A stretch of 64,000 bases of DNA from Miscanthus floridulus (Eukaryota > Streptophyta > Magnoliopsida > Poales > Poaceae): positions 13,755,925-13,819,924 of the forward strand of contig NC_089581.1 in NCBI RefSeq assembly GCF_019320115.1, written 5' to 3'. The notes below the pieces were generated by a model that was not told where the DNA came from, did not search any database, and worked only from the letters and a program-made list of their open reading frames with translations. The position numbers were made by a program, and so were the translations under genes. Below are positions 1 through 64,000 of the stretch, piece after piece (position 1 is the first letter of the stretch; every line of letters begins with the position of its first letter).

Positions 1-1967
1 CTACGAGACAGAGAGTCTCACTCTCGTCGAAGCCACCGACCTCTCCATCCAAATGGCTAGCGTGGTCGCCGAGGCCAAGACAGTACCCACCGATGACATA
101 GAGATTCTAGAGCTAGAGCTTCCCTATGCCTCCGCCAAGTTCAAGGAAATCAAGGAGGTCGGCCTCAGCCTCGATGACGCCTTCAAGACCATGAAGATTG
201 GGGCTCACCTTGACTCTAAATAGGAAGGCGCGCTCGTCTCCTTCCTACGTGCCAACACCAATGTGTTTGCTTGAAAACCTGTAGACATGCTGGGGTACCA
301 CGGGAGAAGATCAAGCACTCCTTGAATGTCTCGCCGACCACCAAACCGATCAAGCAGAAACTCTGCTGATTCGTGCCAGACAAGAAGGAGGCTATTAGGG
401 TAGAAATAAAATGGCTCTTAGCTACCGGGTTTATAAAAGAACTGTATCATCCGGATTGGTTAGCAAACCCTATTCTCGTTCAAAAAAAGAATAAAGAATG
501 GAGAATGTGCGTTGATTATACTGATCTTAATAAACACTACCCTAAAGACCCCTTCGGCTTGCTTTGGATAGACGAGGTTGTAGACTCTACCACCGGCTAC
601 GAACTACTCTCTTTCCTTGACTGTTACTCCAGCTATCATTAGATCTCCCTCAAGGAAGAAGACCAGATAAAGACGTCGTTCATTACACCTTTTGGTGCAT
701 ACTGCTACAAAACTATGTCCTTCAGACTCAAGAATGCCGAGGCTACCTATCAAAGGGCCATTCAGATGTGCCTCGACCAGCAGATCGGCCGCAACATCGA
801 AGCCTACATCGATGATGTGGTCGTCAAAACCAAGATAGCCGATAACCTTATCGCCAACCTCGATGAAACCTTCACCAACCTAAACAAGTACCGATGAAAG
901 CTGAACCCTTCAAAGTGCATCTTTGGAGTTCCATCTGGTATACTGCTAGGCTACATAGTCAGTGCTCGAGGTATCAAGTCTAATCCTGACAAGGTCTCTG
1001 CCAACACCAATATGAAACAACCAACATGTGTCAAGGATATACAAAAGCTTACAGGTTGCATGGCTGCTTTAAGCCGCTTCATATCATGCCTCGGCGAAAA
1101 AGGGTTGCCTTTCTTCAAGCTCCTCAAGGCCTCTGAGCAATTTTCCTAGTCAGAGGAGGCAGACTCAGCTTTCGAGCAGCTCAAGTTGTTTTTGACAAAG
1201 TCGCCAATCATGACAGCGCCAAGGCCAGACGAGACTTTGCTCATATACATCGCTGGCACTTCTCACATCGTGAGCACAGCTATCGTCGTCGAACGCGAGG
1301 AAGCCGGGCACGCTTACAAGGTGCAACGTCTGGTCTACTTTATCAGTGAAGTACTTAATGAGCCAAAAACTCGTTATCCTCAGGTACAAAAGCTGTTATA
1401 TGCAATTTTTATTACGTCGCGCAAGCTCCAACATTACTTCGAATACTACAAGATCATCGTGGTCACTGAGTTCCCCTTGGGGGACATTCTTCGCAATAAA
1501 GAAGCCAATGGCCATATCATTAAATGGGCCATTGAGCTCGGCACCTATTCTATTGAATTCAGAAGCAGACCTACCATTAAGTCACAGGCGCTCACTGACT
1601 TCGTCGCTGAATGGACCAAGATCCAAGAGCCCATCGCCGCTGCTTGCCCTAAACACTAGGTAATGTACTTTGATGGCGCCCTTAATATCAATGGTGCTGG
1701 TGTGGGCATTCTGTTCATTACACTGACCAAGGATAAGCTACGTTATGTTCTTCAGATACACTTCCCGGCCTCCAGCAACGCCGCAGAATATGAAGCATGT
1801 CTCCATGGTCTTCGTATAGCCGTCGCGCTCGGTGTCAAATGCCTCATGGTGTATGGGGACTCCGTATTGGTTATCAACCAGCTCAACAAAGACTGGTCCT
1901 GTTCTAGCGAGAAGATGGATGCTTACTGCGCTAAAATCAGGAAGCTTGAAGGAAAATTCTATGGCAT
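1..1967 (+). pseudogene. Element A pol, 5' part: linker, reverse transcriptase, RNase H, start of second RNase H
   Basis: The first 220 bases encode the acidic linker between protease and RT. From about 370 the reverse transcriptase follows, with MCVDYTDLNKH, the fingers/palm stretch and the catalytic YIDDVVVK motif near 810. RNase H runs from about 1186 to 1659. A second RNase H, starting at MYFDGALN (1663), has the AAEYEAC and GDSVLVINQL motifs typical of the archaeal-type domain that defines Tat elements. In-frame stops occur near 218, 274, 640, 895 and 1147, and the frame shifts near 290-370. The frame is cut at residue Gly-Ile of the second RNase H by N1 and resumes at 5874 with EYHHV. 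It would have converted element RNA into DNA. Confidence 0.9.
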
Positions 1968-2343
1968 TGTGGGGGTATGGCCCCCAAGACATGGGCCGCA
2001 CCATCGAAGGTGGCTCGGCCCATAAGATCAAGGCGTGCACGGCGCTGCTCGACGTGCACCGCAAGATATTGTATAGTACCAAATAGGATACTTTACTTGT
2101 AACCCTGCCCCTCTAGAGTATGTAAGGAGAGGTAGGGGTCCTCTACTCGACATCATGTATTCAGTATAATACACCAAAGACACAGGACATAGGGTATTAC
2201 GTCGATCAGACGACCCGAACCTGTCTAAATCATTGTCTCTACGCCTTGTGTCACCATCTGGTTCCTGATTACGTGCATCCCCACCGACAAATCTACCATC
2301 GTGGGATACCCCTCGGTGGACTGCCGAGCATATTCTGTCGACA
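1968..2343 (+). repeat. 5' LTR of N1 (376 bp)
   Basis: Direct copy of 5493-5868. It contains the TATGTAAGGAGAGG and AGGGTATTACG words seen in many grass gypsy LTRs. It starts directly after GGCAT and ends TGTCGACA. Confidence 0.92.
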
Positions 2344-2363
2344 GTTGGCGCACCAGGTAGGGG
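2344..2363 (+). promoter_or_regulatory. Putative primer-binding site of N1
   Basis: The bases directly after the 5' LTR read GTTGGCGCACCAGGTAGGGG. A TTGGCG-type start two bases after the LTR is the usual place and style of a tRNA primer site in grass gypsy elements. I cannot assign the tRNA. Confidence 0.5.
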
Positions 2364-2610
2364 TGTGCGCTTGATCCATGGCGAGCCAGATGGATCTCAA
2401 ATCAACAACGCATTCTCGTCGTCAATCTCATGGAGATCCATCCCGGTCCACGACGACGATTCATCGCTGCTACACCAGCCCCTACGACAGCAGATCCAAT
2501 CTTGGAACCAACAACTCGCCGCCGATGCTCTCGTCAGCCCTCGTCGACGACTCGCCACCGCTGCCCTCATCGACGACTCGCCACCACTACCCTCGGTGGC
2601 CTTCGCCGAT

Positions 2611-2757
2611 AGCCCTCGTCGACATCCTTCGCCGACGTCTCTCGCCATCGACTCATCGTCACCGCTTGGCGGCCCTCGCTGACATCCTTCGCCGACGTCT
2701 CTCGCTGTTGTCTCATCGTCATTACTCAGTGGCCCTCACCGACATCCCTTGTTGCCG
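2611..2757 (+). repeat. Short 60-bp tandem repeat in N1
   Basis: The word GACATCCTTCGCCGACGTCT starts at 2621 and again at 2681, with a degraded third copy (GACATCCCTTG) at 2741, giving a 60-bp period. The unit is a multiple of three and lacks stops, which explains the open frames here. There is no protein signature. Confidence 0.75.
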
Positions 2758-2993
2758 CCATGTTGCAAGCGAGCTGCCCACGTCGCCAACCAGATAACGC
2801 TATACGCTGCCGACCAGATATTCTGTCTAAAGCTAAGTCACGCTTTAATATTTTTCTAAATATTCTCCAATCTCCGTATATCGCCATTATTTTTCTCCGA
2901 ATTGTTTTCTCCATGTTTGCTCTCCAAACAATTTTTCGAACCCCCGAACAGTCGCGTTGATGCTCAGGTGCCTCCAGAGATGGCCCTGTCTCC

Positions 2994-3135
2994 GGCTCCT
3001 CCCTACACGTGCTACGGGCTCCGTGCTCTGCGTTATGGGTGGTCGGCAGCGGCTCCTTGGTCACGCCTGTTCCTCCTACACATGCACGGGCTCCGCGCTC
3101 GACGTTATGACTATGGGCTAGCTAAGGCTAGAGAC
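2994..3135 (+). repeat. 140-bp block shared by N1 and the 3' region of element A
   Basis: The stretch from CCTACACGTGCTACGGGCTC through ATGACTATGGGCTAGC recurs, diverged, at 7858-7998 and 8124-8265 downstream of the pol of element A. It links N1 to element A or a sister family. Confidence 0.8.
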
Positions 3136-3599
3136 TTAGCTACACACTAACTGTTCGGGCGGTTTATATTAAACATAAATATATTTTCATGCCAACTGAT
3201 AGCCAAACTACATACGCTGTTTCATCACCATTGCTGATTTTTCTCTAGGGTTTATTTATTTTTACATCATGTACTACCCGTTCTATATGTTTGTATTGCA
3301 GGATCATCGTCCAGGTGATCGAATCACCTAGTGCTCGGGCTTCCCCACCGATCAACTGGTCGGACCGCTCGGTTCATGGACTCCGTCGCCGACCAGTTGA
3401 TCGGACTGTTCACCAGCCGCTTCTACTTAATGCTCACTTCGCCGTTGACCAGTTGACCAGACTGTTCGCCGCTCGTGCTTCATCGCCAGCTACGCCGGTT
3501 ACTCCTCAGCGCCCGGATTCTTTGTGCTCGAGGACTAAGTGGGCACACTTCACCGCACAGACGTCGTCAGCTATGTCGGTGCTTAGACCTCGCCGCCTA

Positions 3600-5160
3600 C
3601 GCCGAGGACTCCTCGGTGCTCGATCATCGCCAATGACGCTGGAGACTCCTCGCTCCTCGGTGCTTGGTCATCACCAGTGACGCCGGGGACTCCTCGCTCC
3701 TCGATGCTCGGACATCACCAGCGATGCTAGGGACTCCTCGCTCCTTGGTGCTCAGATATCGCCAGCGATGCTGGGGACTCCTCGCTCCTCGGCGCTCGGT
3801 CATCGCCAGCGACGCCGAGAACTCCTCGCTCCTCGGTGCTCGGTCATCGCCAGCGACACTGGGGACTCCTCGCTCCTTGGTGCTCGGACATCGCCAGCGA
3901 TGCCGAGGACTCCTCGCTCCTTGGTGCTTGGTGCTTGGTCATCGCTAGCGACGCCAGGGACTCCTCGCTCCTCGGTGCTCAGACATCGCCAGCGACGCCG
4001 GGGACTCCTCGCTCCTCGGTGCTCGGACATCGCCAGCGATGCCGGGGACTCCTCGCTCCTTGGTGCTTGGTCATCGCCAGCGACGCCGGGGACTCCTTGC
4101 TCCTTAGTGCTCGGTCATCGCCAGCGATGCCAGGGACTCCTCGCTCCTCGGCGCTCGGTCATCGCCAGTGACGCCGGGGACTCCTCGCTCCTCGGTGCTC
4201 GGTCATCGCCAGCGATGCCGGGGACTCCTCGCTCCTCGGGGCTCGGTCATCGCCGCCTACACCGGGGACTCCTCGCTCCTCGGTGCTCGGTCATCGCCGC
4301 CAACGCCGGGGACTCCTCACTCCTTGGTGCTCAGTCATCGCCAGCGACGCCGGGGACTCCTCGCTCCTCGGTGCTCGGTCATCGCCGGCGACGCCGGGGA
4401 CTCCTCGCTCCTCGATGCTCGGTCATCGCCAGCGATGCCGGGGACTCCTTGCTCCTCGGTACTCGGACACCGCCAGCGATGCCGGGGACTCCTCGCTCCT
4501 CGGTGCTCGGTCATCGCTAGCGACGCCGGGGACTCCTCGCTCCTTGGTGCTCGGACATCACCAGCGACGTCGAGGACTCCTCGCTCCTCGGTGCTCGGAC
4601 ATCGCCAGTGACGCCGAGGACTCCTCGCTCCTCGGTGCTCAGTCATCGCCAGCGACGCTAGGAACTCCTTGCTCCTTGGTGCTCGGTCATCGCTAGCGAT
4701 GCCGGGGACTCCTCGCTCCTCGGTGCTCAGACATCGCCAGCGACGCTAGGGACTCCTCGCTCCTCGGTGCTCGGTCATCGCCAGCGACGCCGGGGACTCC
4801 TCATTCCTCGGGGCTCGGTCATCGCCGCCTACGCCGGGGACTCCTTGCTCCTTGGTGCTCGGTCATCGCCGCCAACGCCAGGGACTCCTCACTCCTCGGT
4901 GCTCAGTCATCGCCAGCGACGCCGGGGACTCCTTGCTCCTCAATGCTCAGTCATCGCCGGCGATATCGGGGACTCCTCGCTCCTCGGTGCTCGGTCTTCG
5001 CCAGCGACACTAGAGACTCCTCGCTCCTCGGTGCTCGGACATCGCCAGCGACGCCGGGGACTCCTCGCTCCTCGGTGCTCGGTCATCGCCAGCGACACCG
5101 GGGACTCCTCGCCCCTCGATGCTCGATCATCGCCAGCGACACCGGGGACTCCCTTGCTGC
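3600..5160 (+). repeat. 44-bp minisatellite, about 35 copies, inside N1
   Basis: The unit is TCGCTCCTCGGTGCTCGGTC followed by ATCGCCAGCGACGCCGGGGACTCC, repeated head to tail with 5-15% variation. Because 44 is not a multiple of three and the unit has no stop codon, all three + frames stay open over long stretches. That produces spurious ORFs of up to 250 codons with a 44-residue super-repeat. The array is flanked on both sides by GGACTAAGTGGGCACACTTC (near 3533 and 5341). The GGGGACT core resembles the polypurine tract just before the 3' LTR, so the array may have grown from that region. Confidence 0.93.
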
Positions 5161-5476
5161 TTGGATCTTGCTACGTCTCATTATTGTGCTATCAAGCTGC
5201 TCCATGTTGTTCACATCAGGGTGCTGATCTTGGGCAGCACATCTGGGGTCTTGATACGTGCATGTTAGACGATGTCGGCAAGCTTTCAAACTTCTTTGAC
5301 CCTGCTACAAGATTCATTCTTTATCTTCCAGCATGCTCGGGGACTAAGTGGGCACACTTCACCTTGTGGTGAATATGCTTGTTCTCATCTCGAGGCTATG
5401 CCCGGGGACTGGCTGCCTGCTCGGCTGGTCTTCTACTTTATGACCCTGGCACCATGTGACTGTGTCACCTACTATC

Positions 5477-5492
5477 AGGCTCGGGGACTAAC
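5477..5492 (+). promoter_or_regulatory. Polypurine-tract-like site of N1
   Basis: AGGCTCGGGGACTAAC lies directly before the 3' LTR, where plus-strand DNA synthesis is primed. It is only moderately purine-rich. Confidence 0.5.
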
Positions 5493-5868
5493 TATGGGGG
5501 TATGGCCCCCAAGACATGGGCCGCACCATCGGAGGTGGCCCGGCCCACAAGATCAAGGCGTGCACAGCGCTGCTCGATGTGCACCGCAAGACATTGTATA
5601 GTACCAAATAGGATACTTTACTTATAACCCTGCCCCTCCAGAGTATGTAAGGAGAGGCAAGGGTCCTCTACTCGACATCATGTATTCAGTACAATACACC
5701 AAAGACATAGGACGTAGGGTATTACGTCGATCAGATGGCCCGAACCTGTCTAAATCGTTGTCTCTGCGCCTTGTGTCACCATTTGGTTCCTGATTACGCG
5801 CATCCCCACCGACAAAGCTAGCATCGTGGGATACCCCTCAGTGGACTGCCGAGCATATTCTGTCGACA
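5493..5868 (+). repeat. 3' LTR of N1 (376 bp)
   Basis: Second LTR copy, ending TGTCGACA and followed by the target duplication GGCAT (5869-5873). The initial TG has become TA. Confidence 0.92.
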
Positions 5869-7307
5869 GGCATCGAGTATCACCATGTGGTACGTGACCA
5901 AAATCAACTCGCCGACCAACTATCCAAGCTCAATTCTTCTCGCGCAGTGATTCTACCGGGGGTTTTCGTTCAAGATCTCCTGGTGCCATCCATCAAAGAA
6001 GATTAGGAAGTTGAAGAAGTTCTCCCTACCGAGCAGTTGGTACTTGCGGTACCTTCGCCGATCGCCGATTGGAGGGATCAATTCATCAAGTACCTCACCA
6101 GCGCCGAGGTACCCGCAGACAAGACTGAAACTAAACGCCTAGTTCGTCGGAGCAAGCTTTACGTGTTGGTAGACGGTAGCTTGATGAGGAAAACTGCCAA
6201 GGAAGGGATACTGCAGAAATGCATCACCCAAGAGGAGGGAGTGAAGTTGCCTCTTGAAATTCACTCTGGTTCCTGCGGCAACCATGTGGCCTCGAGAACA
6301 TTGGTCGGCAAGGCCTTTGGAGCTGGTTTTTATTGGCCCACAGCCATCACTGATGCAGAAGATCTCGTCCGATGTTGTGAAGGATGCCAATTCTTCGCTA
6401 AGCAAATACACATGTCGGCGGAAGAGCTGCAAACCATCCTAGCTTTCTAGCCCTTTGCATGCTGGGGACTGGACATGATCGGGCCTTTTAAGCCAGCACC
6501 ATGTGGTTTCTAGTACGTATATGGCACCATTGACAAGTTCTCCAAGTGGATTGAATATAAACCGCTCGCCTCGGCTACTGCAAAGAAGGCAGTTAAGCTC
6601 TTTGAAGATATCATCCACAGATTTAGTCTACCAAACAGGATCATCACCGATCTTGGAACTACGTTTACTAGACATCATTTCTAGGATTTCTGCAAAGACC
6701 GTTGCATCTTCATCAAATATGTTTCCGTTGCCTATCCAAGAGCCAACGGTCAGGTCGAATGGGCGAACAGCATGATCCTTGATGCCCTAAAAAAGCAATT
6801 GTATTAGAAAGAAGAAAAGCACCCGGGCAGATGGCTCAAGGAGCTTCCAGCTGTAGTCTGGGGACTGCGTACTCAAGCTAGTGCAGCACTAGCGTAACTC
6901 CATACTTTCTGGTCTATGGCTCAGAAGCCATACTACTAGCGGACGTTACTTTCCGAGCACCTAGAGTGGAAAACTATGATGAAGAGCAGGCCAAGGCTAT
7001 TCGGTCTGAGGACGTCGATAGAGTCGAAGAAGAGCGCCTAATCACCTATGTCCGTACAACTAAATATCTGGAAGGCTTGCGAAGGTACTACAACCAAAAC
7101 GTCAAAGGTCGTTCATTCTCTGTTGGCGACCTCATTCTCCACAGGAAATAAAGGACTGAAGGTTTGCACAAGCTCTCTTCCCCTTGGGAAGGGCCTTATG
7201 TCGTCAAGGAGGTTACTCGACCAGGTTCTTATCGCCTAAGTGACTTAGAAGGAGTCGATGATCCCAACTCGTGGCACATCGAACACCTTATATGTTTCTA
7301 TCCTTAA
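5869..7307 (+). pseudogene. Element A pol, 3' part: end of second RNase H and integrase
   Basis: The RNase H frame resumes with EYHHVVRDQNQLADQLSKL. The integrase follows: a zinc-binding H-x-H...C-x2-C region (HSGSCGNH ... CCEGCQ, about 6260-6400), then the catalytic core with Asp in LDMIGP, Asp in TDLGTTF and Glu in NGQVEWAN, then a C-terminal WEGPYVV stretch ending at the stop at 7305-7307. Stops interrupt at about 6004, 6448, 6511, 6682 and 6806, and the frame shifts near 6890. The normal role is insertion of element cDNA into the chromosome. Confidence 0.88.
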
Positions 7308-8473
7308 AACACTACAGATATATACTCTACAAATTTATATTCAGTAATGTTTTTTGGTCTCCATAACTTGTCTTCGTTTTATCGCTATTGTAGACTAACA
7401 ACCACTTGTGGTCGCCGAGCTATATGCTACTTCATAACAAACTCCAATACGTAATCGCCGTAACTACGCCGAACATGGTTTCTCGAAATCGCCGAACTCG
7501 TTTTCTCCAAATCACTGAACTCTTTTCTCCAAAACGCCGAACACGGTTTCTCCAAATCGCCGAACTAGTTTTCTCCAAAATACCGAACACGATTTCTCCA
7601 AAACGCCGACCGCGATTTCTCCAAAACACCGACCGCGATTTCTCCAAAACGCCGACCGTGATTTCTCCAAAACGCCGAACGTGTTTTCTCCAAATCACCG
7701 AACACGATTTCTCTAAATCACCAAACACGATTTCTCCAAATTGCCAAACTCAATGTCTCCAAATCGCAGAGCATGTTTTCCATATAGCAAAAACATTTTT
7801 TGATCGGAGAGTAACATTTTTCTTTTCTGTTCTCTTCGAAGACGACCCAGTCTCCGACTTCTCCCTACACGTGCTACGGGCTCCGCGCTCTGCGTTATGG
7901 GTGGTCGGCTGCGGTCCTTTGGTCACACCTATTTTTCCTACATGTCCATGGGCTCCGTGCTCGGCGTTATAGATTATGGGTCAGCCAAGGCCAAGAGTTC
8001 AACATAGAATACATTGCTCGGACGCCGCTTGTGTTGCCTTTATCTCCAAGTTCGTATAGCAGCTACCGACCAGAACACGTTCAGCGCTGTTTTTTTATGG
8101 AAAAGACTTAGACACCAATTTTTCCCTACACATGCCATGGGCTCTGTGCTCTACGTCATGGGTGGTCGGCTGCGGTTCCTGGGTCATGTCTGTTACTCGT
8201 ACACGTGCATGGGCTCCACGCTCGACGTTATGGACTATGGGCTGGCCAAGGCCATAGGGACCAGTAGTAGACCAACTGGTCAGACGTTAGTTGAACTACG
8301 CATAACCGCGTCAGGTTTGAAACTTCGAAGATTATTTCGCCGAACTATAAGCAAACTGCATATATTACATATATAAGAACCTTATGACAAATATTTGATA
8401 AGTACTTGTTTCTTGCGCTATCGTGTTTTCTAATACACAGTCAAGGTTTTACAAATGGTCTTCTATAATCAAA
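7308..8473 (+). other. 3' non-coding region of element A
   Basis: No gene is visible between the integrase stop and the end of the antisense accessory ORF. The stretch holds a 23-bp tandem array (7480-7770) and two diverged copies of the block shared with N1 (7858-7998 and 8124-8265, about 266 bp apart). Confidence 0.7.
7480..7770 (+). repeat. 23-bp tandem array, about 12 copies
   Basis: The unit approximates CCGAACACGATTTCTCCAAA plus ACG. The phase is exact at 7591, 7614, 7637 and 7660. Copies alternate CAAATC and CAAAAC. Related TTTTCTCCGAATT sequence occurs in N1 near 2890-2945. Confidence 0.88.
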
Positions 8474-11400
8474 TTAATGAGCTCCACCATCGCCATCTGT
8501 CTCGCTAAACAGATCTATGTTGCTGGCCAACATTTTTGCTGCATCCTCCACTTCATCCTCTAGTTGCTGGGTCTCCACGTCGCTCAGTCCTTCTGTGAAC
8601 CCACCCTCTATGGACTAAAGGTCGGTGTTCAGATAATGGGACCAAACAACCGCAAGGACATGGATAGCGACGGTAGTAATGGCATCACGGTTGAAGGTTT
8701 TGAAGTTTTCCCATGCTGCCTTGCACCTCTGGATGACGGTGTTAGGGTGTTGCCGCCGACCGTCGTGCTGAGTGGCCGTTTTTGGGTCAATGTAGTCAAG
8801 CACCGGCTTAATTGCGGCGACTACAGTATCGAAGTTCTCCTTCTGGACCTTGGCCTCCTGCACCAGCACATCAAATTGTGCTTTGGCTTTATGACGATAA
8901 CCTGCGAGAGTTACAATGATCCGTTATACGAGGAGCTACTACAACAATGATACCGACCAGAAGGAATTCACCTTTTAGCTCCTCAGTAAGTTTGGTCACC
9001 CGCTCTGCTTCCTTTGCTTTTTCCTGGTGAAGTTGATCGATGGTCTGGCGCATCTGGCCGAGCTCAGCATCTTGCTCTACAAGCACAACAGTTGTTAACG
9101 GAAATGAGGCTGTTCAGCAATACTAAAGTACATTCGTTGATGTACCGTGCCTGCTTTCTGTTTGGATACACTGTTGAGCTATTCGCTATTCCTCTCTAGC
9201 TACTCAGAAGCACATTTTAGTTGGTCAGAGATAGCGGCCAGCTGCTCAGACTGGCTCCGCACTTGCTCAGATGCAGCCGCCAGCTTTTTGGTAAGGACCC
9301 CCTTTTGGTATTCTAGGTCCTGCACGTTGGACTCCGTAAGGTCTCGTTCATGTTGGGCTCACAGGATATTCTTCTCCAAGAGGTTTCTGGCCTCTTTGAG
9401 TTTTTCGTTCTCCACTGCAAGGGGCTCTATTCACCTTATTAGCTAGTGGCGCTGCTCGGCAACTCAAGATATTTCCTGCAACAAATATGATGACATTATT
9501 GTTAACCAATGCCAACAAACGACTAGGACTTTTCTAGAAGAAGTATTCACCTTGATCTGTTTCATCATACCAGTAAGGGAAGTCTCCAGTCTCCTGAACT
9601 CCTTGGTGGTGTCCTCCTCTTCAACAATAACTATTTCTTCACCGCGCTTTTGGAGGATCCAGACTGCTTGAGGTTGAGGTTCATTGCGCATGATCTCCTC
9701 CACCTCATCCTCTTCCATCACAGCCAGAGGGACCACCTTAGGGCTCGGTGGTTGGATAGCAGTTCCGACCATGCCCTCTTGAGAATCAGGGACTATCGTC
9801 TATTCATTTGACTCCGAAAGCTTTTCTGCCCTCAGTTCCACCATCGCAGAAAGAGCTGTCGCCGATTCGCTCACCATTGTAGGCAGTCGCTCGCCGCTAG
9901 GAAGATCACCAAGGGCAGCAATTGGCTCCCCCGTGTGCTCCCGAGCACTCAGGGACTCCAGGATGTGGTCCGCTATCGTCTCCACCGCTCTAGGACAAGT
10001 TTCTAGTCGTCGATCAGTCTAAGCGGGTGGGGCTAGATCTGTTGCTCGCCTTACACTATGTCAAATCAGTTATTCAGTAACAACATAAGTAAAGAAAATA
10101 TAGCAAATTAACTGCAGCACAAGAGTACTTATGGTTTGGTTTGACGGTTCAATTTCTTAAACCGACGGTGCCGGCCAGAGCCTCCAGGCGCAGCTGCGGG
10201 GTTAACTCCAGTGCTCGGCGGGGGAATTCTTGGCTCTTCCTTAGTCAGCCTTGGTTCAGTCTGTTGCTCTAGGGCTATTGTCCTTTGTTGCCCTAGGATC
10301 TTCGTTGCCCGCTCTACGGGGATTTCCGACGTCTGCTGCACATCAATTCCCTCCGCTCGATGCTCGAGGACTCTCCTTGTTGGAGCCTCAAGGACTTCTT
10401 TGCCTACACCAGTTTGTTGCTCCGTGCGTGGGTAGAGCGAAGGCCCTTTTGTGCTTGAGGGAGGGTTCGTGAGAATTTCGTTGTCGTCAGACCAATCAAA
10501 CACTGTGGTTCTTCATGTTCGATTGGTCTAGTCATCATCCAGAGTGATCCTGCCTGGTTTGCAGGGAGCAGTCGCTGCTGTTTTCCTCTTCTTCTATGCC
10601 GGCTCATCTTCTACCAGCCTCTTTCCCTTATTTTTTGTAGGCACCAGGGGAGGACTCTCCGTCCGACCAGTGTCCATTCCTCTGGATTCTGAGGAGACAC
10701 CGATGGAGCTCTCCTCAATTTGAATAGGTCAATGTGCATCCACTGACGGCAGCCAATCATTTCTTGGTACACTCGAGAAATACACTGCCCTATCCTGCGA
10801 ATGGATCTTCACATGAGTAGGATTAGTTTATTGCTCAGTAGTATAAATAAAATTCTCGGAAACATAAAGTAAAGACATTCACCTGAGGGGGCAGATTCTT
10901 GCAATTGAAGGGCTTCATGTACCCTAACAGCCTGAAGGAGGATAGCAGAGCGAACAGCTCAGCAGTTCGCTCTTCGATGTCTTTCCTAGAAAGTATTTTG
11001 GGCCTCTCTTGAGTCCCGTCGGTCCCCCCTTTGAATTCAAAACCTAGGTGCGCCCTCTCCTTACAGGGTTGTATGCGGCGCACTATGAAACTCGCCGTTG
11101 GTCTTCACACCCTTTATCAAGCCAAGGAGTTCATTCACTTGATCCATGTCGTCCTTGCTCGGTAGCTCCGACCAACTCCTTTGGCTTTTTGGGATGTGGT
11201 CGGCGTTACAACGCACCGCTGGGTGGCTTTGTCTCATGTAGAACCATCTGGTGTTCCACCCCCTTTAGTGAAGTGTTCAGTGGTATGGTAAGATATTCAC
11301 TCGCCATCCCATCCCAAAGCTGGAGATACACCCTGTCGACCACCTCTGAACCAGCGCCGCCTCTCTTCTTCAGCTAGAATAGGTGATGGAAGAGAATGAA

Positions 11401-11688
11401 GTGGGGTAGGATGCCAAGGTATGCCTCACAAAAGTGGATGAAGATAGAGATGTGCAGAATGGTGTTGGGGTGAAGGTTGCACAGAGTAACCCCCTAGAGC
11501 TCCAACAAATCCCTCAGAAATGGGTGCACAGGAAACCCTAACCCATGCCAGAAATAGTCTTTGAATACTACCGCTTCATCAGTGTGAGGCGTGGGAAAGG
11601 ACTCACCGAGAGCTGGCCACCATCCGACGGTCGCACGATCGGGGAGAACACCGGCTTCCACCAATCGGTTCAGCTCAGCTTCTCCTGT
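8474..11688 (-). pseudogene. Antisense accessory gene of element A, 'putative gypsy-type transposon' (PF04195-like) protein
   Basis: Read on the minus strand from 11688, a broken frame encodes EAGVLPDRATVGWWPALGES and, further on, an aromatic-rich segment ending YFWHGLGFPVHPFLRDLLEL. This matches my knowledge of the PF04195 'putative gypsy type transposon' N-terminal domain of grasses. The middle is low-complexity (Ser/Pro/Glu). The C-terminal third is coiled-coil-like (Q/E/L/K-rich, about 8890-9090) and ends with a stop at 8474-8476. Stops and frame changes are frequent, and some gaps are probably introns. The N-terminus is cut by the A/B junction at 11688. The function of this family is unknown; it is found on the strand opposite to pol in Tat elements. 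Confidence 0.65.
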
Positions 11689-11759
11689 TTATCCTCTCTA
11701 CGCTCCTATTTATCCTTAGCCTTGTTGCTACTTCTAGTTAAGTTAAACCTTAACATACT
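11689..11759 (+). repeat. Left LTR of element B, fragment 1
   Basis: These 71 bases (TTATCCTCTCTACGCTCC ... AACATACT) match the right LTR of B at about 32350-32422. The sequence left of 11689 belongs to element A, so the LTR is truncated here. The last five bases, ATACT, are the target duplication of element C. Confidence 0.85.
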
Positions 11760-12525
11760 TGTTGACACCATTTTTTTGCACATGTCAAAATGATCAGAGT
11801 GGGCTAATCGGTAGGAGGAAAGTTACTGTATACGCTGACAGTCGATGAAAATCAGCTTGTAAAGATGGTTGCCGATGAATGGTGGTGATCGATGGAAAGG
11901 TTGATATAGACTTGAGCGTTGCCGATAAGGTTGGAGATGTTATTGTCGATGTCGATGAAGGAAGGCTTGAAAACTACTGTCGATGAAACAGGAAGTATGC
12001 CGATGGAAAGGAGGTCGGTGAGAATTCCATCGTAATTGAGGCGGACAGGGAAATAGATAGGAGTTGATTTCCTTTTCTATATTTGTTAGAGTATGATTCA
12101 TGTAAGAGTCACGTGTTTCCTTAGATATGGACTTGGTGTCCTAGTCGTATTTGGTTATGTCTCTTTAGATCAGGATATAAATATAGATTGAGGGGCAATG
12201 TAATATATATCAATCAATATCAAAACCAATTTTTACTCCTATTTGCATCTACTTACTTTTCGGCGACTTCGTCAATTTGCATATTTTTCCTTTTTACGAG
12301 TTCTCATTGATTCGGCAAGTTGCATCGCTTCAGTGTGACCTTCGGCAATTCTCGAGTTCCGCGTGAGTACCTCTTGGCCATGACTTCCGGGCGTATCGCT
12401 GTTGTTAGGACCAAAGTGCTCGTATCTTCATCCTTGTCGATTAACAGGTCAAATCGACTGGCACGCTTTGGATATCGATTCGGGTATTAGCCCTTTGTGT
12501 TTGTAGATCCACTTTTGCATCAACA
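11760..12525 (+). repeat. 5' LTR of element C (766 bp)
   Basis: It pairs with 23380-24144. It starts TGTTGACACCATTTTTTTGC and ends TTTTGCATCAACA. It carries a TATA box at 12176-12186. Confidence 0.95.
12176..12186 (+). promoter_or_regulatory. TATA box of the element C 5' LTR
   Basis: TATAAATATAG lies 416 bases into the LTR and is repeated in the 3' LTR at 23795-23805. It is the likely core promoter for the genomic RNA. Confidence 0.6.
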
Positions 12526-12550
12526 CATCTTTTGGCATGCTTGGTGGGAC
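12526..12550 (+). promoter_or_regulatory. Putative primer-binding region of element C
   Basis: CATCTTTTGGCATGCTTGGT follows the LTR. The TTGGCATGCTTGGTGG part is the likely tRNA-complementary stretch. The tRNA is not identified. Confidence 0.4.
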
Positions 12551-12567
12551 AAATCAATCCGATCAAT

Positions 12568-15305
12568 ATGTTCAATCCTGAGATCGATTCAGGGAACATT
12601 ATCGTGGTATCAGAAGAAGATCTTAAGGAAGAGCAGAGGCAGGCTATGGAAAAGGCTGTAGAAGAATACAAACAGCTTTGTCTGAAATTGTTTAGCCTGA
12701 ACAAGAGTGGACAAGTCATCCAGAAGCAAGATTTGCCGTTGCCTCGGCAGGTTACCTTTGACTCAAATCCTGGTAAACTTCAAGAGATGGTTAATTCTGC
12801 AGTAAATCATGCTTTGATTAATCATTCCAATGTTCTGTCTAATACTATTCATAATGCTGTGGTTCAAACTCTCAAAGGACAAGCGTCACCGCATTACGTT
12901 GGGCCTGCCTATCACCAACCAGAGCCAGCATCTGTCAATACTCCATCGGCTCCCTTGGCCGTTGTGGGTATAGAAGTTACTTCTCCTCCAGTATCGGCAG
13001 GCTTACCTAATATTCAATCTACACCGATACGATCTGATCTGGTACTACCAGGAGGACGAGTTCAGCTTAATACAGATCTATCGGCATCAGCTATGTCAGG
13101 CCATGTGTCTCAGAATAGCCAGATTCCTGCTAATTGGTGGGGATATGGTATGCCTCTAGAGTCATCTGCTTTCAATCCTGGGTTACCTCAAGTGTTTGTT
13201 GCAGTAGAAAAAGCTCCTATACCATTAGCTGTTTCACCGATGGCTTAAGTGCCTCAATATGCCACAGCAACTACTGTGCAACCAACTCCAGGAGGTTTCC
13301 AGATGCCTTTGGTTCAAACACCCAATTCAAGTCCATCGGTAAGCTTACTGCCGATGCAGTAGAAAGCCCCTGCTATGAGTCAAACTAGGGTTCAGTTCAT
13401 GCCTCAAGCTGGTTATAATTATCCAACAATGTTAGTAAATTACCAGCCATCGGTAAGTTTTGTACCGATGAGTTCTAATAATGGTTGGTCAGGACAGTTA
13501 CCTGTTCAACATATAGTTCAGCAAAATCAGCAGGTTGCAGGGATTCAACAAGGTCATATGCAAGCTGGTTTCCAGAATCAAGCATCGGCAGCTCAGCCGA
13601 TAAATCCTTTCCAACAGGTTTATGGACCACAAGTAACGGCAAATATGCCGATTGCTGGAGATCGTGGGCCACAAAGATATGTGGAGGGATATCAGCAGGC
13701 ACCTCCTGTAGAAATTTAGCCAGTTTGTTAGCAGGAGGCTGATGCTTTTTGGGCCGATAAGATAGCAGAAATTATGAAGGATCAGTTTGGGATAAAGCCC
13801 AAGGTCAATACTTATTCTTATCAGACTCCATACCCTCCTGCATATGATTTAATTCCTCTCCCAAATCGGTACAAGGTACCAGATTTCACTAAATTCTCTG
13901 GGCAAGATAATACATCAACAATGGAACACGTCAATCGCTTCATTATTCAATATGGAAAGACAGCTAGCAGAGATGAATTAAGAGTTCGATTATTTTCATC
14001 ATCTTTGTCTGGATCGGCATTTACATGGTTCATTTCATTACCACCAAATTCTATTATTACTTGGGTTGATCTAGAAAAACAATTTCATAAGTATTTCTTT
14101 GCTGCAATCCATGAAAAGAAGCTTACCGATTTAGTAAAATTGAGACAGCATAATGATGAATCAGTAGAAAGCTTTGTGCAAAGGCTATGAGATGTAAAAA
14201 ATAAGTGCTACAGCCTGGTGCTGGATGATCGGCAGCTTGCCGATCTGGCTTTCCAAGGGTTATTGCCACATCTTAAAGACAGATATGCTTCTCAGGAGTT
14301 TGAAAGCCTCAGTCATCTTGTGCAAAGGATCTCTGGTCAAGATACTAGGGTTTTTGAACCTAAAAAGAATTGGAGTAAAAAAGTATCATTTGTTGAAGAA
14401 GTAGGAGATTCTGATTCTAATGAAGAACTAGTTATCGGCTTAGCTGAGTGGGTTAAGAATAAAAAGCAGATATCTTATCCCTTTGGTCAGAAAGAGCCAG
14501 AAAAGTTTACCTTTGATATCACCAAGGCCAACAAGATATTTGATCTTCTGCTTCAAGAGGGCCAAATTAAGCTATCACCTAATCATGTGATCCCATCGGC
14601 AGAAGAGTTGAAGAAGATCTTGTACTGCAAATGGCACAATGCAACTTCACATAGTACAAATGAGTGCAAGGTGTTCAGGCAACAGTTACAATCGGCTATT
14701 GAATCTGGGAGAATTAAGTTTGGTACTTCCAAGGCCCAGAAGCCGATGAAAATTGATCAACACCCTTTTCCAGCAAATATGTTGGAGGCCAAAGGGAAGA
14801 CCAAGGTATTGACATCAGAGGCTGCTGAGAAAAACACATCAGTGGATCCCCAACATCGGATAATTACCGATGATGCAAAAAATAAGGGTTTGCTGGGAGA
14901 AAGCAGTAGTTCCAAAAACCCTCCTCGACCTGGCATTGTGATTACCCATCGAAGGTAGCAGGAGGATTGGCGTCAGCGTATGGACCGATATCGACAACAG
15001 CAAGAAGAGAGACGTCGGGAAGAATGGTATCGGTATAAAGATCATTGGAGGTGCCCGTTTTTCATCCATTGCTGGGAAGAAGGTATTAAATTGCCAACTG
15101 TTGAAAATTGCCCTGAGTGCAATGGTTATTATGGGGTCAATCGGTCAGATAGGAGGTTTCAACCTGGCAATCAGGGTTTATTTATCAATGAGCCGATCAG
15201 AGGCAGAGCATCAGTGCATGATCGGCTGGGGGCAGACTTAGTGTACATGAAAGGCTTGGTAAACGTGCTAGATATTTTCCAAGGAATCAAGAGGAGCTTG
15301 AGGAG
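12568..15305 (+). pseudogene. Element C gag
   Basis: I place the start at ATG 12568 (MFNPEIDSGN), 42 bp after the LTR. The N-terminal third is acidic and then Gln/Pro-rich. The retrotransposon gag domain is at about 13850-14350 (YKVPDFTKFSGQDNTSTMEH ... GSAFTWFISL ... FVQRL). A Cys/His segment CKWHNATSHSTNEC is near 14625, and a second, CPFFIHCW ... NCPEC, is near 15050. These take the place of a standard CCHC knuckle in many Tat elements. In-frame stops occur at 13246, 13361, 13717, 14188 and 14956, and the frame shifts near 15300. It would form the particle that packages element RNA. Confidence 0.85.
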
Positions 15306-16139
15306 ATGGCAAACGCAAGAGTTCCCGATGAAGAAATATTCTATAGGGACCCTAATATACGCCATGTAGAATCAACTAGGACCTGTTATCAGCTGGTTTG
15401 GAAAACTAAGTTTCCTCGATGGTGCCCAGAGGGTCTGACAAAGACACAGAAAAGGAGGATGCAACGTGAGCATCAGGAGGATTTATACCGAGAGGAAAAT
15501 TCCTCTAATGAGAGGTCCGGTCATCAGCAGTGGCAGGTAAAACACAAAAATAAGGGTCCATCAGCAGATGTTAATATGGTATTCATGTTGCCGATGGAGT
15601 TTTTGGCACTATCTAATAATAAGGAAGAAGTTATTCTCTCTGATCAAGTAGCTCAGTTAACACTAGATCCAATGATGGCTGTTTTTGAGAAACCTACCGA
15701 TGACGAGAGACAACATCTTAAGGCTTTGTTTGTGAAAGGCAGAGTTGATGGGCAGCCTGTATCTAAGATACTTATCGACGGAGGGGCTGTGATTAATATT
15801 ATGCCTTATGTGATGTATCGGAAACTTGGTAAGGGAGATCAAGACTTGACCAAAACCGATATGATGCTGAAGGATTTTGAAGGCAATGTGTCACCGGCTA
15901 AAGGGGCAGTATGCATTGAATTGAACATCGGCAGCAAAACCTTGCCGACGACGTTCTTTGTTATTAATGGCAAGGGTGCATATAATCTGCTTCTAGGGAG
16001 GGATTGGATTCATGCTAATTGTTGTGTTCCTTCTACAATGCATCAATGCCTCGTACAGTGGATTGGGGATAAGATTGAGTTTGTCCCTAGTGATTCTTCT
16101 TATATCATCGCATCGGCAGAATCAGATACTTATGAGTGA
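15306..16139 (+). pseudogene. Element C aspartic protease region
   Basis: A retropepsin-like domain carries the active-site stretch KILIDGGAVINIMPY (near 15765; Tat elements often have DGG instead of DTG) and the second conserved segment AYNLLLGRDWIHAN (near 15980-16018). It lies downstream of the gag Cys/His region and upstream of RT, as expected for a gag-pol polyprotein. The frame is offset from both gag and RT, so frameshifts lie near 15.3 kb and between 16.13 and 16.25 kb. The role is polyprotein cleavage. Confidence 0.85.
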
Positions 16140-16240
16140 ACTAAATGCATATCAGGAGAAGTTTGGGAAAAAGAGTTCCTTAGAGTTGCTGATTATGAAA
16201 TTCCACCGATCCAAGCAGTCGGTTCTGAAGAAGAGTTTTA

Positions 16241-17733
16241 ATGGATAGGTTTGCCGATGATGGAAAATTAGGTCAAGGGTTCACATCGGCAGATGATTTA
16301 GTAGAAGTAGATATTGGTGATGGCGATAGGCCAAGACCTACTTTTATTAGTGCTAAGTTAGATTCCAAGTGTAAGCAGCAAATAACTGATTTGTTAAAAG
16401 AGTATAAAGATTGTTTTGCTTGGGATTATACTGAGATGCCTGGATTAGACCGATCGATAGTTGAACATCGGTTACCTATCAAATCTGGATTTTGGCCACA
16501 TCAGCAGCCAGCGCGCCGATGCAACCCTAATATACTTCCTGACATTAAGGCTAAAATAACTAAATTAATTGAGGCAAAGTTTATTCGGCAGTGTCGATAT
16601 GCAGAGTGGATCTCTAATGTGGTTCCTGTTTATAAAAAAATGGAAAACTTCATGTTTGTATTGATTTCAGGAATCTCAACAAAGCCACACCGATGGATGG
16701 CTATCCAATGCCGATTGCTGATTTGTTGATTGATGCTGCAGCCGGACATCAAATTATCAGCTTCATGGATGGTAATGTAGGTTATAATCAAATATTCATG
16801 GTTGAAGAAGATATTCCCAAGACTGCTTTCAGATGTCCAGGTCATATAGGGTTGTTTGAGTGGATAGTCATGACGTTTGGTTTGAAAAATGCCAGCGCTA
16901 CTTATCAAAGAGCTATGAACTTTATTTTTCATGAATACATCGGCACATTAGTGGAGATCTACATTGATGATGTAGTGATTAAGTCTGGAGATATCACAAA
17001 ACATCTAGCCGATCTATGAAAGATACTGGAGTGCACAAGGAAGCATGGATTGAAGATGAATCCTAATAAATGTGCATTTGGTGTATCGGCAGGTCAATTC
17101 TTGGGTTTTATGGTGCATCAGCAGGGCATCGAAATCAGTGGGAACTCTATTGATGCAATTAACAAGGTGATTGCTCCTGCCAATAAAACTAAATTGCAAT
17201 CTTTGATCGGTAAGATTAATTTCATTAGAAGATTCATATCTAATCTGTCGGGTAAGATCATGGCTTTCAATCCATTACTTAAATTGAAAGCCGATCAGGA
17301 ATTTGTATGGGGAGCTGAGCAGCAGTTAGCCCTAGATGAAATTAAGAAATATTTAACAAATCCTCCAGTGCTAGTTCCACCTCAATACGGGAAACCTTTC
17401 AGGTTGTATTTGTCAACTGATGATACCGTTATCGGTTCAGCTCTTATTCAAGAATTTGAAGGGAAAGAACATGTTATTTATTATTTGAGCAGAAGATTAG
17501 TGGATGCTGAGACAAGGTATTCGACCATCGAAAAATTATGTCTGTGTTTATACTTTTCTTGTGTCAAATTAAGACATTATTTGTTATCTGCCGAATGTAC
17601 GGTCATATGCAAAGACGACGTAGTCAAGTATATGCTGTCGATGCCGATATTAAGTGGTAGAATCGGCAAGTGGATTTTAGCATTATCAGAATTTGAACTA
17701 CGTTACGAATCGACTAAGGCAGTTAAGGGGTAG
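16241..17733 (+). pseudogene. Element C reverse transcriptase and first RNase H
   Basis: The RT begins with the linker and VEHRLPIKSGFWPHQQPARR, then KFIRQCRYAEWISNVVPVYK. A frameshift near 16640 separates this from the palm region with MDGYPMPIADLLIDAAAGHQ, TFGLKNASATYQRAMN and the catalytic YIDDVVIK at about 16960. A TGA stop sits near 17018. The RNase H domain follows, with RLYLSTDDTVIGSALIQEF and YYLSRRLVDAETRYSTIEKL, ending at stops at 17731 and 17755. It would synthesise cDNA and degrade the RNA template. Confidence 0.9.
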
Positions 17734-17769
17734 GTTATGGCTGATTTTGTCATTTAGCATTGTAATACA

Positions 17770-18222
17770 GTGGACTCTCTGGAGGTTGCTCCTTGGACAC
17801 TTTTCTTCGATGGGTCCACATGTGGTGAAGGAGCAGGTATTGGCATTGTGTTGATTTCACCTCAAGGAAGGAAGTATGAGTTTTCATTGCTGATTGTTGC
17901 TACATCGACAAACAATCAGGCTGAATATCAAGCCTTGATAAAAGGGTTAGAATTGCTGAAGGAGATACATGCCGATGCTGTTGAAATCTTTGGTGATTCT
18001 ATGCTAGTTATAAATCAATTGGCTGGGATTTATGAATGCCGAAGTGAAGTTTTAATTTCATATTATGAAAGATGTTTGCAATTGTTGAAAGGGTTTAGAG
18101 ATTTTCGTCTTGAACATATTTCTCGACTGCATAATGAAGAGGCTAATCGACTAGCTCAGCATGCTTTAGGGTATCAGCCTATTCAGGAAGTGCTAACATC
18201 GGTAGTCGATACCGATGACTAG
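17770..18222 (+). pseudogene. Element C archaeal-type RNase H
   Basis: LFFDGSTCGEGAGIGIVLIS, NNQAEYQALIKGLELL and GDSMLVINQLAG, plus a final HNEEANRLAQHA, give the D-E-D-D acidic pattern of type I RNase H. A second, archaeal-type RNase H after the normal one is a marker of the Tat lineage. This 150-residue stretch is open but bounded by stops on both sides. Confidence 0.88.
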
Positions 18223-19452
18223 AGAAAGGAGATTGTCGATTATTTAAAGGATCCATATAAAAAGGTTGAAAGATGTATAAGGTTCCAAGCTACCAAGTAT
18301 GTGCTCCTTGATGATGAATTATATTATCGAACTATAGATGGAGTTTTACTCAGATGTGTTAGCAGTGATGAATCGAAAAGCTTGATGGGTGAAATTCATG
18401 AAGGAGTATGTGGAGCGCATCAATCGGCTTTCAAGATGAAGTGGATGATCAGAAGGAATGGATACTATTGGCCAACTATTCTTGAAGATTGTTTTAAATA
18501 TTATAAAGGATGTCAGGGGTGTCAAAAGTTTGGTAATATTCAAAGAGCACCTGCATCGGCTATGAACCCTATAATTAAACATTGGTCGTTCTGGGGATGG
18601 GCTATCGATCTCATCGGTCAGATTTATCCGCCATCGAGCAAAGGACATAAATTTATTCTGGTTGCTACCGATTATTTCACAAAATGGGTTGAGGCAATTC
18701 CTTTAAAAAAGGTGACATCGGCTAATATGATCGATTTTGTGAAAGAGCATATTGTTTACCGATTTGGTATTCCTCAAACTATCACTACCGATCAGGGTAC
18801 CATGTTTACATCGGGAGAATTTGATGAGTTTGCTGTAGGTATGGGAATTAAAGTTTTAAATTCTTCTCCATATTATGCTCAAGCTAATGGTCAGGCAGAG
18901 GCTTCTAACAAAGGGATCATCAAACTCATTAAGCGCAAAATTGAAGAAAATCCTAAGAGGTGGCATACAGTATTAAATGAAGCCTTGTGGTCATATCAGA
19001 TGTCATGTCATGGTGCAACCAAAGTAACGCCTTATTAGTTAGTATATGGACATGATGCAGTATTGCCTTGGGAAATTAAAATTGGCTCTAGGCGAATACG
19101 TTCTCAAAATCAGCTGACAGCCGATGATTATGATACTCTTATGAAGGATGAGTTGGAAGATGTCGCGGGTCATCGGTTAAGGGCTTTAGTTAGCATCAAA
19201 GAAAATAAGAAAAGAGTAGCCAGATGGTATGACAAGAAGGTGAAGGTAAAGGAGTTTGCCAATGGAGATCTAGTCTGGAAATTGATTTTACCGATTGGGA
19301 CTAAAAGTTCAAAGTTTGGAAAGTGGTCTCCTAATTGGGAAGGTCCATATTGGATAAATCAGTCTGTTCCTGGTAACGCATATAGAAACCCTCGAAGGGG
19401 TTGTGTTTCCCAGAGCATTAAATGGAAAATATTTAAAGAAATATTACCCTAG
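18223..19452 (+). pseudogene. Element C integrase
   Basis: The zinc-binding domain shows HEGVCGAH and CQGCQ (about 18395-18525). The catalytic core has Asp in AIDLIGQ (18604), Asp in TTDQGTMF (about 18790) and Glu in NGQAEASNKG (about 18898). The C-terminal region has WEGPYWINQSVPGNAYRN and ends at 19450-19452. One stop (TAG at 19036-19038, VTPY*LVYG) interrupts it. There is no chromodomain, as expected for Tat. The antisense gene ends only 105 bp further on. Confidence 0.9.
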
Positions 19453-19557
19453 TATCTGGATGGATGCATGAAAGTATAAGTGCCGATAACAGTCCTATCG
19501 GCTAGAATTATACAAGGATGTCAATGTCTCATAAAGTGCCGATGCAATAGACAAGAT

Positions 19558-22500
19558 TTACAAGTTTAACAAGGATTGGATAGCCAATATCGCACGCAGA
19601 TGAATCTGGTCGGCTTCCTTCATTTCTTTGATGTCTTCATCGGCAGCACCCTCCACAGGCTTGAGTTTTTTCTTCATGGCCAAGGCTTTGCGAGCCTAGA
19701 TGTCTCTTTCTTGCTGAAGGGCCTTGATGGCATCAGGTAGATGGCTTTCTTCTTGTTGGGCATGAGTTAAGGCTGCCTTGACTTCTTTCAATTCAGCCAA
19801 TAGAGCCATCCTCTTTGTCGATAAATCTAAGATTTTCTGTTTAAGTTCAGCGCTCGAAGTCTACAAGTTGCCGATGCCCTTGTGCTTCTTATCAGCAATC
19901 TGTTTCAGTTACAGCATCTCTTCTTTGAGTTGAGCCTAAGCTGCTCTATCGGCAATGTGTTGAGCAGCCCATTGATATTGCAGTTGGCGGCTTTCTAAAT
20001 GGGCTGCTGGGAAGAGTGCTTCTTCAACATCGGTAGGGACCTGGCCACGGATTGTTTTGAAAATTGCCTTTGCGGGGTCTGAGTCATCTACCAGTTGGGC
20101 GGTATCCTGCTGTAACAAGTCCAGGAGAGCTTCCAACTTGGACTTAATTTCTACCGATATTGTTCCCAGTGCAAGGGAAGAACTTGCTTCCTCTCCATCA
20201 TCATCAGAAACATCAATGGCAAAGGAAAATAGGCTGTTTGGGGAGTCTTGTTCCTGAGAAAAAGAAAAAGAGGTCATTTAAGGATAAGTATGAATATTAT
20301 AAATCGACTAGGTCAATCGGCTTACCTGTTTCAAGGCAATTTCCTGTACTTGGCTGGAGGAAGCAGCCTGGAGTATGCCATGTGGAGGATCGACTGAGCT
20401 TGCCGATGGGATATCCTCTGTGGCCTCATCGGTGGTTGGCCCTTGGGGTATGATGACCGATGGTATGTCCTGTACAGGAGGATTAACTGCTTGCTCAGTT
20501 GCATCGACTGATTCTTGCCGGCTTGCAGACATTGGGGCAGATGTGGGGATTGGCATGGATTTCTATCATTTTGGCTGTGCCTCAGCATCTGTTAAGGCTT
20601 TGCGCTTTGCTTGGGCCTCAGCAATGGTTGGCTAGGGGGCATCGGCACTTGTTGGTTGTGGAGCTTGAACATCTGGTACGCTTGCCGATGTACCCATTTG
20701 TTGCTGCAAAACAAGTGTAAGGTATGATATTTAACAGATAAAATGTAAAATCAAAGGAATACCTTTGAAGGTTTGTCAGAGGTAGTGGTGCTTGATGTCG
20801 GAGGAATTACCGATGACGATCCAGCAGCGGCTCTTATACCCTGATGATTAATGTTAATACAGTCTGTGATCGGCATGAGTAGAAATAAATAGGGTTGTTA
20901 CCTTGAATGCCTTGATCAGGGTTGTAGCAGCAGCCAATGGAGTGGCCCTAGCTATAGCCAATTTGGACTTGGAGGTGATGGTCTTGGCACGGGTCTTTTA
21001 GTGAGTCAAAGTAGCTAAGGTGGGGGCGTTGTAGCCGATCGATGATATCGGGGAAACAGGCCGAAGATCGAAGGGTTTCCCACTTTTGCTCATAGATGGT
21101 GCTAGGTTGTTAACCTGTCACGAGAAAGTTAGTTACCGATATATGAAAGGAAAAAGCACAAGGGAGTTAAAAGAAACTTACTGCATCATCAGGAATGGCG
21201 TATTCAGGGTCGATCATATGCCGATATGTGTGAGCAGATGTTGCAAACAGTTGTTCCCTCCACTCTCACCACCATTGCTTATATGATTCGGTGATGAAAG
21301 ATGCTAGCGTCCAGATGGATAGATCGACATCTGTAGTATCGGCATCGGGGGAGAGTCGCACTACCCTACTCCAATCTATTCTGCAGGTGATTGTTTCTCT
21401 GGGTTTGATCACATCAGCAAAACAAAGTTTGATTGACAGTTGCCCAAAAGCCAATTGATGGGATACTGCTGATGGATTATAAAATTCATACGTGATATTG
21501 GTGTTTTTCCCGCTACCGAATGTGTTTACTGGGATTGCCCTAGGAGTAATGATAGCCATCATGAGTTTATTATCCTGATTCAGAGTGTCATCGGCAAAGT
21601 TGAAAAGAAGGGGGAATCTGTTTTCTTCGTCAATATAAGGTACCCAGGCCCTATGATCATGAGAAAGATCATTGTAGAAGCTTTGGAAGAATCTATCGAT
21701 CTGGTCTTCATTGGCCTCTGTCCCAGGGAGGACAATTATGGCTTCACCAAAATTGAGGGGTGAGCGTGTTGCCGATTCCTCATCCCCAAGCACGTGGTCT
21801 TCAGTAATTTCTCGTGGGAATTATTGGGCAAAGAAGTCCCATTGCAAACGTTTGTGCATATGGGCATGCAACCACATGTTGATAAACCACCATGGGCCTC
21901 CTAAGTTGCCGATGGGTTCGCCAAGCAAAAGTTTCTGAGACACTTGATGAAGAAGATGATAAGTGGAGCTCAGAAGGTATCGGCCAAGAGGGAACCTTAC
22001 ACCATTAGCTAAGAGTTCAGCCACGGGGAGGAAGGCGTTGGTTGGTCCTACTGATCGACCACAGAAGATAAATTTTTCTAACCACATATTCAAGAATGTG
22101 GCATGTTCCGTCTGATTAACTGTCCCGGTCCTCTAGCATTCTTGAATATATCCCGTCTAACCGCCGATGTTGCGGGTATTCACCCTATATTCAGATTTTC
22201 TGCCATAGATGGAGCCTTCATCGGCAGTTGAAATGTCCAAGCCAGTGAGCATGTAGACATCGGCAAGTGTGGGAGTAGCTGGGCCATGTCCAAACATAAA
22301 AGTGTTTGTTATGTCTGACTAGAAGTAAGCAGCTGCAATCATCATTGACTCGTTCTTTTGCATATCGGCAATGGATAGCCTAATGCATTGGTCTAGCTTC
22401 CGTTCTGTCCAGTGTACTTGCATCGACCTGTTGACCCTCAAGTACCAATCTTTCCATCCTTTGGTGGTTTTGGGCCAAGACCAGAATGTATCTTTCCATA

Positions 22501-22778
22501 AATTCAGAGAGAAATTTTGGGCTTTAAAAGGGATTCTGTTAACCTATGCATTAATCAGATCAGTTGGATCTAGGTTGCCCATTGGTCCTAGGCATTGGAA
22601 ATGCGGCTGATCGGTTGGAATAACTAATTTGTTGCGAAGTTCCTAAGTTTAGAGGATCCAAAGAACAAAGAAAAAGAGAAAAAATTACCAACTGTATGAA
22701 CTCGCAAAGACCAGAGGAATCGAGGTAAAAAGTAACGGAAGTGGAACGAACCGCAGGGACATCGAAGTTGATTGCCAT
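19558..22778 (-). pseudogene. Antisense PMD gene of element C (plant mobile domain, aminotransferase-like)
   Basis: The gene is read on the minus strand, opposite to pol. I start it at ATG 22778 (MAINFDVPA), because that aligns with MATVDHVPE of the homologous gene at 57242; an in-frame ATG at 22898 is an alternative. A short intron precedes the conserved exon ELRNKLVIP...LGPMGNLDPT (acceptor at 22643). PMD signatures include HGPATPTLADVYMLTGLDIS, WLEKFIFCGRSVGPT, GGPWWFINMWLHAHMHK (about 22150-21840) and ITYEFYNPSAVSHQLAFGQL (about 21490-21430). The C-terminal third is low-complexity and then coiled-coil, ending AILAIQSLLNL at a stop near 19558. Several stops are present. PMD proteins act in transposon silencing and development in plants and are also carried by transposons; the role here is unknown. 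Confidence 0.75.
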
Positions 22779-22940
22779 TATCTTGAGGTAGATGGGGGCA
22801 TGAGCTGGAGACTCGAGGTTGACGCTGGAGAAAAGTTCTTGTTGGTTGAGGTCGCGCAGTTGTTCGTCGGAGTCGCCGCCGGAAAGAGAGAATGCCAAAG
22901 ATTGGAGTCTGAGGGTAGAAGACGAGCGTTCCGAAGAAAT

Positions 22941-22949
22941 CTATTTATA
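22941..22949 (-). promoter_or_regulatory. TATA box of the antisense PMD gene in element C
   Basis: The minus strand reads TATAAATAG about 165 bp upstream of the chosen ATG (22778). The homologous gene at 57242 has TATATAA about 180 bp upstream, so the spacing is similar. Confidence 0.6.
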
Positions 22950-23379
22950 AGCCGCTTAGAGTAGGGGTATTCTGGACTTATCTCTATGCTGCGCGCATGT
23001 GGGTCGAGGTGGTTCAGATGGATATGGTAACTGTTCGCACGATATTCAAGGGATTGTACAGATGATTTGATGGCAAGTAATCATGACTTGGAAGAGATCT
23101 CGGTACAGGATATTTTAATTCTAAAAATGGCGGCATTATTATGTTAGGATCTTGTCGATGGATTATTGTTTCGGTATCTTAACCATAATCAGGGCAAGAG
23201 TGGTTGGAAATTGTGTGATATTTACTGAGGTGCGTGAATCAGGACTAGATTTGATTAGATTTGATAACAGATCAAGTTTTGGCTTGGAGGATGAGTTACG
23301 GTAATTGGGCGAAGGCAAACGTTATCTGAAGTAAATTTCGGAGCATTAATGGTTTTATACTCCGAAATTGGGGAGCATG
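22950..23379. other. Spacer between the antisense gene promoter and the 3' LTR of element C
   Basis: 430 bp with no coding signal. It ends in CCGAAATTGGGGAGCATG (to 23379), the polypurine tract next to the 3' LTR. Confidence 0.65.
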
Positions 23380-24144
23380 TGTTGACACCATTTTTTGCAT
23401 GTGTCAAAATGATCAGAGTGGGCTAATCGATAGGAGGAAAGTTACTGTATACGCTGACAGTCGATGAAAATCAGCTTGTAAAGATGGTTGCCGATGAATG
23501 GTGGTGATCGATGGAAAGGTTGATTTAGACTCGGGCGTTGCCGATAAGGTTGGAGATGTTATTGTTGATGCCGATGAAGGAAGGCTTGAAAACTACTGTC
23601 GATGAAACAGGAAGTATGCCGATGGAAAGGAGGTCGGTGAGAATTCCATCGTAATTGAGGTGGACAGGGAAATAGATAGGAGTTGATTTCCTTTTCTATA
23701 TTTGTTAGAGTATGATTCATGTAAGAGTCACGTGTTTCCTTAGATATGGACTTGGTGTCCTAGTCGTATTTGGTTATGTCTCTTTAGATCAGGGTATAAA
23801 TATAGATTGAGGGGCAATGTAATATATATCAATCAATATCAAAACCAATTTTTACTCCTATTTGCATCTACTTACTTTTCGGTGACTTCGTTAATTTGCA
23901 TATTTTTCCTTTTTACGAGTTCTCATTGATTCGGTGAGTTGCATCGCTTCAGTGCGACCTTCGGCGATTCTTGAGTTCCGCGTAAGTACCTCTTGGCCGT
24001 GACTTCTAGGCGTATCGCTGTTGTCAGGACCAAAGTGCTCGTATCTTCATCCTTATCGATTAACAGGTCAAAGCGACTGGCACGCTTTGGATATCGATTC
24101 GGGTATTAGCCCTTTATGTTTGCAGATCCACTTTTGCATCAACA
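23380..24144 (+). repeat. 3' LTR of element C (765 bp)
   Basis: Second copy of 11760-12525, followed by the ATACT duplication. TATA box copy at 23795-23805. Confidence 0.95.
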
Positions 24145-24288
24145 ATACTAGCTACCCCTTGTTAAGTTAGACCGTAGTTAGTCTCACATGTTTCCCTATG
24201 GATACGATACTTGAAATACTTTCAGGTGAAAGCTACAGCAGTATCCGTGCGCTTGCGAATTTATCTGTGTGCGTTAAATATACCAACA
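24145..24288 (+). repeat. Left LTR of element B, fragment 2
   Basis: It continues fragment 1 after removal of element C: ATACTAGCTACCCCTTGTTA onward matches 32418-32560 closely and ends ATACCAACA against ATACCGACA in the right LTR. Confidence 0.88.
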
Positions 24289-24290
24289 AG

Positions 24291-24315
24291 CTTTATTACG
24301 TTGTTGCCGAAGAAA
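24291..24315 (+). promoter_or_regulatory. Decayed tRNA-Asp-like primer-binding site of element B
   Basis: TTTATTACGTTGTTGCCGAA and the following AAACGGTTGC align with the TGGCGCCGTTGCCGGGGA type of site used by Athila elements. The differences are mainly G-to-A and C-to-T, as after CpG deamination. Confidence 0.5.
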
Positions 24316-24398
24316 CGGTTGCTGAATTAACTACGACCCTGGCTTAGTTTTTTTATCTTTTATCTTCTTTCTTTTATGTTATTCTTTTCCTTTTTATT

Positions 24399-27300
24399 AT
24401 GGATTCTACTCCTCTCTATCAATATGCTGCACCTACGAGCGCGTGCCTAGAACCAACGAAATATTTAGAGCCTATCCTAACTATAACACCCCTGGTGTTA
24501 CGTGCTTACTTAGCATCGCAATTTAGGCCTAAGAAAATTTTTCGAAATGAGTTTCTTAGAATTTTTATTCTAAACGTACTTGAGACGATAAGCAAATCCT
24601 GTGTGACTTAGTTTCGTGGATTAAATAAATGCTCAAGTTAATTTACGCAGTGCATAGAAATATTTTAGGAGTGGCTGATAACGATTCTAGCAAGTAAATG
24701 GTGAAACACACGCATGCCACGCTACGTACTGCGCTGGCCACGTTTTGCATTGCTCCATCCGTCGTGTTGTGGCTGCTACGATTAACGTGTCGTCCGCCGT
24801 ACAAAAGTGTAGTGGCTCACGTGAAGTTTTCAGTGCGTGCATGCAATGCTTACCACTCATCAGGCTTAGCTGTACGAACATCCAACCTTTAGCTACTGCA
24901 ATGCCCAGTCTCTGTCCAGGCACATGATCGAGTTGAACCGCGTTATGAGGCTGGTGGTGAACCGCATGGCTCCTCGCGCTGGCCTTGTACTGTCTCTGTC
25001 CGCTCTAGTCCTTCCGATCGTGGCCGCAAATGCTGCTGCCCCTTGCCTCTGCTATCTCTGTGGCCGGCGAGCAAAGCCCCATGTCTCTGCCTCAGCTTAC
25101 CTTGCTTGTCCCTGATCTGATCTTGCTTGTCTTCTGCCGCTGCTTGTCCTTGTTCCACTATTTTCTCTACCGAACAAGCCGATCGGTCACCTCCATGCTG
25201 CCTCCTACCCTTGCTTCTTGAGGAAGCCAATGCCATAGCTCTGCTCTCCCTCCCCAGCTCGCCCTCACTCTGTTTCCTCGCACCGGAGCCCCTACCGCCG
25301 CTCCAGGCGCACCGCGCGTGTGCTTGCCCACGACACTGCCCTCCCCCCATCCTAGCTAGGCTCAACCGAGCGTGTTGCTCCTCCTAGGCACGCCGTGTCC
25401 TGCTACCTCTTCCAGTGTCCCTCGCGCGTGTGCCCTTGGTCAGCGCCATCGCTCCTTCCTGCCTGCAGCCGCTCCACGTCCCGTAGCGCCCAGCCATGGC
25501 TGCGCTAGGGTGACCGGAGCCATGGAGCCCTCCTGCTAGCGCCGCCTCTCGCGCTCCCTCTCCAACCCCACTGTGCTCCACACCGTGGCCATTTCCATTG
25601 ACTCCCTATGCCTCCCCGCGTGCGGCTCCTGCTCTACCTTGTCTCCTCTTCACCACGCGTAGCCTGCCAAGTTGCAGTCATGCTCGTGCCGTAGTGCTCC
25701 ACTGCCACGCCATTCCTGTAGCTTACCGTACCTCCCGCACTAGAGCTGTCGGTGCCTAGCGCCTCACCTCACCATCATCCGTCCTGCTGCCGCCCTACCA
25801 TGTGTGGCCGTCGTGACCGCGCCACGGCCCCGGCAATGCCACTCCACCTTCATTGCCAGTACCTGTGTTGCCATCGTGGCCCGCCTTGGTGAACACCCAG
25901 TCGCGAGCAGCTGTAGCTAATGTGTAGCCACCACGCCAGGAGCACCGTTGCCATGACCGTATCCCTTTCGGTCCAAAATTGGTCGTACACAAGGTATATC
26001 CCTCCAATTCCTTGAATCCCTAGCACCGTGAGGAGGATATAGAGAGCTGTGACATGGATCGGACGCCATTAGTTCATTAGAGCGCACGTGCATGCCGTTT
26101 TCATCGTCGGCCGCCACGCACAGTCCTTCCTAGGATGCCATTGTGGATGTGTCCATGGCTAGCTCGGCTCGGAGCACCCATGCCTAGCACGACTAGTAGC
26201 AGCTCCACCTCGACCATCCAAGCCCCGCGTGTTTGCTTTTGGAGTGGAGCCAGGCCCGACGCTTCGCCACCGTGCGCGGCCAGAGTCACACCATCGGTGC
26301 CCTGCCGACGCTCTGCTCTAGAGTCTTCCCTCCTAGGCCGGCCCGTTTCCACGCATGGACCAGTGGTCCACCCATGCTGGATCAGATCCCACCGTTGCTG
26401 GGCCGAACTCGCCGTTCGTGCCGTTCCTACCTTGCTGGGCCGGTCTGCCGTCGCTGGGTGGGCCGCTGCCCACAGCCTGCTCACTGCTCGCGCCTAGGCC
26501 ACTGTTCGCACCCGCGCGCTGGGCCGTTGGCCGCACGCCCGCCTAGGCCGCCGCGCCTTACCACGCTGCTGGGTCGACCGGTAGCCACCGTCCGCGTGCT
26601 GGACCATTGGGCCGATCTGGCCACTGGCCCTTTAGTTTCTAAAACAGTTAGCTAATTTAGTTTCGGGAATAAATTGCAAAATCAATATAAAATCATGTAG
26701 GTGTCCAAAAATTGTAAAACTAATTTTGTTAGTCTCCTAAAATCATGATCTATTTGTTAGTATATTTTGTTCACATATTGTGATAATATTCTTGAAAGCT
26801 ATATAATTAATTTAAGGTACTTAATATTGTAAAGATATAAACTTGTAGGAATTATTGTGATAAATTGTTAATAGTGTTGAATCTAAAATTATTACAGTAG
26901 GCTCCTAGCAATATTAGGTACTCATTGTAATTTTTGTAGCTCCATAAGAATTAGCTGCTAAATAGGTAATGACGTCCTATTGCGAATAAAGATTAAATTA
27001 ATAGAACGGAATAAAGAAACAACTTGGGTTTGTATAAATAAAACATTTGTTGGGAAATAACGTCTTATTCGACAACGTGGATACATAGACCAGTGTTAGA
27101 GCTATCTCCTTAGCTTATGAGGCGTGATCGGATTTCTAAACATTTCGGCTATCGTCGATTATTTATATCTATGCATTTGCATCTATGCATACCATATAGG
27201 TACGATGATGGGTCAACGGATTAATTGAAGGATGATTGGGAATCCGAGGACGGTGTAATGGTATTCTCTCCAGGAGATGATGCAATGAGCTTTCTATTCA

Positions 27301-28997
27301 GTTGATGGTGGATGATCTGAAGATGCAGATACTAACTTTTTAATATATATCTTACCCAGGCACGCCCCGGTGTATAACCCCTACTTTTCTGTAGTTTAAA
27401 TTATATTTATGCATTAAGTTTAAGGAGTTGAATAAAACCCACTTGCATATACATATCTTTACCCTATGAGTCTTACTAGTATGATAGGATCATGTAGATT
27501 GCTATGCTACAGGACTTCGGTAGAAGTCGAGTGATTGCCTGTCACTCGCGAGAGATAGAAAATATATTATTGGATTATTATCACTTGGAATATATAAAAA
27601 TGGTGGAAAGGAAAATGATGACCGGATAGGGATATAGTTTGGGTATTGGTGGGTGTAAGAGGTTGTGTCGCCGTAGACGCGGGGCATAGCTTGGTTACAC
27701 TGCTTTCCCTGTCTGTGTCGGTTAAGGACCGATCGTTGCATAAGCCATCGAGGCAAGTCACAGACTTATTATCCTGAGCACATACTTGGGTAGGACGCTT
27801 GGAAGACTTGTTGCTTTCTTGTCATGGGTTCCGGCTCTTTTTGGACTGACTGTTAGTGTTTTGTTTTGGTGGAAGAGGTCCTTGTGCTGCACTGAGTCTG
27901 GGACTCAGGGGCGGGGGCTTGGAGTCTCAGTTTGGATGGGACCTAGGACCCCAGGATAGGAGGGTGACGGGTTGGTCCTGCTTATGCCTTGGGTATAAGC
28001 GGGGCGTGTGTTTTTGGGGTACCCAGCTGGGGGCATTGATTCGCGAATCGTCGGGCAATTAGGTACGGCTTGTTTTCATGCCTAGCACCGTAGTAAGAAC
28101 TGGAAGATGAAAGATGGAAAGAAAAGGAATTCTGATTGCTTACCACCTGCTTAAAAGTAGCACATGTGCTTATATAGAATGATGAGTTAATGAACCAATG
28201 CGGCTATTAATAAAAACCGAATATAAGGACGCACGCTTAGTAATGCTTCCTACAAATGCAATAAACCCATAAGCCAGATAACCTTGCATATCATTGGAGT
28301 CTTTTCTTTCCTCCTGTTAGATAAGTCTTGCTGAGTATAATTGAGTGCTCAGGGTTTTATTTCCCCCTGTTGCAGGTGATAGGCGGATGCTAGAGCTGAC
28401 ACTTGTGTGCGGATTCCTCCTGGTGGACTCAGCGAGGATTTCCTTTACGCTGCGATCATAGTTTTTATTTATAACTCTTACCAAATGTTTTTATGAATGA
28501 AAGTTTTATAATCTGTTATCATAATTTATATATCAATGCTTCATCATTGCATGAATAGGTATTTATTTTTGCTATAATTCGGATCACATATTTATATTCT
28601 GTTGTTCAATTAAACTATTTATAACTCTGATAATATAATTACATTATGCTGTTATAATAATAAATGTTATACTCAAGTGATGTAAGAAATGGTTAAGAAT
28701 GATGTAAGCTTTATTCTCTTATTTGTTATCCTGATGGCAAAAATTTGGATTTTCGGGTTCTCCCACGAGGTGTGCCCGACGGAACCGAGTAATTTAGTGT
28801 TCTCCTTTGGGTGCTTAGATTAGGCACTCCTAAGAGGCATTAGATTAGGCGGTTCTGCCACACTAACCTCTGGCTATGAGCTGTGTCCGTGTTTTATAAT
28901 ATTAATTCAGGATCAATCCTTCTCGAGAGAAGGCAACGAAAACCCATACTCACACATACAAGAGTTTGGACAGATTCTGGTATGCACATAATAAAAA
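24399..28997 (+). pseudogene. Gag-like ORF of element B, split by solo LTR D
   Basis: The frame opens at ATG 24399 (MDSTPLYQYAAP) and reaches the insertion at 24481. If the 4.4-kb LTR and one copy of CTAAC are skipped, the same frame continues at 28868 through QSFSREGNENPYSHIQEFGQ and stops about 28995. The ENPYSHIQEF segment resembles the start of the Athila-type gag domain, but the rest of gag and all of pol are absent. So the ORF was already short, about 70 codons, or was truncated separately from the D insertion. Confidence 0.55.
24482..28862 (+). mobile_element. D: solo LTR of a Tekay-like chromovirus (4.4 kb)
   Basis: It starts TATAACACCCC (decayed TGTAACACCC) and ends GGCGGTTCTGCCACA, with target duplication CTAAC at 24477-24481 and 28863-28867. 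No gag or pol is inside. The layout parallels the long LTR of element F: same start, a GC-rich low-complexity block (24900-26640), then an AT-rich half. Both share the segments GTAGAAGTC...GTGATT and CTGTCACYYGCGAG (27520 here, 44040 in F) and GTCTGTGTCGRTTAAGGACC. A single LTR with a clean duplication points to LTR-LTR recombination. ORFs in the GC-rich block are compositional. Confidence 0.85.
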
Positions 28998-31325
28998 TAA
29001 AAAACAAACATGTTTAAGTTACACATTTACTTGATCCAACCTTATTAACTCAATATGTTTTCAAGCTTGTTCCTACCACCACTTTCTTGATCTCATAGTT
29101 TTAACCAAATGAGCTAAAATATTGCACATCCCATCTCTAGAAGATGATAGTTATAATCATATAAAGTTCAATACATTATGTAAAGATATACAATCCTTCC
29201 ATGGGTTAAGCAATTCAACCCTTTCTGCTAAATGAACTTAAATGCTACATTCATACTCAATCTTTTGATCTTATCACCCATGTTGTAATTGAACAAAACA
29301 CATAACATCAACTTCATCTTGTTCAATGTGCCTAAGGCTAGAGAAGAATAAGTAAAGGTTTGGTTCTGTTGGTGTTCTCTCACCAACAGAGCCCATGCAC
29401 TTGATCTCTACCTTATTTTATGAGCAGGATACACTTCAAACAAAGTGTGGGGAAAGACATTCAATTCTCTAAATTTCTATAAGTGAAGTTCCTGAATCTG
29501 TCAAACCAAAATCAAAACTCACAATCAAGACAGGTTTGGCGGAAGAAGGTGACATCACCATTAGAGGCGTCATCACAAGAATCTTCGTCTTCAGAACAAA
29601 CCGAGGTACTTGATCAATGAACTTCATAAGGAGGTCCAGATCGAAGGACTTACAACACCGAACCCTCACCGAAAGAGCTAGTTTGGGGGAGAAGCACTCC
29701 CGTATATCCAGGTAAGTATTCTTTCCCCTTTTTTGTCTTAATTTTAGTTTCTTTTCAATAGTAAAAAATTGATAAATGAAACAAAATAAAAAGTTATCTT
29801 TTATAATAATTATATATACAGCTATAGTAATAATGTGTGATCTAGTAAAATTGAAAACAAAATAAAAGGTGCGGTTAATTTGTTTTTAATAGCTAAATAA
29901 AATAAAGAGGACTCAAAATAAACTCTTAATTGGAAATGATGAATAGTTGCTCTGTTGTAATTTCTTTTAGGTACCTAGTTTTTAGCCTTGAATTCTCCCG
30001 AGTTTTAGATATGACTGATTTGATATAAAGATTTACTCTAAACTTAAAATCTGTGGGTAGCGAATGATTGATCTAAGTTTAGGTAATTGACAGATATGAT
30101 ATGAGAAGGTCTGAGCTGCTGTTTATTTTGTTCCAAGTGGCACTAAAGTGACACTAAAGTTCTGATGATTTATCTTTCGAAAAACATAAAAATGCTATAT
30201 GATGAGTTCCTGTATGACAAAGTTTGAATTCCTACTAGAGCCATACATATTATTTAGGCTAGGAAAACTTCCACATATATGCTACTTGCTTTCGTATTGA
30301 GTGTTGTCAAGCTTTATTGACCCTGATGAGAGGTTTGTCATGCTCTTAAAATCAAAATCACGTACACACCACATATACCTGCTGCTCCTACACTAGGAGT
30401 ACGTAAAACATGCCTTTCATCTAGATCCAGCAAAAAATATTTTACTCCTACACTGGAAGTGAACACAAAACATGCTTGATAGGTTTCTCATCCTCCAAAT
30501 AAATGCTTTAAGTTCTTGTTACTATCTCTCAAAGTTTTGTAGCAGAAAAGAGACATGGGGCTATGCAAAAAGTTATTCATAAAAAAGAGAAGAAAAAAAG
30601 AGATGAGAAAAAAATGGACAAGTGTCCAAGATATTATAAACAATGGGTACTCAGATGCCCGCCTAAAAAAAGAGAGAAAAGATGAATAAGATAGCCCCTG
30701 TTCTCTAGTAAATGTTTCTAAGTTTTAAAAGAGAGATAAGTTTTCAAGGAGCATAGTAAAATTAGGTTAGCCACCATATATATCCACCATATATTCACAC
30801 ACATGCACATCTTGATTTGATTGTATGACTCATCTCTCTTTGGATCCATTGTTTGACTCAACATATGCATTGCAAATATGCTCTAGCTTTCTTTCTACCT
30901 ATGAACTCCACATAAGCCCTAGTGGTAGGTAGAGAAAAGGCATAACATCTTATTGCCTTGGTGAGTATCCATAAATACCACATATATTAAGAGACTTGAG
31001 AGTGTCATACAATGGAATCTCTGAGTTTTATTTTGAAAACTTATAAAAACTCTGGAACAATGGTAGAACAAAGAACTTAAGACATAGTGCTTGACTTGAT
31101 CGTTCTGTCTTTCCATTGCTCAAGCCCAAGTGGAGGCTGAGAAGCTCCATGATTGAAGGCAATATGGGTAAGTTTAAAAGTCAGATCAGTTTATTCTAAT
31201 CCGAAGAAGAATTTTTTATTGAATGCATGTGTACTTTTGAGGCATGAAAATCTTGTAGAGACTCCTGATCCATAGCTGAGTTTAGCTTTGCTTAGGGACT
31301 GGCAAAGGTTAAGCTTGGAAGAAAT
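28998..31325 (+). other. Non-coding interior of element B
   Basis: 2.3 kb, AT-rich, with no pol domain on either strand. The stretch GTTTGGGGGAGAAGCACT (near 29680) resembles the untranslated region after pol in Athila-type elements. Just before the right LTR, AAGCTTGGAAGAAA is a plausible polypurine tract. Confidence 0.6.
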
Positions 31326-32560
31326 TATTGACGGTCACTAACATCAATTATAAACTGTCAACATAACATGTATTTATACTTAATTCTATCACCAAACATA
31401 GGTATAGAGGTTTAAACTAATAAATTCTATGAGTTTTGGTGAATCTGTATTTTCAGCAGGGTTTATCTAGAAAACCACCAAGCGGGACCTATTCGTCAAA
31501 GGAAATCGCGTAATTCCGTAGCATAACCGACGTAGGAAGACTCTAGAAGATTCTAGGAGGCTCTCCACCGAAGCGGAGCTCGAGACACTCGGCCCCACAT
31601 GCAGGCCGTCCGACCCCTGGGGTCCACTAGTTAGCCCCTCGTTGTTAAGTCGGTTCCCCACCGTCTCCTAGGCTGCATCTATGCCATCCTTTAAGTCAGT
31701 TTGATCCAAGGGCTCACGATGGATGCTTCAGCCCATATAAACAGCCCCGTGCCCCCCTCCCTGAGCAGTTTTCTGAAACACTAATTCATATCATGAGGAT
31801 GAGAGCCAGCTATCAAGAGAAGATTAGTCATTCATATGATCTAGCCTTATAAATAGAAATAGTGAGATAGAGAGTGAGGGAAGAGTTTGGAGAAGGTGCC
31901 GGCCTATCGGTGCTCTCTCTACGGCTTGTACCTTGGCGGATTCAAGTTCTATCTGAGCTTGCTTCTGAGATTTCTCTGGTAATCAACTTCTGATTCAAGT
32001 AAGCATCTTGTTTATATTGTTCATCAGGTTTGCGACTCTTTTGAGCGCTTTATTCTCTATATAGGGGGAGTAAAGTATTAATCGTAAGTGTAAGCATGGT
32101 GCTTAGAATTGGGTTAATCATGGATGCACCCTGCATTCCAGAAGGTGGTAGATCGCGTGAGTGACATAAGTTCTATATAGCCTATACTATATAGCTTCGT
32201 TGATACTTTGTAGTCTACCTCCCGTCTGTAGGCGCACGTAGGACGCGATTGCGAATGAAAGCATCATCTGCTGGTGTCTTTCCCTAGTAATATCCCCAGT
32301 TGAATAGTAGAAGACATAAGATTACCTAAGTCAGAACTAGAGAACTTTAGTTATCCTCTCTACGCTCCTATTTATCCTTAGCCTTGTTGCTACTTCTAGT
32401 TAAGTTAAACCTTAACATACTAGCTACCCCTTGTTAAGTTAGACCGTAGTTAGTCTTACATGTTTTCCTGTGGATACGATACTTAGAATACTTCCGGGTG
32501 AAAGCTGCAGTGGTATCCGTGCGCTTGTGGATTTATCTGTGTACGTTAAATATACCGACA
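31326..32560 (+). repeat. Right LTR of element B (about 1.24 kb)
   Basis: It starts TATTGACGGTCACTAAC (probably TGTTGACGG originally) and ends TATACCGACA. Its last ~215 bp match the two left fragments. A purine-rich tract precedes it. CATATAAACAGCCCCGTG near 31735 is the likely TATA region. Confidence 0.75.
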
Positions 32561-33561
32561 GACGGCAAAGAAACTTGTGACTTTGGGTTATCATACACAT
32601 GGGAACCGGTTCATTTTCTTAATTGGGCCAGTCCACTAGGCCACTAAGGAACTCCTTCCCGCCTTCTCTCTATTTTCTTTTTTGTCGTTTGTGTGTAATG
32701 CCTACCCCTCTAGTGGTACGACCTTCTCTCTCATACCCCCTCGGTTTCTCTCGACTTGCACCTCCATGGTTAGGCTTATCATCTCTCAAAGGTTCTGTCA
32801 AATACATTTGGTTTAAGCGCAGTAGCAAAGCCAGGCCGGTTATCGAAAAATACATATTAGGTTTTGGATTGTTAGACATTTAGGTCAATTTAGACATATT
32901 TTAATCCAGAAAATCAGCAAAAAAAAGTTAGTGACAAGTATGTGGATGTGTGATCTATCCACAAAGACAAACATGTTAAACATACTAATCAAATGAATAA
33001 ATAAAGCAATAAAAGTTGCAAGTGTGTATCCAGAGGTAGGGCCGGAGGTGCCGATGGCGCCACTCGCACTGATCAACATAGTGGGCTATTTGAGATGTCT
33101 GATCACGCTCAATGTAGTGCAGGGAGGGACCCATGTAGTGTTTTTGCAGGTCGTGTATGGGAGCATCGAAGGGAAGTAAATAATCGTTCTCCTTTGTCGT
33201 GTTCTTGCTTTGGTCGCTAGGTACAGGAGGGTGTCGTACCCTGGGAACATGGAGCGAGCGAGAAGTCGTGCAAGATGCACTCCAAAAAATCGGTTTTAGA
33301 GGCCTGCTCTCCCAACGCTTGTGCATGCAGGAACGGGGATGGAGAAACAAGAACTTTTATCGCGAGACTGGTGGAGAGCGCCTATATGCTTACATACATT
33401 GGACCGGAAGCTGAAACAAGAGTCAAGAGGTCAAAGCACCAATGGTCACAAAGACAAAGCAACAAGGGTTGTCATGATGACCATTAACAGACATCGGTCA
33501 ATGGAAATCGAAGCGTCAAAAAATGCTTTGATGACTCCATTAATCGGACACCATAACATGT
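32561..33561. other. Intergenic sequence
   Basis: No convincing gene, RNA or transposon end is visible in this kilobase. The open frames on both strands are short and of unremarkable composition. Confidence 0.5.
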
Positions 33562-33949
33562 TGTTGTGATACCGGCGCCTAATGCAGAAGCGATTGCTTG
33601 GATCTACCTAAGCGAGATGCTCACGAGAGATCTCACACACTGCACAAGAGACTCAATGTTTGGTAACGAGGTTCGACTGAAGCCTACGTTACCGGGGCAT
33701 GCTTACGGGTGCTTCTCCCTGATAACATGACACTGACATCGACCGCCCGAGCCCCCGCGAGCCTATCGCTTTGTTTTGCTTTCTTACTCTCGGGATTGAG
33801 AGGGTTACAAGTGCAGCCCTCTCCTCCTTTTATAGGGGGGGGGGGGGGGTTACAAGAGCTAGCACCTAGCTCACTTAACCCTATACTGCTACAATAAAAA
33901 TCCATTGTAATTTCATTAGTATAAATAAATATTCAACACATTTCTAACA
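33562..33949 (-). mobile_element. Small solo LTR, Copia-like (388 bp)
   Basis: On the minus strand it runs TGTTAGAAATGTG ... GGTATCACAACA, with a TATA box CCTATAAAAGGAGG just after a run of about 15 C (G on +, 33834-33848). The flanks CATGT and CATGC form an imperfect 5-bp duplication. No internal region is attached. It lies 300 bp downstream of the UGT stop codon. Confidence 0.6.
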
Positions 33950-34250
33950 CATGCCCCAAGTGGCAAAACCTAGCTCGTCTGTTCACGACTCGACGTATCA
34001 CTCCTCTAGTCAATTCCCCATATAGGATTACACATTTGTTGGACCTAGCATTTAGTCTAGGCCTTAGAATTTATTATATTTTAATTGAATAAAATTGGGC
34101 CAACCCAATTACAGTCCAACTAAACTTAAGTGCACCAACATTTAAAACGCCAAGACTGTCACATGCATAGCAACAGACACTATGCTCCCACAATTACAGA
34201 CCAACATCGAGAGATTCCTTAATAGGCTCACTTAGTTTCAGTAGTCCTCA
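33950..34250. other. 3' flank of the UGT gene
   Basis: No gene. A minus-strand AATAAA at 34070-34075, about 175 bp past the stop, is a candidate polyadenylation signal for the UGT gene. Confidence 0.4.
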
Positions 34251-35959
34251 TCATTCACTGAGCAGGTTCACGAGCTTTTTGAAGTTATCGTCCGAGGATC
34301 CCCCTTCGGCGATGCACCGGCGGGCTGCGTCCTTGAACACCCGCGCCCTGTCCTTGATCTCGGCGTCGCCGACGACCTGCTCCACCTTGCTCCTGAGTTC
34401 CTCCTTGCTTACGATTCCGTCGGCGTCGGGCGTCACCGCCAGGCCGGTCCTCCACACGTTGATGATGTAGCTCCGGTTCAGGTACTGGTCGCAGAAGTAG
34501 GGCCAGCACAGGAACGGCACGCCGTTCCTCACCCCCTCCATGGTCGAGTTCCACCCGCAGTGCGACACGAAGCACGCCACCGCGCGGTGCGCCAGGACCT
34601 GTCAACAATGAAATGAAACGGCAAAGGGAGCCCGTCTTAGTCTGATCGACTGCTTATGCCGGCCAATTGCGACAAAAAAAGCTCTGATGATCGACTGCTT
34701 ATTATGGGTTCGGTCGATTGAATTAGATGACCTGTTGCTGGGAACACCAGCTGACGATCATGCCCTTGCCAGCGACACGCTGCTGGAACTCGTGGAGCCA
34801 CGCCTTGCTGAGGCCGGGGGTGAAGTCCGGCCGCACCACCCACAGGAACGGCCGGCCGGTGAGCTCCAGCCCCTCGGCCAGCTCCTCGAACTGGCGCGCG
34901 TCGAAGATGGTGATGCTGCCGAAGGCCACGTACACGACGGACGCGTCCGGCTGCCCGTCCAGCCACTTGACGCACCGCTCGTCCTCCGGCAGGAAGTGCC
35001 CCACGGGATTCTGGAACGCCGGGTCGGCGAACAGCGGGCCGATGGGCAGGATGCTGGGAAAGAGGTTGAACGCGCCGGCCTCGGCTTCGTAGAAGGAGTT
35101 GCTCACCACCATCTCCGCGAGGTCGTTCAGCTTGTTGTTCCGGGTCACCAGCTCGAAGATGATGTGCTGTCCCTCGGGCTCGCCGGCGTTGTTCCACGAC
35201 AGCTGCGACGAGTGCAGCGGCGGCATCCCAGGGGCGAGCTGGAACGTCTCCTGCCGGACTGGCAACCCTGCACAACGCACGGGCACGTCAGAATGGACTG
35301 CAATACACTCAGGCTGCAAGTAGCAAGTCTGCCGTTTGTTGCTGTCAAGTATGATTCAGAGTAGAGGTCTGTAAATTAAGAAACCTTAAACAAATACTAT
35401 CTTGATCGATCTGCCTTAGATTTGTGCGGTAGAACGGGTAGAAAAATCAGTAGTCACCCTTGTCGCTGATGAGTCCTTCCTCTATCAGATTAGGGATCTT
35501 GAGCATGAAGGCGAAGCACGCCGTGGCCGCCGGCCAGAAGGACACGACCCGGATGCCGAACTTCTTGGCGACCTCGAAGGACCAGCCCATGTTGACGTCG
35601 CCAACGAGCCACTTCGCCCTGGGCCGCCCGGCGGCCTCCATGTCGGCGAGGAGGCTCTCCAGGTAGCCCGGCATGTGGCGCGAGTAGGCGTCGACAAGCT
35701 TGTTGATGTCCTTGCGGTCCTCGTCGTCGGCCAGCCCGTCCGGGATGGACGCCAGGTGGATGCCGCCGCCTAGCGCCGCCGCCCCGCCGCCGGAGGCCTC
35801 CAGCGCCCCTACCACCAAGGCGTGGTCCACGTCGGTGTTGACGAAGGTGACCTCGAAGCCTTGGTCGACGAGGAGGTGGGAGAGCTCCATGAGCGGCGTG
35901 ACATGGCCCTGGCAGGGCATCGGCAGCACCAGGACGTGAGTCTTGGCCATGTGACCCAT
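34251..35959 (-). CDS. Family 1 UDP-glycosyltransferase, UGT83A-like, three exons
   Basis: Exons are 35458-35959, 34732-35267 and 34251-34598, joined by GT-AG introns of 190 and 133 bp (phase 1, then phase 0). They encode 461 residues with no stop, the usual family length. His19 in PCQGH and Asp121 in LVGDVNMGWS fit the catalytic His-Asp pair. The 44-residue PSPG sugar-nucleotide box spans residues 341-384, from WCSQQQ through HCGWNSTMEG to FCDQ. It contains all signature residues and ends in Gln, usually linked to UDP-glucose. Intron 2 splits this box after its sixth residue. Residues such as SIPDGLADDEDRKD and VNMGWSFEVAKKFGIR resemble the UGT83A group as I know it. The enzyme would transfer sugar to a small-molecule acceptor in the cytosol; the acceptor cannot be predicted. 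A second ATG three codons in (MAKTHV) is an equally good start. This is the only host gene in the window that I trust. Confidence 0.93.
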
Positions 35960-36057
35960 GTATAGCTAGCCTTCTTTCTTCTTCTCTCTCGATCTATCTC
36001 TCTCAGAGTATCGGGAGGCGAGCTGACAGTCACTACTGCAAGCCGGAGAACATAAGC

Positions 36058-36075
36058 TATATATATATATATATA
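36058..36075 (-). promoter_or_regulatory. TATA-type AT tract upstream of the UGT gene
   Basis: An uninterrupted (TA)9 run lies about 100 bp upstream of the ATG. It is followed, in the direction of the gene, by a GA-rich leader (GAGAGAGATAGATCGAGAGA), as in many grass 5' UTRs. It is also a microsatellite, so promoter spacing may vary between alleles. Confidence 0.6.
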
Positions 36076-36078
36076 CAT

Positions 36079-37082
36079 ATGTAGGAAAATGAGCACGGAA
36101 TTTTTCTGGCTCGCCGGCCAACAATTCCACGTTGGGCCGCCCTCTCGAGCAGTACGACGAAGCCCTATTCGCTTCTCTTGTGATCTGTCTTTTTGGTTTA
36201 TTTTTTTAGTTGGTACAGCGTTTTTCTCTCACAACAAATCAGTCGGAACAATATTTTAGTTTCTTTTTCCAGCGAAGCCAACGGGGTCAACTAGGTTACA
36301 CCGACCACTATTCAGAAGGTCACATGGCAACTGGCAACAAAGGATTCAGTTGTACGTACGTGTATTCAGCCAGATACAAACAATGTAGACTGAACCAAAT
36401 GTCTGTCTGGACTCTGGAATCAGCTTCAGCTTCATGTGTACAGCGGAGATCAGGAAAAAGTCCATGGACGAACTTATTAACTGGAACCAGGATCTGATCA
36501 TAAAGCAGGCAGTTAAAGCAAGGGTGGGAGCTGGCCGACTAGTTCAATCCCTGGCTCCTACTGTCCTACAGTGGCCTCCAAAGAAGGCTGGGTCAAGTGG
36601 CCCTTAAAAAAAACTTATTAACCGGAGTCGGCAATTGGGATCGGAGTCTTTCAGGTCATAAACTTTGCAAAGAACATGTAGTGTATTGAACATTGCAACC
36701 ATGCTATGTAAATAAAGTCCACAATCAGCCATTTTTAATGTGGTAGTGCGCTTCCCGGCTTTCCGCAGATGATTCTCAATCAAAAAGGAAAAAGAAGCGG
36801 CTGGTGTGTACTAGGTCAGTGTTTAGGTGATGTTGTATATAGTAGGTGACTGAAACTGTGTTTGATTCAGTCAGAGAGAGCATCGTCCCCTTGATCTTCA
36901 TCGAAAGGTGTTGCTCTTCTTCTTACTTTCTCTCCCTCCTCTCTGCATTTGATGACTGTTCATCCGCATCATGACGGGTCCCGCCCTCGCTGGCTTTCAC
37001 TCGTGCTCGGTGGCACATCCTCGCCGGAGCCATGAGAGTGACATTTGACACGCGTGCTGGTCAGACCTCATACGCCTGCAGT
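36079..37082. other. Upstream intergenic region of the UGT gene
   Basis: No ORF with protein character. It contains one SINE-like insertion (36482-36611, listed separately); otherwise I see nothing. Confidence 0.5.
36482..36611 (+). mobile_element. SINE-like retroposon (130 bp)
   Basis: A perfect 11-bp direct repeat, AACTTATTAAC, flanks the segment (36471-36481 and 36612-36622). It contains AGTTCAATCCC, matching a pol III box B, 60 bp into the element, and it ends in an A-run (TTAAAAAAAA). Box A is not clear. Length, A-tail and target duplication fit a SINE. Confidence 0.6.
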
Positions 37083-37237
37083 ATTCGGCTGTTCTTGTAT
37101 CGGCTTGTAGCTTATTCTCTCAAAGAACACTGTTGAATCATACAGCCGAACACCCTAAATTCGGTTGGTTCCGGATAATTCAACAGTGTTCTGTGAGAGA
37201 GAATAAGCTGAAACAAGCCGATACGAGAACAGCCGAA
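37083..37237. mobile_element. Foldback MITE (155 bp)
   Basis: TTCGGCTGTTCTTGTATCGG at the left end is mirrored by CCGATACGAGAACAGCCGAA at the right. The arms extend about 58 bp with a few differences, meeting near AACACTGTTGAAT. It has no coding capacity. The target duplication is unclear. Confidence 0.8.
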
Positions 37238-37257
37238 CAGGTTAGTATAAATACGAA

Positions 37258-37395
37258 TGAAGCCATAGCAGCGCGTGAAACATAGACAAATGAAGCCATA
37301 GCGCGTGAAACATAGACAAATGAAGCCATATCAGCGCGTGAAACATAGACAAATGAAGCCATAGCGCGTGAAACATAGACAAATGAAGCCATAGC
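37258..37395 (+). repeat. 30-33-bp tandem repeat, five copies
   Basis: The unit GAAGCCATAGCGCGTGAAAC plus ATAGACAAAT alternates with a form carrying an extra CAG. It abuts the foldback MITE. Confidence 0.88.
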
Positions 37396-37493
37396 TAAAT
37401 GTAGGGATGAAATCAAATCAGATACAGAGGGATATCAATAATCTTGCATTTATTTTTTTTAATCTCGAAACTAAATACGAATTAGGTTAGGTA

Positions 37494-37747
37494 CTCCTTG
37501 GGTCCTAAAAGGAATGAATGTTTGGGATGTGTGCCGGTCAAATTTCTTAAGTGTGACAGTGTTATAGAAAAATATTAGCAACATGTGTATCTCCAAATAA
37601 GTTTATTATAAAAATATATTCGATAATTCATCTAATGATACTAATTATACACTATCAATATTAATATTTTCTTATATATATTTGGTCAAAGTTATAAATG
37701 TTTGACTTCTGGAGAAGTGAAAAAGACATTCTTTGAGGCGGAGGGAG
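37494..37747. mobile_element. Stowaway-like (Tc1/mariner) MITE
   Basis: It begins CTCCTTGGGTCC and ends GGCGGAGGGAG, bracketed by TA on both sides (37492-37493, 37748-37749). This is the CTCCCTCCGTYC terminal repeat with a TA target that defines Stowaway elements. It is 254 bp long with an AT-rich interior. Confidence 0.75.
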
Positions 37748-37751
37748 TACA

Positions 37752-39514
37752 TTGGATATTGATATCTATCACATATACATATTAGAAATCCGATTTCGAG
37801 TATTCAAATTCGGATACGGTACGGATATTAATGTTCAAATTCAGATACGGATAATCCATATAAAATTTTGATCCTTTTGGGACGGACGACCCTTTAGCGC
37901 TCTGACCTGTTTACATGGTTCGGCTTTAGCACAACAATTGGGCTGGCATATTGCGTCAGGCATCAGATTCTGGAGTTGGGAGATCCACCTGCGCCCTCTC
38001 CTCCACCAGCATGTCATCACACTGCAAGTTCGCTATGCTGCTTTAGTGCTCTGACCTGGCTGCCCAAGCATGAGGCACACCAACCAAGTATGCCAAAACT
38101 GTATATTCTGAATTAAATTGAAGGACTTTAGGTAAGATCATAATAAAATATTAAAATCATAGAAATGTAAACTCTATTGACTTAGGATGGTAAAGATGCC
38201 CCAAAATTATTATAGATTTTAACAGCAATGACACCAAGTCTTTTTGGAGCCCTGGCCCAGGTTGTGGTTTGGATAGTCCTCGGAGGCTGGGACCTACATT
38301 TGATTGGGTGTTTGGTGGGATCCTTGGCAGGTCAATCTGTTTGACATGGCGGACATTTGATGGTACGGTTGGTACTCCGCTACGATGGTAATCCTACAAC
38401 GACAGGTACGATTGCAGGCATATCGCTTCCTCCGTTGGTATACTTAAAATATAAAAGATTATATCATTATAATGACAACCCAAGCTTTAGGTGTCAATGT
38501 CATATGTGCTTGCCGAAAGAAATGTCAGCTTTTAATTATTTTGTATCAAAGGGTAAAGGACGACCGGAACAGGGAAGCTTTGCCTAAAGGCAAGCTAGCT
38601 GCCTGAGCTGCTACTCCAATTGGAAGCACCGAAGCATAGAAGAAAGGGCCAAGCTACCACGTACCATAGTGGATAGATAAGTCTCAGGCTTGAATTCTGA
38701 TGGGTAGACTGAACATCATCTATAATTGAGTTTTGAGCTTGTGTGGTAGGACCGTAGGAGTATCAAGAGGAACCAGTCTAAACACATTCTTCTAGAAAAG
38801 AAAGCTATGTGTGCCCTATGGTCATGCCAGGCTTTAAACTAATACCATGGAAGTTCCACATGGAGAAGAAAAAAAAGGGGAGAGATCGCTATCCATGGGC
38901 ATTGACCTAAATTAGTTCGATTTGTCTGCCTTTGTTTATCTTAGTAGTCGATAATCTTTCGGTTTTTTAAGGATAATGAATGATATGGTCACATTGGCGG
39001 CTTTGTCCATCCAATAATGTTGCTATCTTGTGCATCGACCGAGTCATCACGCCATGATTGGGTTTAATAAAGTCAGACCACTCATGCATGTCTTGTAGTA
39101 GTGCGCATAAATTACTGCTCAGGCTATCAATTTCGATACATCAGCTGCTGCATATAGGGAAATTAAAAAAAGAAGAAGTTTATGCAGGTATTCTGTCTGT
39201 TTCGAATAAAAAAAGTAATGAAAATAAGGGAATAAAAGCACAGGAACTGTCTATCATCGTATTATATTTCAAAAAATTGAGATAACCACGTTTCCTACAA
39301 AACCTCCCTAAATACTCATTCCTCAAAGCAATATTCAAAGGACAAACTAAAAGAACTAGAGATAATTCCTCCATAAATATTTTCTTACATGTCGAGGGGT
39401 TCACAAAAGTTGCAAAAAAATTAAATGGAAAGGTAGCTGACGTAATCCAAGGGGCCCACTATTATAGGATCCAGGCATGCATGATCCTGAACATCACACC
39501 GGACATCGGAGGCC
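37752..39514. other. Intergenic sequence
   Basis: Two partial repeats of TTCAAATTCRGATACGG occur at 37805-37855. Beyond this no gene, RNA or transposon terminus could be recognised on either strand. Confidence 0.45.
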
Positions 39515-39517
39515 TAA

Positions 39518-39875
39518 GCCTGTCCGCACTCGTCGACCTCTATTTCCATCTCTAAAAAGGAATATTCTATCCTAGTCATCGAGATTCTCTACTCTATACT
39601 CATTTCTTCTGCACTCGTATTACCTCTATCCCATACTCTATACCCACAATTCCATATTTTATTTCTCTCTCCCCCCTTTCTCTCTCTCCCCAGCTCTCTT
39701 TCTCTCTCTCGCAGGAACCTCGGGAGGCGTTTAGCGGCCGGCAGCGCGGCCTCCACGGATAGCAGCCCGCGCGCGGACCGCTACCGTCGCGTGCCGCATG
39801 CAGGTGCGCGCTGCGCGCGATACAGGCGCTGTTGCGCGTTTGCAGGCCTGTTTCCAGGCCGCGGTGCGGACAGCC
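39518..39875. mobile_element. Tourist-like (PIF/Harbinger) MITE
   Basis: Terminal repeats GCCTGTCCGCAC and GTGCGGACAGCC are flanked by the 3-bp target TAA (39515-39517 and 39876-39878). The 358-bp interior is non-coding and includes a CT-rich microsatellite (39660-39715). Confidence 0.65.
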
Positions 39876-40091
39876 TAAAACTTTGCCGGGCACTATGCAG
39901 GGCCCACGTGTCTGTCGAACCTGTTGACAGAGAGCATTGCGTTTAGAAAGCCTCAAGATGATGACCCACTGATGCATCAACATCGAGTTGAGTAGTATAA
40001 TACTATGAAGATCGAGCAGCCACGGTCGCCAACGTTGACACCGTGCAAATGAAAACGTTTCCCCCTTCGGAGCGTGCAGTGTTTGGCACTT

Positions 40092-40815
40092 TGGCGCCTT
40101 TGTGAAAAAGTCAGGCGGGTGGTGATCGTTGTTACCTGCACGGCTGCACGTCCGGGCATGGGTGTAGAAAATGCGCGAACCACGTATCGTTGTAGGCTTG
40201 TAGCTCGGCGCAGATACTGAATCATTCGTACTGTAACGATAGCGCTCCTCGGCTAGTGGATTTACGGAATACGCATTTACCATTTTTAATGCCACAGCAA
40301 CAGCGCTCTTGGGCTCGTGGATTATGCGGTCATGGTTCGTCAATCGCAACTTACGTGCGTTTGGTTGTTTGATATCGATAGATGAGATGGGACCATCTAT
40401 AAATATACAACGTTTGGTTTGGTGGATCACTGGAACGAGTATATTCATGGATAAAGAATATATCTCTAGATGCAGGATTTTCTAGGAAAAAAAAATCTAA
40501 CGTACTAACTTATCTATGTATTCTAATCTTTGTCATTAGTAAATAACTAAATACTTTTTAACAAGTATACAATAATTAGTCCACCATAAAATTTTATAAC
40601 TAAGTTATACATGATCCAATGAGTATAAAATTTATACTACACTTCAAATATATAATAATTAGTTTATCATAAAAATTTCACCATAATTAAACCATAGAAA
40701 GTTAAGGGACACGTAGTATTGACTACTGAACCAGCAGCGATGTGCTTATCCTTTTGGCGCCTTGTGAAAAAAGTCGGGTGGTGAGCGTGAGTTGTTTGTT
40801 ACCTGCACGTCTGGG
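40092..40815 (+). repeat. Local direct duplication of about 70 bp
   Basis: TTTGGCGCCTTTGTGAAAAA...GTTACCTGCACGGCTGCACG at 40090-40160 recurs diverged at 40749-40815. AT-rich sequence without features lies between. Confidence 0.7.
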
Positions 40816-40924
40816 CACCCTAAATCAACATCGCGAGCATTGAGTAAATGCACGTTGGATTGATTCATTCCGTAAAAATATTCTCAACTTCATAATAAAA
40901 TATCAGAAAAGCTAAAAAGAAAGC

Positions 40925-41465
40925 GTGCACGATTTGGCGCTGCCACCCGCACATCTCTCCGCACCCACCTGTGACCTGCCCATACTCAGAAGCGCCCCAC
41001 GCACCCTCTCTCTCTCTCTCTGGCGAGCACCTCACCGCGTGGCCTCCTCCCCGCGCCTGCGCCCCACCGGCTCCCCGCACCCGCACCTGTGCCCCACCGC
41101 CTCCTCCGCGCGCGGCCATGGTGGATGCGTCGCCGGTGACGGCGGATCCACACCAGGTAGGCCTCCTCCTCCAGGATCTGCTTTCTATGGTTTCGACGAG
41201 CTCCTCCTTATCTTCTCCAATTCCGACGGGGTATAGAATGGCCGGTCGGGGGAGGCAGGTAGGCCAGACGGTGAGGATGGTCGATGGGCGGTTTAGAGGA
41301 GCTAGCGGCGGCAGGGACAGTCGGCTTAGATCGGGCGGGGGAGCTCTGGCCATGGTGGTGGTAGGGGGCGGGGAAGAAGATGGCAACCGTGGAGCTCCGG
41401 CGAAACCCTAGCTCGCCGCGACGGGGCAGCGAGGTTGCCAACTAAAAGCTGTTGTGAGGAGGTGT
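40925..41465 (+). other. GC-rich segment, possible 5' end of a host gene, cut by element F
   Basis: A CpG-rich leader with a (CT)n run is followed by GCCATGGTGGATGCG (ATG at 41118) and a short open stretch MVDASPVTADPHQ ending at a possible donor CAG|GTAGGC. The composition is like a grass first exon. Element F interrupts the locus at 41465, and nothing recognisable as the rest of a gene follows at 54525. I do not recognise a protein family. Confidence 0.3.
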
Positions 41466-44400
41466 TGTAACACCCCGGTGTTATGCCAGCATTTGGGCAC
41501 TGCAAATCATGCATATCATGCATCATCAAGCATCCTAATCATACATGCCTAATCATGTAAATAATAACTGAAACACTGCTTCGAAACATACGAAACATGC
41601 TCGTGAAACATGAATGTTGCATACACTTGTTTAGGGTTGTTTTTGCCCAAAGTATGCTTGCTAGTATTAGTAAAACATGTTTGGCTATGATTGTAAATCA
41701 TCTAGAATTGTTTAGCACAATTTTTGGAGCAAGGTTTGTATTTAAATTATTGCCAAATTTTGCTTTAAAAATAATTCTCCAAAAATTAGGGTTTTGAAGT
41801 AATATTGAGTTTAATTTGGTAATCAAAATCTATTTGGAAATTGACTTTGGTCATAAAAGCAAAGTTGTAGATATTGAAAAATGGAACAAATTTCATTTTA
41901 CACCAATTTTGTGAAAATGCTTTTAAATGGCTCAAAAATGGGAATTTAATTCTGTTTATTTAAGAAATAAAAAGAAAAATTTTTCATTTTCGCTTAACAG
42001 GCCGCCGCTCCGCTTCCCAGCCCACGGCCGAAGCCGGCATGGCCTGCATCCCTGTCTGCCGCGCATTTCTCCCTGGCCAGCAGCGCTTCGCCGGCCCAGG
42101 CCCACGCCGTGGCCGCTCCCGCGCGCAGACGCGCCCGCCTTCCCCACCTGCCCGGCCGCCACGCGGCGCCTATACACCGGCGGCGAGGGGCGGTGCCTGC
42201 TCCGACCGGCCGCGCCCCGCCTTCAAAGTGGTCCAAGCGCGCGCACGCCACCCCACTCTGCCATTTCACTTCGCCACCCTCCCTGCCTCTCGCTCCGCAG
42301 CAGCAGCAGCGCCCGAGCTGCCAAGCTCGCCGACGCGCTCCGCCGGCGTCGAGCTCCCACACCACCGCACCATCCCTCGATTCACGCCGCCAGCAGTTCC
42401 ACCTCGTTAATCTCCGTCGCTTGCGCTCGCTCGCGGCTGCCGGCGTCGAGGTGAGGGCCGAACTTGGCGCCTCCTTCCTCTTCTGCAAGCATGCTGCCGT
42501 GGCCACGCGGACCGCCACGCTGTCGGGCCAGCTCCTCTCTATCAGTCGGTGTGGCTCAGCATGTTGAGCACGCTGGCACCACCCGCGCCACGGAGGGGCT
42601 CGCCGTCGGTGAGCACCGGCTGGCGGAGCACCTCCCCTGCCCCCGGGTCGCTGACCCGCAGGGCCCAGCCGCAGTGGCTGGCGAAGGCCCCGGGTGGCTG
42701 GCCAGTGGGCCGGTTGACCCACTGGGTCCCGCCTATCTGTCTCTCTGGCGCGGGTTTTGGGTGAAGAACCAGGTGGATCTAGCAGATTTGAGCATGAAGT
42801 TTAAAAGGATTTCAAAAATGATTTTTCAGATTTCTATTTAAATGCTTTGGAAAATGTTTGTGTACTCCTTTTGGCTCCAAATTTGTTGAAACAAATTTTG
42901 TTGTATTCCTTGTCACCAGATCTACATGATAAAATTTTTGTATGTCATTTTGATATACTTTTCTGTAGAGCTTTATTTAATCCTTGATATTGCTGATAAC
43001 TTGAAAAATGTGTAGAAAAACCTATAGGCTTCAGAAAAATATGATTCTAAGTTTGTTAATCTTCTTATATAATGTACTTCCTAGGAAAAATATGTGTCAT
43101 GCATGTACTGTAGAAAAATTATGAGGTGTAGTTCAAGTGTCTTTAATGGCTGATTTTTGTTATTTTAGCTAGAGAGCAAACTTTGTATAAAACATGCATG
43201 TGATAATTTTTGTACAGTGATTGTATGCTATGAAGATCATAGGAAAAATGCTAACTCTATTGTTTGACACTTTTCACAATACAAAGTATTTTCATGTTCA
43301 TAATCATGCCATAGCTTGTTATTTTTGTGTAGGCTAATCCACTCATTCAAATACCATGAAAATCTGATAGTAGACTACTTAGGGTAGTACTGTGCTATGG
43401 TAATTTTCTAAGATTTTTCTAAGCAATAAAAATAGATGTTGCTATTCAAACCTATTATTAATTAGGGTTTAATCAAGTGTTGCTTTATGTGTGATTAAGA
43501 AATTAGTGAAGTTTTGGTGTATCTTTGAAGCATTTAATAAGATGTGTTGATTTAACATATTAGTAGTAGAAGAGAATGCAGTAAATGACATGTGCTTGTA
43601 GTATATGTTCTTGGATGGTGTTGGCTACCTTGTATTCAAGCATATCCCTTGTATTCATCTCATTCGATGCACCGATTGCATAAGCACTTATGCACATTGC
43701 ATCATATAGGATCGCAAACCGAGAACCCAGTCATCATACCTGAGGAGCCCGAGGAGCAGCTCGAGGTGCAGCCATAGGAAGTGCCCGAAGCTGACGAGGA
43801 GGACGTTGAGGAACTTCCAGAGTGCCCCGATCACCGCCCGAGCTCCTTCGAGAGAGGAAAGCCCGGAGCATTTTCTCCCGGTTTGCAATTATTAATTAAA
43901 TGCTCTACTTTAATTGATGCATTACGTTCAGAAGTTGTTTGCAACCACTGCTGCATTATACCTTGTCTACCTTTATTATACTATATCCTTATTACCCTGG
44001 TATCCGCAGTCGAGTCAATGCTTAGCTGGCTTAGACCGGTAGAAGTCAGGTGATTTCCTGTCACCTGCGAGCTATAGGTGGTTACCTGGATCTGCTTGGA
44101 TGACTATGAAGTCATGGTATAACTAAGTGTTAAATGAAGTTGAGACCGGACGGAGACTTATAGAGTTTTGGACTGTAGTGCTTTCCGTCTGTGTCGATTA
44201 AGGACCGACCGTTGTTGGGCCTCGAGTCATGTTGAACGCATGCCTTAAATTTAGCTGGCCGAATAAAGTACCTTCTGACCATGAAGCTGGGAGATTATTC
44301 GGGCCGAGTAGATTGCCCGTAGCGCACTGTACCGGAGCAGATGTGGTAGGACACGGGGGCGAGGTGATAAGACCAAAGTGCAGTCGGTCGGCCCCCGGGT

Positions 44401-45321
44401 ACATGTGGTTCCTGGCAAACTCGAGATACCTAGATAGTTGACTTGGTGATCAATACCTCACTTTAGCAGGTGAGTGAGGTTTGTGTAAGGAATAAATCAC
44501 CAGCTGGTTAGGAATCGATTCGAATCGCCATCGCTCCTAGATAGTGAGCACTTGACTTGAGTGACTTCATCGTAGTAATGTTGATGGAACACTTGGACAG
44601 TTATAATGAATATGACATTATGGAAGTTGTTTAATGATCATTGGTTATCGTTATCTGCTTAATCACATGTTTGCTCTAGTATAGGTGCAAATCTAGTCGA
44701 CGGGTTAATAACAATTAACTTGACAATAATGCTTTTGAAAAGGGGTCTTGAAATGCTAAAAATGCTTCTTTTTGCAAATGAGTCAGCTACCCTACTATAC
44801 AACCCTTCATAATCCTTGGTGTCACTTATTTTCGGTTATGGTAAGTCTAGCTGAGTACCTTCTTGTACTTAGGGTTTTATTCCCACTTGTTGTAGATGGG
44901 TAGATATATTACGGCTACTGTATCAACTGCCTTTATCCTGCGATGGGTGATGCTTAGGACCATGGGCATGGTCATTCCTTACGTCTCATCTGATGCTTTT
45001 GTTGGAGATGATCATTCGCTGGCACTGTATTTGAACTCCGCGTGAGTGTGTGTGGTTTGAACAAATGGCTTCCGCTACTTTTATCCGAACTTGTTTTGTA
45101 ATAACAATGTTTAAACTCTGATGTATCTGAGATGCAAACTTTTATGTAATATGTGATGGTGACCGCTAAACTTATTACAATCTTGGCTGGAATGGAAGTT
45201 GGTTTGAAATCCTTCGTGATTTCACGGACTACCGGCTTATACGGGCTTAAGTTTGCTAAATCGTCTGCTCTGGTGGATGATTTTCTTACTTAATTTCGTA
45301 TAATTGGTCGGTTCTGTTACA
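41466..45321 (+). repeat. 5' LTR of element F (3.86 kb)
   Basis: Full-length LTR. It has a GC-rich block (42000-42760) with long but compositional open frames, and a splice-donor-like CGAG|GTGAGG at 42451 that is conserved in the 3' LTR (52978). The second half is AT-rich. Segment 43530-44857 is missing from the 3' LTR but is related to solo LTR D, so it is ancestral. Confidence 0.93.
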
Positions 45322-45323
45322 GC

Positions 45324-45335
45324 TGGCATCAGAGC
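45324..45335 (+). promoter_or_regulatory. Primer-binding site of element F (initiator tRNA-Met)
   Basis: TGGCATCAGAGC, two bases after the 5' LTR, matches the standard TGGTATCAGAGC with one T-to-C difference. Confidence 0.85.
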
Positions 45336-46110
45336 ATGGTTTAGCGTGTTACCGTTCACAAGTATATTTAAAACAAAAAGGCATTTGAAAAACGTGATTT
45401 CCAAACTATAAAGTGTGCCAGTGGTCATATCCTTTATGCCCTGTTAAGGACTTTAGGTGGCTTAATTAAGTACTGACTTGGGGTTCTTGCATCATATTTC
45501 TCTTTTGTCGCTCATATGGCGTGCTATTGTATGAGTGCCACTTGTTTGAGTGGTAGTGTATGGATCAATTGCCTCTACGCCTCGGTAAGTGTGAGTTGTG
45601 AGAGCATAATCGGATACACCGCCGATCTAGGGTGAATGCTTATATGATGCTGGAGTAATTACATGTTCTACGCATGTTTTACAAAGGTATCTCATGTGTG
45701 GGTCTTCTATCTGTTGAGGCGATGCCGTCAATAGGACGATGGTTCGGGTAGTTACTACCGTTGTACACATATCTGGGGATTCGTGTAGAGCGTGTAGATA
45801 AAATTTACTGCTTTTATGCATTCATTGGGAATTGGGCTGAAATGAATCTTTTGCAGGTACATAACAATGCTATCGTGTAGAACGTATTAGCTACATATTG
45901 AGAGATCGTTTGTATCCCACCGAATTCGTCGTTAGAAATTATTCATTTCATAAGTTTGTGAGAACGTACGGCACGTACATACATCATATTACTTGTGCAT
46001 TTCATTCATGTCATGCATTCCTCCCCTTATAAATTGATTATCTCATTTTGATAAAAGTTGTATCACCTAAAATATGTTTCCATGAGGTAATAAAAGAACT
46101 TTTGCTATAG
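45336..46110 (+). other. Leader between primer site and first ORF of element F
   Basis: 775 bp without coding signal. It ends in CTTTTGCTATAG directly before the ATG at 46111, a good match to a 3' splice site. Confidence 0.5.
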
Positions 46111-47100
46111 ATGGCCCGCATGAAGCAAACCGCCCGTAAGTCCACCGGACGAAGAGCACCTCGACATCCGTTGGCCCTGAGGGAGCACCGCACTACGGAC
46201 ACCTTCTTGAGCAAGTTTGGCATGCCGACTTTGCTTTGGAGAGTGCTCCATGATGTGGGGTACCCAGAGGGTCAAGAACCGATGTACTCTTGGAATGAGA
46301 CCCAGTTAGCAAAGGATGGACTTATAGTGGTAGAGATCACGGTTCCTGCTCTCGGTGATGCTCCAGATTGGGATGGTTGGCACTTGGAGTTTGAGGGTCG
46401 CACCCCTGCTGAGGGTGCAGAGGGAGCAGCTTTCTGTGTCATCAGGGATATCATGAGCAGATTTCCTAGTGAGCTTGCAGCAGCTCTAGCTGGCACCTTT
46501 CCTAGGGATGATCCTCGTGATACCATTTGGGTTTAGCCTCAGGGAAGTGCCTTGGTCAGAGGCCTAGCTGAGGGACAGGCTAGCGACAACCATTCTATGA
46601 GTGCTATGTTCGCCACCATCAGAGCGTATGAGGGTCTCGAGAGTACCTACTGGACTTTGACTGGCTTGCGTGGTCAGGATAAGCTCAAGGGGAGAAAGCA
46701 GAAGAAGAGATAGGCACGTGCTATAGCTAGCTTACAGGAGCAGTTAGCTGATATGAACTTACAGTGGAACCAGGCGGTTGAGAGAGGTGATAGAGCTATG
46801 TAGCGGGTGCATACGTTGACTCAAGCCAACAACAATGCAGACCGCATGATTGGATAGTTGGTTCAGGAAAGGAATGAAGCCTAGGACGAGAGGGACCTTC
46901 TGCTGCAGAGGGTCGATGAGCTAGAGGAATACAACGGCAACCTGCATGAGGAGTTTCACACACTCTACAATGGGGTTGGCCCATATGCTCCACCAGACGC
47001 TGCTGGCATGGATATCGACAACGACAATGAGGACGAGCCTGTAGTTTCACCTAGGGGCGATGGTGACGTATCTAATCCTGACGATGGCCCCAAGGAGTAG
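46111..47100 (+). pseudogene. Extra ORF of element F with a histone H3-like N-terminal tail and a coiled-coil-like C-terminus
   Basis: One uninterrupted frame of 329 codons broken only by five TAG codons (46534, 46711, 46801, 46855, 46882) and no frameshift. After Met the product begins ARMKQTARKSTGRRAPR; plant H3 begins ARTKQTARKSTGGKAPR. Lys4, Arg8, Lys9, Ser10, Thr11 and Arg17 of H3 are kept. Thr3 is Met (ACG to ATG would be CpG decay), and Gly13-Lys14 are Arg-Arg. Soon after comes LALREHR, recalling H3 VALREIR. Residues 30-140 (WNETQLAKDG, WHLEFEGRTP) match nothing I know. The last half is Gln/Glu/Leu/Arg-rich and coiled-coil-like, with an acidic end. It lies between primer site and gag, a place where Tekay elements normally have no ORF. 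Function unknown; the H3 resemblance suggests a chromatin-related role. A host histone gene is excluded because the histone fold is absent. Confidence 0.75.
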
Positions 47101-47464
47101 GCTAGTTGCCTTGCGCTAGTATCTAGGTCCTGTCGCGATGACCTTTCTTTTGTTGGCATGTAACCTAATGTATTTTGATTCGAACTTATGAGACTTGGCA
47201 TGTGGTTGGAACTTGATTAAGAATGCGATATCTGAACGCATAAAAGTCCAGTGTATGTATGCTGGCAGTTTGGTTGTATGGACGCGATGTTTGCCGTTGA
47301 AGTAATTTGATTAAGTGCTATTGTTTTAATTGGGATGCGATTGTTGTGCCTCTGTTTTATTGTATGAATTTATTCTCTCCAGTAAATTTAGTACGGCATA
47401 ATTTTTCCTTCACTCGCAAATATTATAGCTTCACTCAATCATTACTTGTTGCTGAAATATACAG
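47101..47464 (+). other. Spacer between the extra ORF and gag of element F
   Basis: 364 bp, AT-rich, non-coding. It ends in GAAATATACAG directly before the gag ATG, again splice-acceptor-like. Confidence 0.5.
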
Positions 47465-48643
47465 ATGACAAATACTCGCCGAACCACGTATGAGGCCGCT
47501 GAGACCGGTGCTAATGGTGCGGGGACCGGTGGTGGTGGTAGAAACCACGGCAACAACAATGAGCCTCCTCATGAACCGCATTTGCCACCTCCTCCCCTGT
47601 TTACCCCAGAGATGTTTCTCGCACAGTTGCTTGGGAGTCAGCGCAACGCGGAACAATCCCAGAAGAACATGGAGGATTTTATGCGTACCATCGCCAACAA
47701 CGTTCAACGCGGTAACAATCAGGGTGGTGGCATTGGAGTGAACCAATATAGCAGCTTCAAAGATTTTATGGACACCAGGCCGCCAATATTCAAGGAAGCA
47801 ACAGAACCACATGATGCTAAAGAATGGATAAACACTATGGAAGATAAATTCCGTGTGTTGAGGATGACTGAGGTATTAAAAACTAAGTATGCTGCACTTC
47901 AGTTGCAAGGACCAGCAGGAATGTGGTGGAAGCACCATCGCATAACCTTCCCTCCAAACGCTCAGATTACGTGGAGAGAGTTTGCTGAGGCCTTCCGTGG
48001 AGTTTATATTCCACCTGGGCTGACCGAGATGAAGTTGGGAGAGTTCTTGGCGTTAAATCAGGGCACCAAGACCGTGACGTAATATCTGCATGCCTTCAAC
48101 AACTTGTGTCGTTATGCTCCCGACATGGTTGATACCGATGCTAAGAGAATAGCCAGTTTCAAGAGGGGACTCAATCCAAAAATGATGAAGCATGTGGGTA
48201 CCAACAGCCACATCAGATTCAATGACTTCATCAGTGACTATCTGAAGCAGGAAAAGAACAACAACGCCAGCACCACAGCCAAGACTCGCAAGAGAGCCCT
48301 TGAAGGTGGTCTGTCCCAAGCAAGAGCACCTGCAGGAGGTCATCCTCCATATCGCCCATCGGCACCTGGTGCGAGGTTCAGGCCACCTCAGCAGAGAAGT
48401 CAGAATTTCCGTGGACCCCAAAAGCCTTACAAGATGGCAGTACAGCCCAACAAGGCAGCCACAACTATGATACAAGGCAGTTCCAAGGGAGCTATGGGAT
48501 CTGCTGGGACAGTGAGGGGACCCTGCTATAACTATGATCAACCTGGCCACTTCTCGAGGTTTTGTCCGTATCTACCCAAGAAGAAGCATCAGACTTATAA
48601 TGCTAGGGTGCATAGTATGACTGTGGATGAAATTCCTGAGGGA
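47465..48643 (+). pseudogene. Element F gag
   Basis: The start is ATG 47465 (MTNTRRTTYEAAETG). A Gly/Asn-rich N-terminus is followed by the gag domain (RPPIFKEATEPHDAKEWINT, QLQGPAGMWWKHH, WREFAEAFRGVYIPPGLTEM), then a basic linker and a zinc knuckle CYNYDQPGHFSRFC at about 48524. Its second Cys has become Tyr, so nucleic-acid binding would be impaired. One TAA stop lies at 48080. Gag and pol share one frame, so a fused Gag-Pol protein is expected, as in other chromoviruses. It builds the particle. Confidence 0.9.
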
Positions 48644-49012
48644 GAGCCCATCACTGCTGGTAAGTTTCCTGTCAACGAAAACCCTGCAGTTGTTCTCTTT
48701 GATTCTGGATCATCGCATTCTTTTATGAGTCAAGCATTTGCACAGAAATATGAACAACTATGCATAGAATTAGGTTATGGTTACTGTATAAGCTCAGTAG
48801 GGGCTGATGTTTTGACCAATTGGATGGTTCGAGGGGCAACCCTTGAATTAGGTAGCAGGAAGTTCCGAGTAAACTTGATAGTTATGCTTGGACTAGTTTT
48901 GGATGTCATTATAGGGATGAATTGGATGAAGGATTGGGGAGCAGTCATAGATACTGGAAGTTGAGTACTTACCCTTAAGGATCCCCTGGGTGAGGGTACT
49001 TTCCAAGTACCA
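48644..49012 (+). pseudogene. Element F aspartic protease
   Basis: The active-site motif VVLFDSGSSHSFMS (near 48695) and the second conserved block VILGMNWM-like DVIIGMNWMKDWGAVIDT (near 48903) are both present. A TGA stop at 48962 closes the frame before RT resumes in the same frame. It would cleave the polyprotein. Confidence 0.85.
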
Positions 49013-50400
49013 TTGCCTCGGAGAACAGATCTTATAAGTGTGACATGTGCTATGGCAGTCATTCCTATTCATCAGATTCCGGTAGTGTGTGAATTTCCGG
49101 ATGTATTCCTGGATGAGCTACCTAGTCTTCCACCGGATAGGGAGATTGAGTTTGGAATTGAGTTAATCCCCAGAACAACTCCGATTTCAAGGAGACCCTA
49201 TCGGATGCCTCTAGATGAATTAGCTGAGCTGAAGAAGCAACTAGAAGACTTATCAAAAAAGGGGTTTATCCGGCCAAGCAAGTCTGAATGGGGATGTCCC
49301 GCCTTGTTTGTGAAGAAGAAGAAAGAGGGCACATTGAGAATGTGCGTAGATTACAGGCCACTCAACGCTATAACCATAAAGAATAAGTATCCCTTGCCTC
49401 ATATTGATGTTCTATTTGACCAGTTAACCAAGGCCAAGGTGTTCTCAAAAATAGATTTGAGATCCGGTTATCACCAGATCAAGATTAGGCCATAGGATAT
49501 ACCGAAAACTACATTTTCCACCAGATACGGGTTGTATGAGTATCTTGTCATGTCCTTTGGCTTGACAAATGCTCCTGCATACTTTATGTTTTTGATGAAT
49601 ATAGTTTTCATGCCAGAATTGGATAAGTTCGTGGTGGTGTTCATCGATGACATTCTGGTGTACTCTAAGAACGAGAAGGATCATGAAGAGCATCTGAGAA
49701 TTGTCTTGACCAGACTTAGGGATCATCAACTGTATGCTAAGTTTAGCAAATGTGAATTCTGGTTAAAGAAAGTTCCTTTCCTTGGTCACATTCTATCAGA
49801 AAATGGAGTTTCAGTCGATCCAGGTAAGGTGCAAGAGGTTATGGATTGGAAAGCACCAACCACAGTTCTTGAGATTAGAAGTTTCTTAGGACTAGCCGGT
49901 TATTACCGTCGCTTTATACTAGACTTCTCGAAGATTGCCAAACCGATGACAAGTCTGCTACAGAAAGATCACAAGTTTGTGCGGACAGAGGAGTGTGAAG
50001 CAGCTTTCCACACTTTGCGGAAACTGTTGACCACTGCTCCTGTTCTAGCACAACCAGATATCAAGAAACCATTTGATGTGTTTTGCGACGCATCGAAGAC
50101 TGGATTGGGATGTGTTCTTATGCAAGAAAGGAGAGTCCTTGCTTATGCTTCATGTCAATTGAGAAAGCACGAGGTCAACTATCCAACGCATGATCTTGAA
50201 CTTGCTGCAGTTGTGCATGCCCTAAAAATTTGGAGACATTATCTACTTGACAATGTGTGCAATATTTTCACGGATCACAAGAGTCTTAAGTACATCTTTA
50301 CCCAACCAGAGCTGAACATCTTTACCCTAAAAATAGATGGTTGGAATTGATCAAGGATTACAACTTGAATGTGTAATATCATCCTAGAAAAGCCAATGTA
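49013..50400 (+). pseudogene. Element F reverse transcriptase and RNase H
   Basis: RT blocks include [54 protein letters not shown], the catalytic [11 protein letters not shown] (near 49645), and [17 protein letters not shown]. RNase H follows from about 50075 ([27 protein letters not shown]). A TAG stop is at 49493 and a one-base frameshift lies between 50310 and 50340, just before [13 protein letters not shown] stop is near 50373. The domains are otherwise well kept. Confidence 0.92.
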
Positions 50401-51942
50401 GTGGCAGATGCTTTGAGCAGAAAGTCACATTACTTGAATGTGCAGCCATTACTTGAAGATGGGTTCGATCTGATGCATCCTGCTGTGTTACATAGTATTC
50501 AGATTAGTTGCTCTTTGGAGAGTAAGATAATAGAAGGTCAGAAAACCGACAAGGGAATATTCCACGTCAAAGAGAAAATCAAAGAAAATCCATCTCAGCA
50601 CTTTAAAGAGGATGAACAGGGCATGTTGTGGTTTGACAACCATCTTGTGGTTCCCAAGGATTGAGAGCTTAGGAATAAACTCATGGATGAAGCTCACCTT
50701 TCTAAGCTATCTATCCATCCCAGAAGTAGTAAGATGTATCAAGAACTCAGATCTCGTTATTGGTGGACCAAAATGAAGAAAGAAATTACAGCATATGTTG
50801 CCAGATGTGACACATGTTGTCGAGTGAAAGCCATTCATATGAAACCTACCGGTATGTTGCAACCCTTGTCAGTCCCTAGTTGGAAGTGGGACGATATCAG
50901 TATGGATTTTATCTCGGGTTTGCTCACTACTCAAAAAGGACATGATTCGATTTGGGTGATTGTGGATCGTCTTACCAAGACCGCTCATTTCCTACCTGTC
51001 AAGACAACTTATCGACCACCTCAATATGCCGAGAAGTATATCACAGAAATTGTGAGGTTGCATGGTATACCAAAGACCATAGTATCTGATAGAGGCTCAC
51101 AGTTCATGGCTCACTTTTGGGAACATTTACACAAAGGCTTAGGAACTAATTTGATTCGTAGTACCGCTTATCATCCTCAGACAGATGGTTAGACTGAACG
51201 AGTGAATGCTGTTTTGGAGGATATGTTAAGAGCCTGCATATTGTCTTCTAAGGGATCGTGGGAGTCGTGGTTACCATTAGCTAAGTTTTCTTACAATAAT
51301 AGTTATCAAGAAAGCATCAAGATGGCTCCATTCGAAGCTTTATATGGCAGAAAATGTAGAACACCATTGAATTGGGTTGAGCCTGGAGATAGAAGGTATT
51401 ATGGCATTGACTTTATAGAAGAGGCCGAGAAGAAAGTTCATATTATTCAACAAAATATGAAGGCGGCCCAATCGCGTCAGAAAAGTTATGCAGACAAAAG
51501 AAGGAGACCCCTTGTGTTTGAAGTTGGTGACTATGTTTATCTGAAGGTCACGCCAATGAAGAAGAAAAGGTTTGGAGTCCGAAGAAAGCTTGCCGCTAGA
51601 TTCATAGGACCATACAAGATCCTAGAACAAAGAGGTACGGTAGCCTACAAGTTAGAGTTACTCGAGACAATGAGTACCGTTTTCCCAGTTTTCCATGTAT
51701 CACATCTCAAGAAATGTTTGCGTGTTCCGGAGGAAAGAATAGAACCTTGAGGCATCCAACTCAAATTAGATTTGGTGTATCGTGAGCAACCAGTCCGTGT
51801 GTTAGACACTAAAGAACGTGCTACTCGGAGTAGTGTGGTGAAAACATACAAGATACAGTGGGATCATCATGATGAGGGAGATGCAACTTGGGAAACAGGA
51901 GAATATCTACAAAAAGCTTATGAAGATTTTTATAACAAATAG
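50401..51942 (+). pseudogene. Element F integrase with C-terminal chromodomain
   Basis: The zinc-binding segment has HLSKLSIHP and CDTCC (50695-50820). The catalytic core has Asp in SMDFISG (about 50905), Asp in SDRGSQF (about 51090) and Glu directly after the TAG in TDG*TERV (51190-51199). A GPY/F module (ARFIGPYKILEQRG, 51600) is followed by VFHVSHLKKC. The chromodomain spans about 51790-51939: RVLDTKERATRSSVVKTYK, IQWDHHDEGDATWETGEYL. It keeps the central Trp but lacks part of the aromatic cage, as in the group II chromodomains of Tekay elements. Stops are at 50662, 51190 and 51748. Chromodomain integrases steer insertion to heterochromatin. Confidence 0.92.
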
Positions 51943-51974
51943 TTCGTAACCCAAATCTCGGGACGAGATTTTTA

Positions 51975-51988
51975 TAAGGGAGAAAGGC
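51975..51988 (+). promoter_or_regulatory. Polypurine tract of element F
   Basis: AAGGGAGAAAGGC lies directly before the 3' LTR, a typical Tekay tract. Confidence 0.8.
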
Positions 51989-54519
51989 TGTAACACCCTG
52001 GTGTTATGCCAGCATTTGGGCACTGCAAATCATGCATATCATGCATCATCAAGCATCCTAATCATACATGCTTAATCATGTAAATAATAACTGAAATACT
52101 GCTTCGAAACATACGAAACATGCTCGTGAAACATGAATGTTGCATACACTTGTTTAGGGTTGTTTTTGCCCAAAGTATGCTTGCTAGGATTAGTAAAACA
52201 TGTTTGGCTATTATTGTAAATCATCTAGAATTATTTAGCACAATTTTTGGAGCAAGGTTTGTATTTAAATTATTGCCAAATTTTGCTTTAAAAATAATTC
52301 TCCAAAAATTAGGGTTTTGAAGTAATATTGAGTTTAATTTGGTAATCAAAATCTATTTGGAATTTGACTTTGGTCATAAAAGCAAAGTTGTAGATATTGA
52401 AAAATGGAACAAATTTCATTTTTACACCAATTTTATGAAAATGCTTTTAAATGGCTCAAAAATGGGAATTTAATTCTGTTTATTTGAGAAATAAAAAGAA
52501 AAAATTTTCATTTTCGCATAACAGGCCGTCGCTCTGCTTCCCGGCCCATGGCCGAAGCCGGCCTCGCCTGCATCCCCGCCTGCTGCGTGTTTTTTCCTGG
52601 CCAGCAGCGCTTCGCCGGCCCAGGCCCATGCCGCGGCCGCTCCCGCGCGTAGACGCGCCCGCCTTCCCCGCCTGCCCGGCCGCCACGCGGCGCTCGTACA
52701 CCGGCGGTGAGGGGCGGTGCCTGCTCCGACCGGCCGTGCTCTACCTTCAAAGCGGTCCGAGCGTGCGCACCCTACCCCACTCCGCCATTTCACTTCGCCA
52801 CCCTCCCTGCCTCTCGCTCCGCAACAGCAGCAGCAGCGCTCGAGCTGCCAAGCTCGCCGACGCGCTCTGCCGGCGTCGAGCTCCCGCACCACCGCACCAT
52901 CCCTCGATTCATGCTGCCAGCAGTTCCGCCTCGTCAATCTCCATCGCTTGCGCTCGTTCACGGCTGCCGTCGTCGAGGTGAGGGCCGAACTTGGCGCCTC
53001 CTTCCTCTCCGGTGAGCATGCTGCCGTGGCCGCGCAGACCGCCACGCCATCGGGCCAGCTCCTCTCTGTCAGTCGGTGCGGCTCAGCGTGTTGAGCACGC
53101 TGGCACCACCCGCGCCATGGAGGGGCTCGCCGCCGGTGAGCACCGGCCGGCGGAGCACCTCCCCTGCCCCCGGGTCGCTGACCCACAAGGCCCAGCCGCA
53201 GTGGCTGGCGAAGGCCCGGGTGGCTGGCCAGTGGGCCGATTGACCCGCTGGGTCCTGCCTGTCTGTCTCTCTAGCGTGGGTTTTGGGTGAAGAACCGGGT
53301 GGATCTAGCAGATTTGAGCATGAAGTTTAAAAGGATTTCAAAAATGATTTTTCAGATTTCTATTTAAATGCTTTGGAAAATGTTTGTGTACTCCTTTTGG
53401 CTCCAAATTTGTTGAAACAAATTTTGTTGTATTCCTTGTCACCAGATCTACATGATAAAATTTTTGCATGTCATTTTGATATACTTTTCTGTAGAGCTTT
53501 ATTTAATCCTTGATATTGCTGATAACTTGAAAAATGTGTAGAAAAACCTATAGGCTTCAGAAAAATATGATTCCAAGTTTGTTAATCTTCTTATGTAATG
53601 TACTTTCTAGGAAAAATATGTGTCATGCATGTACTATAGAAAAATTATGAGGTGTAGTTCAAGTGCCTTTAATGGCTGATTTTTATTATTTTAGCTAGAG
53701 AGCAAACTTTGTATAAAACATGCATGTGATAATTTTTGTACAGTGATTGTATGCTATGAAGATCATAGGAAAAATGCTAACTCTATTGTTTGACACTTTT
53801 CACAGTACAAAGTATTTTCATGTTCATAATCATGCCATAGCTTGTTATTTTTGTGTAGGCTAATCCACTCATTCAAATACCATGAAAATCTGATAGTAGA
53901 CTACTTAGGGTAGTACTGTGCTATGGTAATTTTCTAAGATTTTTCTAAGTAATAAAAATAGATGTTGCTATTCAAACTTATTATTAATTAGGGTTTAATC
54001 AAGTGTTGCTTTATGTGTGATTAAGAAATTAGTGAAGCTTTGGTGTATCTTTGAACCTTCTCGTACTCAGGGTTTTATTCCCACTTGTTGCAGATGGGCA
54101 GATGTATTACGGTTACTGTATCAACTGTCTTTATCCTGCGATGGGTGATGCTTAGGACCATGGGCATGGTCATTCCTTACGTCTCGTCTGATGCTTTTGT
54201 TGGAGATGATCATTCGCTGGCACTGTATTTGAACTCCGTGTGAGTGTGTGTGGTTTGAACAAATGGCTTCCGCTACTTTTATCCGAACTTGTTTTGTAAT
54301 AACTATGTTTAAACTCTGATGTATCTGAGATGCAAACTTTTATGTAATATGTGATGGTGACCGCTAAACTTATTACGATCTTGGCTGGAATGGAAGTTGG
54401 TTTGAAATCATTCGTGATTTCACGGACTACCGGCTTATACGGGCTTAAGTTTTCTAAATCGTCTGCTCTGGCGGATGATTTTCTTACTTAATTTCATATA
54501 ATTGGTCGGTTCTATTACA
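51989..54519 (+). repeat. 3' LTR of element F (2.53 kb, internally deleted)
   Basis: Collinear with the 5' LTR, except that sequence equivalent to 43530-44857 is missing at the junction TCTTTGAA|CCTTCTCGTAC near 54056. Followed by the GGTGT duplication. Confidence 0.93.
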
Positions 54520-54524
54520 GGTGT

Positions 54525-55143
54525 GCGCTTGAGGTCCAAATGCTACACACGCATGTTGTAGTAAAGTCCAAAAAATATTAAATTCACCAAGTCTAGATCT
54601 AGAAAATCCACAAATCTAGTTCAAGATTCATAGATTTGGAGTGGAGCCCTTGAATAGGTCCACCTTTCAAACCTCCCCTATGAGTCAACCCAATCGGGCC
54701 CCTCTGGCCGTATGGGCATTTTATTAGAGGCGTGATATACCAGTTTTAAAGCTTTTTTATTTTAATATTCATATAACAAGTAGTACTAGTAATTAAGTTC
54801 TATACTAAATATCGTGCTGATATATAGCACGTGCAAAATGTCATAAATACAAGTGTACCGACGGATGGAGAAACCGTGCAAACCACAGGTCGACGTACTG
54901 TAGCGGAGTGCGTCATCTCCGAGAAGATAGCGCGTCTCTGCACTGTGCTGGTGTACACCATTTCCAGGTGATGATAGTGCTGCTCGGCTGCTGGATACGG
55001 ATTATAGCACATGCAAAATGCCACAACGACAGCGCTCCTGGGTTGATGGATTCTGTGGTCATGCTTCCTCACTAGTACTCCATAAAATAAATAGGAGGAC
55101 AAAGATATCGACAGATACGTACTCCCTCCATCCAGATTATGTC
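54525..55143. other. Right flank of the element F insertion
   Basis: Non-coding. About 190 bp at 54880-55070 (ATAGTGCTGCTCGGCTGCTG, GCCACAACGACAGCGCTCCT) is a diverged copy of 40150-40340, so F sits between two copies of a low-copy repeat. The last 22 bp (TACTCCCTCCATCCAGATTA) look like one end of a Stowaway MITE broken by element E. Confidence 0.5.
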
Positions 55144-56936
55144 TGTCGACATAGAATTTTTGTCTTCGTGCCGATGACACACATAGCAAGTCGGAAGGGT
55201 CCGCTCGATGGAGCAGATCCGCCTAGCTTCAGCGCAAGGGTGATCGATCCTGCGCAATCCTTCCGAGACATGCCAGTCAATTTGACCCTGCAATTGACAA
55301 AGAGAGAAAACTCATCAGTAATTAAGGGCGGAACGTGCTGGTGTTGCCAGACAGTCCCGAACATGTGGCTCTGAGAGCCGATATAAGAGAAGATCGACTA
55401 AATAGTCGATTCCAGCATATTCATAAGGATAAATCGATTAAAGCTTATGGGGTCGTATACGAAGAATCGGTTATCATTCAAGATAAATATTATTTAAGCA
55501 AATATTAATCAATGGCAATAAGATATCAATGATGATCGATTTATACTGAGCTAGTGATTACAAGTAACCGAACTCTTTTTTATATAAAGAGACAATTCAA
55601 CACCACTCAACCATTTAAAAAAGATAAATCTAATGAACATGTTAGATCTCATCCATCGTCATGACCAGTGGGGCATGAGGCAGAATCATACAGGCCATAG
55701 TAACAACAATAGACTCGACGACCCTAACTCATTACTAATATCAGTGGGGCATGAGGCAGAATCATGCAGGCCGTAATACAATAATAAGATCATGGGGCTA
55801 ACATATCTTTCGACTTATCTCTACTTCAATGATCTCGTAATGTGAACTGTTTGTGAAAGCGCTTGATATCGGATAAATAGTCGATTTAGGCATGGCGCAT
55901 AGTTAAGGTCATGCCTTCTCAGGAACGGGTCTACCAACTAACGATCCCCACTCCACAGTGCCAACAGTGGGGTGAGCGACAGAATCCCATAGGCCGTGAT
56001 GACGGGCCATGGAACGGTTTTTATTAACTAATAGATCTACTCAAGATCAAACATGCCTTAACCGCATACCATGCACGATTAAGATTGACGTAAAACAGCA
56101 TATAAAAACATAACTCATCGCTTAACATGTAGATTAGATCAATTTTAAATTAGCAAATGATGAGTTAAACAAGATATAAGGCCGATCCAGATCAATCTCA
56201 ATCGGGCAGAGTGATATTATTGTAATTAGATAAACGATGAAAGAAATAAGTAATATCGATAACTTAATGAATCTACCAAAGACTGTCATACTAAGGTAGA
56301 GCCGATAACTTGATCTTGATCTAATTCAAGCAGTGGGGTGTGAGGCAGAATCACACAGGCCATACTTGAATTAGACAAGAGTCGATAACTAGCCTATACC
56401 AGAGTCGCAGTGGGGGTTGACCGGATCGATGCAGCCATACGAACAGAGGTATAAACCATGACGGTACTTACAGACAAGCAGTGAAGGTTGACTAGATCGA
56501 TGCAGCCGTACTCGCTGAAGAACTCGTCGATATCTACTCTACTCCTACTCCTAAGGGGTGGCCAGAGCCAAAAAAAATTAATTGACTTGTGTTTGATTGA
56601 TTGTTCTTTATAATAGCCGGGGTTTGCTATTTATACCCGGAGCCTAAAACAAACCCTACTCGAGTACGACTCAATACAATTCTTTGGTATGAAGAAAATA
56701 TTCCTATTTTAAGATAACTTGAACTCTAAACTTTCCCCTTTTGTAGAGTCTGATATGTATCTTCTTGGCGCCAATCATATCCTATCATCGTTATCTGCTG
56801 ACGTCATTCAGAGAGAGTCGATCCAGTGTCACATTCGATCCAGCAGGTATCAATCTTTACTCTATAGACCCCTTGATTGGCATAATTCTGGAAGCCTGCG
56901 AGTTCTTGCGCCCTTTTCCAAATTTTGGTGTAAACA
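55144..56936 (-). repeat. 3' LTR of element E (1.79 kb)
   Basis: Termini TGTCGACATAG ... GGTGTAAACA on the + strand. It contains several copies of a module CAGTGGGGYRTGAGGCAGAA at 55669, 55742 and 56330, a variant near 55971, and a second variant CAGTGGGGGTTGACCGGATC at 56408 and 56480. The minus-strand TATA is at 56626-56635. Confidence 0.78.
56626..56635 (-). promoter_or_regulatory. TATA box of the element E LTR
   Basis: The minus strand reads TATAAATAGC, about 300 bp into the LTR, and supports minus orientation. Confidence 0.55.
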
Positions 56937-56979
56937 CATGCCCCCCAATTTTGGGATAAAATGATTTTATCCCAAAATT
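56937..56979. promoter_or_regulatory. Polypurine tract and perfect palindrome next to the element E LTR
   Basis: The minus-strand tract TTGGGGGGCATG abuts the LTR. It overlaps a 33-bp palindrome (56947-56979) with two perfect 16-bp arms, AATTTTGGGATAAAAT and its complement, around a single G. Confidence 0.8.
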
Positions 56980-57056
56980 CCGGTTTACTGGTTTACCACG
57001 CCGCAACTGCACCATCCAAGATATACGCGTGACCCCTGACTCCCCGGTCCGAGTTC

Positions 57057-57063
57057 TATATAA
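57057..57063 (+). promoter_or_regulatory. TATA box of the PMD gene in element E
   Basis: TATATAA about 180 bp upstream of the ATG at 57242. It is followed by a pyrimidine-rich leader (TTTGCTTTCTCCTTTCTTCT). Confidence 0.55.
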
Positions 57064-57241
57064 CATCCCAATAGTATATCTTGCAACTTACTCGGCCTGT
57101 TTGCTTTCTCCTTTCTTCTTAAGCCAACTTTAAACAACCGACGCCGTCATCACCAAGGCCTCAAAACCTAGCAGATCATCTGTTTCAGTCGAGTCATCGT
57201 CCAAGCGATCCTCGCCAGATCCAAACCAATTTTTGACCGCG

Positions 57242-60200
57242 ATGGCGACCGTCGACCACGTCCCTGAGGTATATCCCCAAGTTTCCATTTTCTGAGTATC
57301 GGCCGCCATCCCATATCTTCTTTCTTTTTGAATTTATTTTATCCGATTTCTAGGAAATGAGGAACGAGATCTTGATTCCATCAGCTGTCGTCCCTAATGC
57401 TTACTTTCTCGGGCCTATGGGTGATTTTGATCCATCCAATTTTATCCATCAAGAAACCAACCAGATCCCCTTTAAATGGTTTGTGGTGGATTCATCCTCC
57501 TAGAACAAAACTTTCTTCAGAAATTGGCCCAAGACACCTTAGGGATGGAGAGATTTGTTCTGTAGGGTATCTGCGAAGAAAGGCAGAGACTGGGAGCTTT
57601 ATGATCTAAACCAATGCTTAACACTTTCGTTGTCTGAAATGGAGAGGAACGTTTCACTCTTGATCTCTGCTTCTTATTTCTGGTCTAATGAATGCTTTTA
57701 TTTTTTGTCATGGCCCAATGACCATCACTCTGGTCGACGTATACATGTTGACCGGCCTTAGGATTACTAGATTGGTGCAACCTTATGAGTATTTGAGTGC
57801 CGGTCCCAAGAGATTGGCTAAGATAGCAGACTGTACTAGATGGGCAAGTTACATTCTGAATCATATTACGGATGGACTAGCCGTCAGTGAAAGGGAGTAC
57901 ATGGCCTGTCTGAACATGCGGTTGGAAAGATTCATTTTCTGCGGGTCATCTTGTGGTCCAACCTATAATCACAAACTCATGGCGGAGCACCTAGCATTAG
58001 GTAAGAATATCCCTCTCAAAAAATATATGCTAGGAGCTGCTTATCATTTGATGTACCAGGTGGCTGCCCAATTACTGAAGAATGAACCGATTCAGACTAT
58101 CAGCGGTCCTTGGTGGCTGATACAATTGTGGCTCAATTTGTACATGCACAAGACTATAAAGCCTGACCTCAGAGACTTGAGCTTTCCTTCCTCTAATTTT
58201 AGTGAGGAATATAGAGGCAAAGAAGGAAGAACTCGACGGTGTACGAACTATGGTGAGGCTGCATCAGCCATAATAATCAACTTCGATGCTGGCCACCTCT
58301 TCAAAAAAATTTACAGAGGGTTTGATGCGGCCGTCCTGACCTGGCTACCTTATAATGAGGAGGATGAACTAACTTTTCCTTTCAGATTTTTATTTGAATC
58401 CGGCTGTTCGGATGAAACATTGTTACGATCTTTAATTCTTTTATTAGCCCTGTGTTCTTCCAGCCGAATTTCATCACGGTCGTGGAAAAATGATTAAAGG
58501 CTCCTCCATCTCAGGCAATCCTCCAACCTATGAATTTTACAACCCTTCATTTGTGGCCCATCAGTTTGGCCTCGGTCAACTCCCCCCTTGTCTGTTCTTC
58601 AAGAACACCCTGAAGCCGAGGGAAGATATCAGTGACGTGCTAGAAGCTTCCAGAGTCTTCCAATTGGGATTAGACCTTCCTTCTTTTTTCTTGCATGACT
58701 GGGTCAGGGCCAGCTTTTCTTCCAATCTCTTTGACTCCTGGTGGCAAGAATGGTATTCCCATCTCTTTTGTGGGCTAGTCTACCCTCTGTGCATAGTTCT
58801 AGACGGGGAATTCGCTTCTGATAGTGAGGTAATCCCTTCATTCTCTTTTTGGAGAAATTACTTGGCGAATCTTCTTGCCAACTACCCTAACCAACCCTTT
58901 CAAGATATTGAATTCGAGCTTCTAAGCTGGGATAGGAGAGGGTGTCCATAGATTACCAGCCGTTATGCCCAATTTCAAGGATGTGATCAACCGTACCTTC
59001 TTTGAAGAAGTTGATGAGAACCCATGCTACTCCCATGATCATGACATGTCAATCTCCAAAGCACAAAGTGGTTCCAGGGGCAACTCAGAAAGCCACTACA
59101 AGAAAAAGACTTCGTAGGATAGACCATCAGCTACTCAGGTGAATGATTCACACTCTCCTCAAACTGATGTTGAATTTTTTTATCCCAATTTCTTCACAGT
59201 TATCGAGCATCGCGTCTCAGTCTGCTTTGGGTGTAGGATGGTTATCTCAGGCACTTGATCCACCACCAACCGAACCTTTATCTCAGGAGAAGCCAATTTC
59301 AGTAGAGGCACCCAATGCTTTCATAATGGTAGAAAATGTGAGTTTTATCCTTGATTTTCCGTTAACTTCTTGATTTACCTAGTTTTCCAACCTTTATTTA
59401 ATCATTTGTCAAGCTAGACATCTTCTGAGGAAATACCCGTGCAAGAGCAGGGGCCTGATAGTTCTCCTATTGACAACGATCCCGTTGACGCTGGGAACAG
59501 TCCCGTTGTTGACACTCATACTGCCGATTTCCTAATTCGGCATACACCTAATGGTAAGGAAATCATGTGCTTGGCCTATTCCTCTGCAATAAACACGAAT
59601 AAAAATCTCCCCTTGCCATTGCAGATATTAGCGTCGGAAATCTGGAGCCGATTCAACCAGATGCTATTGGTGCATCACTAGCTACTCCCCCTCTTCTGAT
59701 AGAGGCCACTACAGAGAAGGTACTGTATCTTTTCACCATCCATTTTGCAACAAACTGATTCAAACCTTTTAATCAAGATTTCCCCTATATATAGGTACTC
59801 GATCCTCCAGCACAGAGTTGTTCTTTCAATCTTGAGGAGTATTTTGATGAAGATGAAATTAGATCATCAGCCACTTCCTCTGCTGAATCCTTGCCAGAGG
59901 AGACTAGAAATCAGCTAAAAGATATACTGCCTATATTCGAGAAGAACATAGGCAATTTGGTCCAAGATACTGAATCAATGCAGCGAGTTTTCTTGACTAT
60001 TTAGGGTGATCCATCCCTAGCTCTCTCTAGGGTCTTATCATATTTGCCTATTTTTGAAGATCAAGCCTTTAAGGTGAAAACAATTCAGAGGAACTTATCC
60101 AACTGTGAAGCTTTGCTGACTAAAAGGGACTCCAACAGGCAAGAGGTCAAAGAACTAACACAGTTGATTGATGCTCTGAAGAACTCTTCCCTCAGGACCA

Positions 60201-60483
60201 ATCCAGAGTTGTCCCAATTGGAAGCCAAACATGTAGAGCTTGAGAGGGAGCTAGAAAACGTGAAGGCCGCCATTGATCATCGTAAGTCCACTCTGGCTCA
60301 AATACCTAATGCCATCAAATAGAAGAAAAAAAACTATTGGCCAAAGTGAAAGAAAGTAGAACTATTTGTAGCAGCCTTTAGAATGCCCCTGGAACAGCTG
60401 AAGAACGCGAGCGCAAGATTGTAGAGGCTAATGCTGTCCGACTTGCAATACTAAAAATCATTCAAGATGTTCTAAACATGTAA
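57242..60483 (+). pseudogene. PMD gene of element E (plant mobile domain, aminotransferase-like)
   Basis: Exon 1 is 57242-57268 (MATVDHVPE), then an 85-bp GT-AG intron and exon 2 from 57354 (EMRNEILIP). The PMD region reads LGPMGDFDPSNF, HGPMTITLVDVYMLTGLRIT (57705), MRLERFIFCGSSCGPTYNHK, GPWWLIQLWLNLYMHKT (58110) and TYEFYNPSFVAHQFGLGQLP (58530). The middle is Ser/Asp-rich with likely introns. The C-terminus is coiled-coil (about 60040-60320) and ends AILKIIQDVLNM with a stop at 60481-60483. Stops at 57501 and 57539 and frameshifts near 57690 and 58440 break the domain. It aligns block by block with the antisense gene of element C, including the splice site before E(L/M)RN. Biochemical role unknown; PMD host proteins such as MAIN and MAIL1 affect silencing. 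Confidence 0.8.
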
Positions 60484-61694
60484 TCTGTAGGTCAACATAC
60501 ATATCATGTTGTATTTCTTTCCTCGGCCAAAGAGCCGATTCTAGATTTACGATCTTGATCTTAATTGAACCTAAAAACATGGCTTTTATTTAGAGAACCT
60601 TTTGATCTTCTGCCTTCAGTCGCCTGACGCCGCATCTTTCTTGGTATTAGCGAGGTGGCGCTTCGCCTTCTATTAATTGCGGTTGCCATTTGTACTTCCC
60701 TAAGGCGTCCATCTCTTTGCTCTGTGGCTTCAAATACCAGCCGAGGGCTCTAGCCTTGAACACATCTACACTTGCAACCGCTCCTGTTTCTTTCCACTTC
60801 TTCGCCTTCACAACCCTATAGCGGTTTTTCTCCCCTTCCAATAGATCCAAACAACTTCATGGCCAGTGAGGACAACCATGGCAAGCGCGCTTTGGAGGAG
60901 ACTTTGGAGGAGAACATGCCGGTGAGCCAGTGCCTCCGATGCATGAGGTGAGATTGGTCCCTTCTGCTCATGGCGATGATCTGTAACTTTCTATTCATAG
61001 GGGTGAACTCTTGTTTCTAGGTTTGTTGTGAACGACAGGCTTCATCCTCTTCCCAAGGTTGGTGAACCCTCTAATGCCGCATCCTCCATGCCATCCTCAT
61101 CGTCGGATTCCTCCGATTCATACAACGGCGATGATGCTCGATGTTTCCTCCAAGAGTGGAGGGCGGCTCAGCACTGCTACTCCGAGGCGACTTAAGAAAA
61201 TGGCTAGCTTGAGATCCACCTTAGGGCTTCTCAGGCCGCTCTTCATGCGGCTGAGGAGGCCAGCGCCATCCAAGCATGGCTGGCCGAGTCTGATGCTATG
61301 GTAGCTAGTAAGACGATCTTCAGAGATGTTTCCATTCCAATTTCTCATTGCCTTTATCTTGATAGTTCCCCCTTTTCTATGATCGTCAGTCCTGACGATG
61401 TAGTTGGAGTCTCTCCAACTAGCGGTGAACATGGCTATTGATGCTGTCAATGCCCGCGACTCTCTTATCAATGCTCGTCTCCACGATGTTCTGACCCATG
61501 TTTGAGAGATTGCCCTCCTTGGTGTTCATTATGGTGCGGCGGTGGCACTGACCGTGGCACAAGTTTGGACTGGGTACGAACTCCACGCCATGGAGATTGG
61601 TTTCCCATCGGGTGATGACCCTAAAGAACATAAGGACCTGCTGGAAGAGTTCGCCATGAAGCTGACACACAGAACCCCTACCTAGCGCGTCAAC
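60484..61694 (+). pseudogene. Fragment of a retroelement accessory ORF, function unknown
   Basis: A broken + strand coding signal includes RCFLQEWRAAQHCYSEAT, SAIQAWLAESDAM, VNARDSLINARLHDVLTHV and EIALLGVHYGAAVALTVAQV (61508-61567), then GYELHAMEIGFPSGDDPKEH. I recall this C-terminal style from long grass retrotransposon accessory proteins, but cannot name a domain. It stops at 61694, where the LTR of element G begins. Whether 60484-61020 belongs to E or to this fragment is unclear. Confidence 0.35.
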
Positions 61695-63144
61695 TGTCGG
61701 TGTTTCGGACCAGTGGGCCCTCAACCAACTAATAAAAATGTACTATGTGCCCCTAATCCTAGATGGTGATGCAAAGAGACACAAGGTTTATACTAGTTCG
61801 GGCAATAGGTGCCCTACGTTCAGTCTGAGATATCGATCTTGTATTCCTTGCATCAAAATGCTCGTAGTAGGGGGTTACAAGCAAGGCGAGAGAGGGAGCT
61901 AGTCCCAGGTCTCTGCGTGGAACGGCGTGGATTGCTTGAGATGTTGGTCTCAGGCGGTGGGGAAGCGTGCGCATCATAGAGTGTCGAGCGTGTGTTCGTC
62001 TACCTTGTGAACCCATCTATGCCTGGGTGTGTGTGAGCGTGAGAGTAAGTCTGTTCTCCTCTATATGTTCATCTATCTTGTGTCCTCGGGTCCCTAGAAA
62101 TGGCCCTGATCCCTCCCTTTTATAGTTGAAGGGGGGACAGGGGTGGTACATGTGTTAGCTACATGGTAGCATGCGAACAGAGGTGGCGTGTCCAAGCCCT
62201 ATAGCCTATTACTATGGCAGCATGGCCGATGGAGTGGTCCTACCCTTGAAGTGCTGGAGCAACATGCCGGTCACATCCGATCCTGTGTGACGTGGGAGCT
62301 CCAATGATGGCTTGACGTAGGGCCTAGCAAGCGACGTGCTGGTTGTTGTGCATTGACTGCGTGAAGAGCTGAGGCTCAGTTGATGCCGAGGCTAAACCAT
62401 CATGGGGGACTCGGTGGGCATAAATCCTGAGGTTGTTGAGACCCCGAAGTAGACTGTCGAGGCGTGGAGGGAGCAGTTGGTCCTGTACATTGACTTCGAG
62501 GCTATAGTAACCTGGACCTGACTCCGCACGCCGTGTTGTTCCTGGAGTAGGAGTTAGGTGGCATAGTGCAGTACGGGCGCCGATCATGGGCACAACACCG
62601 AGCACAGTAGCTGGTAACCCCTACCCTATCCTATCCTAGATGGCATGGCTTCGATGTAACTAGCGTCCAGTCGGCCACTCCGCTGTGTCGAGCTGTTGTT
62701 CGGCTGATATCACGAGAGCGGTTGAACGTGCCGGGCGGACATGACATCTTGTCTGAGAAGTTGGTCGAGGCGGAGGCGACGGGGTTGTTTTGCCGAGCCG
62801 GCCTTGAGCGAGGCGGAGAATCAGTGTCTTGTCCGAGGCTATACGCGTGGGGCCTCGGGCGAGATGGAGAATTGGTTCCCCGGCCGAGGCCTTTCGCGCG
62901 AGGCCTCGAGCGAGGCGAAAAATCGGTAGATCGTCTGAGGCCTCTCGTGCGAGGCCCTGAGCGAGGTAGAGATTCGGTAGGCCGTCTGAGGCCTTCCATG
63001 CGAGGCCTCTAGCGAGGCGGAGAGTAGGTGCCTTCGGACATGGTCAGGGTTTAGCCAATAGTTGTCCCTTGGCTTTGATTTTGACGGGGTCTAAGCGATT
63101 TTTTTGATTGTTGCTTAGGGGACCCCTTATTGTGGTACCCGACA
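61695..63144 (-). repeat. 3' LTR of element G (1.45 kb)
   Basis: Terminal inverted TGTCGG...CCGACA. A minus-strand TATA box TATAAAAG is at 62117-62124. An imperfect 51-bp tandem repeat lies near its internal end. Confidence 0.8.
62830..63015. repeat. 51-bp tandem repeat in the element G LTR
   Basis: GAGGCCTTTCGCGCGAGGCC and relatives start at 62886, 62937 and 62988, a strict 51-bp period, with a more degenerate copy to the left. The period is a multiple of three, which gives spurious Arg/Gly-rich ORFs. Confidence 0.85.
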
Positions 63145-63249
63145 GCAGCCCCCGAGCCTCAAGGAGAGTGTGAGCGCTCTCTTTGAGGTTTTGTCGAGAC
63201 TCGGCTCGCAGCAACTCCTGATGGGATGGTGTTTCATACTCGAGGCCTC

Positions 63250-63275
63250 GGTGGGTGCGCACGAGCGCACCCACC
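63250..63275. repeat. Perfect 11-bp hairpin in element G
   Basis: GGTGGGTGCGC, a four-base loop ACGA, then GCGCACCCACC. It lies about 105 bp from the LTR in the untranslated region. Confidence 0.8.
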
Positions 63276-64000
63276 AGGTGTAGCCCCCGAGGCCCTGGAG
63301 GAGTGGATTTATTCCTCTAGGGGCTTTTCTTACGTTGTGAGAGGGGTTTTATTGTGTTTGTCAAGCCCATGAGTGCAAGTTTGGGTCGCTGATCCTCGGC
63401 AAGTTTGCAGGAAGAGCCCCCTAGCCTCTACGCGGAGTGAGAGGGCCGTCATAGGTTCCCCTGGCTTTTTATGTGGCCCTCATGCATCCTTTTCGTTCAG
63501 AAGGAGGGGTGGAGGGTGCCATGCTACCCTTGGTGGGCGCGAGCAGGGACACCCCCGGTGAGCTGTTATCGAGTAAGTCCAAGTGGAGGTCCATGCCCCA
63601 TTCGATAGGGGTCAGCTAGCAGTCCAGAGACGCACTCCAAGAGTACCAGAGGGCTTCTCTAGTGGGTGCCGGGGCCATTCGATGGGCTCTGGCTCGGTGC
63701 CTCCCTACGGTGGGATCCCATTCGAAGACCTCCCTATCGGTCTCAAACACGACTTAGGACGTCCCGAGCGATCGTTTGCTCAAGCCTTGGCCATGCACGG
63801 GCTCGCCCATAGTTGTCCCTAACTCTGCTGCCCTAGGGCAGCTGTCGAAGCCCTCGAGGGCCTAGCCTTCAAACCCCTGGACCGTAACGGGCTCGATGCC
63901 CTTTATGGTGTTTTTCCAGGCCTTTGAGCGTGAGCTTGGCTTGCTTGTCTTTGTCCTGGGTGCAGGAAGAGCCCCTGAGCCTCTGCACGGAGCAAAAGGG

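Follow-up and report, generated by a model that had tools for sequence, protein, structure and literature searches.

Position and reading frame of the ORF

Does a retrotransposon ORF whose product begins like histone H3 carry a copy of the H3 tail that is kept by selection, or a captured fragment without function? We addressed this question for one ORF in a 64,000-nucleotide stretch of Miscanthus floridulus DNA, which is called the window here and to which all positions refer.

The initial annotation had placed this ORF between the primer site and gag of an LTR element, and the coordinates bear this out (Table 1). It had also described an H3-like start directly after Met, with which the translation from 46111 agrees: codons 1-18 give MARMKQTARKSTGRRAPR, which past its Met is identical to H3 1-17 at 14 of 17 positions. 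As a chance control, the match to H3 1-17 was scored in the five remaining reading frames across the window, which gave at most 7/17, and over 100 six-frame shuffles, the best of which gave 9/17. On these numbers, chance resemblance to H3 was rejected.

The annotation had further taken 46111-47100 as a single open frame, which proved wrong for the window copy. After 141 open codons the frame is interrupted by in-frame TAG at codons 142, 201, 231, 249, and 258 (46534, 46711, 46801, 46855, and 46882), with the terminal TAG at 47098. All five internal stops are TAG, the kind that would be expected from transitions at methylated cytosines.

Table 1. Features of the element and of its extra ORF, in window coordinates
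Feature	Position	Strand	Basis or remark
Chromovirus LTR retrotransposon carrying the ORF	41466..54519	+	LTR pair, TG...CA ends, flanking GGTGT
Target site duplication GGTGT, 5-bp	41461-41465 and 54520-54524		both flanks of the element
5' LTR, split by an insertion of ~1.33 kb	41466..45321	+	LTR comparison
Primer binding site TGGCATCAGAGC, 2 bases past the 5' LTR	45324..45335	+	
Leader, 789-nt, with 20 upstream ATGs	45322..46110	+	
5' extra ORF (ORF0/aORF type), 329 codons plus stop, broken in the window copy	46111..47100	+	
H3-tail mimic (by sequence), aligned to H3 residues 1-21	46114..46176	+	translation, homologues, codon data
Fast-evolving linker, aligned to H3 22-30	46177..46203	+	between-clade identity 0.23-0.38, pN 0.593
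Predicted dsRBD-like alpha-beta-beta-beta-alpha domain without KKxAK, codons 31-117	46201..46461	+	by homology, model of P0009
Predicted coiled-coil region, approximate	46591..46971	+	alignment to homologue P0120 (helix 124-265)
Acidic C-terminal segment, approximate	46999..47097	+	
gag, first part	47465..48082	+	PF03732, E 1.1e-7
Chromodomain match 3' of integrase	51793..51924	+	PF00385, E 0.0024, below curated cut-off
Polypurine tract AAGGGAGAAAGG, 5' of the 3' LTR	51976..51987	+	
3' LTR	51989..54519	+	

The two LTRs have TG...CA termini and are 95.6-96.4% identical. Over 2531 columns they differ by 90 transitions and 14 transversions, giving a K2P distance of 0.043, or an age of ~1.6 million years at a rate of 1.3e-8 per site per year. 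The insertion in the 5' LTR lies at about 43530-44856 and is lacking in the 3' LTR. We take the primer site TGGCATCAGAGC to be of the initiator-Met type, with one mismatch to the motif of that type. Our provisional label "Tekay/Del type" rests on the LTR pair with TG...CA and a 5-bp duplication, the initiator-Met-type primer site, and the 5' extra ORF.

At the integrase end, a weak PF00385 match lies in the expected place for a chromodomain, and cage aromatics 1 and 3 are absent from it by eye, judged against HP1. In the relevant passages of PMC3350952, type II chromodomains are those in which the first and usually the third cage aromatic are missing. The match in the window, being below the curated cut-off, appears by eye to follow this type II pattern. 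Directly 5' of the gag ATG (47450-47476), the sequence reads ...ATATACAG and resembles a 3' splice site. Given ATATACAG, a gag message could arise by splicing out the upstream ORF.

Elsewhere in the window, we noted an array in which a GC-rich 44-bp unit is repeated about 35 times (3609-5152, 86% matches), a pair of direct repeats of about 766 bp (11760-12525 and 23380-24144, 96.5% identical) that are probably the LTRs of another element, and a near-palindrome of about 154 bp (37084-37237), possibly a foldback element.

The H3-like tail in related proteins

Three protein searches returned 15, 115, and 595 matches, the third represented by the best 120 of 595, and together they gave at least 178 distinct proteins. 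Many database proteins start at an internal Met or Val set by the gene caller and are uninformative on the tail. The N-terminus was judged in those sequences that reach at least 26 residues upstream of the conserved FGMPTLLW block, 30 in all (the window and 29 database proteins). An H3-like tail was present in 27/30, which were sorted by eye into group I, to which the window belongs, groups II and III, and group V, which consists of the degenerate P0164 alone. The tail was also present in one further sequence that looks like a mosaic, P0104, and absent in 2/30 (P0168 and P0172). P0155 also shows no tail, its start being too late for this count.

The homologue P0009 matched H3 chains in the PDB through its tail, with a best E of 1.3e-4. 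Over Met and residues 1-26, identity to H3 was 70% for P0009 and 74% for P0082. No relatives were found in viral_contigs or plasmids, and BFVD gave no match at E <= 0.001. Seven matches in genome_contigs were each confined to residues 1-29 or fewer, and are probably ordinary H3 genes of contaminating eukaryotes.

In a domain tree of 31 rows (18 tailed, 3 tail-less, and 10 of unknown state, leaving out P0104 and nine tailed sequences with short or shifted bodies), a branch supported at 100/100 separates the tail-less P0168, P0172, and P0155 from the rest. A single gain or a single loss suffices to explain this distribution. The leader MALSHQ-YMLMVQ is common to P0104, P0109, and P0168; it is followed by a tailed group II protein in P0109, by a tail-less protein in P0168, and by a group II tail on a body of the tail-less clade in P0104. 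This pattern looks like recombination or an assembly chimera.

Copies in the Miscanthus genome

We searched the genome of origin (2.68 Gb in 2420 contigs) with two tailed queries. With the first 141 residues of the window ORF, 150 of 8732 candidates were scored, and 150/150 matched from residue 1; with P0074 of group II, 150 of 8447 were scored, again with 150/150 matching from residue 1. Both samples favour tailed copies, because both queries include the tail.

From these searches we took the best 30 family I and the best 20 family II loci. H3 1-12 was exact in 43/50 of them, K4 and K9 were present in 50/50, and K14, K18, and K23 in 0/50. The frame was open for 307-329 aa from the tail ATG in 13/50 loci. 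Upstream of the ORF, the primer-site motif TGG[CT]ATCAGAGC was found at a distance of 784-789 nt in 23/30 family I loci and 762-832 nt in 16/20 family II loci.

As a tail-blind control, we used P0150, which starts after the tail, scored 134 of 12947 candidates, and read the best 30 loci upstream. Of these, 26 were nearest to group II, 4 to group III, and none to family I, the window's own, and they may overlap with the P0074 loci. An in-frame H3-like tail (at least 11/21 residues) was found in 29/30. In the exception, L085, only the last residues of the tail (APFHQLA) are recognisable upstream of the domain; L077 has the preceding THK stretch in common with L085, yet keeps the tail from about position 4. 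Among the 29 tails, K4, K9, S10, G13, P16, and L20 were present in 29 each, R8 in 22, K14 in 1, and K18 in 0. Stops occurred at position 5 in 3 loci, position 17 in 2, position 18 in 1, and position 19 in 5, affecting 9/29 tails.

The initial annotation had named two outcomes that would speak against it, namely that homologues lack the H3-like start or that this start is found in the window copy only. Mostly this is not so, in view of the tailed proteins (27/30) and tail-blind loci (29/30) above.

Residue pattern of the tail

We then compared the tail residue by residue in the 27 tailed sequences. K9, P16, and L20 were present in 27, A1, A7, and S10 in 26, R2, T3, T6, and T11 in 25, and K4 and R8 in 24, with K4 kept in only 3/6 members of clade III. 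K14 was found in 2 (24 have Arg), and K18 (18 His, 6 Arg), K23 (24 Arg), and K27, where the alignment is loose, in 0. Of the methylated lysines, K9 is kept throughout and K4 in most sequences, and nearly all sequences have replaced the acetylated K14, K18, K23, and K27.

Between clades I, II, and III, identity was 0.77-0.86 over H3 1-21, 0.23-0.38 over the next nine residues, and 0.55-0.60 over residues 32-90. By protein column, conservation of the tail over the domain was not significant, with p = 0.057 for the three clades and p = 0.27 when P0164 (clade V) was given equal weight.

Selection on the tail

Nei-Gojobori counts were made for the 30 family I loci against the 20 family II loci. Over H3 1-12, pS was 0.475 and pN 0.012 (dN/dS 0.016), and over H3 1-21, dS was 1.10 and dN 0.085 (dN/dS 0.077); these figures come from about 10 and 18 synonymous sites, respectively, in loci that are the best matches to tailed queries. 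Over the domain (32-117), pS was 0.759, which is saturated, pN 0.326, and dN 0.428, and over the linker pN was 0.593. The pS of the tail (0.48-0.58) was lower than that of the domain (0.76). About half of the synonymous sites in the first 12 codons differ and the peptide hardly does, which indicates that, between families I and II, the tail has been under purifying selection. The dN/dS test that the initial annotation had called for thus gives a value far below 1 for the tail codons between families. Its other test, whether the first 12 residues are more conserved than the rest, held for dN between families I and II but was not significant by protein column, at the p values given above.

Within family I, dN/dS of the tail (H3 1-21) was 0.355, higher than the 0.127 of the domain, and within family II the two were alike (0.147 and 0.140). 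At H3 position 18, CGT and CAT codons are present in both families. Since AAG is a poor target for C-to-T decay, the retention of lysines in decayed copies, which many of the tail-blind loci are, is weak evidence of selection, and we rest the case for selection on the between-family codon data only.

Taken together, the codon and homology data indicate that a non-histone protein of the element carries a selected copy of the H3 tail, because the tail is present in most of the proteins that cover the N-terminus and in nearly all tail-blind loci and its between-family dN/dS is far below 1.

Predicted structure of the rest of the protein

The tail itself is predicted to be disordered, and beyond it a dsRBD-like fold, a long coiled coil, and an acidic end are predicted. 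The model of P0009 has the alpha-beta-beta-beta-alpha order of a dsRBD, which structural matches support. No dsRBD profile was matched in Pfam at E up to 1, nor at E up to 10 in the complete list for the first member or among the 25 of 47 families listed for the 40 members, and for the middle region no Pfam domain rose above its curated cut-off (40 members, 25 of 47 families listed).

In dsRBDs, the KKxAK motif at the start of helix 2 makes the RNA contacts. Lys or Arg was found at the three corresponding positions in 0/40, 3/40, and 0/39 members. In the homologue P0120, a helix of 142 residues (124-265) is predicted, which supports the coiled-coil-like end proposed in the initial annotation.

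That annotation had also judged the histone fold to be absent, and we reached the same view: the H3 similarity of P0009 and P0082 ends at about residue 27 by BLAST, and the Pfam scans list no histone match. We considered a histone remnant that retains the fold and rejected it, as there was no H3 match beyond residue 27 and the order of predicted elements was different. A second similarity to H3 (LALREHR against the H3 alphaN helix) was dropped, as it does not appear when P0009 and P0082 are compared with H3 over their whole length by BLAST.

Possible functions of the H3-tail copy

Our best guess is that the ORF product is an accessory protein of a Tekay/Retrosat2-type chromovirus. As to what it does, we tentatively favour, with somewhat less than even confidence, a histone-tail decoy or adapter for readers or writers of H3K9 and H3K4. 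The protein would be nuclear, and removal of Met would expose Ala1 and the tail, as in H3. The tail would then be methylated at K9 by the host, and the coiled coil may present it in several copies. Readers or writers of H3K9 (and of unmethylated K4) that such a decoy or adapter could engage include KYP/SUVH4-type methyltransferases, CMT3/ZMET2, and the Pol IV recruiter SHH1.

According to the relevant passages of PMC7617993, SHH1, which has a link to the recruitment of Pol IV, recognises a tail unmethylated at K4 and methylated at K9, CMT3 reads H3K9me2, and the BAH domain of ZMET2 uses H3K18, on the same tail as K9me2, for stimulation. Because the mimic is without the K18 contact that the ZMET2 BAH domain uses, a tail with K9 would occupy a ZMET2-type reader without activating it fully, and silencing of the element would be blunted. 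Bearing against a decoy are the existence of a tail-less sister clade, the retention of K4 in only half of clade III, and the tail dN/dS of family I, which exceeds that of the domain.

A more specific form of this idea, which we regard as doubtful, is an anti-silencing weapon. Here a tail open to methylation at K9, recognisable at unmethylated K4, closed to acetylation at positions 14, 18, 23, and 27, and without the K18 contact would tie up Pol IV recruitment and the loop between H3K9me and DNA methylation unproductively, and the dsRBD-like domain would engage the small-RNA branch. If true, it would help explain the high copy number (at least 150 scored copies in each of two families, and thousands of candidates), and a selected H3-tail mimic would be a counter-weapon of a high-copy retrotransposon against H3K9 and DNA methylation in plants. 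At least some of the 5' extra ORFs in grass chromoviruses would thereby gain a function, and type II chromodomains a candidate partner. The lysine pattern, with K9 kept and K18 lost, makes the mimic idea directly testable.

The same tail might instead target the element rather than suppress silencing. In this chromatin tether, a possibility that we would not rate highly, heterochromatin readers, or the type II chromodomain of the element itself, would bind the K9-methylated tail, which would bring particles or the integration complex to heterochromatin or help assembly. The element does bear a chromodomain match of type II pattern, and its predicted coiled coil could hold complexes together. 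In the relevant part of PMC6317226, type II chromodomains are said to have no identified partner, and an influence of aORF proteins on where elements prefer to insert is suggested in a passage of PMC11728184. However, recognition of K9me by a type II chromodomain is doubtful because cage aromatics are missing: the first and usually the third are lacking in type II chromodomains, and both are lacking, by eye, in the match in the window.

Another reading, which seems unlikely to us, is that the tail is kept merely as a basic or nuclear-entry peptide, its H3 likeness inherited from a captured H3 5' end without any mimicry. The net charge over residues 1-37 is +5, +8, and +7 in three proteins, and grass 5' aORF proteins are predicted to be nuclear in the part of PMC11728184 that treats them. 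Yet T3, A7, S10, T11, G13, P16, and L20 are needless for charge and mostly kept (25-27 of 27), and exchange of Arg and Lys is rare at position 4 (2/27) and absent at position 9, whereas positions 14, 18, and 23 did change.

It is less probable still that the dsRBD-like domain is the working part and the H3 tail an add-on; such a domain would pair with DCL or DRB in the manner of a type-B dsRBD and disturb small-RNA silencing. A neutral relic, in which the captured H3 fragment has no function, would fit the stops in 9/29 tail-blind tails and the mere 13/50 best-match loci that stay open for at least 300 aa from the tail ATG, but it is already contradicted by the codon data (between-family dN/dS of 0.016 and 0.077 over H3 1-12 and 1-21) and by the keeping of the tail across clades, and we consider it highly improbable.

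Comparison with known systems

The initial annotation knew of no such ORF in Tekay elements. This view is not supported, as 5' extra ORFs of grass Tekay/Retrosat2-type elements are described in passages of PMC3485330 and PMC11728184. In the former, ORF0 of rice Retrosat2, RIRE3, and RIRE8 and its maize and sorghum homologues lie before gag-pol in chromoviruses with long LTRs, in grasses only. ORF0 is presented in those passages as divergent in sequence, structure, and predicted function and as having no established function, and its mean Ka of 0.2574 and mean Ks of 1.6471 in Oryza (PMC3485330) can be read as constraint. The ORF in the window resembles ORF0 in position and host range, a likeness drawn from the description in PMC3485330. 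A term search of the text of PMC3485330 gave no occurrence of the word histone.

The second set of passages reports Tekay 5' aORF proteins, predicted to be nuclear, in sunflower, maize, sorghum, and rice (PMC11728184). The maize and sorghum proteins are said there to be structurally similar to a DRBM protein, and the sunflower protein to be without sequence similarity to the grass ones. The aORF is in the same position as the window ORF and its DRBM-like fold agrees with our predicted fold, a likeness again drawn from description. A dsRNA-related role is suggested for the aORF in these passages (PMC11728184), whereas the domain of the window family is instead without the RNA-contact lysines. 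The word histone was likewise absent in a term search of PMC11728184. Extra ORFs or domains are also treated in PMC7264820, PMC6317226, and PMC9289625, and the passages concerned do not mention an H3-like one.

In the literature searched, coverage of which leaves out most subscription journals, no retrotransposon with an H3-tail mimic is named in titles or abstract openings. Steinbauerova et al. 2011 (Genetica), however, reportedly described chromoviruses of Poaceae with extra ORFs at the 5' end, some of which resemble a histone H3 gene in part. These H3-similar ORFs, which we presume very likely to be the same families as the window ORF, are said to have been treated there as captured sequence, and that work is not known to treat tail selection, the lysine pattern, or the fold. 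The H3 resemblance is very probably already in print, because this partial similarity is reported to be in the abstract. What appears to be new, being absent from the parts of the literature examined, is the selection on the tail, the pattern in which lysines are kept or lost, the lack of the RNA contacts, and the existence of a sister clade without the tail.

The protein is like histone H3 in the sequence of its N-terminal tail and unlike it in that no histone fold was found and K14, K18, K23, and K27 are replaced in nearly all members. By its sequence, it has the marks of a histone-tail mimic, being a non-histone protein with an H3-like terminus and, in that terminus, a Lys that could be methylated. 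In viral histone mimics, too, an unrelated protein has at one end a short stretch copied from the H3 tail. Compared with these, the copy in the window family is N-terminal and about 21 residues long, belongs to a high-copy endogenous retrotransposon, and is fused to a predicted dsRBD-like fold and coiled coil.
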